Source of the DNA: Pedosphaera sp.
Lineage (GTDB): Bacteria; Verrucomicrobiota; Verrucomicrobiia; Limisphaerales; DSYF01
Length of the DNA stretch: 53,388 nucleotides
Reading direction: 5' to 3'
Assembly (NCBI GenBank): GCA_017853715.1
Contig: JAFMIZ010000008.1
Location: 1 to 53,388 of the forward strand
The notes under the pieces were generated by a model. That model was not told where the DNA came from and searched no databases. It worked only from the letters and a program-made list of their open reading frames with translations. Position numbers and translations under genes: made by a program. Shown piece after piece: positions 1-53,388 of the stretch; within the stretch, counting starts at the first letter, position 1; the number at the start of each line of letters is the position of its first letter.

Positions 1-1
1 T

Positions 2-682
2 CCAATCCTCGACAAATGGTATGAACAGGACCGGCTCCAGAAGATCAGTTACCACCAGGATCACGGCGAAGGTTACGATGGTTATCACGTCGGCAACACG
101 CGCGGTTGTGGCGGGCTGGGACTGTGGGTGGATGGCACGCTCGTCACCTCCGACACCTACCTTGAGGCGGAGATCCTCTGGACCAAACCAGACCTGGCAG
201 AGTTCAAGACGGTTCATCAATACCCGGTGAAGGTGGGCGGCAAAACCGTCTATGAGAATCGCATCACCCGGCTGCATCTGGGTAAACGGCTCTTTGAAGC
301 GGACAGCTTCTTTTCGCACACGTTCGGGCGGGCCGCGAAGCCGCTCATGGATTTTCCGCACGAAATCGCCATTGGCCTGGTGACGCAGAACAAGGGTGCG
401 CAGATCCAGTTCCTGCCGGAGCAGGGGATCGCATCAGTTTATGAACAACTCGACGGCAAGGGCCTCGGGACGGGGGTGATCGTTCCGGCGGCGATGTTTC
501 TGCGCAGTGCCGAACTGCCCGCCGAGGACAAGCCGGGCAAGAATGCCCAAGCACTCGTGATCACCAAACCGGATGCCAAGGGACATGTCGTCCATCGTGC
601 AGGCTTTGCGTGGGCGGGCGACGGCGAAATCACCAACGCCAAGCAGTGGTCGACGTATCTGTCCGGACAAGTCCGCAAATAG
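2..682 (+). CDS. DUF4861-family protein, C-terminal part (5' truncated by window edge)
   Basis: Frame open from base 2: PILDKWYEQDRLQKISYHQDHGEGYDGYHVGNTRGCGGLGLWVDGTLVTSDTY..., resembling the DUF4861 motif yHqDhGeGyD...GcGGlglw. Confidence 0.75.
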   Translation, partial: PILDKWYEQDRLQKISYHQDHGEGYDGYHVGNTRGCGGLGLWVDGTLVTSDTYLEAEILWTKPDLAEFKTVHQYPVKVGGKTVYENRITRLHLGKRLFEADSFFSHTFGRAAKPLMDFPHEIAIGLVTQNKGAQIQFLPEQGIASVYEQLDGKGLGTGVIVPAAMFLRSAELPAEDKPGKNAQALVITKPDAKGHVVHRAGFAWAGDGEITNAKQWSTYLSGQVRK

Positions 683-803
683 CTCCAGGCCGCAGGATCC
701 TCAGGCAATCGCGCACTTTGACCGGCCGGGTGGCTTTTGGAATTCCGGTCGGGAAGAGCTGATCTGAATGGCGGGATGGCAAGCTGTGGAAAGGAAACTT
801 TTG

Positions 804-2831
804 ATGAAAACCAAGGTCATGATGCAGTTAATCCTTTGCGCTGGCATGGGGAGCCTGATGGTGTCGGCGGCCGCTGCGCCGGTCACGAAGCCCAACCTTC
901 TGATCATCGTCGCCGATGACATGGGCTGGTCGGACGTGGGCTGTTACGGCGGGGAAATCCAGACGCCGAACCTGGACAAGCTGGCGGCAAACGGCCTGCG
1001 CTTCACGCAGTTTTACAACACCTCGCGGTGCTGGTCGTCGCGCGCTTCGATTCTCACCGGCCATTATCCCCAGGCGGTGCGGCGCGATCTGCTGCCCGAG
1101 GTGGATCGCGGTGAATACGGCATGTTCGGTCCGATCAGTGGCGCGAACGGTGTCCGTCCGCGGTGGGCGCAGATGTTGCCCGCGTATTTGCGGCCGCTCG
1201 GGTATCGCAATTATCACTCCGGCAAGTGGCACCTGGACGGCGACCGTCTGCCCGCGGGATTTGACCGGTCTTACTCGCTCGAGGACCACAACCGATTCTT
1301 CAGTCCGCAAAATCACCTGGAGGACGATGTGAAACTGCCGCCGGTCGAACCGGGCAGCGGCTACTACGCCACGCGGTTCATCGCCGACCACGCGATCAAG
1401 TGCCTCAAAGAACACGCGGCGAAGCACGCCGATCAACCGTTCTTTGAATACCTCTGTTTCACCGCGCCGCATTTCCCGCTTCAGGCGTTGCCCGAAGACA
1501 TCGCCCTCTACAAGGATCGCTACAAAGCCGGCTGGGACGTGATCCGCAAAGAGCGCCACGCGCGCATGAAAGAGATGGGACTGGTGAATTGCAACCTGCC
1601 TCCGCTTGAGCCGGACGTGCTGCCGCGCTGGAATCTCACCGATGCCGAGATGCACAGCCAGATCAGCAGCAACGAGCTGGCCCGCGCCGTCGCGTGGGAC
1701 AGCCTCACGCCGGGGCAGCAGGAATTTCAGGCGGAAAAGATGGCCATCCACGCAGCGATGATTCATCGCATGGATATCGAGATTGGACGCGTGCTGGACC
1801 AGCTCCGGGAGATGGGTCAGCTCGACAACACGCTGGTGCTTTTCGTCTCCGACAACGGGGCGAGTTCGGAGCAAATTCTGCGCGGCGACGGCAACGATCC
1901 CGCCGCGCCGCCGGGTTCGGCCAAGTCATATCTTGGCCTCGGCTCGGGGTGGTCGAGCGCGGCGAACACGCCTTTCCGCCTTCACAAGTCGTGGACGCAC
2001 GAAGGCGGCATCACCACGCCGCTCATAGCGACCTGGCCCGCGGGCATCAAGGCGCGGGGTGAACTGCGCCGCGACCCGGGGCACTTGATCGATTTCGTGC
2101 CGACCGTTCTGGAACTGACCGGGGCGAGCCTGCCCGCGGAGGTGGCCGGATTGCCCGTGCCGCCGTTGCCGGGCAAGAGTCTCGTGCCGGCGTTCGCAAA
2201 GGATGGTGTGTTGCCGCGTGACCTGCTGTGGTTCCATCACGACGGTCATCGCGCTGTGCGCGTGGGTGACTGGAAACTGGTGTCGCGCGACGAGCGTCCG
2301 TGGGAGCTCTACCATCTGGCCAAGGACCGCGGCGAAACCAAGGATCTCGCCGCCAAGAATCCACAGAAAGTGATGGAACTCGAACTGGCATGGCTGAAGG
2401 AAGCGGAGGTGTTGCGACGTCTGGCGATGCAGGATTTGCCGGCGACGAAGGCGGTTCCGGCGGTTGATCCGAATGCCAAAAAGCCCAGCAGCGCCCCGGA
2501 GGCCGCCGCACCGGCCGCCACGATCATGGCCGCCAGGCTCAAGCTGAAGCCGGGCATGGGGGAAGAGTACAAGAAACGGCATGACGCCATCTGGCCGGAG
2601 TTGTCGCAAGCCCTCCGCGCCGCCGGGATCAGCGACTTCACCATTTTTCTCGACGAGGCCACCGGCGATTTGTTCGCTGTGCGAACGGTCGCGGCAAACA
2701 ACACCGCCGCCGAATTGCGCAAGAGCGAGATCATGCGCAAGTGGTGGGATCACATGGCCGACATCATGGAAGTGAACCCGGACAACTCACCGGTCAGCGT
2801 GCCGCTCAAGCAGGTGTTCCATCAGGATTGA
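804..2831 (+). CDS. Secreted type I sulfatase with C-terminal L-rhamnose mutarotase (RhaM-like) domain
   Basis: Signal peptide MKTKVMMQLILCAGMGSLMVSAAAA; sulfatase N-term PNLLIIVADDMGWSDVGCYGG and CWSSRASILTG; C-term GEEYKKRHDAIWPEL...KWWDHMADIMEVNPDNSPVSVPLKQVFH matches E. coli RhaM as recalled. ORF track begins at 768; ATG at 804 gives a better signal peptide. Confidence 0.9.
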   Translation: MKTKVMMQLILCAGMGSLMVSAAAAPVTKPNLLIIVADDMGWSDVGCYGGEIQTPNLDKLAANGLRFTQFYNTSRCWSSRASILTGHYPQAVRRDLLPEVDRGEYGMFGPISGANGVRPRWAQMLPAYLRPLGYRNYHSGKWHLDGDRLPAGFDRSYSLEDHNRFFSPQNHLEDDVKLPPVEPGSGYYATRFIADHAIKCLKEHAAKHADQPFFEYLCFTAPHFPLQALPEDIALYKDRYKAGWDVIRKERHARMKEMGLVNCNLPPLEPDVLPRWNLTDAEMHSQISSNELARAVAWDSLTPGQQEFQAEKMAIHAAMIHRMDIEIGRVLDQLREMGQLDNTLVLFVSDNGASSEQILRGDGNDPAAPPGSAKSYLGLGSGWSSAANTPFRLHKSWTHEGGITTPLIATWPAGIKARGELRRDPGHLIDFVPTVLELTGASLPAEVAGLPVPPLPGKSLVPAFAKDGVLPRDLLWFHHDGHRAVRVGDWKLVSRDERPWELYHLAKDRGETKDLAAKNPQKVMELELAWLKEAEVLRRLAMQDLPATKAVPAVDPNAKKPSSAPEAAAPAATIMAARLKLKPGMGEEYKKRHDAIWPELSQALRAAGISDFTIFLDEATGDLFAVRTVAANNTAAELRKSEIMRKWWDHMADIMEVNPDNSPVSVPLKQVFHQD

Positions 2832-2931
2832 GTGGTGAAGTATCTTTGCCCGGTCGAAGTGATTTAGCGGCGACATCCCGGCCCGGACAAGTTAGCAATC
2901 CAGATCGCGCAGAATTTTACCGGACAGCAAA

Positions 2932-5553
2932 ATGAACAGAACCGTACTGCTGACCTTGATCACCGCAGCCTCCACCAGTCTGGCCGTCGCCGGAGGCAGG
3001 GCCCATTCGTTGACTGTGGGCGATGGGTTTGAAACCCCGATTGGATTTCACGATGCGACGCCGACGTTCTCCTGGAAGTTGCCGCCGGGCGTGGCCAAGC
3101 AGACCGCTTATCGCATCGAAGTCCGGGGTGAGGGAGTGCAGTGGGACAGCGGTTGGGTCGAGTCCGACCAGTCGGTGTTTGTGCCATATGGCGGCGAGCC
3201 GTTGGGTGCGCGGCAGCAACTGGCCTGGCGGGTCGACTATCGCGATGAAAAGGGGAGGGCCCCCGGCTGGAGCAAGCCGTCCCCGGTCGAGCTAGGACTG
3301 CTTTCCGCCAGTGACTGGAAAGCGAAGTGGATCCGACCGGACCAAGCCAGCGACCTCAGGAACGAGCCGGTTGCCTATTTGCGCCGGGAATTCCCGGTGA
3401 CGGCCAAAGTGGAGAAGGCCCGGCTTTATGTCACCGCACGCGGCCTGTTCGAGGTGCATCTCAATGGTGCGAAAGTCGGCTCTGATGCCTTCACGCCCGG
3501 TTGGACCTCCTACTCCAACCGGATCGACACATTGACCTACGATGTGACGCAGCAACTGGCCAAGGGCGGCAACGCCATCGGTGTGATGCTGGGAACAGGA
3601 TGGTATGCCGGGCGCCTGGGCTGGATGCACGAGAAGGGGTTGTTCGGTCGTCACCCGGAGTTGCTGATGCAACTGGAGATCGTTTATCGCGATGGAACGC
3701 GGCAAACGGTGCTTTCCGACGAGCAATGGCGGGCAACCTTCGACGGGCCGATCCGCGGCTCCAGCATCTATGATGGTGAAACCTATGATGCGCGCCGGGA
3801 AATGCCGGGCTGGGACAGGGTCGGCTTTGATGATTCCGCGTGGGGCAAAGTGAGGGCCAACCCCGAACTGGGTGCGGCGCGCCTGACGCCCAAGCCATTC
3901 CCGACCGTGAAGGTGACGGAGGAACTGCGGCCAGTGGCGGTCACCGAGCCGTCGCCCGGACGGTTTGTGTTTGATCTGGGGCAGAACATGGTCGGGTGGG
4001 TCGGGCTTTCGCTGCCCGGGGTGAAGGACCAGACCGTTCAGATTCGCTTCGCGGAAATGCTCAACCCCGACGGCACGATCTACACGACCAACTACCGGTC
4101 GGCCAAATCAACCGACCGCTACACGGCGGCCAAAACCGGGACGTTTCATTGGCAACCCACCTTCACCTTTCATGGCTTTCGCTACGTGGAGGTTTCCGGT
4201 CTGGCCGAAGGGACGAAGCCGAAGAAGAGCGCGGTCAAGGGGCTGGCGCTGCGCTCGGGCATTCCAAAGATCGGCAAGTTTGAATCCTCGCACCAGAAAT
4301 TGAACCGGTTGCAGAGCAACATCTCGTGGGGGCAGCGCGGGAACTTTTTGGAGGTTCCCACCGACTGCCCGCAGCGCGACGAGCGGCTGGGTTGGACCGG
4401 CGATGCGCAGGCGTTCTGTTCGACCGCCATGTTCAATCATGACTGCCTCGCCTTCTTCAAGAGTTGGCTTGGTTCAATGCGGGACGATCAACTGCCGGCG
4501 GGGCAAATCCCCCATGTCATCCCCGATGTGTTGCATCAGGGTGGCAGTCCGGGTTGGATGGATGCGGCGACGATCATTCCGTGGGAAGTCTATCAGCGCA
4601 CGGGCGACCAGGAAGTGCTGGCCGACAACTATTCCATGATGGAAAAGCTGGTGGGCTATTACCGCAGCCGCGCGAAGAATGATTTGATCCCCAAGATGGG
4701 CGGATTCGGTGACTGGCTTCAGCCTCATGCCAAAGGAACAAGCGGCGACACGCCGAGGGAACTGCTGGGCACGGCCTTCTATGCGCAAGCCTCGCGGATC
4801 CTGGCTGGCACGGCGGGGCTGCTTGGAAAACCGGACGACGCCAAGAAATATCAGGCTGAAGCCGAGGCGGTGAGCGCTGCGTTCGGGAAGCACTATTTTG
4901 GTGCGGATGGCAGATTGCAAAACGCGCCGGAAACGCAGACGGCTTACATTCTCGCGCTGCATTTCAAGCTTGTTCCCCCGGATCTTGTCACGCAGGCCGA
5001 GGCGAACCTGCTGCGCTTGATCGACGAGGCCGGCGGTCATTTGCGGACGGGATTTCTCGGCACGCCCTACCTTGCCCAGGTGCTGGACAAGGCCGGCCGT
5101 CCGGAGGTCGCGTATTCGCTGCTCTTCAAGGAAACCTATCCCTCGTGGTTCTATTCCATCAATCAGGGAGCGACCACGATGTGGGAACGGTGGGACAGTT
5201 ATACCAAGGAGAAAGGATTCCATCCCGAGGGCATGAACTCCTTCAATCACTACGCCTACGGGGCGATCGGCCAATGGATGTATGAGCGCGTGGCGGGGCT
5301 CGCGCCTGATCCGGCGCACCCCGGTTACAAACACTTCTTCGTCCGGCCAATGATGGGCGGACCGCTCACCTCCGCCCGCGCCGAGCTTGAGACCGCGTAT
5401 GGCAAGGCGTCGTGCGGTTGGAAGCTGGCCGGGAAAACCGTGCAGCTGGAAGTGGAGGTCCCTCCGAACACCACGGCAACCATTGAATTTCCCAACGGCC
5501 GCAAACCCGAACCGGTCGGAGCTGGGAAACACCGTTTCAGATTGAAGCGGTGA
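2932..5553 (+). CDS. Secreted alpha-L-rhamnosidase, GH78
   Basis: Signal peptide; GH78 hallmark VPTDCPQRDERLGWTGDAQAF and MNSFNHYAYGAIGQWMYERVAGL; bacterial rhamnosidase N-domain WKAKWIRP. Confidence 0.95.
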   Translation: MNRTVLLTLITAASTSLAVAGGRAHSLTVGDGFETPIGFHDATPTFSWKLPPGVAKQTAYRIEVRGEGVQWDSGWVESDQSVFVPYGGEPLGARQQLAWRVDYRDEKGRAPGWSKPSPVELGLLSASDWKAKWIRPDQASDLRNEPVAYLRREFPVTAKVEKARLYVTARGLFEVHLNGAKVGSDAFTPGWTSYSNRIDTLTYDVTQQLAKGGNAIGVMLGTGWYAGRLGWMHEKGLFGRHPELLMQLEIVYRDGTRQTVLSDEQWRATFDGPIRGSSIYDGETYDARREMPGWDRVGFDDSAWGKVRANPELGAARLTPKPFPTVKVTEELRPVAVTEPSPGRFVFDLGQNMVGWVGLSLPGVKDQTVQIRFAEMLNPDGTIYTTNYRSAKSTDRYTAAKTGTFHWQPTFTFHGFRYVEVSGLAEGTKPKKSAVKGLALRSGIPKIGKFESSHQKLNRLQSNISWGQRGNFLEVPTDCPQRDERLGWTGDAQAFCSTAMFNHDCLAFFKSWLGSMRDDQLPAGQIPHVIPDVLHQGGSPGWMDAATIIPWEVYQRTGDQEVLADNYSMMEKLVGYYRSRAKNDLIPKMGGFGDWLQPHAKGTSGDTPRELLGTAFYAQASRILAGTAGLLGKPDDAKKYQAEAEAVSAAFGKHYFGADGRLQNAPETQTAYILALHFKLVPPDLVTQAEANLLRLIDEAGGHLRTGFLGTPYLAQVLDKAGRPEVAYSLLFKETYPSWFYSINQGATTMWERWDSYTKEKGFHPEGMNSFNHYAYGAIGQWMYERVAGLAPDPAHPGYKHFFVRPMMGGPLTSARAELETAYGKASCGWKLAGKTVQLEVEVPPNTTATIEFPNGRKPEPVGAGKHRFRLKR

Positions 5554-5719
5554 CTGGAGGTGCAGGCGGCTCCCTGCAAGTGACAGGGGAATGTGGGAGC
5601 TTCAGTCTGGCGCACCTGCCCATTCCGCCGCCTCGGCAAAACAGTATCCCGCATGAGGGATGCTGCAGCCCGCCGAATCTGGATTTGTATTTGGCCGCGC
5701 ATCCACTAGGTTCACCCCC

Positions 5720-6532
5720 ATGTTGCTGGATTTCATCAAGATGAACGGGGCGGGGAACGACTTCGTGCTGTTTGATAATCGCTCCCGCGCGACCCAACTT
5801 TCCGTCGAACAAATCGTCCGTCTGTGCGACCGCCATCGCGGTGTGGGCGCCGACGGCGTGATTGGCCTGATTCCCTGCGAGTCCGGCAGGGCGGATTGGG
5901 CCTGGCAGTTTTGGAACAGCGACGGCAGCGTGGCCGAGATGTGCGGCAACGGCGCGCGTTGCTTTGCGCGTTACATCCAGCGCATGACCGGTCATCCCGC
6001 GCAGACGAGTTTCGAAACGGTGGCGGGTGTGATCTCCGCCGAGTTTCGGGGTGAGTTGGTCAGCGTCAACCTGACGGAGCCCAAGGACGAACGGCTCAAC
6101 ATCAAGGTGCCGCTCAAGTCGGCGGGCGACACGGTGATCCACTCCATCAATACCGGTGTTCCGCACGCGGTGATTTATGTGCCTGATGCCGACAAGGCAT
6201 TGCTGGGCACGGTGGGGCCGGAAGTGCGGCGGCATGCGGAGTTCGGTCCGCGCGGAACCAACGTGAACTTCGTTCAAGTGCTCGGGCCGGGCAGCATCCG
6301 TGTCCGCACGTTCGAACGCGGGGTGGAAGGTGAGACCTTGGCCTGCGGCACGGGCGTGAGCGCGGCGGCGTTGATTTCAGCGCGCGTGCACAAGTTCACG
6401 TCGCCCGTGAAGGTCCGCGTGCAGGGCGGCGATGATCTCGAGGTCAGCTTCAAGGACAACGGGGCCGGGTTCACCGATGTGCGGCTGCTTGGTCCGGCCG
6501 ACTTCTGTTTCTACGGGCGCCTGGAGATTTGA
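5720..6532 (+). CDS. dapF: Diaminopimelate epimerase
   Basis: FIKMNGAGNDFVLFDNR, MCGNGARCFARY, ACGTGVSAAAL; ATG at 5720 preferred over ORF start 5660. Confidence 0.96.
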   Translation: MLLDFIKMNGAGNDFVLFDNRSRATQLSVEQIVRLCDRHRGVGADGVIGLIPCESGRADWAWQFWNSDGSVAEMCGNGARCFARYIQRMTGHPAQTSFETVAGVISAEFRGELVSVNLTEPKDERLNIKVPLKSAGDTVIHSINTGVPHAVIYVPDADKALLGTVGPEVRRHAEFGPRGTNVNFVQVLGPGSIRVRTFERGVEGETLACGTGVSAAALISARVHKFTSPVKVRVQGGDDLEVSFKDNGAGFTDVRLLGPADFCFYGRLEI

Positions 6533-6607
6533 GCCTTTTTGGTCATGGAATTGCACTCGCCAAGCAGGCGATTTCTTGCAGACTGTCGGCCCTGATTTTC
6601 AGGAATC

Positions 6608-7486
6608 ATGTTTACCGGAACCTATACTGCGATTGTTACCCCGTTCAAGAACGGCAAGATCGATGAAGTCGCGCTGGCCAGGCTGGTGCGTTTGCAGATC
6701 AAAGGTGGCGTGGAAGGCATCGTGCCCGTGGGCACCACCGGCGAATCGCCGACGCTCGATTACGATGAGCACATCCGCGTCGTCGAACTCGTGGTTCAAG
6801 CCGCGGCGGGCAAAGTCAAAGTGCTGGCCGGCACGGGGGGGAACTCCACCAAGGAAGCGGTCTACCTCACCAAGCGCGCCGAAGCTGCTGGTGCGGATGG
6901 ATCGTTGCAGGTCGCGCCCTACTACAACAAGCCGTCGCAGGAGGGGGTGTTCCAGCACTTCCGCGAAGTGGCGCGGGCCACGAGACTGCCCATCGTGCTT
7001 TACAGCATCCCTGGCCGCTGCGGCATTGAGATCGGCATCGAGACGACCAGACGTCTCGCGGGCGCCTGCCCGAACATCGTTGGCATCAAGGAGGCCGGCG
7101 GCAATGCTGATCGCGTCAGCCAATTGCGGGCCGCGTGCGGGCCAAAGTTTGAAATCTTGAGCGGCGATGATTCGTTGACGCTGCCGTTCATGGCCGTCGG
7201 CGCGCAAGGCGTCATCAGCGTGGCATCCAACGTCATTCCGAAGCAGGTCTCCGATATGGTGCGTGCGTTTGCGAAGGGCGACGTCAAAACGGCGCAGCGT
7301 CTGCACGCGAAGTATTATCCCGTGTTCAAGGATTTGTTCATCGAGACCAACCCGGTGCCCACCAAGGCCGCGCTGGCGATGATGGGGCTGATGGATGGGT
7401 CCGTGCGGTTGCCGCTGGTGCCCATGGCGGATGCCAACCGCGCCAGACTGGCCGACGTCCTCAAGGGCTGCGGGATTTTGAAGTGA
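6608..7486 (+). CDS. dapA: 4-hydroxy-tetrahydrodipicolinate synthase
   Basis: MFTGTYTAIVTPFKNGKID, VPVGTTGESPTL, VAPYYNKPSQEG, GIKEAGGNADR. Confidence 0.97.
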   Translation: MFTGTYTAIVTPFKNGKIDEVALARLVRLQIKGGVEGIVPVGTTGESPTLDYDEHIRVVELVVQAAAGKVKVLAGTGGNSTKEAVYLTKRAEAAGADGSLQVAPYYNKPSQEGVFQHFREVARATRLPIVLYSIPGRCGIEIGIETTRRLAGACPNIVGIKEAGGNADRVSQLRAACGPKFEILSGDDSLTLPFMAVGAQGVISVASNVIPKQVSDMVRAFAKGDVKTAQRLHAKYYPVFKDLFIETNPVPTKAALAMMGLMDGSVRLPLVPMADANRARLADVLKGCGILK

Positions 7487-7561
7487 CCAGCGCATGGGGC
7501 CTGTTCCTTTCGGCAACACCCTCATGCGACATGCCAGAAGGAACACGCGATACGTTTCCAC

Positions 7562-8296
7562 ATGACCAAAATAATCATCAACGGGGCGAAAGGGCGGATG
7601 GGGCAGGCGTTGCTTGCCTGCGCCGCGCGGATTCCTGAGGTCGAAATCGTTGGGGCCGTGGATCAGGGCGACGATTTGGGCGCGATCATCACCGAGGCCG
7701 ACGCGGTCATCGAGTTCAGTTTTCACAATGCCACACCCGGCGTCGCCAAGCTCTGCGCGCAGCACCAGAAAGCGCTGGTGGTTGGCACCACAGGGCACGC
7801 GCCCGGGGAGAAGGCGGCCATCACTGCGTTCCAGTCGCAGATCCCGTTGGTCATGGCGACGAATTTCTCCACAGGCGTGAATACGCTGTTCTGGTTGACG
7901 CGCAAGGCCGCGGAGATTCTTGGTCCCGGCTTTGATCTCGAAGTGGTGGAGATGCATCATCGTCTGAAGAAGGACGCCCCCAGCGGCACCGCAACCACGC
8001 TGTTGGAGATTCTGGGGGATGTGCGCAAGGTGCAACTGCAGGAGGAGTTGCGGCATGGCCGCAAGGGAATCACGGGCGAGCGCACCGACTCGGAGATCGG
8101 TGTTCACGCCATCCGTGGCGGCGATGTCGTGGGCGACCACACGGTTATCTTCGCAGCCAACGGTGAGCGGGTGGAACTGACCCACAAGGCATCGAGTCGC
8201 GAGACCTTTGCCAATGGTGCTTTGCGGGCGGCGCTCTGGGCGGTGAAGCAGAAACCCGGGCTTTACGACATGCAGGATGTGTTGGGCTTGAAGTAA
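7562..8296 (+). CDS. dapB: 4-hydroxy-tetrahydrodipicolinate reductase
   Basis: IIINGAKGRMGQAL, VVGTTGH, ATNFSTGVN, EMHHRLKKDAPSGTA. Confidence 0.97.
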   Translation: MTKIIINGAKGRMGQALLACAARIPEVEIVGAVDQGDDLGAIITEADAVIEFSFHNATPGVAKLCAQHQKALVVGTTGHAPGEKAAITAFQSQIPLVMATNFSTGVNTLFWLTRKAAEILGPGFDLEVVEMHHRLKKDAPSGTATTLLEILGDVRKVQLQEELRHGRKGITGERTDSEIGVHAIRGGDVVGDHTVIFAANGERVELTHKASSRETFANGALRAALWAVKQKPGLYDMQDVLGLK

Positions 8297-8297
8297 G

Positions 8298-8804
8298 ATG
8301 GACGCAGTGGAGCCAGTTGAAGCGTTCGTCGCACTAGGCTCCAATCTCGGCGACTCGCTGGAAATCATCCAACAAGCCTTCGGCTGGCTGCAGGGACTTT
8401 CGCAGGCTCCCGTTCGTCGCTCTTCGATTTGGCGCAGTGCCCCGGTGGATTGTCCGCCAGGCTCGCCGGACTTCATCAATGCCGTGGCCGGGCTGATTCC
8501 AAACCGTGGCGAAACGCCGGAGTCATTGTTGGTCAAGCTGAAGGAACTGGAAGTCGAGTTCGGCCGCCGTCCCAAGATGGTTCTGAACGAGCCCCGCCCC
8601 TTGGACCTGGACCTGATCGCCTTTGGCGGCGAGTTGCGCGGATCAGGTGGGTTGATCCTTCCTCACCCACGGGCGCATCTGCGTGCATTTGTGCTGCTTC
8701 CGCTGTCGGAGATAGCGCCCGCACTGATTCTCCCCGGGCAAACAGCATCTGTTTCCCAACTTTCTTCCCGTATTCTTGACGGATCCGTCTCCCGATTATC
8801 CTGA
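8298..8804 (+). CDS. folK: 2-amino-4-hydroxy-6-hydroxymethyldihydropteridine diphosphokinase
   Basis: FVALGSNLGDS, PVDCPPGSPDFINAV, EFGRRP, PRPLDLDLIAFG, LPHPRAHLRAFVLLPLSEIAP. Confidence 0.93.
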   Translation: MDAVEPVEAFVALGSNLGDSLEIIQQAFGWLQGLSQAPVRRSSIWRSAPVDCPPGSPDFINAVAGLIPNRGETPESLLVKLKELEVEFGRRPKMVLNEPRPLDLDLIAFGGELRGSGGLILPHPRAHLRAFVLLPLSEIAPALILPGQTASVSQLSSRILDGSVSRLS

Positions 8805-9103
8805 TTCACGGGACCGCTCGTGGACCTCCACGGACTTTGAATCACTTGCATGCGTGGGCCCCTTGCGCAATGTCAACGCTCGTTCGGCGGTCTGTTGAAA
8901 CTTGATTTTAAACCCGCTGGGAATACGCAGGGAGTTCGTCCCAAGAAGACCATGGCGGCAGTGTTGGCGTCGTCGGGCCTCGCAAGCCGCCCGGCAATGC
9001 GCCCATCAACAACGGCCCGGGAACGGGTCCCGACAATCCTGGCGATCAGGGCGGGCCGATAAATAGCGCTTGCTGACTTGGCGTTGCACCCGACAATCCG
9101 GGG

Positions 9104-10036
9104 GTGGACGCGCACGTTGACAGTTTTCTCCAGCACCTCGCGACCGACCGCGGGGTGTCTTCTTATACCCAGCGGAATTACTCGCACGCGGTGGGCGTAT
9201 TCGTGGCTTGGTTCAACAAGGAGCGGGGCGGGGCACCTGACTGGACCAAGCTTCAGCGCGACGACTTTCGTGCCTACCTTCGATTCCTTGGGCGGCAAAA
9301 CCTCGGGCGGGCCGCGACCCAGCTGCGATTTAGCGCGCTCAGGACGTTCTACAAGTTTCTGGTCCGCCGTGGCGTGGTGGAGGTGACGCCCATCCGCGGC
9401 ATTGCGCTGCCCAAGCTGGCGCGGCGGCTGCCGAAGTACCTTACTGTCCAGCAAATGGTGGACCTGCTGGCAGCTCCACTGAAGTCGCTTCCGACAGAGG
9501 CGAGGAAAGCCCCTGGGCGTCCGGTCTCGGTCGTGGCAGCCCATCGCGATGTGGCTGTTCTTGAGACCATTTACTCCTGCGGCTTGCGGATCAGCGAGTT
9601 GGTCGGGTTGCGCGTTGCTGACATCGATCGGGCAGGGCAGGTGGTGCGAGTGCGCGGCAAGGGGCGGAAAGAGAGGGAGGTTCCCATTGGCGAACCGGCG
9701 CTCCGTGCCATCGAGGGCTATTGGCAAAAGCTCCACCCGCAACCTGCCCGCACTGAGCCGGTGTTTCTCTCCGAAACCCGCCGACGTTCGCCCGTGAGCG
9801 CCGCGATGCTCGCGCGACGGCTGAAAAACTATTTGGCCATCGCCGGGCTGGATCCGGCGCTCACGCCGCACAAGTTGAGACACAGTTATGCCACCCACCT
9901 GTTGGATGCCGGAGCAGACCTCAGGAGTGTGCAGGAACTGTTGGGGCATGCTCACTTGGAGACGACGCAGGTTTACACCCACGTCACCACCGACCGGCTG
10001 AAGAAGGCCTACACGGCGTCACACCCGCGCGCCTGA
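9104..10036 (+). CDS. xerC: Tyrosine recombinase XerC/XerD family (GTG start)
   Basis: SAM-like N-domain; catalytic residues in SCGLRISELVGL, VRGKGRKEREVPI, HKLRHSYATHLL, LLGHAHLETTQVYTHV. Confidence 0.92.
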   Translation: MDAHVDSFLQHLATDRGVSSYTQRNYSHAVGVFVAWFNKERGGAPDWTKLQRDDFRAYLRFLGRQNLGRAATQLRFSALRTFYKFLVRRGVVEVTPIRGIALPKLARRLPKYLTVQQMVDLLAAPLKSLPTEARKAPGRPVSVVAAHRDVAVLETIYSCGLRISELVGLRVADIDRAGQVVRVRGKGRKEREVPIGEPALRAIEGYWQKLHPQPARTEPVFLSETRRRSPVSAAMLARRLKNYLAIAGLDPALTPHKLRHSYATHLLDAGADLRSVQELLGHAHLETTQVYTHVTTDRLKKAYTASHPRA

Positions 10037-10054
10037 CCTGCGCAGACAAATAGG

Positions 10055-10074
10055 GCCGGAGGTTCAGCTCCGGC
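10055..10074. terminator. Hairpin between convergent xerC and TlpA-like gene
   Basis: GCCGGAG-gttcag-CTCCGGC perfect 7-bp stem; no clear U-tract. Confidence 0.4.
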
Positions 10075-10092
10075 ATCGGCAGGGCGCTTGAT

Positions 10093-11343
10093 TTACTTCG
10101 CTTTGCCGCCGGCGGTGTATTTCGCCAGGGCGGCCTGCATTTCCGCTTTTTCGTCCTCGTCCTCGGCAAGTTCAAGGGCTTTCTTTTGCTGGGTGATTGC
10201 CCCGTCCCGGTCACCCGTTTCAAACAGCGCCCGCGCGTAGGTGTCGAGCACGCTGGGATTCCGGCTTTCCGTGGCATCCACGGCGCGCCGGGCGAGATCC
10301 AGAGCCAGTTTCGTGTCGCGCTGCTTGATGTCTTCGCCAGTCAGAATGGTCCAGGCAATGCTGTTGAGGATCTCCGCATTGGTGGTCTTCAATGCAGCCA
10401 ATTCCTTGCCGAGTTCGGCCGCTTTTTCCGCATCCCCGTCCTCGCCCACGGCTTTCGCGTACCGGGTGAACAGTTGCTGGATCGCCATGGATTCTTTGCG
10501 CTGCACCATCGCTTTCTTCACGTTTTCCTTGAACACCTTGAAATCAAAATCCTTCGGCGCCTCGGCTTCGAGCTCCCTTTCCAGCGCCCCGATATCCGCC
10601 TCGTCTTTCCCGGATACCAGCGCTTGTTGATATTTCATGACCTTCTGGCCGAAGGCCACGCGCTTCTTTAGATCGGCAGGATCGAATTTTTCACCGTTCA
10701 TGATGTTGCCGAATTCTTTTTCCAGGGCGATGAGCTCGGTCTCCAGTTGCGCGGCCTTTTCCGGGCTTTCGCCGCTGACGGTGAGCTGGACGTATTCGCC
10801 GAGCTTTTCTTGAATGGAAGCGCGCTTCTTTTCGGCGGCCATGTCGTATTTGCCCTCGATGATTTTCTCCAGGGCCTTGTCGAGTCCGTCCATCGGATGC
10901 CCTCGCCACACCACTTTGCCTTCCTTGCTCACGACAAACGCATGGGGGATGCCCTGAACACCGTAGGCTTCCATATAGCCTTTCGAGGTGCCTCCCGCGT
11001 CAATGGCCACGGCGTAATCCATCTGGTCGCCCATCTTGTCGACGAACTTCCTTACCACCTCCGTCTTCTCGCTGGTGACGCCCATGAACACCACGCCCTT
11101 GTCTTTGAACTGCTTCTGCATTTCGGTCAGGTGCGGGATGCTGGTCCGGCAGGGCGGGCACCACGTGGCCCAGAACTCCACCACGTAAGTGGTCTTGCCT
11201 CTGCCCGTGCTGAGATCCACCGGGCCGCCTTTGATCCACTCCTTGATGTCCAGTGGTTGGGCGGGGTCCCCGAGTTCGGCGGCCAATGAGTTTGTCGCAA
11301 GGGCGATCAGGCAGCCGAGCGAGGAGAGCATCAGTTTTTTCAT
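10093..11343 (-). CDS. TlpA-like thioredoxin-fold protein with C-terminal helical/TPR-like region, exported
   Basis: Signal peptide; VVEFWATWCPPCRTSIPHL (CxxC), GVQGIPHAFVVSKEGKVVWRGH; C-term LDLARRAVDATESRNPSVLDTYARALFETGDRDGAITQQKKALELA. Confidence 0.88.
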   Translation of the reverse strand: MKKLMLSSLGCLIALATNSLAAELGDPAQPLDIKEWIKGGPVDLSTGRGKTTYVVEFWATWCPPCRTSIPHLTEMQKQFKDKGVVFMGVTSEKTEVVRKFVDKMGDQMDYAVAIDAGGTSKGYMEAYGVQGIPHAFVVSKEGKVVWRGHPMDGLDKALEKIIEGKYDMAAEKKRASIQEKLGEYVQLTVSGESPEKAAQLETELIALEKEFGNIMNGEKFDPADLKKRVAFGQKVMKYQQALVSGKDEADIGALERELEAEAPKDFDFKVFKENVKKAMVQRKESMAIQQLFTRYAKAVGEDGDAEKAAELGKELAALKTTNAEILNSIAWTILTGEDIKQRDTKLALDLARRAVDATESRNPSVLDTYARALFETGDRDGAITQQKKALELAEDEDEKAEMQAALAKYTAGGKAK

Positions 11344-11493
11344 GATTTGGGAGAATGTGGTGATGATTCGAACGCCTGAGCCTACGGGGCGTCATCCGTG
11401 GCGTCAAATGCGCTTGCAGTGCCACCACCAGGCTCCATTCCCCCGTTGGACAATCCCGCTTCAGTGGGCTAGCGTGCCGGCCATCAGGCCTCA

Positions 11494-13782
11494 ATGACTC
11501 GTTTCGTGGGAAATGGTTGGGGCGGGAACCCGAAAGCAGAACCTATGGCAGCCAACGGAAAACATTCGTGGAAATTCGTGCGCATCGGCGGCGTGGATCA
11601 AGTGATCTTCCGCAACGGCGCAGATATCATCAACATCCGTCACCTCGACCAAAAGCTTTGGATGGCGCTCGCCATGCCCACGCGCGGTGTCGAGTTTGAT
11701 CCCAAGACAGCCGACTTGATTGACACGGACAAGGACGGACGCATCCGGCCGCCCGAGGTCATCGCCGCGGTGAAATGGGCCGAGGGTGCCTTTAAAGATC
11801 CGGGTGACCTTCTCAGAGGGGGGGATTCGGTGGCGCTTTCTGCCATCAAGGACGCAAACCTGCTCGCGGGCGCCCGGCGCATTCTCGCCAGCCTCAACAA
11901 GTCCGAGGCGCAGGCCATCTCTCTGGCGGACGTTTCCGACACGGTCAAGGTGATGGCAGAAACCAGATTTAATGGCGACGGCGTGGTCATCGCCGAATCT
12001 GCGGCCAGCGACGCCGCCAAGAAAGCCATCGAAGACATCATCGCCGCGCTCGGCCCTGTGACCGACCGCAGCGGCAAGCCCGGCCTCAATCAGGCGAAGC
12101 TGGATCAGTTCTTTGCCGAGGCGCAGGCGCTGTCCGACTGGGCGGCGAAGGGTGAAGCGGATAAATCACTCACTCCCTTGGGCTTTGACGGCACGGCCGC
12201 AGCGTCGGCAGCGATCAAAGCGGTCAAGGCCAAGGTGGACGACTTCTTCGCGCGCTGCCGGGTGGCCGCCTATGACCCGCGCGCGCTCGCCGCCGTCAAC
12301 CGCAGCGAAGCCGAATACCTCGCGATTGCCGCGAAAGAATTGACCGTCACCGCGCAGGAGGTTGCGGGTTTCCCGCTGGCGAAAGTTGAACCCAACGCTG
12401 CATTGCCGCTTGCGGGCGCGGTCAACCCTGCGTGGGCCGCGGCATTGGCCACGTTGTCCAGCGCGGCCATCACCCCCTTGCTGGGTGCGGCGCGCAATAG
12501 CATCACCGAAGTGGACTGGCTGGCGTTGCAGGCCAGGGTGGCGGCGTTCGACGCGTGGACCGGCGGCAAGCCGGCCACAGCCGCGGAGAAGCTTGGCTTG
12601 GCCCGGTTGCGTGAGCTGTCTGCCAGCGGCGTGAAGGACAAGATTGCGGAACTCGTCAAGCAGGACGCCGCGCTGGAAGGTGAATTTGGCCAGATTGCGG
12701 GTGTGGAGAAGCTGGTGCGGTTCCAGAAGGATCTCGGTGAGTTGCTCACCAACTTCGTCAACTTCTGCGATTTCTACGGCAAGAACTGGGCGGTGTTCCA
12801 AACCGGCACCCTCTACCTTGACAACCGCAGCTGCAACCTTTGCGTGGATGTCACCGAACCCGGCAAGCACGCCACCCTCGCGGGGTTGGCGGGATGTTAT
12901 CTGGCTTACTGCGATTGCACCCGCCCTGGCGGTCTCAAGCGACAGGTCGTGGCCGTGCTCTCTGATGGCGATTCAGACAACTTGATGGTCGGACGCAACG
13001 GCGTGTTCTACGACCGCAAAGGTCAGGACTGGGATGCCACCATCACCAAGGTCATCAGCAATCCGATCAGCATCCGGGAGGCCTTTTGGCTGCCCTACAA
13101 AAAACTGATCCGCATGGTGGAGGAGATGGCGGCCAAGCGCGCCGCTGCGGCTGAGGCGGAATCCGACAAAAAATTATCCGGAGCCGCCACCGCCATCAGC
13201 ACCGCCGACAAGGGCAAGCCGGGTGAACCGAAGAAGGTGGACGTGGGCACGGTGGCCGCCCTCGGTGTGGCCGTGGGTGCCATTGGCGCCGCAATCACCG
13301 GCCTTGCCACCGGGTTGATGAGCCTCGCTGCCTGGCAAATCCCGCTCGTGTTCATCGGCATCATTCTCATCATCTCGCTGCCCTCCATGATCATCGCCTG
13401 GCTCAAGCTGCGGAAGCGCAACCTCGGGCCGATTCTCGATGCCAACGGCTGGGCGATCAACAACTGCGCCAAGATGAACATTCCGTTCGGCAAGTCGCTG
13501 ACGGATATGCCGATCTTGCCGCCCGGCTCCGAACGCTCGCTGGAGGACCCCTTCGCGGAGAAACAGCGCCCGTGGAAGCTCTACATCACGCTCGTCGTGA
13601 TTTTGCTGGTCGCCTTTGCCTGGTATAGGGGCAAGCTCGACTCAAACCTGCCGGGCAAGCTCAAGAGCACTTCGGTGTTGGGATCGAATGCGCCGGCGTG
13701 GACGCCGCCGACGAATGCCCCCGTCGCAACGCCCCCTCCCGCTGCGCCCGGGGCTCCGGCTGCACCCGCATCAGCAACCTGA
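11494..13782 (+). CDS. Large uncharacterised protein with EF-hand loop and C-terminal transmembrane segments
   Basis: Canonical 12-residue EF-hand loop DTDKDGRIRPPE; NGDGVVIAE; SCNLCV and YCDC cysteines; two hydrophobic segments near the C-terminus and a Pro/Ala-rich tail. Alternative start ATG 11545. Confidence 0.75.
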   Translation: MTRFVGNGWGGNPKAEPMAANGKHSWKFVRIGGVDQVIFRNGADIINIRHLDQKLWMALAMPTRGVEFDPKTADLIDTDKDGRIRPPEVIAAVKWAEGAFKDPGDLLRGGDSVALSAIKDANLLAGARRILASLNKSEAQAISLADVSDTVKVMAETRFNGDGVVIAESAASDAAKKAIEDIIAALGPVTDRSGKPGLNQAKLDQFFAEAQALSDWAAKGEADKSLTPLGFDGTAAASAAIKAVKAKVDDFFARCRVAAYDPRALAAVNRSEAEYLAIAAKELTVTAQEVAGFPLAKVEPNAALPLAGAVNPAWAAALATLSSAAITPLLGAARNSITEVDWLALQARVAAFDAWTGGKPATAAEKLGLARLRELSASGVKDKIAELVKQDAALEGEFGQIAGVEKLVRFQKDLGELLTNFVNFCDFYGKNWAVFQTGTLYLDNRSCNLCVDVTEPGKHATLAGLAGCYLAYCDCTRPGGLKRQVVAVLSDGDSDNLMVGRNGVFYDRKGQDWDATITKVISNPISIREAFWLPYKKLIRMVEEMAAKRAAAAEAESDKKLSGAATAISTADKGKPGEPKKVDVGTVAALGVAVGAIGAAITGLATGLMSLAAWQIPLVFIGIILIISLPSMIIAWLKLRKRNLGPILDANGWAINNCAKMNIPFGKSLTDMPILPPGSERSLEDPFAEKQRPWKLYITLVVILLVAFAWYRGKLDSNLPGKLKSTSVLGSNAPAWTPPTNAPVATPPPAAPGAPAAPASAT

Positions 13783-13801
13783 TCATTCAAATCAGCCTGC
13801 A

Positions 13802-13835
13802 CCCCGGCCTGCGTTTGTGGGCCGGGGGGTTCTTT
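13802..13835 (+). terminator. Putative intrinsic terminator after the EF-hand/membrane protein gene
   Basis: CCCCGGCC-tgcgtttgtg-GGCCGGGG followed by ggttcttt. Confidence 0.5.
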
Positions 13836-13856
13836 GCCTGCCGGGCGGCTTGCAGT

Positions 13857-14096
13857 TTGAATATTCGGGCGCAGATTTTCCATGAATGTCAGCGTTGCAC
13901 GGCATGCTGCCGTTGGCCGGGTCGGGTCCGCCTGACGGATGCCGGGATTTTCCGCCTCGCCGCGCGTCTTGGACTGGGGGAGCCTGCGTCCACGATGAAC
14001 GGCACCCGGCTTCGGGCAGGTGTGTTTCGCCCTCCCCCGCGAGTTTTCCGCCATGGAATGGCATCGTCGCATTCAAGCAGAGACGGGTCGGGTTGA
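13857..14096 (+). pseudogene. Truncated YkgJ-type CxxCxxCC protein remnant
   Basis: Frame reads NIRAQIFHECQRCTACCRWPGRVRLTDAGIFRLAARLGLGE...TRLR, like the YkgJ N-terminus, then loses similarity and stops at about 80 aa. Confidence 0.5.
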
Positions 14097-14245
14097 TTCA
14101 CCCGGCGAATGACGCGCATCAGCCGGTCAAAAACTTTCCCCAAGCCGGATTCCTCGCTTGGCTTGGACGTGCCATCATCCTAGATTGCAGTCAGTTCCCC
14201 GGAAAAATCGACGTGACCGAAAACCTTCAAAGGACATCGCAACGT

Positions 14246-16336
14246 ATGAAAGCGTATCAAGCAGGTGACATCAGAAACTTCTCCATCGTTGGGCACGCTT
14301 CCGCCGGCAAGACCATGCTGAGCGAAGCCATGCTCGCGTGCGCCGGCGAAATCAACCGCATGGGCAGCATTGCCGCCGGCAACACTGTCTCCGATTACCA
14401 CGAAGCCGAACAGGCGCGGAAGATTTCAATCCAATCCACGCTGCTGCACCTCGAATGGCTGGGGAAAAAGTTCAACGCGATTGATTGCCCGGGTTACTCC
14501 GACTTCATCTGCGAAAGTCTGGGCGCGCTTCGGGCGAGTGACTTTGCGCTGGTGGTGGTCAATGCCACGCATGGCGTTGGCGTGGGGACGGACATGGTGT
14601 GGAAAACGGCCACGGAGTGCGGCATTCCCAAATTGATCGTCGTGAACGCCTTCGACAAGGAGGACATCCACTTTGACTCCGTGCTGGAGCAGGTGCGGGA
14701 GCATTTCGGGCCGCGCGTTTTGCCGATGAGCCTGCCGCTGAATCCGGGGCCGGGCTTCAGTCAGTTGCTGGATGTGTCGCGCACGGAAGTCACGACCTAT
14801 GCCGCCGATCAGAGCGGGAAATTCACTGAAACCCCGGCGGAAGGTGCGAACGCCGAGCGCGTGCGCGAGTTGCACGAGAAGTTGATCGAGTTCATCGCCG
14901 AGGCCGATGACAAGCTCATGGAAACGTGGATGGACAAGGGGACGTTGGCGGAGGAGGAGTTGCGCGCCGGTCTCCATGCAGCCGTGCAAAAGCAGTCCTT
15001 CATCCCGCTGTTCTGCGTGTCGGCGGAAAAGAATGTCGGTGTGGCGCGCTTGATGGATTTCATCGCCAAATACGGTTCCTCGCCGGTGGACCGCGCCAAA
15101 GTGGTGGCGGAAAGCCCGGACGGCGACCCGGTGGAGGTGTCGCTCAATGACTCGGAGCCGTTGCTTTACGTGTTCAAGGTGATGAATGAGTCGGGCTTCG
15201 GCGACATGACATTCTTCCGGGTCTATTCCGGGCAGGTGAAATTCGGGAGCGATCTGTTCAACGTAAACCGGCGCGTGGGGGAAAAGTTCGGCCAGCTTTA
15301 TGTGGTGAACGGAAAGAATCGCACGAACGTCCCGACCTTGAACGCGGGCGACATAGGCGCCGTGGTGAAGTTGAAGGACACCCACATCGGTAACACGCTC
15401 GCCACGGAGAAGCGCCCGGCGAAGTTGGCCAAAGTGCAATATCCCCGGCCGAACGTGGCATCCGCGTTGGTGCTCAAATCGAAAGGCGACGAGGACAAGA
15501 TGGCGGTGGGCATCGCGGCCTTGCACGAGGAGGACGCATCATTCGCGCATACGGTGGATGCCGAGCTGCATCAAACGTTGCTGGCCGGGCAGGGCGAGTT
15601 GCATCTGGAAGTGCTCGTGGAACGGCTGCGCCGCCGCTTCAAGGTGGAGCTCGAATTGGCCGCGCCCAAGGTGGCTTACCGGGAGACCATCAAGTCCAAG
15701 GGCGATTCCAAGTATCGGCATAAGAAGCAAACCGGCGGTGCGGGCCAGTTCGCCGAGGTGTGGATGCGCATCGAACCCAAGTTGCGCGACTCCGGTTTTG
15801 AATTTACGCAGTCGCTTGTCGGTCAGAACGTGGACCGCGGCTTCGTGCCGTCGGTGGAGAAGGGGGTGTTGTCCGCCTGTCGCGAGGGCCTCCTGGCCGG
15901 CTACCGCATCGTGGACCTCAAGGTGGATTTCTACGACGGCAAGATGCACCCCGTGGATTCCGGCGACGTGGCGTTCCAAATCGCCGGCAAGGAGGCCTTT
16001 CGCGAGGCGTTCAGCGCTGCGCGCCCATGTCTGTTGGAGCCGATTCACAAACTGGTCATCCGCGCGCCTGAGGACTGCATCGGCAAGATTATCGGGGATT
16101 TATCCAGCCGCCGGGGCAAAGTCATGGGCATGGAGGCCGAGGGCAGTTTGCAGATACTTTCCGGCGAGGCTCCTGCGCGCGAGTTGCACCATTACGCCAC
16201 CGTGCTGCGTTCATTGACCGGTGGGCGAGGCATTCACGAGGAGGAGTTCAGCCACTACGAGGAAATGCCGCGCGAGCTGGAGGCGAAGGTGGTCGGGGAA
16301 TCCAAGAGAAAGCACACTGGCAATCATGCTCATTGA
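14246..16336 (+). CDS. Elongation factor G-like translational GTPase (paralog type)
   Basis: GHASAGKT (G1), DCPGYSDF (G3), domain IV/V sequences KYRHKKQTGGAGQFAEVWMRIEP and EPIHKLVIRAPEDCIGKIIGDLSSRRGKVMGME. ORF extends upstream to 13886; start near 14213-14246 preferred. Confidence 0.92.
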   Translation: MKAYQAGDIRNFSIVGHASAGKTMLSEAMLACAGEINRMGSIAAGNTVSDYHEAEQARKISIQSTLLHLEWLGKKFNAIDCPGYSDFICESLGALRASDFALVVVNATHGVGVGTDMVWKTATECGIPKLIVVNAFDKEDIHFDSVLEQVREHFGPRVLPMSLPLNPGPGFSQLLDVSRTEVTTYAADQSGKFTETPAEGANAERVRELHEKLIEFIAEADDKLMETWMDKGTLAEEELRAGLHAAVQKQSFIPLFCVSAEKNVGVARLMDFIAKYGSSPVDRAKVVAESPDGDPVEVSLNDSEPLLYVFKVMNESGFGDMTFFRVYSGQVKFGSDLFNVNRRVGEKFGQLYVVNGKNRTNVPTLNAGDIGAVVKLKDTHIGNTLATEKRPAKLAKVQYPRPNVASALVLKSKGDEDKMAVGIAALHEEDASFAHTVDAELHQTLLAGQGELHLEVLVERLRRRFKVELELAAPKVAYRETIKSKGDSKYRHKKQTGGAGQFAEVWMRIEPKLRDSGFEFTQSLVGQNVDRGFVPSVEKGVLSACREGLLAGYRIVDLKVDFYDGKMHPVDSGDVAFQIAGKEAFREAFSAARPCLLEPIHKLVIRAPEDCIGKIIGDLSSRRGKVMGMEAEGSLQILSGEAPARELHHYATVLRSLTGGRGIHEEEFSHYEEMPRELEAKVVGESKRKHTGNHAH

Positions 16337-16358
16337 GCGGGGATTTTAGGGGAAAAGA

Positions 16359-16433
16359 TGGTGCGCGCTGCAGGTTTCGAACCTGCGACCCCTACCGTGT
16401 GAAGGTAATGCTCTACCACTGAGCTAAGCGCGC
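16359..16433 (-). tRNA. tRNA-Val (anticodon CAC), CCA encoded
   Basis: Reverse complement GCGCGCTTAGCTCAGTGGTAGAGCATTACCTTCACACGGTAGGGGTCGCAGGTTCGAAACCTGCAGCGCGCACCA folds as a cloverleaf; loop TT-CAC-AC. Confidence 0.95.
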
Positions 16434-16493
16434 AGCCGGGGCGGTAAAGTAATATTCCACGCCTCAAGAGCAAGCCTTTCTTGGGGCTAGAAA

Positions 16494-16609
16494 GTGGTCT
16501 GGAGCGCAGCTGTGCTGAAAGCCAGCCGCAGCACGTCACTGAGCGCGTAATGCCAGTTGGCACACTGCTGCGGCTGGTCTGTGACACAGCCGAGCTCCGA
16601 CAAAACCAC
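16494..16609. repeat. Long imperfect palindrome / candidate structured RNA element
   Basis: Nested arms GTGGT/ACCAC, GGAGC/GCTCC, GCTGTG/CACAGC, CCAGCCGCAGCA/TGCTGCGGCTGG plus inner TGCC-AGTT-GGCA. Confidence 0.75.
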
Positions 16610-16738
16610 GAGGGACAGTGCCCGAATACACTCTTACGCTGGGCGTGAGCGGGACTCTCCGCGCCGGTGAACCCAATTCAGTCCGGCGGTTTGTCTCGCA
16701 AGTTGTCTTTTGGACGGTTCTCGCGCATCGTTTGCCCC

Positions 16739-18298
16739 ATGAGTTTTAACGAGGGACTGGATGAGTTGATCACCTGCCGGTTGGACCATGTGCGCAGGGC
16801 GGTTGAGCCTTGCACGATTGTCATCTTCGGCGCCAGCGGCGACCTGACGGCGCGCAAGTTGATCCCTGCGTTGTACCATCTGTTCAAGGACAAGCAGATG
16901 CCGCCGGACTTCCGTATCGTCGGCTTCGCCCGACGTGAAAAGACGGATGCATCTTGGCGCGGTGAATTGCACGAGGCGCTGACCCAATTCTCCCGCTCCA
17001 AGCCGGTGGATGAAACGGTGTGGTCTGCGTTCGCGGCCAAGGTGCACTATTGCGTTGGAGATATTTCCGACGCGGCGGCTTACCAGAAGCTCGCAGGCTT
17101 GATTGGTTCCTTTAGCTCGGCCCCGTTGAGGCAGAACCTGCTGTTTTATCTGGCCACTATGCCCAGCCAGTTCGGCATGGCGGCGGAGTATTTGCACAGC
17201 GTAAAACTTTTGCATCGCGGGGGCGAGCAAGGGTGGCAACGGTTGGTGATCGAGAAGCCATTCGGCCACGATCTCGCGTCGGCGAGTGCCCTGAACCACG
17301 AGCTGACCCGGTTCGCGCACGAGCAACAGGTCTTCCGGATCGACCATTACCTCGGCAAGGAAACCGTTCAAAACATCCTCACGTTCCGTTTCTCCAACTC
17401 CATTTTCGAGCGGCTCTGGAACCGCGATGCCGTGGACCATATCCAGATCACCGTCAGTGAAAAGCTCGGGGTCGGCGGGCGTGGTGGATATTACGAGGAG
17501 GCTGGCGCGCTTCGTGACATGGTGCAGAACCATATTCTCCAAGTGCTCGCGCTGGTCACCATGGAGCCTCCAGTGTCGCTGGATGCCGAACCCATCCGTG
17601 ATGAGAAGGTAAAAGTGTTGTCAGCCATTTGTCGGTTTCAACCCGATGAGGTCGCGCGTCGCGTGGTTCGCGGCCAATACACGGCCGGCAGCGTCGGCGG
17701 AGAGAGCCGGGGGGCCTACCGCGAGGAGGTGAAGGTGGATCCGCGCTCGAACGTGGAGACATTTGTGGCGCTGAAGTTGTTTGTGGACAATTGGCGTTGG
17801 GCCGGGGTCCCGATTTATCTGCGAACGGGAAAGGCGTTGCCCATCAGTGCCAGCGAAGTGCGCGTCCAATTCAAACCCACGCCGAACGTGCTGTTCGCGG
17901 CGCAGTGCGGCACGCGTTTGGATGCCAACGCGCTTACTTTACGGCTGCAGCCGAACGAGGGCATTTCGCTCCGTTTCAACGGCAAGGTGCCAGGGGTGGG
18001 ATACGGCCTGCGCCCGGTGCGGATGCACTTCGGTTACGACGCGGAGTTTGGCGCTTACACGTCTGAGGCGTATGAGCGGCTGCTGCTGGATGCCATGGGC
18101 GGGGACGCGACGTTGTTCATCCGCCGCGATGAGGTTGAGCAAGCGTGGCAGATCGTGGATTCGATCCGTGCCGGGTGGGATGGGGTTGGTTTGGACGACC
18201 GCGAATTCTACGCCGCGGGCAGTTGGGGCCCTCGGCTCGCCCATGAGCTGCTCGCTCAATCGGGCCATGCCTGGCGTGAACCGCAATTGATCAAGTAG
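16739..18298 (+). CDS. zwf: Glucose-6-phosphate 1-dehydrogenase
   Basis: IVIFGASGDLTARKLIPALYHL, VIEKPFGHDLASA, RIDHYLGKETVQNIL, NWRWAGVPIYLRTGKAL. Confidence 0.97.
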   Translation: MSFNEGLDELITCRLDHVRRAVEPCTIVIFGASGDLTARKLIPALYHLFKDKQMPPDFRIVGFARREKTDASWRGELHEALTQFSRSKPVDETVWSAFAAKVHYCVGDISDAAAYQKLAGLIGSFSSAPLRQNLLFYLATMPSQFGMAAEYLHSVKLLHRGGEQGWQRLVIEKPFGHDLASASALNHELTRFAHEQQVFRIDHYLGKETVQNILTFRFSNSIFERLWNRDAVDHIQITVSEKLGVGGRGGYYEEAGALRDMVQNHILQVLALVTMEPPVSLDAEPIRDEKVKVLSAICRFQPDEVARRVVRGQYTAGSVGGESRGAYREEVKVDPRSNVETFVALKLFVDNWRWAGVPIYLRTGKALPISASEVRVQFKPTPNVLFAAQCGTRLDANALTLRLQPNEGISLRFNGKVPGVGYGLRPVRMHFGYDAEFGAYTSEAYERLLLDAMGGDATLFIRRDEVEQAWQIVDSIRAGWDGVGLDDREFYAAGSWGPRLAHELLAQSGHAWREPQLIK

Positions 18299-18300
18299 CC

Positions 18301-19038
18301 ATGGGCCGGGCAGATTTGGTTCACTTCAAAAGCGATGACGCGTTGGCCACCGCTGTGGCGGAGGCGTGGCTGGCTGAAATCAAATCAGCGCACCAACAGG
18401 GACGGCGACACTTGGTGGCGTTGTCTGGCGGACGGATTACCAGGAAGCTTTTTGGTGAGGTGGTGCGGATGTGTGGGGCTGGGGCGGGCACTATGGATGG
18501 TGTTCACTTCTTCTGGGCTGATGAACGTTGCCTGCCCCCCGAGGATGCTGAGAGCAATTACCGTCTTGCGCGCGAGTTGTTGTTCGAGCCGTTGCGCATT
18601 CACTCGAACCAAGTTCATCGGATTCGCGGGGAACTAGCGGCAGAGGAAGGCGCGAAGCAGGCGGCTGACGAGTTGCGAGGGATTGATCGATCAGAAGTTG
18701 GGACCATTCCCGTCTTTGATCTTGTGCTGCTTGGTATGGGGGAGGATGCGCATGTGGCTTCGCTTTTCCCAGGTGATGCCACAACTGAAGGTGATCTAAA
18801 ATCCGTGTTCTTGCCTGTTCACAATGCCCCCAAGCCGCCGCCCGATCGGGTCTCACTTGGCCATGGGGCGATTGCTGCTGCTCGTGAGGTTTGGGTGCTG
18901 GCATCAGGGCAGGGGAAGGAAGCCGCTTTGAGGCAATCACTTGCTCCGGGTGGCGGCACGCCGTTGGCGAGGGTGATTCAGAGTCGCGGCCAAACCCGGC
19001 TTTTCACCGATATTTTGCTCGACGGAACTCCAACTTGA
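18301..19038 (+). CDS. pgl: 6-phosphogluconolactonase
   Basis: LVALSGGRITRKLF, VHFFWADERCLPPEDAESNYRLARELL, LVLLGMGEDAHVASLFPG; abuts zwf. Confidence 0.94.
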   Translation: MGRADLVHFKSDDALATAVAEAWLAEIKSAHQQGRRHLVALSGGRITRKLFGEVVRMCGAGAGTMDGVHFFWADERCLPPEDAESNYRLARELLFEPLRIHSNQVHRIRGELAAEEGAKQAADELRGIDRSEVGTIPVFDLVLLGMGEDAHVASLFPGDATTEGDLKSVFLPVHNAPKPPPDRVSLGHGAIAAAREVWVLASGQGKEAALRQSLAPGGGTPLARVIQSRGQTRLFTDILLDGTPT

Positions 19039-19214
19039 GAGCCGGCTTTCGTTTTGCAGCTCTTTGGCCAACACTTGCTCGCGCCTAAGCCCCATGCTTT
19101 TCGCAACGGCTCGTGATTATTGCCACGAACTAATCCCGCAAAATTGCCAGCGATGGCCGGACGACCAAGGGATTGAGTTAAGGAAATCTTCCAACTGCCC
19201 GCATACCCCCAGCT

Positions 19215-19346
19215 TCCGAAAAGCGATTTTATTGTCCGAAAGCCCAATTATCCGTGACTTTTTGACAATTCATCCAAGTGCAACGATTGTGTCTCAGTGG
19301 TGTTAAATCACCATGCTCTTTGAACGATTTTGAGAATTCTTTGAAC
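19215..19346. promoter_or_regulatory. AT-rich intergenic region with short direct repeats and promoter-like TTGACA
   Basis: TCTTTGAAC at 19317 and 19338 (21-bp spacing); TCCGAAA at 19215 and 19235 (20-bp spacing); TTGACA at about 19262. Confidence 0.3.
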
Positions 19347-19512
19347 AGGCAAAGCAACTGCTAAGTCTTATTATCAGATATTTGAGATTTCGCTGTTCGT
19401 TTAGGGTTGGCAGAGAGGTTTTGCTCGCAATGCAGTCCGAACAGCGACCCCCAAGTTGACTGTATTGCCCTTCTGAGCGCCGGGACGACGGCGTATAAAC
19501 CTCATCGTCACC

Positions 19513-19547
19513 GAGGGCCGGATGTAAATCCGGCCCTCCGCCTTTTT
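19513..19547 (+). terminator. Strong intrinsic terminator or leader attenuator upstream of accA
   Basis: GAGGGCCGGAT-gtaa-ATCCGGCCCTC perfect 11-bp stem, then cgccttttt. Confidence 0.8.
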
Positions 19548-19612
19548 GAGGCCAGCGTCCACCCGGAAAACCACGTTGCCTGCGGCATGGGCTGCGGCTA
19601 CTCTCCGCGCCC

Positions 19613-20596
19613 ATGAAGAACGTTCTCGACTTCGAGAAGCCGATCTACGAACTGCAGATCAAGCTCGATGAATTAAAGAGCCATCCCGAGAAACACTCCA
19701 TCGGGATCGAGTTTGAGGAGGAGATTGCCCTCATCCAGCGCAAAATCGAGGAAACCCGCAAACAGATCTTCACCGATCTGACCCCTTGGCAGCGGGTTCA
19801 ATTAGCTCGTCACCCCAAGCGCCCCTTTGCGCTGGATTACATCAAGGATGCGTTCACGGATTTCCACGAGCTCCACGGTGATCGCCGCTTTGCCGATGAT
19901 CGGGCGATCGTGGGTGGGTTTGCCATGATTGGGCAGCAACGTGTGATGGTGATTGGCACGCAAAAGGGGCGCGATACGAAGGAGAACATCCTCCGCAACT
20001 TTGGTTCCGCGCATCCTGAGGGTTATCGCAAGGCCCTTCGCCTGATGCAGATGGCTGATAAGTTTGGTCTCCCGATCGTGACGTTGATCGATACAGCCGG
20101 TGCCTATCCTGGCATTGGTGCCGAGGAGCGTCATATTGCCGAGGCGATTGCCGTGAATTTGCGGGAGATGACGCTGCTCGAAGTGCCGATTGTGGCCGTG
20201 GTGATCGGCGAAGGTGGTTCGGGCGGTGCCTTGGGGATTGGCGTGGCGGACCGCGTCCTCATCATGGAAAACGCTTATTACTCGGTCATCAGCCCCGAAG
20301 GTTGTGCGGCGATCCTTTGGAAAGACCGCACGGCTGCCCCCAAGGCTGCCGAAGCCCTCCGCATCACGGCTCCGGATTTGTTGGAGCTCGGCTTGGTGGA
20401 CGGCATCATCGCCGAGCCGCTGGGGGGTGCGCACACGGATACCCAGGCAACGGCTGCTGCTCTCAAAGATCGCATCTTGAAGGAGATTGAAACTTTAAGT
20501 GCCCTATCCGCCGAGCAGCGACTCAAGGGACGTTACGACAAATTCCGCGCCTTCGGTCACTTCGAGGAAACCGCGGCCACGCCTGTCAGCGCATAG
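19613..20596 (+). CDS. accA: Acetyl-CoA carboxylase carboxyltransferase subunit alpha
   Basis: LDFEKPIYELQIKLDEL, LARHPKRPFALDYI, DTAGAYPGIGAEERHIAEAIAVNLREM, GEGGSGGALGIGVADRVLIMENAYYSVISPEGCAAILWKD. Confidence 0.98.
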   Translation: MKNVLDFEKPIYELQIKLDELKSHPEKHSIGIEFEEEIALIQRKIEETRKQIFTDLTPWQRVQLARHPKRPFALDYIKDAFTDFHELHGDRRFADDRAIVGGFAMIGQQRVMVIGTQKGRDTKENILRNFGSAHPEGYRKALRLMQMADKFGLPIVTLIDTAGAYPGIGAEERHIAEAIAVNLREMTLLEVPIVAVVIGEGGSGGALGIGVADRVLIMENAYYSVISPEGCAAILWKDRTAAPKAAEALRITAPDLLELGLVDGIIAEPLGGAHTDTQATAAALKDRILKEIETLSALSAEQRLKGRYDKFRAFGHFEETAATPVSA

Positions 20597-20831
20597 CCAC
20601 GGTCGAAATTCTTGGTGTTTCCTCGCCGCACCCCACAATCCACGCCCGTTGTTTGATGGATTTAATTGAGGGGATTGTTTGCCTGCATCTCTGCTTGTTT
20701 AATGCCGAAGTTAAACGGCGCTGATAGTGCCGTATTTATTGGAGATAATCAGCGTCGACCTCCACGGGAACTGTTGTAAAAAAGTTAAAAAACAACTTGA
20801 GAAAAAATCCGGCCTCCGCCACTCTCCGCGT

Positions 20832-20863
20832 CCCCAACCCACCGGTTGGGGTCCGGTTTTTTT
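20832..20863 (+). terminator. Intrinsic terminator/attenuator between accA and atpB
   Basis: CCCCAACC-cacc-GGTTGGGG perfect 8-bp stem, then tccggttttttt. Confidence 0.75.
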
Positions 20864-20906
20864 AGAGCCGGACGGAAAGATGCCCGGTTCGATTCAACTT
20901 GTTGCA

Positions 20907-21899
20907 ATGAGTTTGCTCAGAGCCTTTTTAATTGCCGCTTTTCTCGCCTTTGCGCTCCCCTCGGGATGGGCTGTGGTTGAGGAACACTCAGCCGCGGTGG
21001 AAGCGACTGCGGCGGCTCATGATCACTCGGCGACGCAAGATGCCCACGGCGTTGAGGCGGTTCATGCGGAGCACGCTCACGCTGAAGAGCATCACGGTCT
21101 TCCCCCGGCGGCTCCTCGTATCAAGCTCGGCCCGTTGACCGTCACCAACTCCATGATCATGACATGGATCGTTGCGATTGCGGTGATTGGCTTTGCCCAG
21201 CTCGCCACTCGTAATATCAAGGCGGTTCCGTCCGGCATTCAGAATTTCTGGGAGTGGCTCGTTGAATCGCTCTATGACTTTTTGGAGGGTGTTATTGGCC
21301 GTGACCTCGTGAAGAAGTCGTTTTGGTTCTTTGCGACCATTTTCATCTTCATTCTGTTTACCAACTGGGCGGGGCTTTTTCCCGGCGTTGGCACCATTGG
21401 TTGGGGACATCCCAATGCAGAGGGTCACATGGATCACATCGCGCGGCCCTTGCTGCGTGGCGTCAATGCCGACCTCAACATGACTCTCGCCATGGCGATG
21501 ATTTTCTTCGCCTGCTGGACGATCTGGGCTTTGCAATCCAACGGCATCGGCGGCTTCATTTTGCACATCTTCGGTCCCAAGGGCGGAACGACCGGTGCGC
21601 TGAAGGTGCTGATGGTCGTGGTCTTTTTGATGGTGGGCGTTCTCGAGGTGGTTTCCATCGTGTTCCGTCCGGTATCGCTCAGCTTCCGTCTCTACGGAAA
21701 TATTTTCGCGGGTGAAAACATGCTGGAATCCATGGCAGCGATGGGCGGCCCGGCGTTCGGCTGGCTGTTGGCGCTGCCGTTCTACGCAATGGAGATTTTG
21801 GTGGGTTTGGTTCAAGCGCTGGTGTTCATGCTGTTGACGGCAGTCTTTACGCTGCTGATCTGCACACATGATGAGGAACACGAAGGCGCGCATCACTGA
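20907..21899 (+). CDS. atpB: F0F1 ATP synthase subunit a, with signal-peptide-like leader and His-rich N-terminal extension
   Basis: SLSFRLYGNIFAGENML (essential Arg) and C-terminal helices; N-term MSLLRAFLIAAFLAFALPSGWA then a His-rich segment. Confidence 0.95.
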   Translation: MSLLRAFLIAAFLAFALPSGWAVVEEHSAAVEATAAAHDHSATQDAHGVEAVHAEHAHAEEHHGLPPAAPRIKLGPLTVTNSMIMTWIVAIAVIGFAQLATRNIKAVPSGIQNFWEWLVESLYDFLEGVIGRDLVKKSFWFFATIFIFILFTNWAGLFPGVGTIGWGHPNAEGHMDHIARPLLRGVNADLNMTLAMAMIFFACWTIWALQSNGIGGFILHIFGPKGGTTGALKVLMVVVFLMVGVLEVVSIVFRPVSLSFRLYGNIFAGENMLESMAAMGGPAFGWLLALPFYAMEILVGLVQALVFMLLTAVFTLLICTHDEEHEGAHH

Positions 21900-21963
21900 C
21901 AAGATTTCGTCGTTCTGACCGTGTTCAATCGCGGGGGATGATGAGAAAACGAAAGGTAATAAA

Positions 21964-22152
21964 ATGACTGGTAGCATTCACGTTGGTCTGGCCGCCCTCG
22001 GCGCGGCTCTCGGTGTAGGTTTCATTGGTATGAAGGCTTCGGAAGCTGTCGGCCGTAACCCCGGCGCGGCGACGAAGATTCTTGTCCAGGCGATTCTGAG
22101 CACCGCCTTCGCAGAAGGTATCGTGTTCTTCGCGATCTTCTTGGTGAAGTAA
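21964..22152 (+). CDS. atpE: F0F1 ATP synthase subunit c (62 aa)
   Basis: AALGAALGVGFIGMKASEAVGRNPGAATKILVQAILSTAFAEGIVFFAIFLVK; RNP loop and carboxylate Glu; RBS-like gaaagg upstream. Confidence 0.95.
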   Translation: MTGSIHVGLAALGAALGVGFIGMKASEAVGRNPGAATKILVQAILSTAFAEGIVFFAIFLVK

Positions 22153-22206
22153 TGAATCCGGGCGCGGGGCCGAAAAGCCTCGCGCCCCTCAGTCTTGAAT
22201 TTGATT

Positions 22207-22752
22207 ATGGATCTTCAATTCATGTTTGCGGCAGGCGACTTGGCTGAGTTGGCCAAGAGCACAGGCGAGACCTTCGGCTTCCAAAAGCAGTTGTTCATCT
22301 CGCAGGTCATCAGCTTCTGTGTCATCGCCTTCTTGCTGCACCGTTTCGCTTACAAGCCGATTCTGAACGTGCTTGAGGAGCGCAAGCAGCGCATCGCCGA
22401 AGGATTGGTCAACGCCGATAAGATCAAGGCCGAACTCGCCAGTGCCCAGGCCAAGGCTCAGGAGATTGTTGGCCAAGCCGGTGCGCAGGCAAACAAGATC
22501 ATCGAGGAAGCCCGTGCGGTGGGTGCGAAAGAAGTTGAAAAAGCCAGTCAGCAGGCGATTGCCACGGCGAATCAAATCATCGCCAAGGCCAAGGAGTCCA
22601 ATGACGCTGAACTCGCCCGCATGAAGAATGAACTGCGCAAGGAAATGGGCCGTTTGGTGGTCCAAACTTCGGCGCAGGTGACCGGTGGTATCCTGACTGG
22701 CGATCAGCAGAGCCGTTTGGCCGAAGATGCAGCAAAGCAGTTGGCTGCTTAA
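22207..22752 (+). CDS. atpF: F0F1 ATP synthase subunit b
   Basis: FLLHRFAYKPILNVLEERKQRIAEGLVNADKIKAELASAQAKAQEI; start 22195 (TTG) or 22207 (ATG). Confidence 0.93.
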   Translation: MDLQFMFAAGDLAELAKSTGETFGFQKQLFISQVISFCVIAFLLHRFAYKPILNVLEERKQRIAEGLVNADKIKAELASAQAKAQEIVGQAGAQANKIIEEARAVGAKEVEKASQQAIATANQIIAKAKESNDAELARMKNELRKEMGRLVVQTSAQVTGGILTGDQQSRLAEDAAKQLAA

Positions 22753-22777
22753 ATAGATTTAGCCGCGAATTAACCGG

Positions 22778-23170
22778 ATGAAGATCAGCAAACAATCCCG
22801 TCGCGATGGCAAGGCGTTGTTCAACGCCTGCCGCGTGAGTGGTGTGCTGGATGAGGTCAAGGTCCGTCAGGTCTTGACCGAAGTGGTGACCCGCAAGCCG
22901 CGTGGTTACGTGGCGACGCTGCATCATTTTCATCGCCTTGTGAAGCTGGACTTGGCACGCCGCACCGCAGTGGTGGAAAGCGCCACACAGTTGGTTCCGG
23001 CGATTCAGGAAAGTGTGCGCAGCCAGTTGACCGCACGTCACGGTGCCGGTTTGGATTTGTCCTTCAAGGTGAACCCCGGCGTGATTGGTGGACTCAAGGT
23101 CCGCGTTGGCAGTGATATTTATGATGGCACCGTGGCCGGTCGGCTCGCGGCGCTCGAATCCAGTTTGTAA
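22778..23170 (+). CDS. atpH: F0F1 ATP synthase subunit delta (short, 130 aa)
   Basis: C-terminal FKVNPGVIGGLKVRVGSDIYDGTVAGRLAALESSL; position between atpF and atpA. Confidence 0.88.
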   Translation: MKISKQSRRDGKALFNACRVSGVLDEVKVRQVLTEVVTRKPRGYVATLHHFHRLVKLDLARRTAVVESATQLVPAIQESVRSQLTARHGAGLDLSFKVNPGVIGGLKVRVGSDIYDGTVAGRLAALESSL

Positions 23171-23201
23171 GCAGAATAGAATTTAGAACCCATATTTTCC
23201 G

Positions 23202-24734
23202 ATGAGCAACATCCTCCAGGAAATCGAAGCCCAGATTGCCGGCGTCAAGACGACCGTGCAGAAACAAAACGTCGGCATCGTCCGCGAAATCTCCGACGGC
23301 GTCGCCAAGATCGAAGGTCTAACCGACGCGATGCTCAACGAGATGCTTGATTTCGGCAACGGCGTCATCGGCCTCGCGCTGAACCTCGAAGAAACCGAAG
23401 TCGGCGCCATCGTGTTGGGTGATTACCTGCACATCAAGGAAGGCGCCGAGGTCAAGACGACCGGCAAGTTGCTCTCCGTGCCTGTGGGCAAGGGATTGCT
23501 TGGCCGCGTGGTGGACACCCTCGGTCGCCCGGTGGACGGCAAGGGCCCGATCCAAGCCGACAAGTTTTATCCGGTTGAGAAGATTGCGCCTGGCATCGTC
23601 AAGCGTAAGTCCGTCAGCCAGCCGCTCCAGACCGGCATCATGTCCGTGGACGCGATGATCCCGATCGGTCGCGGTCAACGTGAGTTGATCATCGGTGACC
23701 GTTCGACGGGCAAGACCACGATCGGCGTGGACACCATGATCAATCAGGCGCGCATCAACAAGGTGGGCCGCGCTTCAGGCGACAAGGATTTCCGTCCGGT
23801 TTACAACATCTACGTGGCGGTGGGTCAGAAGCAGTCCAACATCGCTCGCGTTATCGCTGAGTTGGAAAAGGCTGGCGCGATGGAGGACACCATCGTCGTC
23901 GCTGCCGGTGCGGACGCTCCTGCCGCTGCGCAATACCTCGCGCCGTTCGCCGGTGCGGCGATGGGTGAATGGTTCATGGATAACGGCATGGATGCGCTCA
24001 TCATCTATGATGATCTCTCCAAGCAGGCTGTTGCCTACCGCCAAGTGTCGCTCGTGCTGAAGCGTCCGTCCGGCCGCGAAGCGTATCCCGGTGACGTGTT
24101 CTACCTCCACAGCCGCCTGCTCGAACGCAGCGCCCGTGTGAACGAAGTCAACGGCAACGGTTCCTTGACGGCGCTGCCGATCATCGAAACGCAGGCTGGC
24201 GACGTCTCCGCTTACATTCCGACGAACGTGATTTCCATCACCGACGGTCAGATCTATCTCGAAACCGACTTGTTCTATCAAGGTGTGCGTCCTGCGATTT
24301 CCGTCGGTCTCTCCGTGAGCCGCGTCGGTTCCGCCGCGCAGATCAAGGCGATGAAGCAGGTGGCTGGTCGTATCAAGGGTGACCTCGCCCAGTTCCGCGA
24401 ACTGGCAGCGTTCGCGCAGTTCGGCTCCGACCTCGACGCGAAGACGCAGGCTGTGCTCGAGCGCGGCAAGCGCATCGTTGAGCTGTTCAAGCAGAACCAA
24501 TACAACCCGATCCCGGTCGAAGTTCAGGCCGCCGTGTTGTGGTCCATGCAGAACAACTTCCTCGATGACGTGGCGGTCGAGAAGGTGAAGGATTTCCAGA
24601 ACAAGCTGACGGACTTCTTGACGAGCCGCAAATCCGCGTTGCTCGACAAGATCCGCACGGAGAAGGCGATCAGTGAAGCCCTCGCCGGTGAACTCAAGGC
24701 CGCCCTCGGCGAGTTCAAGCAGACGTATCGGTAA
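23202..24734 (+). CDS. atpA: F0F1 ATP synthase subunit alpha
   Basis: [73 protein letters not shown]. Confidence 0.99.
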
Positions 24735-24779
24735 GATTTAGGTAAAGTTTTGGTAAAGTTTTAATCAACCCAGCCGCTC

Positions 24780-25658
24780 ATGCCGAGCACACGCGACATA
24801 CGCCGACGTATCAAGTCGGTCAAGAATACGGCGCAAATCACCAAGGCCATGCAGATGGTGGCCTCGGCGAAGATGCGCAAGGCGCAGCAGGCTGCCCTCG
24901 CGGGTCGTCCGTATGCGGCGTTGATGAACAAGGTGCTGGCGCATGCGACGGCGGGAGCGGGCGACTTCACGCATGAATTGCTGGAACATCGTCCGGTCAA
25001 GAAGCGTGCTGTCATTCTGATCAGCACGGACAAGGGCTTGTGCGGTGCGTTGAACACCAACTTGCTGCGCGAAGCGGCCAAGTTCGACAAAGAGTCCACT
25101 GTTTTCATTTGCGCAGGTAAGAAGGCGGGCCAGTGGGCCGCGCGCACCAAGCGCACCATTGCAGCCGAATTCAGCTACAAGGATAACCCGCAATTCGGCG
25201 AAGCCCGGGCGATCTCGAAGTTCGCCCAGGAGATGTTCATCAAGGGTGAGGTGGATGAAGTCATCGTGCTTTACACCAATTTCATCTCGACGCTGACGCA
25301 GAAGCCCGAAGCGCGCCCGATGTTGCCCATCATCGAAATCAAGGGTGTTCAGTCCGGGATTCATGGTGACAGTGAGAAGGTCGCTTTGGAGCAATCCTCG
25401 GTTGATTACCTCTTTGAACCGTCGGCGGCGGAAGTGCTCGGCGAGTTGCTCCCGCGCGCATTGAATTTTGAAGTCTACCAGTTCCTCCTCGAAGCCAAGG
25501 CGTCTGAGCATAGCTCGCGCATGGTGGCGATGAAGAACGCGACGGACAACGCCAAGCAGCTCATCAAGAGCCTCACACTCGAATACAACAAGCTCCGCCA
25601 GGCGAATATCACGAAGGAACTTTTGGAAATCACCACCGCCCAGATGGCGATGGGTTAA
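24780..25658 (+). CDS. atpG: F0F1 ATP synthase subunit gamma
   Basis: MPSTRDIRRRIKSVKNTAQITKAMQMVASAKMRKAQ; LISTDKGLCGALNTNL; C-term YNKLRQANITKELLEITTAQMAMG. Confidence 0.98.
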   Translation: MPSTRDIRRRIKSVKNTAQITKAMQMVASAKMRKAQQAALAGRPYAALMNKVLAHATAGAGDFTHELLEHRPVKKRAVILISTDKGLCGALNTNLLREAAKFDKESTVFICAGKKAGQWAARTKRTIAAEFSYKDNPQFGEARAISKFAQEMFIKGEVDEVIVLYTNFISTLTQKPEARPMLPIIEIKGVQSGIHGDSEKVALEQSSVDYLFEPSAAEVLGELLPRALNFEVYQFLLEAKASEHSSRMVAMKNATDNAKQLIKSLTLEYNKLRQANITKELLEITTAQMAMG

Positions 25659-25680
25659 GCAGCAGACAGAAACATTTTAG

Positions 25681-27141
<1,461 letters not shown>

Positions 27142-27171
27142 TCCGGTTGAAATCTTGAACGGCTGAATCCA

Positions 27172-27582
27172 ATGGCCAACACGCTCAAACTTGAAATTGT
27201 CACGCCGGACGCGGTGACCTACTCGGACTCGGTCGAGATGGTAACGTTGCCGGGTGTGGAAGGCGAGATGGGCGTCTATCCTCAGCACGTGCCCCTCATG
27301 ACGCAGATTGCACCCGGCGAAATCGTCGTGCGCAAGGGCGGTCAGGAGCAGTTGCTCGCCGTCGGCGAAGGCTTCGTGGAGATCACCGGGGAGAGCGTTT
27401 CCATTCTCACCGACATGGCCATCGCGGCGGACAACATTGATGAGGCGAAGGTTGAGGAGGCACGCAAACGTGCTGAGGCGCGTCTGGCGGAGAAGGTTAC
27501 CGCTGAGGAAGAGGCCGCCGTGCGCGCCTCTCTGGCCAATGCGGTGGCCCAGTTGAATGTGAAGCGCCGCCAACGCCGCTGA
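27172..27582 (+). CDS. atpC: F0F1 ATP synthase subunit epsilon
   Basis: LKLEIVTPDAVTYSDSVEMVTLPGVEGEMGVYPQHVPLMTQIAPG; last gene of the operon. Confidence 0.96.
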   Translation: MANTLKLEIVTPDAVTYSDSVEMVTLPGVEGEMGVYPQHVPLMTQIAPGEIVVRKGGQEQLLAVGEGFVEITGESVSILTDMAIAADNIDEAKVEEARKRAEARLAEKVTAEEEAAVRASLANAVAQLNVKRRQRR

Positions 27583-27610
27583 ACTACGGGTAATTACTGA
27601 ACACGACCAG

Positions 27611-27633
27611 ACCCCGCCCCGTGCGGGGTTTTT
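27611..27633 (+). terminator. Intrinsic terminator of the atp operon
   Basis: ACCCCGC-cccgt-GCGGGGT followed by TTTT, directly after atpC. Confidence 0.85.
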
Positions 27634-27697
27634 CGTTGGCATTCGGGGATTTCTGCCTTGCGGTTTACGCGTCAGGAACGAACACTCTTTCAACAAT

Positions 27698-28396
27698 ATG
27701 GATTCAAACATTGTTAGCACTGGCCAGTGGTATTCGCTTCTGGGTTGGGTTGATAAAAATCGCAAGCAGATCATTTCTGCGCTCGTCATTTGCGTCATAG
27801 CGGGGGTGCTGATTGGTTTCATGACTTGGCGCAGCAGCCAGCGTCGCATTGAAGCCGGCCAGAAACTGTCGGCGCTGATCGCTGACGCGGCCGGCAAGAG
27901 TTTGAGTGTCGAGTCCTTGACGCAACTGGCCACCGAATACGATGGAACTGATGCGGCGGCCCGCGCATTGCTCATGGCCGGTGCACAGGCCTTTGCGGAT
28001 GGGAAGGTTCCCGAAGCGGAAGCGTTGTTTCAGCGTTTCGTCGGCGGGTATGAAGGCCATGCGTTGTTGCCCCAAGCCAAGCTTGGTATTGCCGTCTGCT
28101 TGGATGCTCAAGGTAAGGCGGCGGAGGCAGCCGCTGCGTTCAAAGAGGTGGTTGATCGCTTCCCGAATGCAAACACCATCACATCGGCTAAGTTCAATCT
28201 GGCGTCTCTGTATGAGGCGCAGGGTAAGATGGAGTCGGCACGGGACATTTACATGACGCTCACGCAGGACAGCCAGAGCACGTATGGAGCCGAGGCGATT
28301 GCGCGTCTGACCGAGATGTTCCAGAAGAATCCCTCGCTTCGTCCAGGAGCTACCACGCCTGCGCCAGCGCCGATGGCTGTCACCCCCGCATCTTAA
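27698..28396 (+). CDS. YfgM-like, single-TM tetratricopeptide protein
   Basis: N-terminal TM IISALVICVIAGVLIGFMTW, then TPR-like ALFQRFVGGYEGHALLPQAKLGIAVCLDAQGKAAEAAAAFKEVVDRFPNA. Confidence 0.75.
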   Translation: MDSNIVSTGQWYSLLGWVDKNRKQIISALVICVIAGVLIGFMTWRSSQRRIEAGQKLSALIADAAGKSLSVESLTQLATEYDGTDAAARALLMAGAQAFADGKVPEAEALFQRFVGGYEGHALLPQAKLGIAVCLDAQGKAAEAAAAFKEVVDRFPNANTITSAKFNLASLYEAQGKMESARDIYMTLTQDSQSTYGAEAIARLTEMFQKNPSLRPGATTPAPAPMAVTPAS

Positions 28397-28448
28397 ATTC
28401 CCCGCTTACGCATCCTCGAGGAGAACTGGTTGCTTCAGATATTGCGCT

Positions 28449-29738
28449 ATGAAGTTGACGATCATCGGAACGGGTTACGTGGGGCTGGTCACCGGCACCT
28501 GCTTTGCCGAGGTCGGCCACACCGTCATCTGTGTGGACAATGACGAGGCGAAGGTGAAGATGCTGCAGGGTGGGGGGATCCCGATTTACGAGCCGGGCCT
28601 CGAGGAGATGGTGAAGCGCAACGTGTCGGCGGGTCGTCTGAACTTCACCAGCAGCACGGCGGAGGGCGTCCAGAAGTCGGATGTCATCTTCATCGCGGTG
28701 CCTACGCCCCCGCTGCCTGATGGCGGTGTTGACTTGAGTTTCATTGAGCGCGTCGCCCGTGACATTGCCGGGGCGATGACGGGCTACAAGATCGTGGTGG
28801 ACAAGAGCACCGTTCCGGTGAAGACCGGTGAGAAGGTGGCCGAGACGATCAAGCGCTATTGCAAGGCCAGGGTAGAATTCGACGTGGTCAGCAACCCGGA
28901 GTTTCTCCGCGAAGGCTTCGCCGTCGATGATCTGATGAAGCCGGACCGCGTTGTCATCGGCGTGGGGTCGCAACGGCCGGTGGCCTCGATGAAGGCGGTT
29001 TATGAGCCTTTCAAAGCGCCCATCATCGTCACCGACATCAACTCGGCGGAGCTGATCAAGCACGCGGCGAATTCCTTCCTTGCGCTGAAGATTTCCTACA
29101 TCAACGCCGTCTCCGTGATCTGCGAGGCGACCGGCGCCAATGTGCAGGAGGTCGCCAACGGCATGGGCATGGACGAGCGCATCGGTCGCCGCTTCCTCAA
29201 CGCCGGCATCGGTTTCGGTGGCAGTTGCTTCCCCAAAGATCTCAGCGCCTTCATCGCGATCTCACAAAGTCTCGGTTACAACTTCGGTTTGCTGAAAGAG
29301 GTCCAGAAGATCAACGCCCAGCAGATGGAGCGGTTCTTGAAGAAGATCACCGACACGCTTTGGGTGTTGAAGGACAAAAAGATCGGCGTGCTGGGTCTTG
29401 CCTTCAAACAGAACACGGACGACGTCCGCATGTCGCCCGCAATTGAGCTGTGCCAGCGCCTGCAAAAGGAAGGTGCCAGCCTGCGTGTTCACGATCCGAA
29501 AGGCATGGACAAGGCGAAGTCGCTCCTCAAGAACGTGGAATACGTCGAGGATATGAATGCCGTTGCCGAGGGCTGTGACGCGTTGGTGGTAGCCACCGAG
29601 TGGGATGAATTCAAGAAGCTCGATTTGGAGCGCGCCCGCAAGGCCTTGACCCATCCCATCATGTTCGACGGGCGAAATCTTTTCGACCCCGAGGAGATGG
29701 AAAAGCTCGGCTGGATCTACAAGAGCGTCGGAAGGTAG
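28449..29738 (+). CDS. ugd: UDP-glucose 6-dehydrogenase
   Basis: MKLTIIGTGYVGLVTGTCFAEVGHTVICVDND, NPEFLREGFAVDD, GIGFGGSCFPKDLSAFI. Confidence 0.95.
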   Translation: MKLTIIGTGYVGLVTGTCFAEVGHTVICVDNDEAKVKMLQGGGIPIYEPGLEEMVKRNVSAGRLNFTSSTAEGVQKSDVIFIAVPTPPLPDGGVDLSFIERVARDIAGAMTGYKIVVDKSTVPVKTGEKVAETIKRYCKARVEFDVVSNPEFLREGFAVDDLMKPDRVVIGVGSQRPVASMKAVYEPFKAPIIVTDINSAELIKHAANSFLALKISYINAVSVICEATGANVQEVANGMGMDERIGRRFLNAGIGFGGSCFPKDLSAFIAISQSLGYNFGLLKEVQKINAQQMERFLKKITDTLWVLKDKKIGVLGLAFKQNTDDVRMSPAIELCQRLQKEGASLRVHDPKGMDKAKSLLKNVEYVEDMNAVAEGCDALVVATEWDEFKKLDLERARKALTHPIMFDGRNLFDPEEMEKLGWIYKSVGR

Positions 29739-29764
29739 TTTCTTGTTTTGAGTTTCGAGCTGCG

Positions 29765-30217
29765 ATGAGCGAACGAGTGTCATCAACCCGAAACCTACAA
29801 CGCGAAACCCAAAACGTCATTGAGGTCGCCGCTGGTCTCATCTTCCGCGACGGCAAACTTCTGATCGCCCAGCGTTATGCTGACTCGCATCTGGGCGGTC
29901 TGTGGGAATTCCCCGGCGGCAAACGTGAACCGGGCGAAACCTTTCCTGAATGTCTGAAACGCGAACTCCGCGAGGAACTCGGCTGCGATGTGGAAGTCCT
30001 CGAACGCGTCGAAGCCATCACGCACCATTACCCGGATAAATCAGTTCACCTGGAATTCTTTCGCTGCCGCTGGCTGGCAGATGAGCCGGTGGCGATTGGT
30101 TGCGCGGCTGTGCGTTGGGTGACTCGCCAACAACTTGCCGACTATGAGTTTCCCGCCGCTGATGAACGGCTGCTCGGCCGCCTGGGGCGGCCGGAGTTTA
30201 TCTGCTGGTCTCCTTAG
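29765..30217 (+). CDS. mutT: NUDIX hydrolase, MutT-like (8-oxo-dGTP diphosphatase type)
   Basis: VAAGLIFRDGKLLIAQR..., Nudix box GGKREPGETFPECLKRELREELG. Confidence 0.9.
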   Translation: MSERVSSTRNLQRETQNVIEVAAGLIFRDGKLLIAQRYADSHLGGLWEFPGGKREPGETFPECLKRELREELGCDVEVLERVEAITHHYPDKSVHLEFFRCRWLADEPVAIGCAAVRWVTRQQLADYEFPAADERLLGRLGRPEFICWSP

Positions 30218-31386
30218 GCTGAGCCGTAAAACTCCTGCACCACCTGGCGGAAGTTGTTTTCGCCGATCTTGATGATGCCCATTTCGCGTTGGGCGTTCTC
30301 GGGCGAATCGCTCGCGTGCGCGGCGTTGACCATCATGCTGGAGCCGAATTCACGGCGGATGGAGCCCGGCGGCGCTTTCGAGGGATCGGTGGGGCCAAGC
30401 ACCTCCCGGATTTTGCGCACGGATTCGATGCCCTCGTAAACGATGGCGATGCACTTCTCCGAACCGGGCTGCTCACGCTGCTCGGGCGGACATTCGGCGG
30501 GCGAACGTCCCGCCATGAAGCGGACGATGTTGCCGAAGTGATGCTCGCCGAACACCGGGCACAACAACTGGCCCAGCTTCGATTCCATCTCGGCGGACAG
30601 GGTGAAGCCGAATTCCTTTTCCAAATGCGGCTTGGCCCGGGCAGCGACGGAATCAACCAGCTTGGTTTTCAACACCTCCAGCACGGGTCCGTAAAACTCC
30701 ATGGCTTGGGCCACGCTCATCCGATGCACCTTGATGGCCACGATGAACAGGCCGGTGCGCGAGAAGAAATCGATCATGTTGCCCGGACGCCCCGTCGGGA
30801 AACGGAAGTTCTCGGGCTTGATGAGCACCAAGGTTCGCTGTGGCCGATGCTCCGCCGGGTAGGAAACGACGTTCTCCAACACGCCGCCGTCACTGTCGGA
30901 ATAGCGCGCCCAAAGCTTTAGTTTAACTTCGGCATCCAAGGAATTGGGCGCGACGAGCACGGCCGGCTCAAAGTGTTTAACCTCTCCGTCCTCACCGATG
31001 ATCAAATCACCAAACGTGTCGCGGATGGTTTCGCCTCCGGAGCGGCCCGGGGTGATGTGCCCGGCCACGGAAAGGATCTTCCGAATGGCTTCCTCACCCT
31101 TGAACAGGAGCATCATGGCCCGGCGGCGATGCCCGGTCTTCCTGTCGGGCCCGACGTTGTTCAGGATGTAGTCGTGGATCATCGCCTGGATGCGCCGGTC
31201 TCCCGGGTCGCTGGAGGCGGCCGTCGCTTGGGCGAATTGCCCGGCCAGTTCGCTGCTGGGTGCGAACATCCTGGCTCCCACCAAATCGAGCCCCGTCCTC
31301 GCGATCAGGCGGCTGATGATGCCACCAGTTCGGGATTTAAGCAGGGAATGGGGGGTGACAATGACGTATGCGAGTTGCTTCGTCAT
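30214..31386 (-). CDS. Tandem nucleoside-diphosphate-kinase-domain protein
   Basis: Two NDPK-like halves: AYVIVTPHSLLKSRTGGIISRLIARTGLDLVGARMF and RTLVLIKPENFRFPTGRPGNMIDFFSRTGLFIVAIKVHRM; active-site-like NAAHASDSPENAQREM only in the second. Confidence 0.85.
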   Translation of the reverse strand: MTKQLAYVIVTPHSLLKSRTGGIISRLIARTGLDLVGARMFAPSSELAGQFAQATAASSDPGDRRIQAMIHDYILNNVGPDRKTGHRRRAMMLLFKGEEAIRKILSVAGHITPGRSGGETIRDTFGDLIIGEDGEVKHFEPAVLVAPNSLDAEVKLKLWARYSDSDGGVLENVVSYPAEHRPQRTLVLIKPENFRFPTGRPGNMIDFFSRTGLFIVAIKVHRMSVAQAMEFYGPVLEVLKTKLVDSVAARAKPHLEKEFGFTLSAEMESKLGQLLCPVFGEHHFGNIVRFMAGRSPAECPPEQREQPGSEKCIAIVYEGIESVRKIREVLGPTDPSKAPPGSIRREFGSSMMVNAAHASDSPENAQREMGIIKIGENNFRQVVQEFYGSA

Positions 31387-31387
31387 G

Positions 31388-31582
31388 TCAGGCAGCGGGT
31401 GGCTGCGGCGGAGCGGACGGTGGGGAAGGGGGCGTGGCCTTGCCGCCCAAAATCTTGAACATCACGGTGCCGCAGGTCGGGCACTTGCCCTTGATCGCTT
31501 TACGGCCGTTTTTCATGGTTTCCTCGACCGCCTCGGCGATCTCCTTCTTGGCTTTACACTTAACGCAATATCCTTCGGCCAT
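31388..31582 (-). CDS. Small DUF5679-like zinc-ribbon protein
   Basis: MAEGYCVKCKAKKEIAEAVEETMKNGRKAIKGKCPTCGTVMFKILG: two CxxC pairs. Confidence 0.8.
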   Translation of the reverse strand: MAEGYCVKCKAKKEIAEAVEETMKNGRKAIKGKCPTCGTVMFKILGGKATPPSPPSAPPQPPAA

Positions 31583-31764
31583 TGATAGTCTGCCCACGGG
31601 GGCCTCATGCACCCGGTGAACAGGTGCAAATCTTATCGTTCAAACACCCCCGGCGCAACCCGTAAAGCCCGCCCGACAAGGCTTTTTGCCATGCAAAACT
31701 CTGGATGATAGATGCTTGCAAGACTGATATATCACACGTCTAAAGACCCGTCAGGGGGCTCAAA

Positions 31765-33255
31765 CTAATCGGTAGACGGCCTCCTCATGTCACGTAAGGC
31801 GGCCTTCAAGATTTTCCCGGTTGTATTGCGGGGCAGGGCGGGGAGGGCTTCAATTCGCTTGGGCACCTTGTAGTCAGCCAGTCTGGCGCGCAGGAATAGG
31901 AGCATGCTCTTTTCATCCAGGGTTGCGCCTTCCATCGGCGCCACAAATGCCACGGGCTGTTCGCCTCTCCGTGCATCTGGGATGCCGATGACCGCGGCTT
32001 CCCGGACGCCTGGGAACTGGTAAAGCACCTCCTCGATTTCGCGCGGATAGACGTTGATGCCGTTGACCAGCAACATGTCCTTCTTGCGGTCGGTGATGTA
32101 GAAATAGCCGTCTTCGTCGCGATGCCCGATGTCCCCGGTGAGGAGCCAGCCATGACGCATGACCTTGGCGGTTTCTTCAGGGTTGTTCCAGTAGCCCTGC
32201 ATCACGTTGCCGCCGCGCACGCACAACTCGCCGGTTTCGCCTGGACCAAGAACTTTCCCTGATTCGTCCTGAATACTGACTTCCACGTCGGGTATCGGGG
32301 GGCCAACGGAGCCCGGCTTGCGGGTGCCGCGCAGCGGATTTTTGCACACCACCGGGCTGGCCTCGCTCAATCCGTAGCCCTCGATCAGCGGAATCCCAAA
32401 CTTTGCCTCGAACTCTTCCAGGATTTGCCGGGGCAACGGGGCTGCCCCGCTCAAGCAGATCCGCAATGGCAGACCGGGCGCCACCGTGGCCTGCGTCAGG
32501 CTGCGGTAAAACTGGGGAATCGCCGGCAGAATGGTTCCGTGATGCGTGTGGATTTCTTGCAGAAGATTCTTCACGGGATGGATCGAGCGAACCAAAATCA
32601 TGCTCCCGCCGGTCAGCATCGGCAGCATCAGGCCCACCGTCATCATATAAGTGTGGAACAGGGGGAGCATGACCACGAACCGATCTTCCCCGGTTGCCTC
32701 CAATACTTTCCGGCAACTCTCCACGTTGTGCAGCAGGTTCCCGTGCGAGAGCATTGCGCCCTTGGGGTGGCCCGTCGTGCCCGAGGTGTAGATGATCACC
32801 GCAAGGTCGTGTTCCGTTGCTTGCGACGTTGCCGGAGGAATCGCTCCGGCGGCTGAGGCCGGCCAGCCCTCTAGCTTGAGCACCCGCAGGCTGGGGCGCC
32901 TTGCGCGAAGCGCCGGCTCATTCGCCGCCAGTTCAGTGTCCGTGATCAAAACATCAATGCCGCAGTCGTTCAGTATGAAGCTGATTTCATCCGGCTTCAG
33001 GAAATTATTGATGGGCACCACCACCGCGCCGATGCGCAGGATCCCGAACACAGCCGGCACAAATTCCGGGCAGTTCTTCAGCGAGATGCCAACGCGATCG
33101 CCGGCTTGGACGCCGAAATCAGCCTCCAAAGCCATCGCCAGATTCCCTGCGGTCTCGCTCACTTCCGCGTGGGAAATCGCACTGTCTCCCCATAAAATGG
33201 CCTGTTTTCCGGGGGAGCGCAGGACGGAGTTGGAAAAAGCGACGGCGAGGTTCAT
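31765..33255 (-). CDS. AMP-binding acyl-CoA ligase (long-chain fatty-acid CoA ligase-like)
   Basis: IIYTSGTTGHPKGAMLSHGNLLHNV, EGYGLSEASPVVCKNP, GWLLTGDIGHRDEDGYFYITDRKKDMLLVNGINVYPREIEEVL, GKILKAALR. Confidence 0.93.
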   Translation of the reverse strand: MNLAVAFSNSVLRSPGKQAILWGDSAISHAEVSETAGNLAMALEADFGVQAGDRVGISLKNCPEFVPAVFGILRIGAVVVPINNFLKPDEISFILNDCGIDVLITDTELAANEPALRARRPSLRVLKLEGWPASAAGAIPPATSQATEHDLAVIIYTSGTTGHPKGAMLSHGNLLHNVESCRKVLEATGEDRFVVMLPLFHTYMMTVGLMLPMLTGGSMILVRSIHPVKNLLQEIHTHHGTILPAIPQFYRSLTQATVAPGLPLRICLSGAAPLPRQILEEFEAKFGIPLIEGYGLSEASPVVCKNPLRGTRKPGSVGPPIPDVEVSIQDESGKVLGPGETGELCVRGGNVMQGYWNNPEETAKVMRHGWLLTGDIGHRDEDGYFYITDRKKDMLLVNGINVYPREIEEVLYQFPGVREAAVIGIPDARRGEQPVAFVAPMEGATLDEKSMLLFLRARLADYKVPKRIEALPALPRNTTGKILKAALRDMRRPSTD

Positions 33256-33341
33256 GCCTCAGGCTAACCGGTGCCCGTAGTTCCCCGCAAGATTCAGGGA
33301 TTTGCGATAAAGACTTTTCTCCCGCGCCCAATCCCGGTTTC

Positions 33342-34415
33342 ATGGGCGCACGTCCAGTGATTAACGACGCCGTCAAACTCAGCCAGTTCGTTCCCGTTGT
33401 ACAAGCGGCCGAATGGATCGCCCTCGATACCGAGGCGGACAGCCTGCATGCCTACCCGGAGCGCTTGTGTTTGATGCAGTTCTGCACGGCCGCTGGCGAC
33501 GAACTGGTGGACCCGCTCGCGCCCCGCATGGAGTTGGGACCGTTGTTTGATGCGTTGTCCGGTCACCGGATTCTCATGCACGCGGCGGATTACGACTTGC
33601 GGCTGCTCCAAAAACACCACCGCTTCGTGCCGGGAGCCATCTTTGACACCATGCTCGCGGCCCGACTGCTTGGGGTTAAATCATTTGGGCTGGGCAACTT
33701 GGTTGAGCAATACCTCGGCATCAAATTGGAAAAATCCTCCCAAAAGGCCAACTGGGCACTGCGCCCGCTCACCGCCAAAATGGAGCGCTACGCCCGGGAC
33801 GACGTCCGACATCTCAAGCCGCTGGTGGACAAGCTCACTTCAGATTTACAGGCCAAGGGCCGTTTGAACTGGCATCAGGAGTGGTGCGCGCAGCTCATCA
33901 AGGACGCCACCACGGTGGTCGAAGCGGACTCGGAGGCCATCTGGCGTGTCAAAGGCTGCTCTTGGCTCGGGCCAGAGGCGTTGGCCGTTTTGCGGGAAAT
34001 CTGGCACTGGCGTGAGAGCGAAGCGAGGGCTGCGGGCAAACCGCCCTTCTTTATCCTGGCGCACGAGAAGCTCGTCGAGATCGCCGCTGCGGCTGTGAAC
34101 GGTGTGCCAGTGGAATCGATCTTCCCGCGCCATCTTTCCGACCGCCGCCGCCGCGGACTGGCTGAGGCCATTGAGGTGGGCAGAAATGTCGCCCCCGATA
34201 AGCTGCCGCGGGTGCCTGAGCGCAAGAGCCGTCGTCCCTCCGAAGCCGAAAAGAAGCGCTGCTTCCAGTTGGAGCGACGCCGTGATCAACGCGCGAAGGA
34301 ACTCGATCTCGACCCCACGCTCATCGCCAGCCGGTCGGTCTTGTGGGAACTCGCCCGCAACTGGGACGCGGCGCAGGAAGAATTGATGGGCTGGCAGCGG
34401 ACGTTGCTGGAGTAA
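33342..34415 (+). CDS. rnd: Ribonuclease D (DEDD exonuclease + HRDC)
   Basis: EWIALDTEADSLHAYPERLCLMQ, HAADYDLRLLQ, FDTMLAARLLG, YARDDVRHL. Confidence 0.92.
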   Translation: MGARPVINDAVKLSQFVPVVQAAEWIALDTEADSLHAYPERLCLMQFCTAAGDELVDPLAPRMELGPLFDALSGHRILMHAADYDLRLLQKHHRFVPGAIFDTMLAARLLGVKSFGLGNLVEQYLGIKLEKSSQKANWALRPLTAKMERYARDDVRHLKPLVDKLTSDLQAKGRLNWHQEWCAQLIKDATTVVEADSEAIWRVKGCSWLGPEALAVLREIWHWRESEARAAGKPPFFILAHEKLVEIAAAAVNGVPVESIFPRHLSDRRRRGLAEAIEVGRNVAPDKLPRVPERKSRRPSEAEKKRCFQLERRRDQRAKELDLDPTLIASRSVLWELARNWDAAQEELMGWQRTLLE

Positions 34416-34477
34416 TGGGGCGCTGGAACACTGGGGTGATGCGAATCACCGCATCATCACCCCAACACTCCGTTCCC

Positions 34478-35680
34478 TCAGCGCACCAGCTCAAACGCAA
34501 ACCCTTTCAAATACTCCGTCTCCGGAATCGAAGGCAGGATGGGGTGGTCCGGCGATTGGGCGTAGGTCGCCACGCGGCGCAACACCCGCCGCTGGTCATA
34601 CGCCGCCGCCAGCACGGTGTCTTGGAACAGCCCGGCATCCACATGATGTGAGCAGCAGAAGGTCGCCATCACGCCACCCGGCTTCAGCAGCTTCAGCGCA
34701 CGCAAGTGCAATTCCTTGTAGCCGCGCAACGCATCCGGGACCGTCGATCGATTGCGCGTGAAGGATGGTGGATCAAGGACGATCAAGTCGTAGCGGGGAA
34801 TGACGCGCTCATGCGGCGCCACCTTGGTGTTCGCCTTGAACCAGTCGAAGACGTTGGTGGCCTCGAACTGGCAGACGCCCGCCACCCCGTTGGCCTCGGC
34901 ATTGCGCTTGGCCGCGGCGATGGCCTCCTCACTTTGGTCGAGCATCAACACCTGCGCCGCCCCGGCCTTGGCGGCGTGGAGGCCGAAGCCCCCGAGGAAG
35001 CTGAAGCAGTCCAGCACATTCGCACCCTTGGCAAAGGCGGCAACCGCTTGATAATTCGCCTGCTGATCCAGATACATGCCCGTCTTGTGGCCCTCGCGCA
35101 GGTCCACTTCAAACGAAAGCCCGTTCAGCTTGATGGTCATGGGGCCGTCGTGCTGGCCAGCCAGGACGCCATTGGCGTCGGGTAGCCCCTCAAACTTGCG
35201 CGACGCGAGTTCGTTCCGCTCAAGGATGGCGCGGGGTGAGAAAATCTTTTGCAGCACCTGGACGATGGTGTCCTTGTGTTTGTCCATGCCGAGCGCGGAC
35301 GTTTGCAGCACGAGCACGTCTTCGTATTTGTCCACGATGAGGCCGGAAAGGAGATCGCTTTCCGCATTCACCACGCGGAACGAAGTGGCGTTCGGCATGT
35401 GCCGCTGGCGGACGATGAGCGCGGCGCGGATGCGCTCCTCAAAGAACGCGGCATTCACTTCGACTCGATCCGGCGCGATGAGGCGGACATTGATCTTGGA
35501 CTTGGAGTTGTAGAAGCCCACTCCGAGCAGTCGCTGGCGGTGGTCCTTCACTTGAACCAGCTCGCCATCGGTGGGCGGAGCGGTGATGCGTTGGATGGAA
35601 CCCTGGTAAATCCAGGGATGGCCGGCCACGACGCGGTCACCTTCGCCGGGACGTAATAGGACAGTCGGTGTCGAGTTCAT
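34478..35680 (-). CDS. rlmI: Class I SAM-dependent rRNA methyltransferase, RlmI-like (PUA + Rossmann)
   Basis: LRPGEGDRVVAGHPWIYQGSI, VDLREGHKTGMYLDQQANY, VLDCFSFLGGFGLHAA, YDLIVLDPPSFTRNRS. Confidence 0.9.
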   Translation of the reverse strand: MNSTPTVLLRPGEGDRVVAGHPWIYQGSIQRITAPPTDGELVQVKDHRQRLLGVGFYNSKSKINVRLIAPDRVEVNAAFFEERIRAALIVRQRHMPNATSFRVVNAESDLLSGLIVDKYEDVLVLQTSALGMDKHKDTIVQVLQKIFSPRAILERNELASRKFEGLPDANGVLAGQHDGPMTIKLNGLSFEVDLREGHKTGMYLDQQANYQAVAAFAKGANVLDCFSFLGGFGLHAAKAGAAQVLMLDQSEEAIAAAKRNAEANGVAGVCQFEATNVFDWFKANTKVAPHERVIPRYDLIVLDPPSFTRNRSTVPDALRGYKELHLRALKLLKPGGVMATFCCSHHVDAGLFQDTVLAAAYDQRRVLRRVATYAQSPDHPILPSIPETEYLKGFAFELVR

Positions 35681-35818
35681 TGTAAACAGGGTGGCGTGCC
35701 GTCACGGCGACGCGGGCGCGGAACATAGAGGGTTTGCGACACCTGCGGAAGGGGATAATCGATAAATCGCTGTGAGCTTGCCGTAAACCCAACGTCTGGC
35801 ACACTTCGGCCCCCGATT

Positions 35819-36832
35819 ATGGCAAAGAAAGCGTTGATTACAGGTATAACTGGTCAGGACGGTTCCTACCTTGCGGAACTGCTTCTGGCCAAGGGTTACG
35901 AGGTCCATGGCATCATTCGGCGCGCGAGTTCGTTCAATACGGCCCGCCTTGATTCGATTTACCAGGATCCGCACGTGGACAAGCGGCACCTCACCCTGCA
36001 TTACGGCGACCTTTCCGATGCCAGCGCACTTGCGCGGCTGATTGGCAAGATTCAGCCGGAGGAAGTTTACAATCTCGCCGCCCAAAGCCATGTGCGTGTC
36101 AGCTTTGATGCGCCGGAATATACGGCCGATATCACCGGCACCGGCACGGTCCGTCTGCTGGAGGCCATTCGCGAAACGGGCATCAAGCCGCGGTTTTATC
36201 AGGCGTCCTCGTCCGAGATGTATGGTTTGGTTCAGGAAGTGCCGCAGAAGGAGACCACCCCCTTTTACCCGCGCAGCCCCTATGGCGCAGCCAAGGTCTA
36301 TTCCTACTGGATCACGGTGAACTACCGTGAGTCCTACGGGCTCCACGCCAGCAACGGCATCCTGTTCAACCACGAATCGCCCCGGCGCGGCGAAACGTTT
36401 GTGACGCGCAAGATCACCCGCGCGGTGGCGCACATCAAAGCCGGGTTGCAGAACAAGCTCTTCCTCGGCAACCTCGACGCCAAGCGCGACTGGGGTTACG
36501 CCAAGGAATACGTCGAGGCGATGTGGCTGATGTTGCAGCAGGATCAGCCCGACGATTACGTCATCGCCACCAACGAAACTCACTCCATCCGCGAATTCTT
36601 GGATGTGGCCTTCGAACACGTTGGGTTGGACTGGAAAAAGTTCGTGGAGATTGACCCGCGTTATTTCCGTCCGGCAGAGGTCGAATTGCTCATCGGCGAC
36701 TACTCCAAGGCCAGGAAAAAGCTCGGCTGGGAACCGAAGACGAAATTCGCCGACCTCGCCCGTCTGATGGTGGATGCGGATGTTGAATTGCTCCGCAAAC
36801 ATCGCGCCGGAGAAATCCAGATGCGGGGCTGA
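35819..36832 (+). CDS. gmd: GDP-mannose 4,6-dehydratase
   Basis: [106 protein letters not shown]. Confidence 0.98.
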
Positions 36833-36861
36833 TCCAGAAAGGCTAGGCTGGCGCGAGCAGG

Positions 36862-37812
36862 CTATCGCGGAGGCTGTTTGCCGAACCGCTTCAGAAAATC
36901 CTCGTAGGCCAGGCGGATGCCTTGCTCAAGGCTGACCTGCGGCCTCCAGCCCAGTGCCAGCAGCCGCGAACTGTCCATCAACTTGCGCGGGGTCCCGTCG
37001 GGCTTCGAGGTGTCCCACACGATCTTGCCCGTGAAGCCGACGGCGTGCTTCACTTGTTCGGCCAGTTCCTTGATCGCGACATCGCTGCCAAAGCCGACGT
37101 TGATGAATTGCTCGTCAGAATAGTTCCGCATCAGGAACACGCAGGCGCGGGCGAGGTCGTCGGCGTAGAGGAATTCCCGCAACGGCGCGCCCGTGCCCCA
37201 GCAAACGACTTCCGCTTTGCCTGAAACCTTGGCCTCGTGGAATTTTCGGATCAGCGCGGGCAGCACGTGCGAGTTCTGCAGGTCGTAGTTGTCATTCGGC
37301 CCGTACATGTTGGTGGGCATGGCGCTGATGAAGTCGCACCCGTATTGTCGTCGGTAGGCCTGGCACATTTTGATGCCCGCGATTTTCGCCACGGCATACC
37401 ACTCGTTGGTCGCCTCCAGCGGCCCGCTCAGCAGGTATTCTTCCTTGAGCGGCTGCGGCGCGTGTTTGGGGTAGATGCAACTGCTGCCGAGGAACAATAG
37501 CTTCTGCACACCCGCCACATTCGCCCCGTGGATGAGGTTGTTCTGGATCTGCAGGTTCTCGAACAGGAACTGCGCTGGATGATTGTTGTTCGCCAGAATG
37601 CCGCCCACTTTGGCCGCCGCCACGAAGACAAACTCCGGCCGCACGGTGGCGTAGAATTCCGCAACTGCCTTGGCGTCCAGCAAATCCAGTTCGGCATGGG
37701 TCCGCCCGATGAGATGGTTGAATCCCTCCGCCTGTAACGCTCGCCACAGGGCGCTGCCGACCAGCCCGCGATGGCCGGCCACATAAATGCGCGAGTTTTT
37801 GTCCAGTTGCAC
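36862..37812 (-). CDS. fcl: GDP-L-fucose synthase
   Basis: [53 protein letters not shown]; start uncertain (GTG 37812, or ATG upstream to 37878). Confidence 0.95.
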
Positions 37813-37905
37813 ACGCCAGCCTAGCGGGTCCCAAGGTCTCAGTTCAAGCATCGGCCCGCTCAATTCTCGTGACCGCACGCCGGGTGCCGCCTAAACTTTC
37901 CGCCA

Positions 37906-39813
37906 ATGGATCGTGAACGATTGGACACGTGGTGTGAACGCGGCATCGTTGCCCTCGTGCTCGGGATTTTGGTGTTCGGCCCGCTGGCGACCGGGGCCGT
38001 TCGCATATTGGAGTTTTTGGTGGTCCAGGGCCTGACGGTCGCGGCCTTGTCCTTGTGGCTGGTGCGCCTTTGGTTGAAGCCGCGTCCGCAATTCCTCATG
38101 CCGCCGCTGGGCTGGGTGGTGCTCGCCTTTACAGGTTACGCCGTCGTTCAATACTTCCTGGCCGACATTGAATACGTCGCCCGTTTGGAGGTCATCCGGG
38201 TGCTGGTGTATGCCTCGGTGTTTTTCTTGATGGTGAACAACCTGCGCAGCCAGGGGACCATCAATCTCCTTGGCTACACGCTGGTCTTTCTGGCCGCGGG
38301 AATCTCCTTTTACGCGTGTTATCAATATTTCTCCGGAGATCACCGCGTCTGGCACTTCGAAAACCCGTTCTACCGCGGCCGCGGCACGGGCACCTACATC
38401 AACCCCAATCACCTCGCCGGCTTCCTGGAAATGCTGTTGCCGCTGGCCATGGCTTACACCATCGCCGGTCGGATGAAGCCCTTGATTCGGGTTCTGCTCG
38501 GTTACTCGGCGTGCGTGATCCTGGTTGGCATCGGGGTCAGCCTCTCACGCGGCGGCTGGCTGGCCACCGGGGGAGCCTTGCTGCTGTTCGTGTTGGTCCT
38601 GGTCTTCCACCGAGGTTACCGGATGGTCGGCGCGGTGTTGTTGGCTGTGCTCGTTCTGGGGGGGGCGTTCGTGGCGCCGAAGTTCATCAAGATTCAGCAA
38701 CGGGCCGAAAGCGCGCTGCGCGAAGCCGCCGATCAGGAATACTCGCGTTATCTGCTCTGGCGACCCGCGTTGGAGCTGTGGTCGCAAGAAAAGCTCATGG
38801 GCGTTGGCCCCGGCCACTTCGACTACCGTTTCCGGAGCGTGCGCCCCCAGGAGATCCAGTTGCGCCCGGACCGCGCCCACAACGATTACCTCAATACGCT
38901 CGTGGACTGGGGCCTCCTCGGCTGCGGATTGGTCTCGCTTGCCCTTTTTCTTCTGTTCCTTGGGGTGCGTAAGTCCTGGCGTCACGCGGGTGGTGCCGCG
39001 CCTGATCTCGGCAGTCGGCGCAGCAATCGTTTTGCCTTCATGCTGGGCGGTACCTTCGGGTTGTTGGCCTTGGCCATCCACTCCGTGGTGGATTTCAACA
39101 TGCACATCCCCGCCAACGCCATCCTCGCGGTAAGTTTGATGGCACTGCTCTCCAGTCATCTGCGTTTTGCGACCGATCGATACTGGTTCAACGCCTCCCG
39201 GCCTGTGACCGTGCTGGTCTCGTTTCTGTTGGCTGCGGCCCTGGCTGCGTTGTCCTTTGCCGGCCAGCGTCGGGCGCATGAATATGTGGCGCTGGTGCAG
39301 GCGGAAAGGGCCGCCGCCTATTCCGCGCCGCGTGCCGAGGCGCTGAAAAAGGCTTTTGCCGCCGAGCCCATGAATTTCGAGACCGCTTTTCAAATCGGCG
39401 AATGTTACCGGGTGCAAAGCTGGGAAGGCGCCGACAACTACGCCGAACTGGCGGAACGCGGGGTGGAGTGGTTCGGTCGCGCCGTCAAGCTGAACCCGCA
39501 TGACGCCTACAGTTTCTTGTGGCAGGGCCTATGCCTCGACTGGCTTGGGCGCCACGATGAAGCCAGGCCGTTGGTGCTGCGTGCCGAGGAGTTGGACCCC
39601 AACGGCTATTACACCGTCGCGCACGTAGGCTGGCATTACGTGCAAGCGGGCCAATACGCCGCCGCCCGGTCCTACTTCGAACGCTCGATGCGGTTGCAAT
39701 GGAAGAACAACCCCATCGCTCAGAACTACCTCGAGATTTGCAACCGCCGCCTGGAAGACCTCGCCAAGGAAGACGAACTGACCCGTGCGCTCCGTTCGCA
39801 GACCATGCAATGA
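37906..39813 (+). CDS. O-antigen ligase family (Wzy_C) polytopic protein with C-terminal TPR-like region
   Basis: Multiple TM helices; RGTGTYINPNHLAGFLEMLLPLAMAY, GPGHFDYRF...RPDRAHNDYLNTLVDWGLLG; C-terminal TPR-like segment. Confidence 0.88.
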   Translation: MDRERLDTWCERGIVALVLGILVFGPLATGAVRILEFLVVQGLTVAALSLWLVRLWLKPRPQFLMPPLGWVVLAFTGYAVVQYFLADIEYVARLEVIRVLVYASVFFLMVNNLRSQGTINLLGYTLVFLAAGISFYACYQYFSGDHRVWHFENPFYRGRGTGTYINPNHLAGFLEMLLPLAMAYTIAGRMKPLIRVLLGYSACVILVGIGVSLSRGGWLATGGALLLFVLVLVFHRGYRMVGAVLLAVLVLGGAFVAPKFIKIQQRAESALREAADQEYSRYLLWRPALELWSQEKLMGVGPGHFDYRFRSVRPQEIQLRPDRAHNDYLNTLVDWGLLGCGLVSLALFLLFLGVRKSWRHAGGAAPDLGSRRSNRFAFMLGGTFGLLALAIHSVVDFNMHIPANAILAVSLMALLSSHLRFATDRYWFNASRPVTVLVSFLLAAALAALSFAGQRRAHEYVALVQAERAAAYSAPRAEALKKAFAAEPMNFETAFQIGECYRVQSWEGADNYAELAERGVEWFGRAVKLNPHDAYSFLWQGLCLDWLGRHDEARPLVLRAEELDPNGYYTVAHVGWHYVQAGQYAAARSYFERSMRLQWKNNPIAQNYLEICNRRLEDLAKEDELTRALRSQTMQ

Positions 39814-39862
39814 CGCGGGACATTTCACTGGCGGAATCCCATTCCAGCCCTATTTTCGGGGT

Positions 39863-40639
39863 GTGAAGCATTGCTCCCGCTCATTATTCCCACTCGCCCT
39901 GTGCGTGGGCGGCCTGCTCGCGCTGTTTGGCGGGCCCCGTTCGCAGGCTCAGGGATACACCGCCGGGCTCTCGCCGGGCCTCAACGCCGCGCTCGTGCGG
40001 TTGTTGGGTGACCACCAGGCCTTCACCGCGCGGTTGCGCATTCGCATGACAGACGGGCAGGGGAAGGAAACTCTTGATGCCCCGATGCAGTTCGCCTTGC
40101 TGGACGGCAAGATGCGCGGGGAACTCGACATCACCAAAATGAAGTCGAGGGATTTGCCGGCCCTCGCGGCCACGGCTGCCAGGAGTGTGGGCATGGAAAA
40201 GGTCGTTACGCTGGTTCGGCCGGATAGGCAGGAAACCTATCTGCTCTATCCTGCGTTTCAGTCGTGCCTCGTCGCGCCGCTCGAAGCGGAGGATGTCGCG
40301 GCGTTGAAGAAGCCCGCTCAGATTCGTCGCGAACCGCTCGCGCGTGAAACGATTGATGGTCATCCGTGCGTGAAGAGCCGCGTGACCGTCACCGAACCCG
40401 ATGGCCTGCCCCATGAGGCGCTGGTCTGGCACGCTGCAGATCTGCAGGAGTTTCCGTTGCGCATTCAAACGGTGGACGGCACGGACACGCTCGTGATGCA
40501 GTTTTCCCGGATCCGCTTCGAGCGGCCGGCCCCAAAGGATTTCGATCTGCCCGCCGGGACGAGCCGTTACCCTGATGCCCAATCGCTGTCGCAGGCCGTC
40601 ATGCAAAGGTGTCTCAGGCAGGCCATCACTGGCCCGTGA
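39863..40639 (+). CDS. Exported hypothetical protein (outer-membrane lipoprotein-sorting/DUF4412-like fold suspected)
   Basis: Signal-peptide-like MKHCSRSLFPLALCVGGLLALFG with GTG start; ETIDGHPCVKSRVTVTEPDGLPHEALVWHAADLQEFPLRIQT. Confidence 0.6.
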   Translation: MKHCSRSLFPLALCVGGLLALFGGPRSQAQGYTAGLSPGLNAALVRLLGDHQAFTARLRIRMTDGQGKETLDAPMQFALLDGKMRGELDITKMKSRDLPALAATAARSVGMEKVVTLVRPDRQETYLLYPAFQSCLVAPLEAEDVAALKKPAQIRREPLARETIDGHPCVKSRVTVTEPDGLPHEALVWHAADLQEFPLRIQTVDGTDTLVMQFSRIRFERPAPKDFDLPAGTSRYPDAQSLSQAVMQRCLRQAITGP

Positions 40640-40682
40640 TCTCCCAGACCCAAAATCCCAGACGCCATCCTCCATTTCTTAT

Positions 40683-42062
40683 ATGCGAATAACCAATCTC
40701 AATCCCGATTCCAACATCGGTGCCAGTTCATGGCTGGTGGAAATGGACGGCCACCGTCTGTTGCTCGATGCTGGCACGCACCCGCGTTACGATGGCCAGG
40801 ACAGCCTGCCGCTCTACGACAACGTCGCAGGACAGGAAGTGGACGCCATCGCCATCACCCACTGCCATCTTGATCACGTGGGCTCTTTGCCGGTCGCCAT
40901 CAATCGCTTTCCCAACGCCCACGTGCTGATGACCGAACTCAGCTACTTCATCGTCGAGCGCGTGTTGCACAACTCGGTCAACGTGATGATCCGTGAGAAG
41001 GAAGAGCGCGGCGTTCGCGACTATCCGCTCTACTCGCATCGCGAAGTCGAGGAGATGGCGCCGCTGTTTCAGGGGTTCCGCTACAATCGCGAGATTGAGT
41101 GGGCGGCGTTTCATAAAGCCCGCGCCGGCGCCCCTTCGCCGACGCTGGAGTTTCTCGACGCAGGTCACACGCTCGGTTCCGCCGGGGTCATGGTGCGGGG
41201 CAAAAAAGAAACGCTGTTTTACACCGGCGACGTTTGTTTCCATGACCAGACGATTCTTCGGGCCGCCCGTTTCGAGGACGTGCGCGCCGATGTGCTCGTC
41301 ATGGAATGCACGCGCGGCAACCGCGCTGTGCCCAGGGGCTTCACCCGCGAAAAGGAGGTCGACCGGCTCGCGGAGTCCATCCAACGCGTTCTCAAGCGTA
41401 AGGGGAGCGTGTTGATCCCCGCCTTTGCGCTGGGACGCACCCAGGAAATCCTGACCCTTCTCGCGCTGCTCATGCGGCAGGGCAAGATCAAGCGGCAACC
41501 CGTTTACATCGGCGGCCTTGGCCGCGTGTTCACTGAGATTTACGACCTTCAAGCCCACCGCACCCATCGCCAGCATAGCAACCTCGCTCTGCACGAGGCG
41601 CTGGAACTCATCGTGGCGAGTCCGGACCAGATTGCGAAAATGAAACTCTCCGGTGCGGGGCGCATCTTCGTCATCACCTCCGGCATGATGAATGAGAACA
41701 CCGCGGCTCACGATCTGGCCGCGCGTATGATGGGCGATCCCAAGCAGGCTATCTTCTTCGTCGGCTACGCGGATCCGGAGACGCCCGGCGGCCGGCTCAA
41801 GGCCGCCAAGCCCGGACAGAAATTCATTTTCAGCGCCGGGGCAGGGGAGCTGGAGCGTAAATGCGAGATTGGCGAGTTCGACCTCACCGCCCACGCCAAT
41901 CGCGCGGACTTGCTGGATTTCGTCAGCCAGGTGGAGCCGCGTGTGGTGTTGCTCACCCATGGCGACGAGGCTTCGCGCAAGTGGATGGAACAACAGATTC
42001 ACGCCCGCCATCCCAAGATGAAAGTCATCCAGCCCAAGCCGGGCAAAACCGTGGACGTCTGA
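40683..42062 (+). CDS. MBL-fold beta-CASP metallo-hydrolase (CPSF73/YSH1-type)
   Basis: ITHCHLDHVGSLP (HxHxDH), FLDAGHTLGSAGVMV, FYTGDVCF, LIPAFALGRTQEIL, ERKCEIGEFDLTAHANRADLL, LTHGDEASRKWM. Confidence 0.9.
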   Translation: MRITNLNPDSNIGASSWLVEMDGHRLLLDAGTHPRYDGQDSLPLYDNVAGQEVDAIAITHCHLDHVGSLPVAINRFPNAHVLMTELSYFIVERVLHNSVNVMIREKEERGVRDYPLYSHREVEEMAPLFQGFRYNREIEWAAFHKARAGAPSPTLEFLDAGHTLGSAGVMVRGKKETLFYTGDVCFHDQTILRAARFEDVRADVLVMECTRGNRAVPRGFTREKEVDRLAESIQRVLKRKGSVLIPAFALGRTQEILTLLALLMRQGKIKRQPVYIGGLGRVFTEIYDLQAHRTHRQHSNLALHEALELIVASPDQIAKMKLSGAGRIFVITSGMMNENTAAHDLAARMMGDPKQAIFFVGYADPETPGGRLKAAKPGQKFIFSAGAGELERKCEIGEFDLTAHANRADLLDFVSQVEPRVVLLTHGDEASRKWMEQQIHARHPKMKVIQPKPGKTVDV

Positions 42063-42143
42063 TATCCCCACCTGTTTCAGCTGCAAAAGCATTGGCCGGG
42101 GCGCGGTCGGATGTTTACGCTGCGCCCCGCATTGATCGACCGC

Positions 42144-42503
42144 ATGAAAATTCGTTACGTCATTCTGATCCTGGTGGGATTGTTCGTGCTTTCACTGGTG
42201 GCTGACCGCAACAGCAGCGTTTTCAACGCCGACCGCGCGCGCTGGATTGCGGCGCTGAATTGGACCGCCGGCGCCATAGGCGTTGCCGTGGCTGCAGCCA
42301 GCTGCATTCGCCTGTTGATGGCCGCCATGCAGGGCGCGAAGCTGCCGCAGGTCATGCCCTCGGTGATTGCTTTCCTGGCCGGGGTGACGCTTTACAGCCT
42401 GTTCTGGGCGGTTCCCGTCGCGCTCGCCGCCGTGGTGGTCGGCTGGCTGGTGGTCGAGCGCTTTCGTCCTTCGGACAAAAGAACTGGCGACGGGCCGGAT
42501 TGA
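42144..42503 (+). CDS. Small multi-TM membrane protein of unknown function
   Basis: MKIRYVILILVGLFVLSLVADRNS..., three hydrophobic segments; ORF track starts at 42111. Confidence 0.5.
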   Translation: MKIRYVILILVGLFVLSLVADRNSSVFNADRARWIAALNWTAGAIGVAVAAASCIRLLMAAMQGAKLPQVMPSVIAFLAGVTLYSLFWAVPVALAAVVVGWLVVERFRPSDKRTGDGPD

Positions 42504-42589
42504 TTTCGAGGACCGAGCCGGGATGGCGGGTTAAACCTCGTTGGCAGCAATGTCCTTGGCGCGCGCCCGCTTTCAGGAGAAACTTCCGC

Positions 42590-45500
42590 GTGCAGGCACG
42601 ATTCCTCCTTGGTCCCGCGGGCAGTGGAAAAAGTTTCCGCTGCATCGAGGAGTTGCACGCTGAACTGCGGCTTGCCGCTGACGGTCCGCCCCTCATTTTT
42701 CTGGCGCCCAAACAGGCTACGTTTCAAATCGAACGGCAGCTGCTTGGAAACGCTTCAGCCAGCTTGGGCCCGTCCCTGACGGGGTACACGCGCCTTCAGA
42801 TCCTCTCCTTCGAACGTCTCGCCGCTTATGTCCTGGCCCAGTCCGGCCGATCCCTGCCGGACACGCTCACGGAAGAGGGCCGGATCATGGTGCTGCGAGC
42901 CTTGCTGGCGCGGCACCATGCCGAGCTGAGAGTCTTTCGGGCCGCCGCGCGGCTGACCGGATTCGCCAACCAGCTCAGCAGCCTGTTGCGCGAATTACAG
43001 TGCGGCCGCGTCACGACGGCGGTGCTGCAGTCCGTGGGCGCCAGGCTTCAAGGGGAGGGACAGTTGCCGGACAAGTTGCACGATCTTGCCTTGCTCCTGG
43101 AGCGCTACGACGATTGGCTGGCGTCCCGTCGGGCCGAGGGGATCCCGCTGGAGGATGCGTCGCGGCTGCTGGACTTGGCGGCGCATGTCCTGCGTGAACA
43201 AACGGCCGGCGGCGTGCGGATTCCCATTGCGGGACTATGGCTCGATGGCTTTGCCGAGATGACGCCGCAGGAAGTGGAGTTGCTCGCGGCTTTGGTGCCG
43301 CACTGCGGGCGCGCCACGCTGGCATTCTGTCTGGATGGCGAGCCGCGCGAAGAAACGCGCTGGTTGTCGCCGTGGACCGTGGTGGGGCGGACGTTTCTGC
43401 ACTGCCGCGCCGCGGTTTCAAAATCGCTTGGGGCCATGCCGCCGGTGGAATTGCTGGCCCGAGATGTCAACCGCAGCCGGTTTGCCGCTGCGCCTGCGCT
43501 TTCCGTTCTGGAACGCGCCTGGGTTGCCGGCCCGGAGCGCGGACAGCCTCGTCCGCAAGTTGACCAGCCGGACGGAAGTGCCGCCGCCGCCGCCGTCCGC
43601 CTCGTGGCCTGTCCCAATGCCGAGGCGGAAGCGACTTTCGCGGCGCGGGAGATCCGTCAACACGTGATGGCTGGCGGACGCTACCGAGATTGCGCCATAC
43701 TGGTTCGCTCTCTGGATGGCTATCATGACGTGCTGCGGCGGACGTTGCGGCGCTATGATATCCCGTTCTTCCTCGACCGACGCGAGCCCGTGGCGCATCA
43801 CCCGCTGGCTGAATTGACACGCTACGCCTTGCGCACCGTGGCGTTTGACTGGCGGCATGACGACTGGTTCGGCGCGCTCAAATCTGGGTTGGCGGGTGTG
43901 CAAGATGCCGAGGTGGACGAGCTTGAGAACGAGGCGTTGAAGCGTGGCTGGGAAGGGCGCGTGTGGCGCGAGCCATTTTCTTTGACGGGCGAAGAGTCGC
44001 TCGCGCAACGTTTGGAGACGTTGCGACAACGCGTCATCCAACCCTTCGCTGCCTTTGCCGAAATCATAAGCGCTGCCCAGTTCAAACCGGATGGAGCCGC
44101 TCTGGCTGACGCGATTGGCGGATTGTGGCGCGGCCTGGAGGTGGAACGAACGCTGGAACGGTGGAACGAGTCTGCGCAGCAGCTTGGAGTTGGCAGTGGG
44201 GCGCACGCGACGGTGTGGGGCCAATTGAGCGACTGGGTTGCCAATTTGGAGCGAGCTTTTGCTGGCGTGGAGCTGCCCTTGCGCGAATGGCTGCCGATCG
44301 TCGAGGCGGGCTTTGGGGGCATGACGGTCGGGGTGATTCCTCCGTCACTGGACCAGGTGCTGCTCGGCAGCGTGGACCGGTCGCGCAATCCTGATTTGCG
44401 GAAGGTGTTCGTGCTGGGAGTGAATGAAGGCATCTTTCCGGCACCGCCCGCTCCGGCGGTGTTGCTGACCGACTCCGATCGTCTTGAACTGGAGGCGCAC
44501 GGCGTCGCTTTGGGGACATCGGCGCGCAGTCAATTGGGGCACGAACGTTACTTTGGTTACATCGCGTTCACGCGTGCGCGGGAGCAGTTGGTCGTCGCCT
44601 GGGCGGAGGCAAACGAAAAAGGGGAGCCGCTGAATCCGTCTTCGTTCATCGATGCGGTTGAGGCCGCGCTGCCGGGCGTGCAACGGAAAACGTATCTCGA
44701 ACCCGACTGGCGCGCGGCTCTTCACCGCGAGGAATGGATGAGGCATCTGGCGCAGGCATGCCAGCGCGAAGTTGATTTAGGCGTGTTAGCTCATGAGCCG
44801 GAAGCGGTCGGATTCCGGGAGCGCTTGGAGCGAAGCATGCAGGCCGTGGGAGCATCGGCGATTCATCCCGCCACGGCGGACCGGCTGTACGGCAGGGAAC
44901 TCAGAACCTCCGTCAGCGCGTTGGAGGATTTTGCGGCATGTCCGTTTCGTTTTATGGCCGCGCGCGGGCTGCGCATCGAGGAGCGCGATGAATTCGTTGT
45001 GGACGCCCGGCAGCGCGGGAGCTTTCAGCACGAGGTGTTGCAGAAATTTCACGAGCGGGTTCAGGCCGGGAAACTGCGCTGGCGGGAAGTGCCCCCCTCG
45101 CTGGCTCGGCAATGGCTGCGCGAGATCGGGGAGGATTGCGCCCGCAACTTCGAGGACGGCCTCTTGCAGGCCGACGAATCGCGGCGGTTCGAGGCATCGG
45201 TCATGCTCGATAATTTGGCGCAGCTCGTCGGCACGCTGGTGGATTGGGCGCGGCACAACGCATTTGATCCCGCCGAGGTCGAAGTCAGCTTTGGTCTGCC
45301 CGATGCCAAGTTGCCCGCATGGAGCATTGCGTTGCCAGACGGCCGCACGCTGAAGTTACGCGGGCGGATTGATCGGATTGATATGTGCCGCCTTGAGGAT
45401 GGCCGGGCGCTCGTGGTGATCTGCGATTACAAGTCCAGCGCACGCGAAATGGACCTCATGAAGGTTGAGGCGGGACTGGAGTTGCAGTTGCTCTCCTACC

Positions 45501-46000
45501 TTGCCGCGCTTTCCCAGATGCCGGAGGCGCAAACATTTCTCGGCGCCCACAAGCTGGTGCCCGCAGGCGTGTTCTACATTCCGCTTCGGCCCAAACTGGA
45601 ATCGACAGCCACTCGCGCAGAGCCGGCGGATTCTGGCGTTGCTGGCAGCGGTGCTTCGTTCCAGCATCGCGGCCGTTTCGACGCCGCCTGGCTGCAACGG
45701 TTCGATGATCGGGGCGCGCCCAAGGGTGAACAATTTCGTTACAGCTTGAAGCGGGATGGAACCTTGGCGGCGCGTGGCAATGATGCCTTGCCTGCTCCTG
45801 ATTTTCCGGAATTGGTGGAAGCGGCTGAAGCGCGACTCCGCCAGATCGGGGAGCGCATTTACAGGGGTGAGGCGGTGGTGAGTCCGTATCGGCACAAGCA
45901 ACAAACCGCATGCGATCTGTGTCCGTATCGGTCGGGCTGCCGGTTCGATCCTTGGGTTACAAGCTTCCGTTCGCTCAAGGGCAGGGAGGCGGAGGGTTGA
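42590..46000 (+). CDS. addB: ATP-dependent nuclease/helicase subunit B (AddB-like, PD-(D/E)XK)
   Basis: ARFLLGPAGSGKSFRCIEEL; VSALEDFAACPFRFMAARGLRI; ALVVICDYKSS; ACDLCPYRSGCRF Fe-S type cysteines. GTG start at 42590 preferred. Confidence 0.88.
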   Translation: MQARFLLGPAGSGKSFRCIEELHAELRLAADGPPLIFLAPKQATFQIERQLLGNASASLGPSLTGYTRLQILSFERLAAYVLAQSGRSLPDTLTEEGRIMVLRALLARHHAELRVFRAAARLTGFANQLSSLLRELQCGRVTTAVLQSVGARLQGEGQLPDKLHDLALLLERYDDWLASRRAEGIPLEDASRLLDLAAHVLREQTAGGVRIPIAGLWLDGFAEMTPQEVELLAALVPHCGRATLAFCLDGEPREETRWLSPWTVVGRTFLHCRAAVSKSLGAMPPVELLARDVNRSRFAAAPALSVLERAWVAGPERGQPRPQVDQPDGSAAAAAVRLVACPNAEAEATFAAREIRQHVMAGGRYRDCAILVRSLDGYHDVLRRTLRRYDIPFFLDRREPVAHHPLAELTRYALRTVAFDWRHDDWFGALKSGLAGVQDAEVDELENEALKRGWEGRVWREPFSLTGEESLAQRLETLRQRVIQPFAAFAEIISAAQFKPDGAALADAIGGLWRGLEVERTLERWNESAQQLGVGSGAHATVWGQLSDWVANLERAFAGVELPLREWLPIVEAGFGGMTVGVIPPSLDQVLLGSVDRSRNPDLRKVFVLGVNEGIFPAPPAPAVLLTDSDRLELEAHGVALGTSARSQLGHERYFGYIAFTRAREQLVVAWAEANEKGEPLNPSSFIDAVEAALPGVQRKTYLEPDWRAALHREEWMRHLAQACQREVDLGVLAHEPEAVGFRERLERSMQAVGASAIHPATADRLYGRELRTSVSALEDFAACPFRFMAARGLRIEERDEFVVDARQRGSFQHEVLQKFHERVQAGKLRWREVPPSLARQWLREIGEDCARNFEDGLLQADESRRFEASVMLDNLAQLVGTLVDWARHNAFDPAEVEVSFGLPDAKLPAWSIALPDGRTLKLRGRIDRIDMCRLEDGRALVVICDYKSSAREMDLMKVEAGLELQLLSYLAALSQMPEAQTFLGAHKLVPAGVFYIPLRPKLESTATRAEPADSGVAGSGASFQHRGRFDAAWLQRFDDRGAPKGEQFRYSLKRDGTLAARGNDALPAPDFPELVEAAEARLRQIGERIYRGEAVVSPYRHKQQTACDLCPYRSGCRFDPWVTSFRSLKGREAEG

Positions 46001-46001
46001 T

Positions 46002-49000
46002 ATGCCAATGACGCCCGCACAGCAGGAAGCGATCGCCGCGCGCGGCAATGTCATCGTGGTGGCGGGTGCCGGCACAGGTAAGACCAGCACGCTGGTGGAG
46101 CGTTGCGTGGCGTTGCTTTCCGAGGGCTGCTCAATCGAGGGCATCCTCATGGTCACGTTCACGGAAGCCGCCGCCGCGGAGATGCGACATCGCTTGCACG
46201 AACGGTTGGCTCAGCCAGCCGCCGCGGCAGATCCGGACCAGGCCATGTGGTGGCAGGAACAGGTGGCGTTGCTGGAGACGGCGCAGATCTGCACGCTGCA
46301 TAGTTTCTGCCTGCAACTCATCCGGGAGAACTTTCACCTGCTGGCCATAGATCCCGCCGTCAAGGTGCTGGACGAACAACAGGTGCGTCCGCTCATCGAA
46401 GAAGCGCTGGAGACGACGTTGCAGCCGCACTTCGAGGGCGCTGGGAGTGGATCGGTGGTGGTCCGTGACTTGATCTTGCGCTACGGGGGCGGCGATCCCA
46501 GGCGTATCAGGTCACTCATTCTGCAACTGCATCGTCATGCGCAGAGTCTTGAGTCTGCTGAGAACTGGTTCGCACGCCAGCTCGCGGCTCTCGAGGTGGC
46601 TGAGCCGGTGCAGTGGCGTGAGTGGCTGCTCATGGAGTTGCACGCTTGGGCGCGACGGTGGCTGTCAGTGGTCCAAAACGCGGCGCGTGAAGCGGGCAAC
46701 TTGAGGCCATGCGAAGAGGCGCTTGGTGATTTGTGGAGTGCTGAGTTAGCGCAGGCTGGGCCATTGCTTGAGGACATCTTGGGCTGTGATGTTGACTGGC
46801 CTGGCAGACAAAAGACGCGGCTGCGTGAACCGGTGAAGGAGATGTTTGAGGAGGCGGCGTTTCTGGCCAGCCAGTTTGCGTCGGTGGCGGGCGTCGAAGG
46901 GCTGGCGGCGGATTGGGAGAACGTTCGGCATCCGCTGCGGGCATTGCTGCACCTGACGCAGGAGTTCGCGGTGCGTTTTGCTGCCTTGAAGCGCGAAGCC
47001 GGCGGGATTGATTTTTCAGACCTTGAACAGTTCGCGCTTCGTTTGCTCTGGGACCAGCAGGGCGAGCTGTCGTCTGTCGCGCGAACCTGGCAGGCGCGGT
47101 TGGAATGCGTCTTTGTGGACGAGTGTCAGGATATCAACGCGGCACAAGATGCGATACTGCGGGCGTTGAGCCGGCAAGGAGAGCCTGCCCGCGATTCCTC
47201 CGACGGGAAGAGGCCGGTGGATGATATGCTGGCAAATCGTTTTCTGGTGGGCGATGTGAAGCAGAGCATTTACCGGTTCCGCATGGCGCGGCCGGAGTTG
47301 TTCATGGGTTATGAGTCGCGTTGGGTAGGCGGGACTGAAGGGCGTCGCGTTTTGCTGGCGGACAATTTCCGCAGTGCGCCGGAAGTGATTGGGTTTGTGA
47401 ACGCCCTGTTCGGTTCGCTCATGCTGGGTGAGGCGGGTGGCGTTGGTTATGAGTCCCTGGTGGCCGGGCGATCCGCGTCGGAGTTTGTATCGCTGGCTCA
47501 GGACGAGCGGCGGGTGGAGTTCCACCTGATCACGAAGGAGGCGGTGGAACAGGCGGCGGACGGTGAGGGCGACGAATTGCTCGCCGTGGAACGTGAGGCC
47601 CGGCTGGTGGCGTTGCGTTTGCAGGAACTCCACCGCAACGGCACACAAATCTGGGACAAGGAGCACAAGTGCCTGCGCCGGGTCGAGTGGCGCGACATGG
47701 CGGTGCTGTTGCGTTCACCAAGCGGGCGGGTCGAGGCGTTCGCGAAGGAATTTCACAAGTGCGGTGTGCCGTTGCAGGCGGCGCGCGGCGGATTCTTTGA
47801 GAGCACGGAGATCCTGGATCTGTTGAGTCTCGTGCGGCTCCTGGACAATCCTCTGCAGGACATCCCCTTGCTGGCGGTGCTGCGGTCGCCGTTGGTGGGG
47901 CTGACGCTGGATGACATCGCCGAGCTCCGGATTCGCAGCCGGCAACGGCGCCTGTGGGCCGCCTTGCACGAGCTGGGCAACAGCTCCGATGGGGCGGTCG
48001 CTGATTTGCGCGGCAGGGTGCGGAGATTTCTTGATGCGTTCGTCGTCTGGCGTGAGGTGGCGCGGCAGTCGGCGCTGTCCGGGTGCGTCGAGCGGGCGTT
48101 GAACGATACCCAGTATGAGTTGCTGATCGGTGCCGGCGAACGCGGCGCGGAAAGGGCCGCCAATGTCCGCAAGTTCGTGCGCATGGTGCGCGAATACGAT
48201 CCGTTCCAGCGGCAGGGCGTGTCCCGCTTTTTGAGGTTCGTGGATGGACTGCTGGCGGCGGAGCAGGACGTCGAGCCTGCCCCGGCTCCGTCGCAGAATG
48301 CGGTGCGGCTGATGAGCATCCACCGGAGCAAGGGATTGGAGTTCCCGGTTGTTGTGGTGGCCTGCCTCGGCACCCAATTCAACTTGGGGGATTTGCATCG
48401 TGACGTGCTGCTCGACGAGCAGTTCGGGTTGTGTGCGAAGGCGGTCGTGCCGCAAGCAGGGGAGCGACATCCCACGGTGGCGCATTGGCTGGCGTCGCGG
48501 CGGCAGCATCGTTTGGCTCTCGCCGAGGAGTTGCGGCTGCTTTATGTGGCGGCAACGCGGGCGCGGGACCATCTGATTATGGTGGGCACGGCCGCTCGCA
48601 AGGACAGCGTTTGGGAATCCCAGCCCGGGCATGTGATCGGTGCCGGGGAGATTGTGGCGGCGCGCTCGCCACTGGATTGGTTGTTGCGCTGGTTGCCGGC
48701 CGTCACTCGCGGCGAAGATTGGCGGGAAGGATGGGGCGCAAATGACCTGCTGCGCTGGAGATTGGTGCTGGATCCGAAAGAGTGGGGGGGGGCGGCGGAT
48801 CAGGAGGGCTCGGGCGCCGCTCGTGCCGTGGAACCGGCCGGGATATCTGCTGGCAGTGGGTCGGAGTGTCAGCAGATCGGGACGCGGATTCGGTGGCAGT
48901 ATCCCCACTCGGCGGCCACGCAGGAGGCGGCCAAGTCCAACGTGACGGCGTTGCGACATCGCGCGGAGCGGTGGCTGGATGAGGATGCCAGTGATTGGAC

Positions 49001-49580
49001 GGCTGGCCCGAGGGTGCGCCGCGCATCCGCCACGGTGCCCATGGGCGGCGCCGCTCAGGCTGGTACACTGCATCATCGCTTTCTTGAGGTCGTGGATGTG
49101 GCGCAAGCAGACGATGAAGCGAAACTCCGGGCGCAGTTGTCGGCTTCGGTCGCGCGGGGTGTGTTTACGCCTGATGAGGCGGCAGCCATCGATCTGGGTG
49201 CGGTTGCGCGGTTCTGGCGAAGCCAGATCGGTGTTCAAATTGCCAGGCATGCCGCCGGTTTGCGGCGCGAGGTTCCCTTCACCGCCCGGTTCTCGCTTCG
49301 CGAAGTGGCTGAAATCATCGGGCTGAAGGCCGTGGACGCGGCAACGCAAGAGTTTGTCGTGGTCCAGGGCGTGGCCGACTTGGTGGTGCTCACGGACCAA
49401 GAGGTCTGGTTGCTCGATTTCAAGACGGACGATGTGCCAGGCGGTGAACTGGACGCGCGAGCGCAGCGTTATCGCCCGCAGCTGCGGTTGTATGCCTCGG
49501 CGTTGGCGGGGATTTATCGCAAGCCGGTGAGCCGTTGCTGGCTGCACTTCTTGCGAACGGGCGAAACCGTGGAGGTTTGA
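46002..49580 (+). CDS. addA: ATP-dependent helicase/nuclease subunit A (AddA, UvrD-like)
   Basis: VIVVAGAGTGKTSTLVERCVALL, VTFTEAAAAEMRHRL, VFVDECQDINAAQDAIL, GDVKQSIYRFRMARPELF, MSIHRSKGLEFPVVVV, VWLLDFKTDD. Confidence 0.95.
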   Translation: MPMTPAQQEAIAARGNVIVVAGAGTGKTSTLVERCVALLSEGCSIEGILMVTFTEAAAAEMRHRLHERLAQPAAAADPDQAMWWQEQVALLETAQICTLHSFCLQLIRENFHLLAIDPAVKVLDEQQVRPLIEEALETTLQPHFEGAGSGSVVVRDLILRYGGGDPRRIRSLILQLHRHAQSLESAENWFARQLAALEVAEPVQWREWLLMELHAWARRWLSVVQNAAREAGNLRPCEEALGDLWSAELAQAGPLLEDILGCDVDWPGRQKTRLREPVKEMFEEAAFLASQFASVAGVEGLAADWENVRHPLRALLHLTQEFAVRFAALKREAGGIDFSDLEQFALRLLWDQQGELSSVARTWQARLECVFVDECQDINAAQDAILRALSRQGEPARDSSDGKRPVDDMLANRFLVGDVKQSIYRFRMARPELFMGYESRWVGGTEGRRVLLADNFRSAPEVIGFVNALFGSLMLGEAGGVGYESLVAGRSASEFVSLAQDERRVEFHLITKEAVEQAADGEGDELLAVEREARLVALRLQELHRNGTQIWDKEHKCLRRVEWRDMAVLLRSPSGRVEAFAKEFHKCGVPLQAARGGFFESTEILDLLSLVRLLDNPLQDIPLLAVLRSPLVGLTLDDIAELRIRSRQRRLWAALHELGNSSDGAVADLRGRVRRFLDAFVVWREVARQSALSGCVERALNDTQYELLIGAGERGAERAANVRKFVRMVREYDPFQRQGVSRFLRFVDGLLAAEQDVEPAPAPSQNAVRLMSIHRSKGLEFPVVVVACLGTQFNLGDLHRDVLLDEQFGLCAKAVVPQAGERHPTVAHWLASRRQHRLALAEELRLLYVAATRARDHLIMVGTAARKDSVWESQPGHVIGAGEIVAARSPLDWLLRWLPAVTRGEDWREGWGANDLLRWRLVLDPKEWGGAADQEGSGAARAVEPAGISAGSGSECQQIGTRIRWQYPHSAATQEAAKSNVTALRHRAERWLDEDASDWTAGPRVRRASATVPMGGAAQAGTLHHRFLEVVDVAQADDEAKLRAQLSASVARGVFTPDEAAAIDLGAVARFWRSQIGVQIARHAAGLRREVPFTARFSLREVAEIIGLKAVDAATQEFVVVQGVADLVVLTDQEVWLLDFKTDDVPGGELDARAQRYRPQLRLYASALAGIYRKPVSRCWLHFLRTGETVEV

Positions 49581-49589
49581 AAGGGGTTG

Positions 49590-50435
49590 CTACAGAAGGT
49601 TTTGTTCCCGCGGCCCGCTTGATTGTGGCTCTGCTGGTGGGGCTTCAGGCCCGGCGGGTGATTCGGCTGAAACCAAAGTGACCAGGATTGGACGGACTTG
49701 CTGGCCGCGCAAGGTGTAGCCGGTCGCCACCGTGCTGCCAACAACTGCACCCTCGGCGGGTCTTTCGTCGTTGGGCAGTTGATGTTTGGTGGAATCGAAT
49801 GATTCTCCCGGCCGGGCTTCGACGGGGGTCAGTCCCACACGACGCGCACCGTCGCGGAGGGCCCCTTGGAATTGGCTGAGCTGTTCGATAAGCGCGGCCT
49901 TGCCGGAGCGGACGGCCGCTTGATGCAGCGCATAGGTGTGATCGAGCATGCGCACGACCACTTGCAGCCATTCGGCTTCGCCGCGGCGAAGCTTGTCCAC
50001 TTCGAGGCGGAGGTTCGCCTTCTCGGTGTCGTTCGCCTTTTGCATGAATTCGCCGAACGCCCGGGCCTCTGTGGCCATCTTCTCGCCGATTGCGGTGGCG
50101 GCGGTGACGGTTTTGGCCGAGTGATCCTGCACCGTCTGCCACTGGCTGGTGGCGAATTGGATCTGGGCCGCGATCCCTTCGAGATTCTTGACCTGGGCCA
50201 CCACGCTGGTGAGGGACTCCGTCTCAGCGAGCTTCAGGCGGAGGCGGTGTTCCAGAACAAATGGGAGGACGCCCAGAGCGGCCCCGAGGGCGACGCAGAC
50301 GCAGATGGCCCAAAGCGCGAATGGCTCCAGTGGCAACTTGGCCTGCCAGTGCACGAACCACGCGAGCCCCAGCAAACAGGCGTCACCTAGAAAAAATGGC
50401 CACTTTGGGACCGTGGGGCGGTTCAATTCAGTCAT
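49590..50435 (-). CDS. Membrane-anchored GrpE-like protein
   Basis: Two N-terminal hydrophobic segments (FFLGDACLLGLAWFVHW; PFALWAICVCVALGAALGVLPFVL), coiled coil, then GrpE-like VRMLDHTYAL...GLTPVEARPGESFDSTKHQLPN...VVGSTVATGYTLRGQQVRPILVTL. Confidence 0.75.
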   Translation of the reverse strand: MTELNRPTVPKWPFFLGDACLLGLAWFVHWQAKLPLEPFALWAICVCVALGAALGVLPFVLEHRLRLKLAETESLTSVVAQVKNLEGIAAQIQFATSQWQTVQDHSAKTVTAATAIGEKMATEARAFGEFMQKANDTEKANLRLEVDKLRRGEAEWLQVVVRMLDHTYALHQAAVRSGKAALIEQLSQFQGALRDGARRVGLTPVEARPGESFDSTKHQLPNDERPAEGAVVGSTVATGYTLRGQQVRPILVTLVSAESPAGPEAPPAEPQSSGPREQNLL

Positions 50436-50650
50436 GCGCCCATGATGTCGCAGGCGCGGGGTCTTGCCAAGATTGAGGTTTGGCGGGAGAGACACGGAAT
50501 CGGCAGACCCGGTGGCGCACTTCCTGCGTCAGCAACTTCCGGGGATGGCAATCCGGGTTTCCCTGGGATTGCAATGACGCATCTGGCTGCTTAGGCTCTT
50601 GGTCACTGGATGGCAGTGCGTCGCGCCTGTCAAGTATTAGGACATCGTTC

Positions 50651-51160
50651 ATGCTGATTAAACAGACCGCAGAGAGGGAGCCGGCGGCCTACACGTTTGT
50701 GGAGGTCATGGTGGCGGTGGCGGTCATCGGCGTGATGACCGTGTCGCTGTATGCCGGGATCTCGGCCAGCTTCGGGGTGATTCAGCGGACCCGTGAGAAC
50801 CTGCGGGCGACGCAGATCTTGATGCAACGGGTGGAGACGGTGCGGCTCTACAATTGGGACCAGCTCAATTTCAAAGGTTCGCCGGCTTGGTTTCAGACCA
50901 ACTTTACCGAGGCCTATGATCCTCTTGCGGCGACCAATGGTACTGGAGCCGGCATTGCCTATCACGGCCGCATCACGGTTGTGCCACCGCCGACGTCCGT
51001 TTTCAACGGCGTCAATGTTTCTTATCGTACCAACCTCGCGCTGGTCTCCGTCATTCTGCGGTGGACCAACACCGCCGGGGCCAACTCCATCCCACACGTG
51101 CGGACCTATGAGACGCTGGTGGCTAGGTCCGGGATGCAACGTTATGTCTTCGGCAACTGA
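50651..51160 (+). CDS. Type IV pilin-like protein (PilV-like minor pilin)
   Basis: AYTFVEVMVAVAVIGVMTVSLYAGI prepilin motif with Glu+5. Confidence 0.85.
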   Translation: MLIKQTAEREPAAYTFVEVMVAVAVIGVMTVSLYAGISASFGVIQRTRENLRATQILMQRVETVRLYNWDQLNFKGSPAWFQTNFTEAYDPLAATNGTGAGIAYHGRITVVPPPTSVFNGVNVSYRTNLALVSVILRWTNTAGANSIPHVRTYETLVARSGMQRYVFGN

Positions 51161-51759
51161 TGAACCGCTTTAAAGCATCTATCGCGGATGGTCGCCCCCA
51201 CCGGGAAGGTGGGATGACGCTCGTTGAGGTCATGATTGCCTCCGCCATCAGCACCGTGGTCATTGCCATCGTCGCTGTGCTCTTGATCTTTGCGGTGCGG
51301 AGCTTCGCTGCGCTCGCCAATTATCAAATTCTGGATCAGGCAAGCACGATGGCTGCGGACAAGATGAGCCGTGAGATTCGGGAAGCCACCAGGGTGAAAA
51401 GTTTTCAGCCCACTGGCGCGACCAGGTGGATTCTCTTCGAGAACACCAATGCAAGCCCAAGTTACACATTACGCTACGAGTGGACGGAGGCTGCCAAGAC
51501 CCTTACCGCCCAACGGTCGGACCAAGCCGACCCGGAGGTTTTGCTGGAAGGTTGTGAACGTTGGGATTTCACTTTCCAGCAACGCACGCCACGGCGGGCA
51601 CCTGATTTCGGTTTCACCACCAACATGGTCGATAATGTGCAGGCCAAGCTGGTGACCATGACTTGGAAATGCACGCGCGCGTTGGGTGGCACCGGCTTGT
51701 TCAACACGGAATCGGTGCAGACCGCGCAGATCGTCATCCGCAACCAGAAGACCCCATGA
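51160..51759 (+). CDS. PilW-like prepilin-type protein
   Basis: GGMTLVEVMIASAISTVVIAIVAVLLIFAV; overlaps previous stop (TGATG). Confidence 0.85.
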   Translation: MNRFKASIADGRPHREGGMTLVEVMIASAISTVVIAIVAVLLIFAVRSFAALANYQILDQASTMAADKMSREIREATRVKSFQPTGATRWILFENTNASPSYTLRYEWTEAAKTLTAQRSDQADPEVLLEGCERWDFTFQQRTPRRAPDFGFTTNMVDNVQAKLVTMTWKCTRALGGTGLFNTESVQTAQIVIRNQKTP

Positions 51760-53084
51760 GAACTCAGATTAAGATCCATCGCAGCCGGTCCGGCAGCGTC
51801 CTGATGATCGCTTTGGTGACCGGGGGTGTTTTGGGGGTTTCGATGCTGAGTTACTTCCTGCTGATGAACCACCAGAACACGATGGTGCATCGCGGCCAGG
51901 CATGGAATCACGCGCTGACTGTGGCGGAGGCGGGAGTCGAGGACGCTTTGGCGCACTTGAACATAGATTTCGGCACCAACAACCCCTTTGGCAACCCTTC
52001 GCAGGGTTGGAGTGGCCCGGTTGCCGGTCCGGCCACACTTGATGACGAACGTTCCCTGGCAGGAGGTCGTTACAGCGTCCTGATCGAGCGCGCTGCCGGG
52101 ACAGGGTTTCCGATCATCACCTCGAACGGCAAAGTCAAAGTGCCGAATAGCTCGCAGTTCGTTGAACGTCAGGTGCAGGTTCGTTGCGTTCCCAAGGCTG
52201 CCTACCAATCGGCCATGGTGGTTCGTAAGGACATCACTTTTAATGGTAACAACATCACCACTGACAGCTACGATTCAACCAGTAATTTTTACAGCACCTC
52301 GAACCGTTATGATCAATTAAAACGAAAAGCGGGAGGAGACATCGTCAGTACGGAGGGTTTCATAAACGTGGGCAATGCGGACATCAAAGGCAAACTCTAC
52401 ACAGGCCCAATCAATGCGGGCCAATACAGCGTCGGCCCCGGCGGCTCAGTCGGTGACTTGAACTGGAACGGTCCTGGGATTCAGCCTGGAGGCTGGTATT
52501 TTAATGACTTCAATGCGGACTTTACGCCAGTAGGGGTGCCTGACAGTAAGCCTGAGGCGAGTTCATGGGCGCTTTCGACAATTGCCAGCGGGTCAGGTAG
52601 CAAGCCGAAAACCAACTTTTTGCAGGGTGGCTATGCGTATCTACATGCTGGGGCACTGACGCTGACCAAGACAACTGATCGAATTGTTGTGACCGGCGAC
52701 GCCAAGCTCTATGTAACTGGAAACATCAGTATTGCCGGCCAAATTGTCGTGGAACCCGGGGCCACTTTGAAGCTGTACGCGGCTGGGGCCAGTTCCCAAT
52801 TTAAAATAGTGAATGCTGCCGGCGTGGCTTCGGCGTTTCAATATTATGGCCTTCCCTCCAATACTCAGATGACCTGGACCGGAAACAGTGAGTTTATTGG
52901 AGTGGTATATGCACCCAATGCAAATTTGAAACTTAGCGGTGGCGGTTCAGGAGGTAACGACTTTCAGGGATCTATGGTTGTTAACGCCATATCTCTCGTG
53001 GGAAATTTCAGCTTTCACTTCGACGAGGCACTGAAGAAGATTATCCCAAGCGGTTGGGTTGTCACTCGGTGGGAGGAACTGTGA
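51756..53084 (+). CDS. PilX-like pilus-assembly protein with C-terminal DUF7305-like domain
   Basis: SGSVLMIALVTGGVLGVSMLSYFLLMNHQNTMVHRGQAWNHALTVAEAGVEDAL; C-term ITGN-type beta-rich segment with FIGVVYAPNANLKLSGGG. Confidence 0.75.
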   Translation: MRTQIKIHRSRSGSVLMIALVTGGVLGVSMLSYFLLMNHQNTMVHRGQAWNHALTVAEAGVEDALAHLNIDFGTNNPFGNPSQGWSGPVAGPATLDDERSLAGGRYSVLIERAAGTGFPIITSNGKVKVPNSSQFVERQVQVRCVPKAAYQSAMVVRKDITFNGNNITTDSYDSTSNFYSTSNRYDQLKRKAGGDIVSTEGFINVGNADIKGKLYTGPINAGQYSVGPGGSVGDLNWNGPGIQPGGWYFNDFNADFTPVGVPDSKPEASSWALSTIASGSGSKPKTNFLQGGYAYLHAGALTLTKTTDRIVVTGDAKLYVTGNISIAGQIVVEPGATLKLYAAGASSQFKIVNAAGVASAFQYYGLPSNTQMTWTGNSEFIGVVYAPNANLKLSGGGSGGNDFQGSMVVNAISLVGNFSFHFDEALKKIIPSGWVVTRWEEL

Positions 53085-53097
53085 TTTTTCAAGTGAG

Positions 53098-53388
53098 ATG
53101 ATGAAGCTGTCCGGATTCAATTTGGTGTTGCTAGCTCTATTCCTGGCTTCTTTTGAATTGCGGTCAGCGTCACTTGGTGAGGCGGTCAACAGTCCCTACG
53201 CTGAGTGGAATGTTGGCACCAAATCAACCAACGACGCGGTTTGGGTGGTGACCAGTGATGAATCTCGCTTTGATGGGCTTTCGGTTGTTAACAACTCCAT
53301 CGCGAATTACGAGGAGTCGTGGTTTCAAGCTCAAGTGGTTGGTGCAACAAATGTGACCTTTTGGTGGAAGGTGTCGTCGGAAGAGTAT
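53098..53388 (+). CDS. Secreted protein, N-terminal part (truncated by window edge)
   Basis: MMKLSGFNLVLLALFLASFELRSASLGEAVNS...ATNVTFWWKVSSEEY; signal peptide and FWWKVSSE motif. Confidence 0.65.
   Translation, partial: MMKLSGFNLVLLALFLASFELRSASLGEAVNSPYAEWNVGTKSTNDAVWVVTSDESRFDGLSVVNNSIANYEESWFQAQVVGATNVTFWWKVSSEEY

Follow-up and report, generated by a model that had tools for sequence, protein, structure and literature searches.

A conserved fusion of a sulfatase and an L-rhamnose mutarotase domain in a putative glycan degradation locus of Verrucomicrobiota

The locus and the fused gene

The window (the whole stretch of 53,388 nucleotides analyzed here, contig C93 of a 3.0-Mb Pedosphaera genome assembled in 203 contigs) carries near its beginning a gene whose product, predicted to be exported, unites a sulfatase with an L-rhamnose mutarotase (RhaM) domain in 675 amino acids (positions 804 to 2831, forward strand, as are all window features below). 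The reading frame is open from 768 to 2831 with no internal stop, and 804 is its probable start. Judged by eye, the N terminus, MKTKVMMQLILCAGMGSLMVSAAAA, resembles a signal peptide (804 to 878; a start with Lys, a hydrophobic stretch, and SAAAA-P, with a helix predicted at residues 2 to 22), and export is predicted from this signal sequence. It is followed by an S1 sulfatase domain (PF00884; 891 to 2126), an Ala/Pro linker predicted to be disordered (2448 to 2525; residues 549 to 574, pLDDT <50), and a mutarotase domain that spans positions 3 to 104 of PF05336 (2529 to 2822). In the AlphaFold model, the two domains are separate and the linker between them is disordered; the model is good for the sulfatase but only fair for the mutarotase part, for which the alignment is thin, and pocket geometry was therefore not read from it. 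The original prediction had described this layout of signal peptide, sulfatase, linker, and near-full-length RhaM in a single ORF, and the Pfam and TIGR02625 matches and the continuous frame bear it out.

Downstream lies a gene for a secreted GH78 alpha-L-rhamnosidase (2932 to 5553), which is full length, with five Pfam domains, a signal-peptide-like start, and a match to 3W5M at 4.8e-200, in agreement with the earlier description of an adjacent exported GH78. The coordinates given earlier were right, but the locus is larger, as base 1 of the window coincides with a contig end and lies within a gene for a secreted GH105-DUF4861 protein. The C-terminal part of this protein (1 to 682; DUF4861, 5e-12) lies in the window, and the N-terminal GH105 part lies on contig C101 of the same genome (G000:C101, L182:2338-3723). 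The last 55 bases of C101 are identical to the first 55 of the window. A GH105-DUF4861 protein at locus L033 matches window positions 2 to 667 with its residues 447 to 671 and the very end of C101 with its residues 15 to 464. Both the overlap and the split gene lead us to infer that C101 and C93 join; the genes then run along one strand in the order BNR_4 lyase-like protein, GH105-DUF4861, sulfatase-RhaM, and GH78.

The sulfatase half matches the Pfam Sulfatase model above its cut-off (1.1e-51). Aligned to Pseudomonas aeruginosa arylsulfatase (PAS), whose active-site residues we take to have the catalytic roles used for position matching, it keeps all counterparts at the positions placeable in the alignment (Asp, Asp, Cys, Arg, Lys, His, His, Asp-Asn, and Lys). 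Cys76 (1029 to 1031) is the predicted formylglycine residue. It lies in the motif CWSSR, which differs from C-x-[P/A]-x-R (in this family, CWPSR or CWPTR) by Ser at +2. CWSSR or CWSTR recurs among close relatives of the window protein, fused or unfused; Ser at +2 is shared by the unfused sisters L114 and L115, and the fused sulfatase of L034 has Pro at +2. The source genome has one FGE gene and 33 sulfatase-domain matches. Known ulvan sulfatases are not the nearest relatives; the nearest solved and characterized enzyme is BT4683 (PDB 7ALL), a 3S-galactose (3S-Gal) sulfatase of subfamily S1_4, and the fused sulfatase resembles S1_4 on the basis of this structure. Its likeness to S1_4 sulfatases (BT4683 and PAS, 1HDH) extends over the full length and the catalytic residues, whereas it differs from those with CxPxR in its CWSSR motif and attached RhaM. 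The substrate does not follow from the fusion alone, and the earlier argument that it predicts a rhamnose sulfate does not hold in that form.

The mutarotase half matches Pfam rhaM over 102 of 105 model positions (1.3e-27) and passes the cut-off of 99.6 bits for the L-rhamnose mutarotase equivalog TIGR02625, with 103.1 bits in the fusion and 108.4 bits for the domain alone. Its best solved relatives are the L-rhamnose mutarotases 6HHN (3e-34; presumably from Formosa agariphila), 2QLX, and 1X8D. With these known RhaM/YiiL/RhaU proteins (PF05336, TIGR02625), it shares whole-domain sequence similarity, the catalytic His, and the Trp pair, but they are free proteins without a signal peptide, whereas here the domain is C-terminal on an exported sulfatase and has Phe for Tyr41. 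In the alignment to Escherichia coli RhaM, in which we take His22 to be catalytic and Tyr18, Trp76-Trp77, and the pocket residue Tyr41 to have roles as well, His593 (2580 to 2582) corresponds to His22, Tyr589 to Tyr18, Trp647-Trp648 (2742 to 2747) to Trp76-Trp77, and Phe612 (2637 to 2639) to Tyr41. Tyr18, His22, Trp26, Trp76, and Trp77 are invariant across all four fusions described below, but Tyr41 is replaced by Phe in all four, whereas nearly all unfused rhamnose-type RhaMs have Tyr. Read from the alignment, the replacement would weaken a claim of identical chemistry but not of membership in the RhaM family, as Tyr41 is typical and not known to be essential.

Distribution and origin of the fusion

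Of the 80 loci returned when genome contigs were scanned with the fusion, three hold it in full: L033 (Akkermansiaceae), L034 (Haloferula), and L035 (Verrucomicrobiales; same contig as G026:C132, beginning within the sulfatase). Among the matches listed in a whole-protein search of 384 genomes of the class, no other one covered both domains. RhaM matches across 388 genomes of the phylum included none besides in a sulfatase frame (longer frames inspected), and in 27 further genomes, RhaM never lay within a sulfatase-sized frame. A 542-amino-acid frame at L017 was rejected as a further fusion; it is a read-through, the frame coding for something else upstream. We found no paper on rhamnose mutarotase, sulfatase, and their fusion in the open-access literature, most subscription journals being outside this coverage.

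In both the RhaM tree and the sulfatase tree, the four fusions form one clade with the identical topology ((window,L035),(L033,L034)), with a support of 94 in the RhaM tree, which has 95 columns and is weakly resolved in general, and of 99 in the sulfatase tree. As both clade and inner topology agree, the data are most simply explained by a single fusion and subsequent descent, and the four sequences count as one lineage. The source assembly is fragmented, and a fused gene could arise in it by misassembly, a frameshift, or chance read-through of two genes. We regard such an artefact as practically ruled out, because the same architecture occurs in four assemblies, three of them independent copies, that fall into one clade in both trees, and because the frame is continuous. 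The fusion is a true one, as originally predicted.

Purifying selection acts on the RhaM domain, with dN (0.13 to 0.32) well under dS (0.7 to 2.0) in all pairs (Nei-Gojobori, dS near saturation); in the window-L035 pair, dN is 0.13 and dS, near saturation, about 2. This selection, together with the invariant Tyr18, His22, Trp26, Trp76, and Trp77 and the passing of the equivalog cut-off by the window domain, argues against a domain that has lost or lowered its catalysis and serves as a rhamnose-binding or dimerizing module holding the sulfatase on its substrate. We consider such a module quite unlikely, even though it would agree with the Phe at Tyr41 in every fusion, with a Pfam search of the fusion that found no carbohydrate-binding module on the sulfatase, and with the RhaM domains of L033 and L034, which score slightly under the TIGR02625 cut-off (94.1 and 90.9 versus 99.6). 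A dimerizing role would be possible, as RhaM enzymes are small dimers.

A GH78, GH105, or lyase gene lies beside three of the four fused genes (window, L033, and L035) versus none of 58 non-fused homologues, all of which have flanks of 2 kb or more on each side. The order is GH105-DUF4861, fusion, and GH78 at L033 and fusion followed by GH78 at L035, and the GH78s of both are of a shorter subtype than that of the window; the fusion at L034 stands alone, without any such neighbors. The domain and neighborhood search that had been suggested for sulfatase-RhaM architectures recovered three further fusions, two of them with such neighbors. We conclude that the fusion is confirmed, as an architecture, to be genuine, rare, and conserved, and that it would belong to a coherent pathway.

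A proposed role at the end of glycan breakdown

We propose, with a probability of roughly 60%, that the fusion is exported and combines two activities at the end of a pathway, within an operon that degrades a sulfated L-rhamnose-glucuronate glycan (ulvan-like, Rha3S-GlcA). The nearest solved relative of the GH105 is 4CE7, an unsaturated 3S-rhamnoglycuronyl hydrolase acting on ulvan (4e-78; next relative, 2e-50). The best match of the upstream BNR_4 protein is the Rha-alpha-1,4-GlcA lyase FoRham1 (7ESK, 6.5e-34), of which it keeps six active-site residues (His85, His105, Tyr150, Arg166, Tyr202, and Arg220), including those expected of a PL42/PL24 lyase, the base-acid His (His85), supporting His (His105), and neutralizing Arg (Arg166). 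The active-site residues of FoRham1 have been named, and its catalytic residues are common to PL24 ulvan lyases (PMC8377490). This context fits the mini-locus for sulfated rhamnose glycans that had been postulated, with a GH105 most similar to an ulvan enzyme and a lyase-like beta-propeller, but the locus has at least four genes, not two.

We infer the reaction order, the substrate, and the mutarotase activity as follows. The beta-propeller lyase (C101) would cut Rha-alpha-1,4-GlcA bonds, the GH105 would take off the unsaturated uronate to leave free rhamnose 3-sulfate, and the sulfatase domain would remove the sulfate to give free L-rhamnose. The RhaM domain, on its flexible linker, would then interconvert the anomers of L-rhamnose before uptake via the RhaT symporter and isomerization by RhaA, with the GH78 trimming rhamnose from other ends. 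When Formosa agariphila enzymes break down ulvan, free Rha3S is the product of GH105, and free Rha appears only once the last sulfatase is added (PMC12858550). As a GH105 of the ulvan type lies just upstream here, the product of the fused sulfatase would be free L-rhamnose, the substrate of RhaM. The Formosa agariphila pathway (lyase, GH105, and S1_25) likewise brings lyase, GH105, sulfatase, and GH78 functions together, with the sulfatase acting last and releasing Rha, and its S1_25 chain is named rhamnosidase/sulfatase GH78 in PDB 6HR5. In contrast, the partner of the sulfatase here is RhaM rather than GH78, the sulfatase is of another subfamily, and the lyase is PL42/PL24-like.

Lyase cleavage breaks the uronate C4-O bond, so that rhamnose is left in the alpha form, and an inverting GH78 yields beta rhamnose; the mutarotase would equilibrate the two before uptake. 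The inverting GH78 had been the argument put forward for a mutarotase at this locus. However, the rhamnose on which RhaM would act is most probably supplied by the branch of lyase, GH105, and sulfatase (free Rha3S, then Rha), which makes the GH78 argument secondary. The benefit might be to supply an anomer-selective transporter or to relieve product inhibition. For NanM, a mutarotase that acts on sialic acid in the periplasm, both supply of a beta-specific transporter and relief of sialidase inhibition have been proposed, and the anomer preferred by rhamnose and fucose isomerases is described as unknown (PMC8141875). We use NanM as a working parallel, as it exchanges anomers outside the cytoplasm on a sugar freed by a glycan-degrading enzyme; it differs from the fusion in fold and sugar and in being a free protein, and no membership is claimed.

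The target could instead be another Rha-GlcA glycan, for example arabinogalactan caps like those of gum arabic or an exopolysaccharide rich in rhamnose from bacteria or microalgae, with the sulfatase acting on another sugar sulfate. The upstream lyase is nearest to FoRham1, which is an exo-acting gum arabic lyase, a PDB search with it at E 0.01 returned no PL24 or PL25 ulvan lyase, and the nearest relative of the fused sulfatase acts on 3S-Gal, all of which would suit such a glycan; so would diatom exopolysaccharides, some of which have a high rhamnose content and which are considered a likely substrate of Verrucomicrobiota (PMC8857213). On the other side, the GH105 is clearly closer to 4CE7 (266 bits) than to 5NOA (175) or YteR (63). 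Gum arabic, to our knowledge, is also not sulfated, and we judge this alternative to be somewhat unlikely. Our preferred reading of an enzyme for an ulvan-like glycan has further points against it: besides the S1_4 (3S-Gal) affinity of the sulfatase, these are the Phe at Tyr41, the lack of neighbors at L034, the other subtype of the L033 GH78, and two features of rhamnose use given below (RhaA genomes without RhaM and the free RhaM of L033).

The locus suggests that a single molecule outside the cytoplasm performs both final steps in the release of rhamnose. If the proposal is correct, anomer exchange, usually seen as cytoplasmic housekeeping, can be built into extracytoplasmic polysaccharide breakdown, and one molecule would serve to ask why bacteria retain mutarotases, whether for the preference of a transporter or an isomerase or to relieve product inhibition. 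As a "Rosetta stone", the fusion also hints at rhamnose sulfate as the substrate of this poorly known, S1_4-like clade of sulfatases.

Mutarotase relatives and rhamnose use

We surveyed about 140 RhaM domains, which are not independent sequences, and called signal peptides by our own hydropathy rule. Under this rule, none of the 68 unfused rhamnose-type RhaMs has a recognizable signal peptide, and 66 of the 68 have Tyr at the Tyr41 column. Among fucose-type RhaMs, Phe occurs in 10 of 17 exported proteins and Tyr in 33 of 37 cytoplasmic ones. Phe in place of Tyr41 thus tends to accompany export in two branches of the family. What had been said of RhaM, that it is normally a free enzyme of the cytoplasm, applies to the rhamnose type, but exported fucose-type RhaM-like proteins are common in the phylum. 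Within this sample, the sulfatase fusion appears to be the only exported rhamnose-type RhaM, and exported relatives of RhaM otherwise exist. We tentatively suggest, at a little under even odds, that the fusion is an exported desulfating mutarotase that sets the anomer of the released L-rhamnose and that Phe at Tyr41 marks extracellular adaptation in the two branches.

In the source genome, RhaA adjoins RhaT on C127, and no second rhamnose-type RhaM is present in the genomes of the window, L034, and L035. A replacement of the cytoplasmic RhaM by the fusion is not upheld: the L033 genome also has a free cytoplasmic RhaM, and 15 of 37 RhaA-bearing genomes (the source genome being in the set) have no RhaM of any kind, which indicates that mutarotation is often dispensable.

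A second cluster in the source genome (L186, G000:C191) encodes a BNR_4 protein, GH95-like and GH78-like proteins, and two sulfatases. Fucose-type RhaMs with lipoprotein or signal-peptide starts form an exported group that occurs in many genomes, both of Verrucomicrobiota (L021, L022, L019, L023, L257, L258, L264, and L266) and from Planctomycetota records (L280, L285, L277, and L281). Tandem pairs of RhaM-like domains lie within one exported protein at L165 (2640-3470), L247, and L164 (2639-4507). At L166 (3965-5278, reverse strand; G055:C445), a RhaM-like domain follows about 330 residues that look by eye like an alpha/beta hydrolase; this N-terminal part had no Pfam or PDB match at the thresholds used. 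The genome of L033 also encodes a protein (L286, 112-1815) in which an amidohydrolase, by eye similar to a lactonase, is joined to a divergent RhaM-like domain, and the counterparts of these two parts in the source genome are separate genes on C24 (L163).
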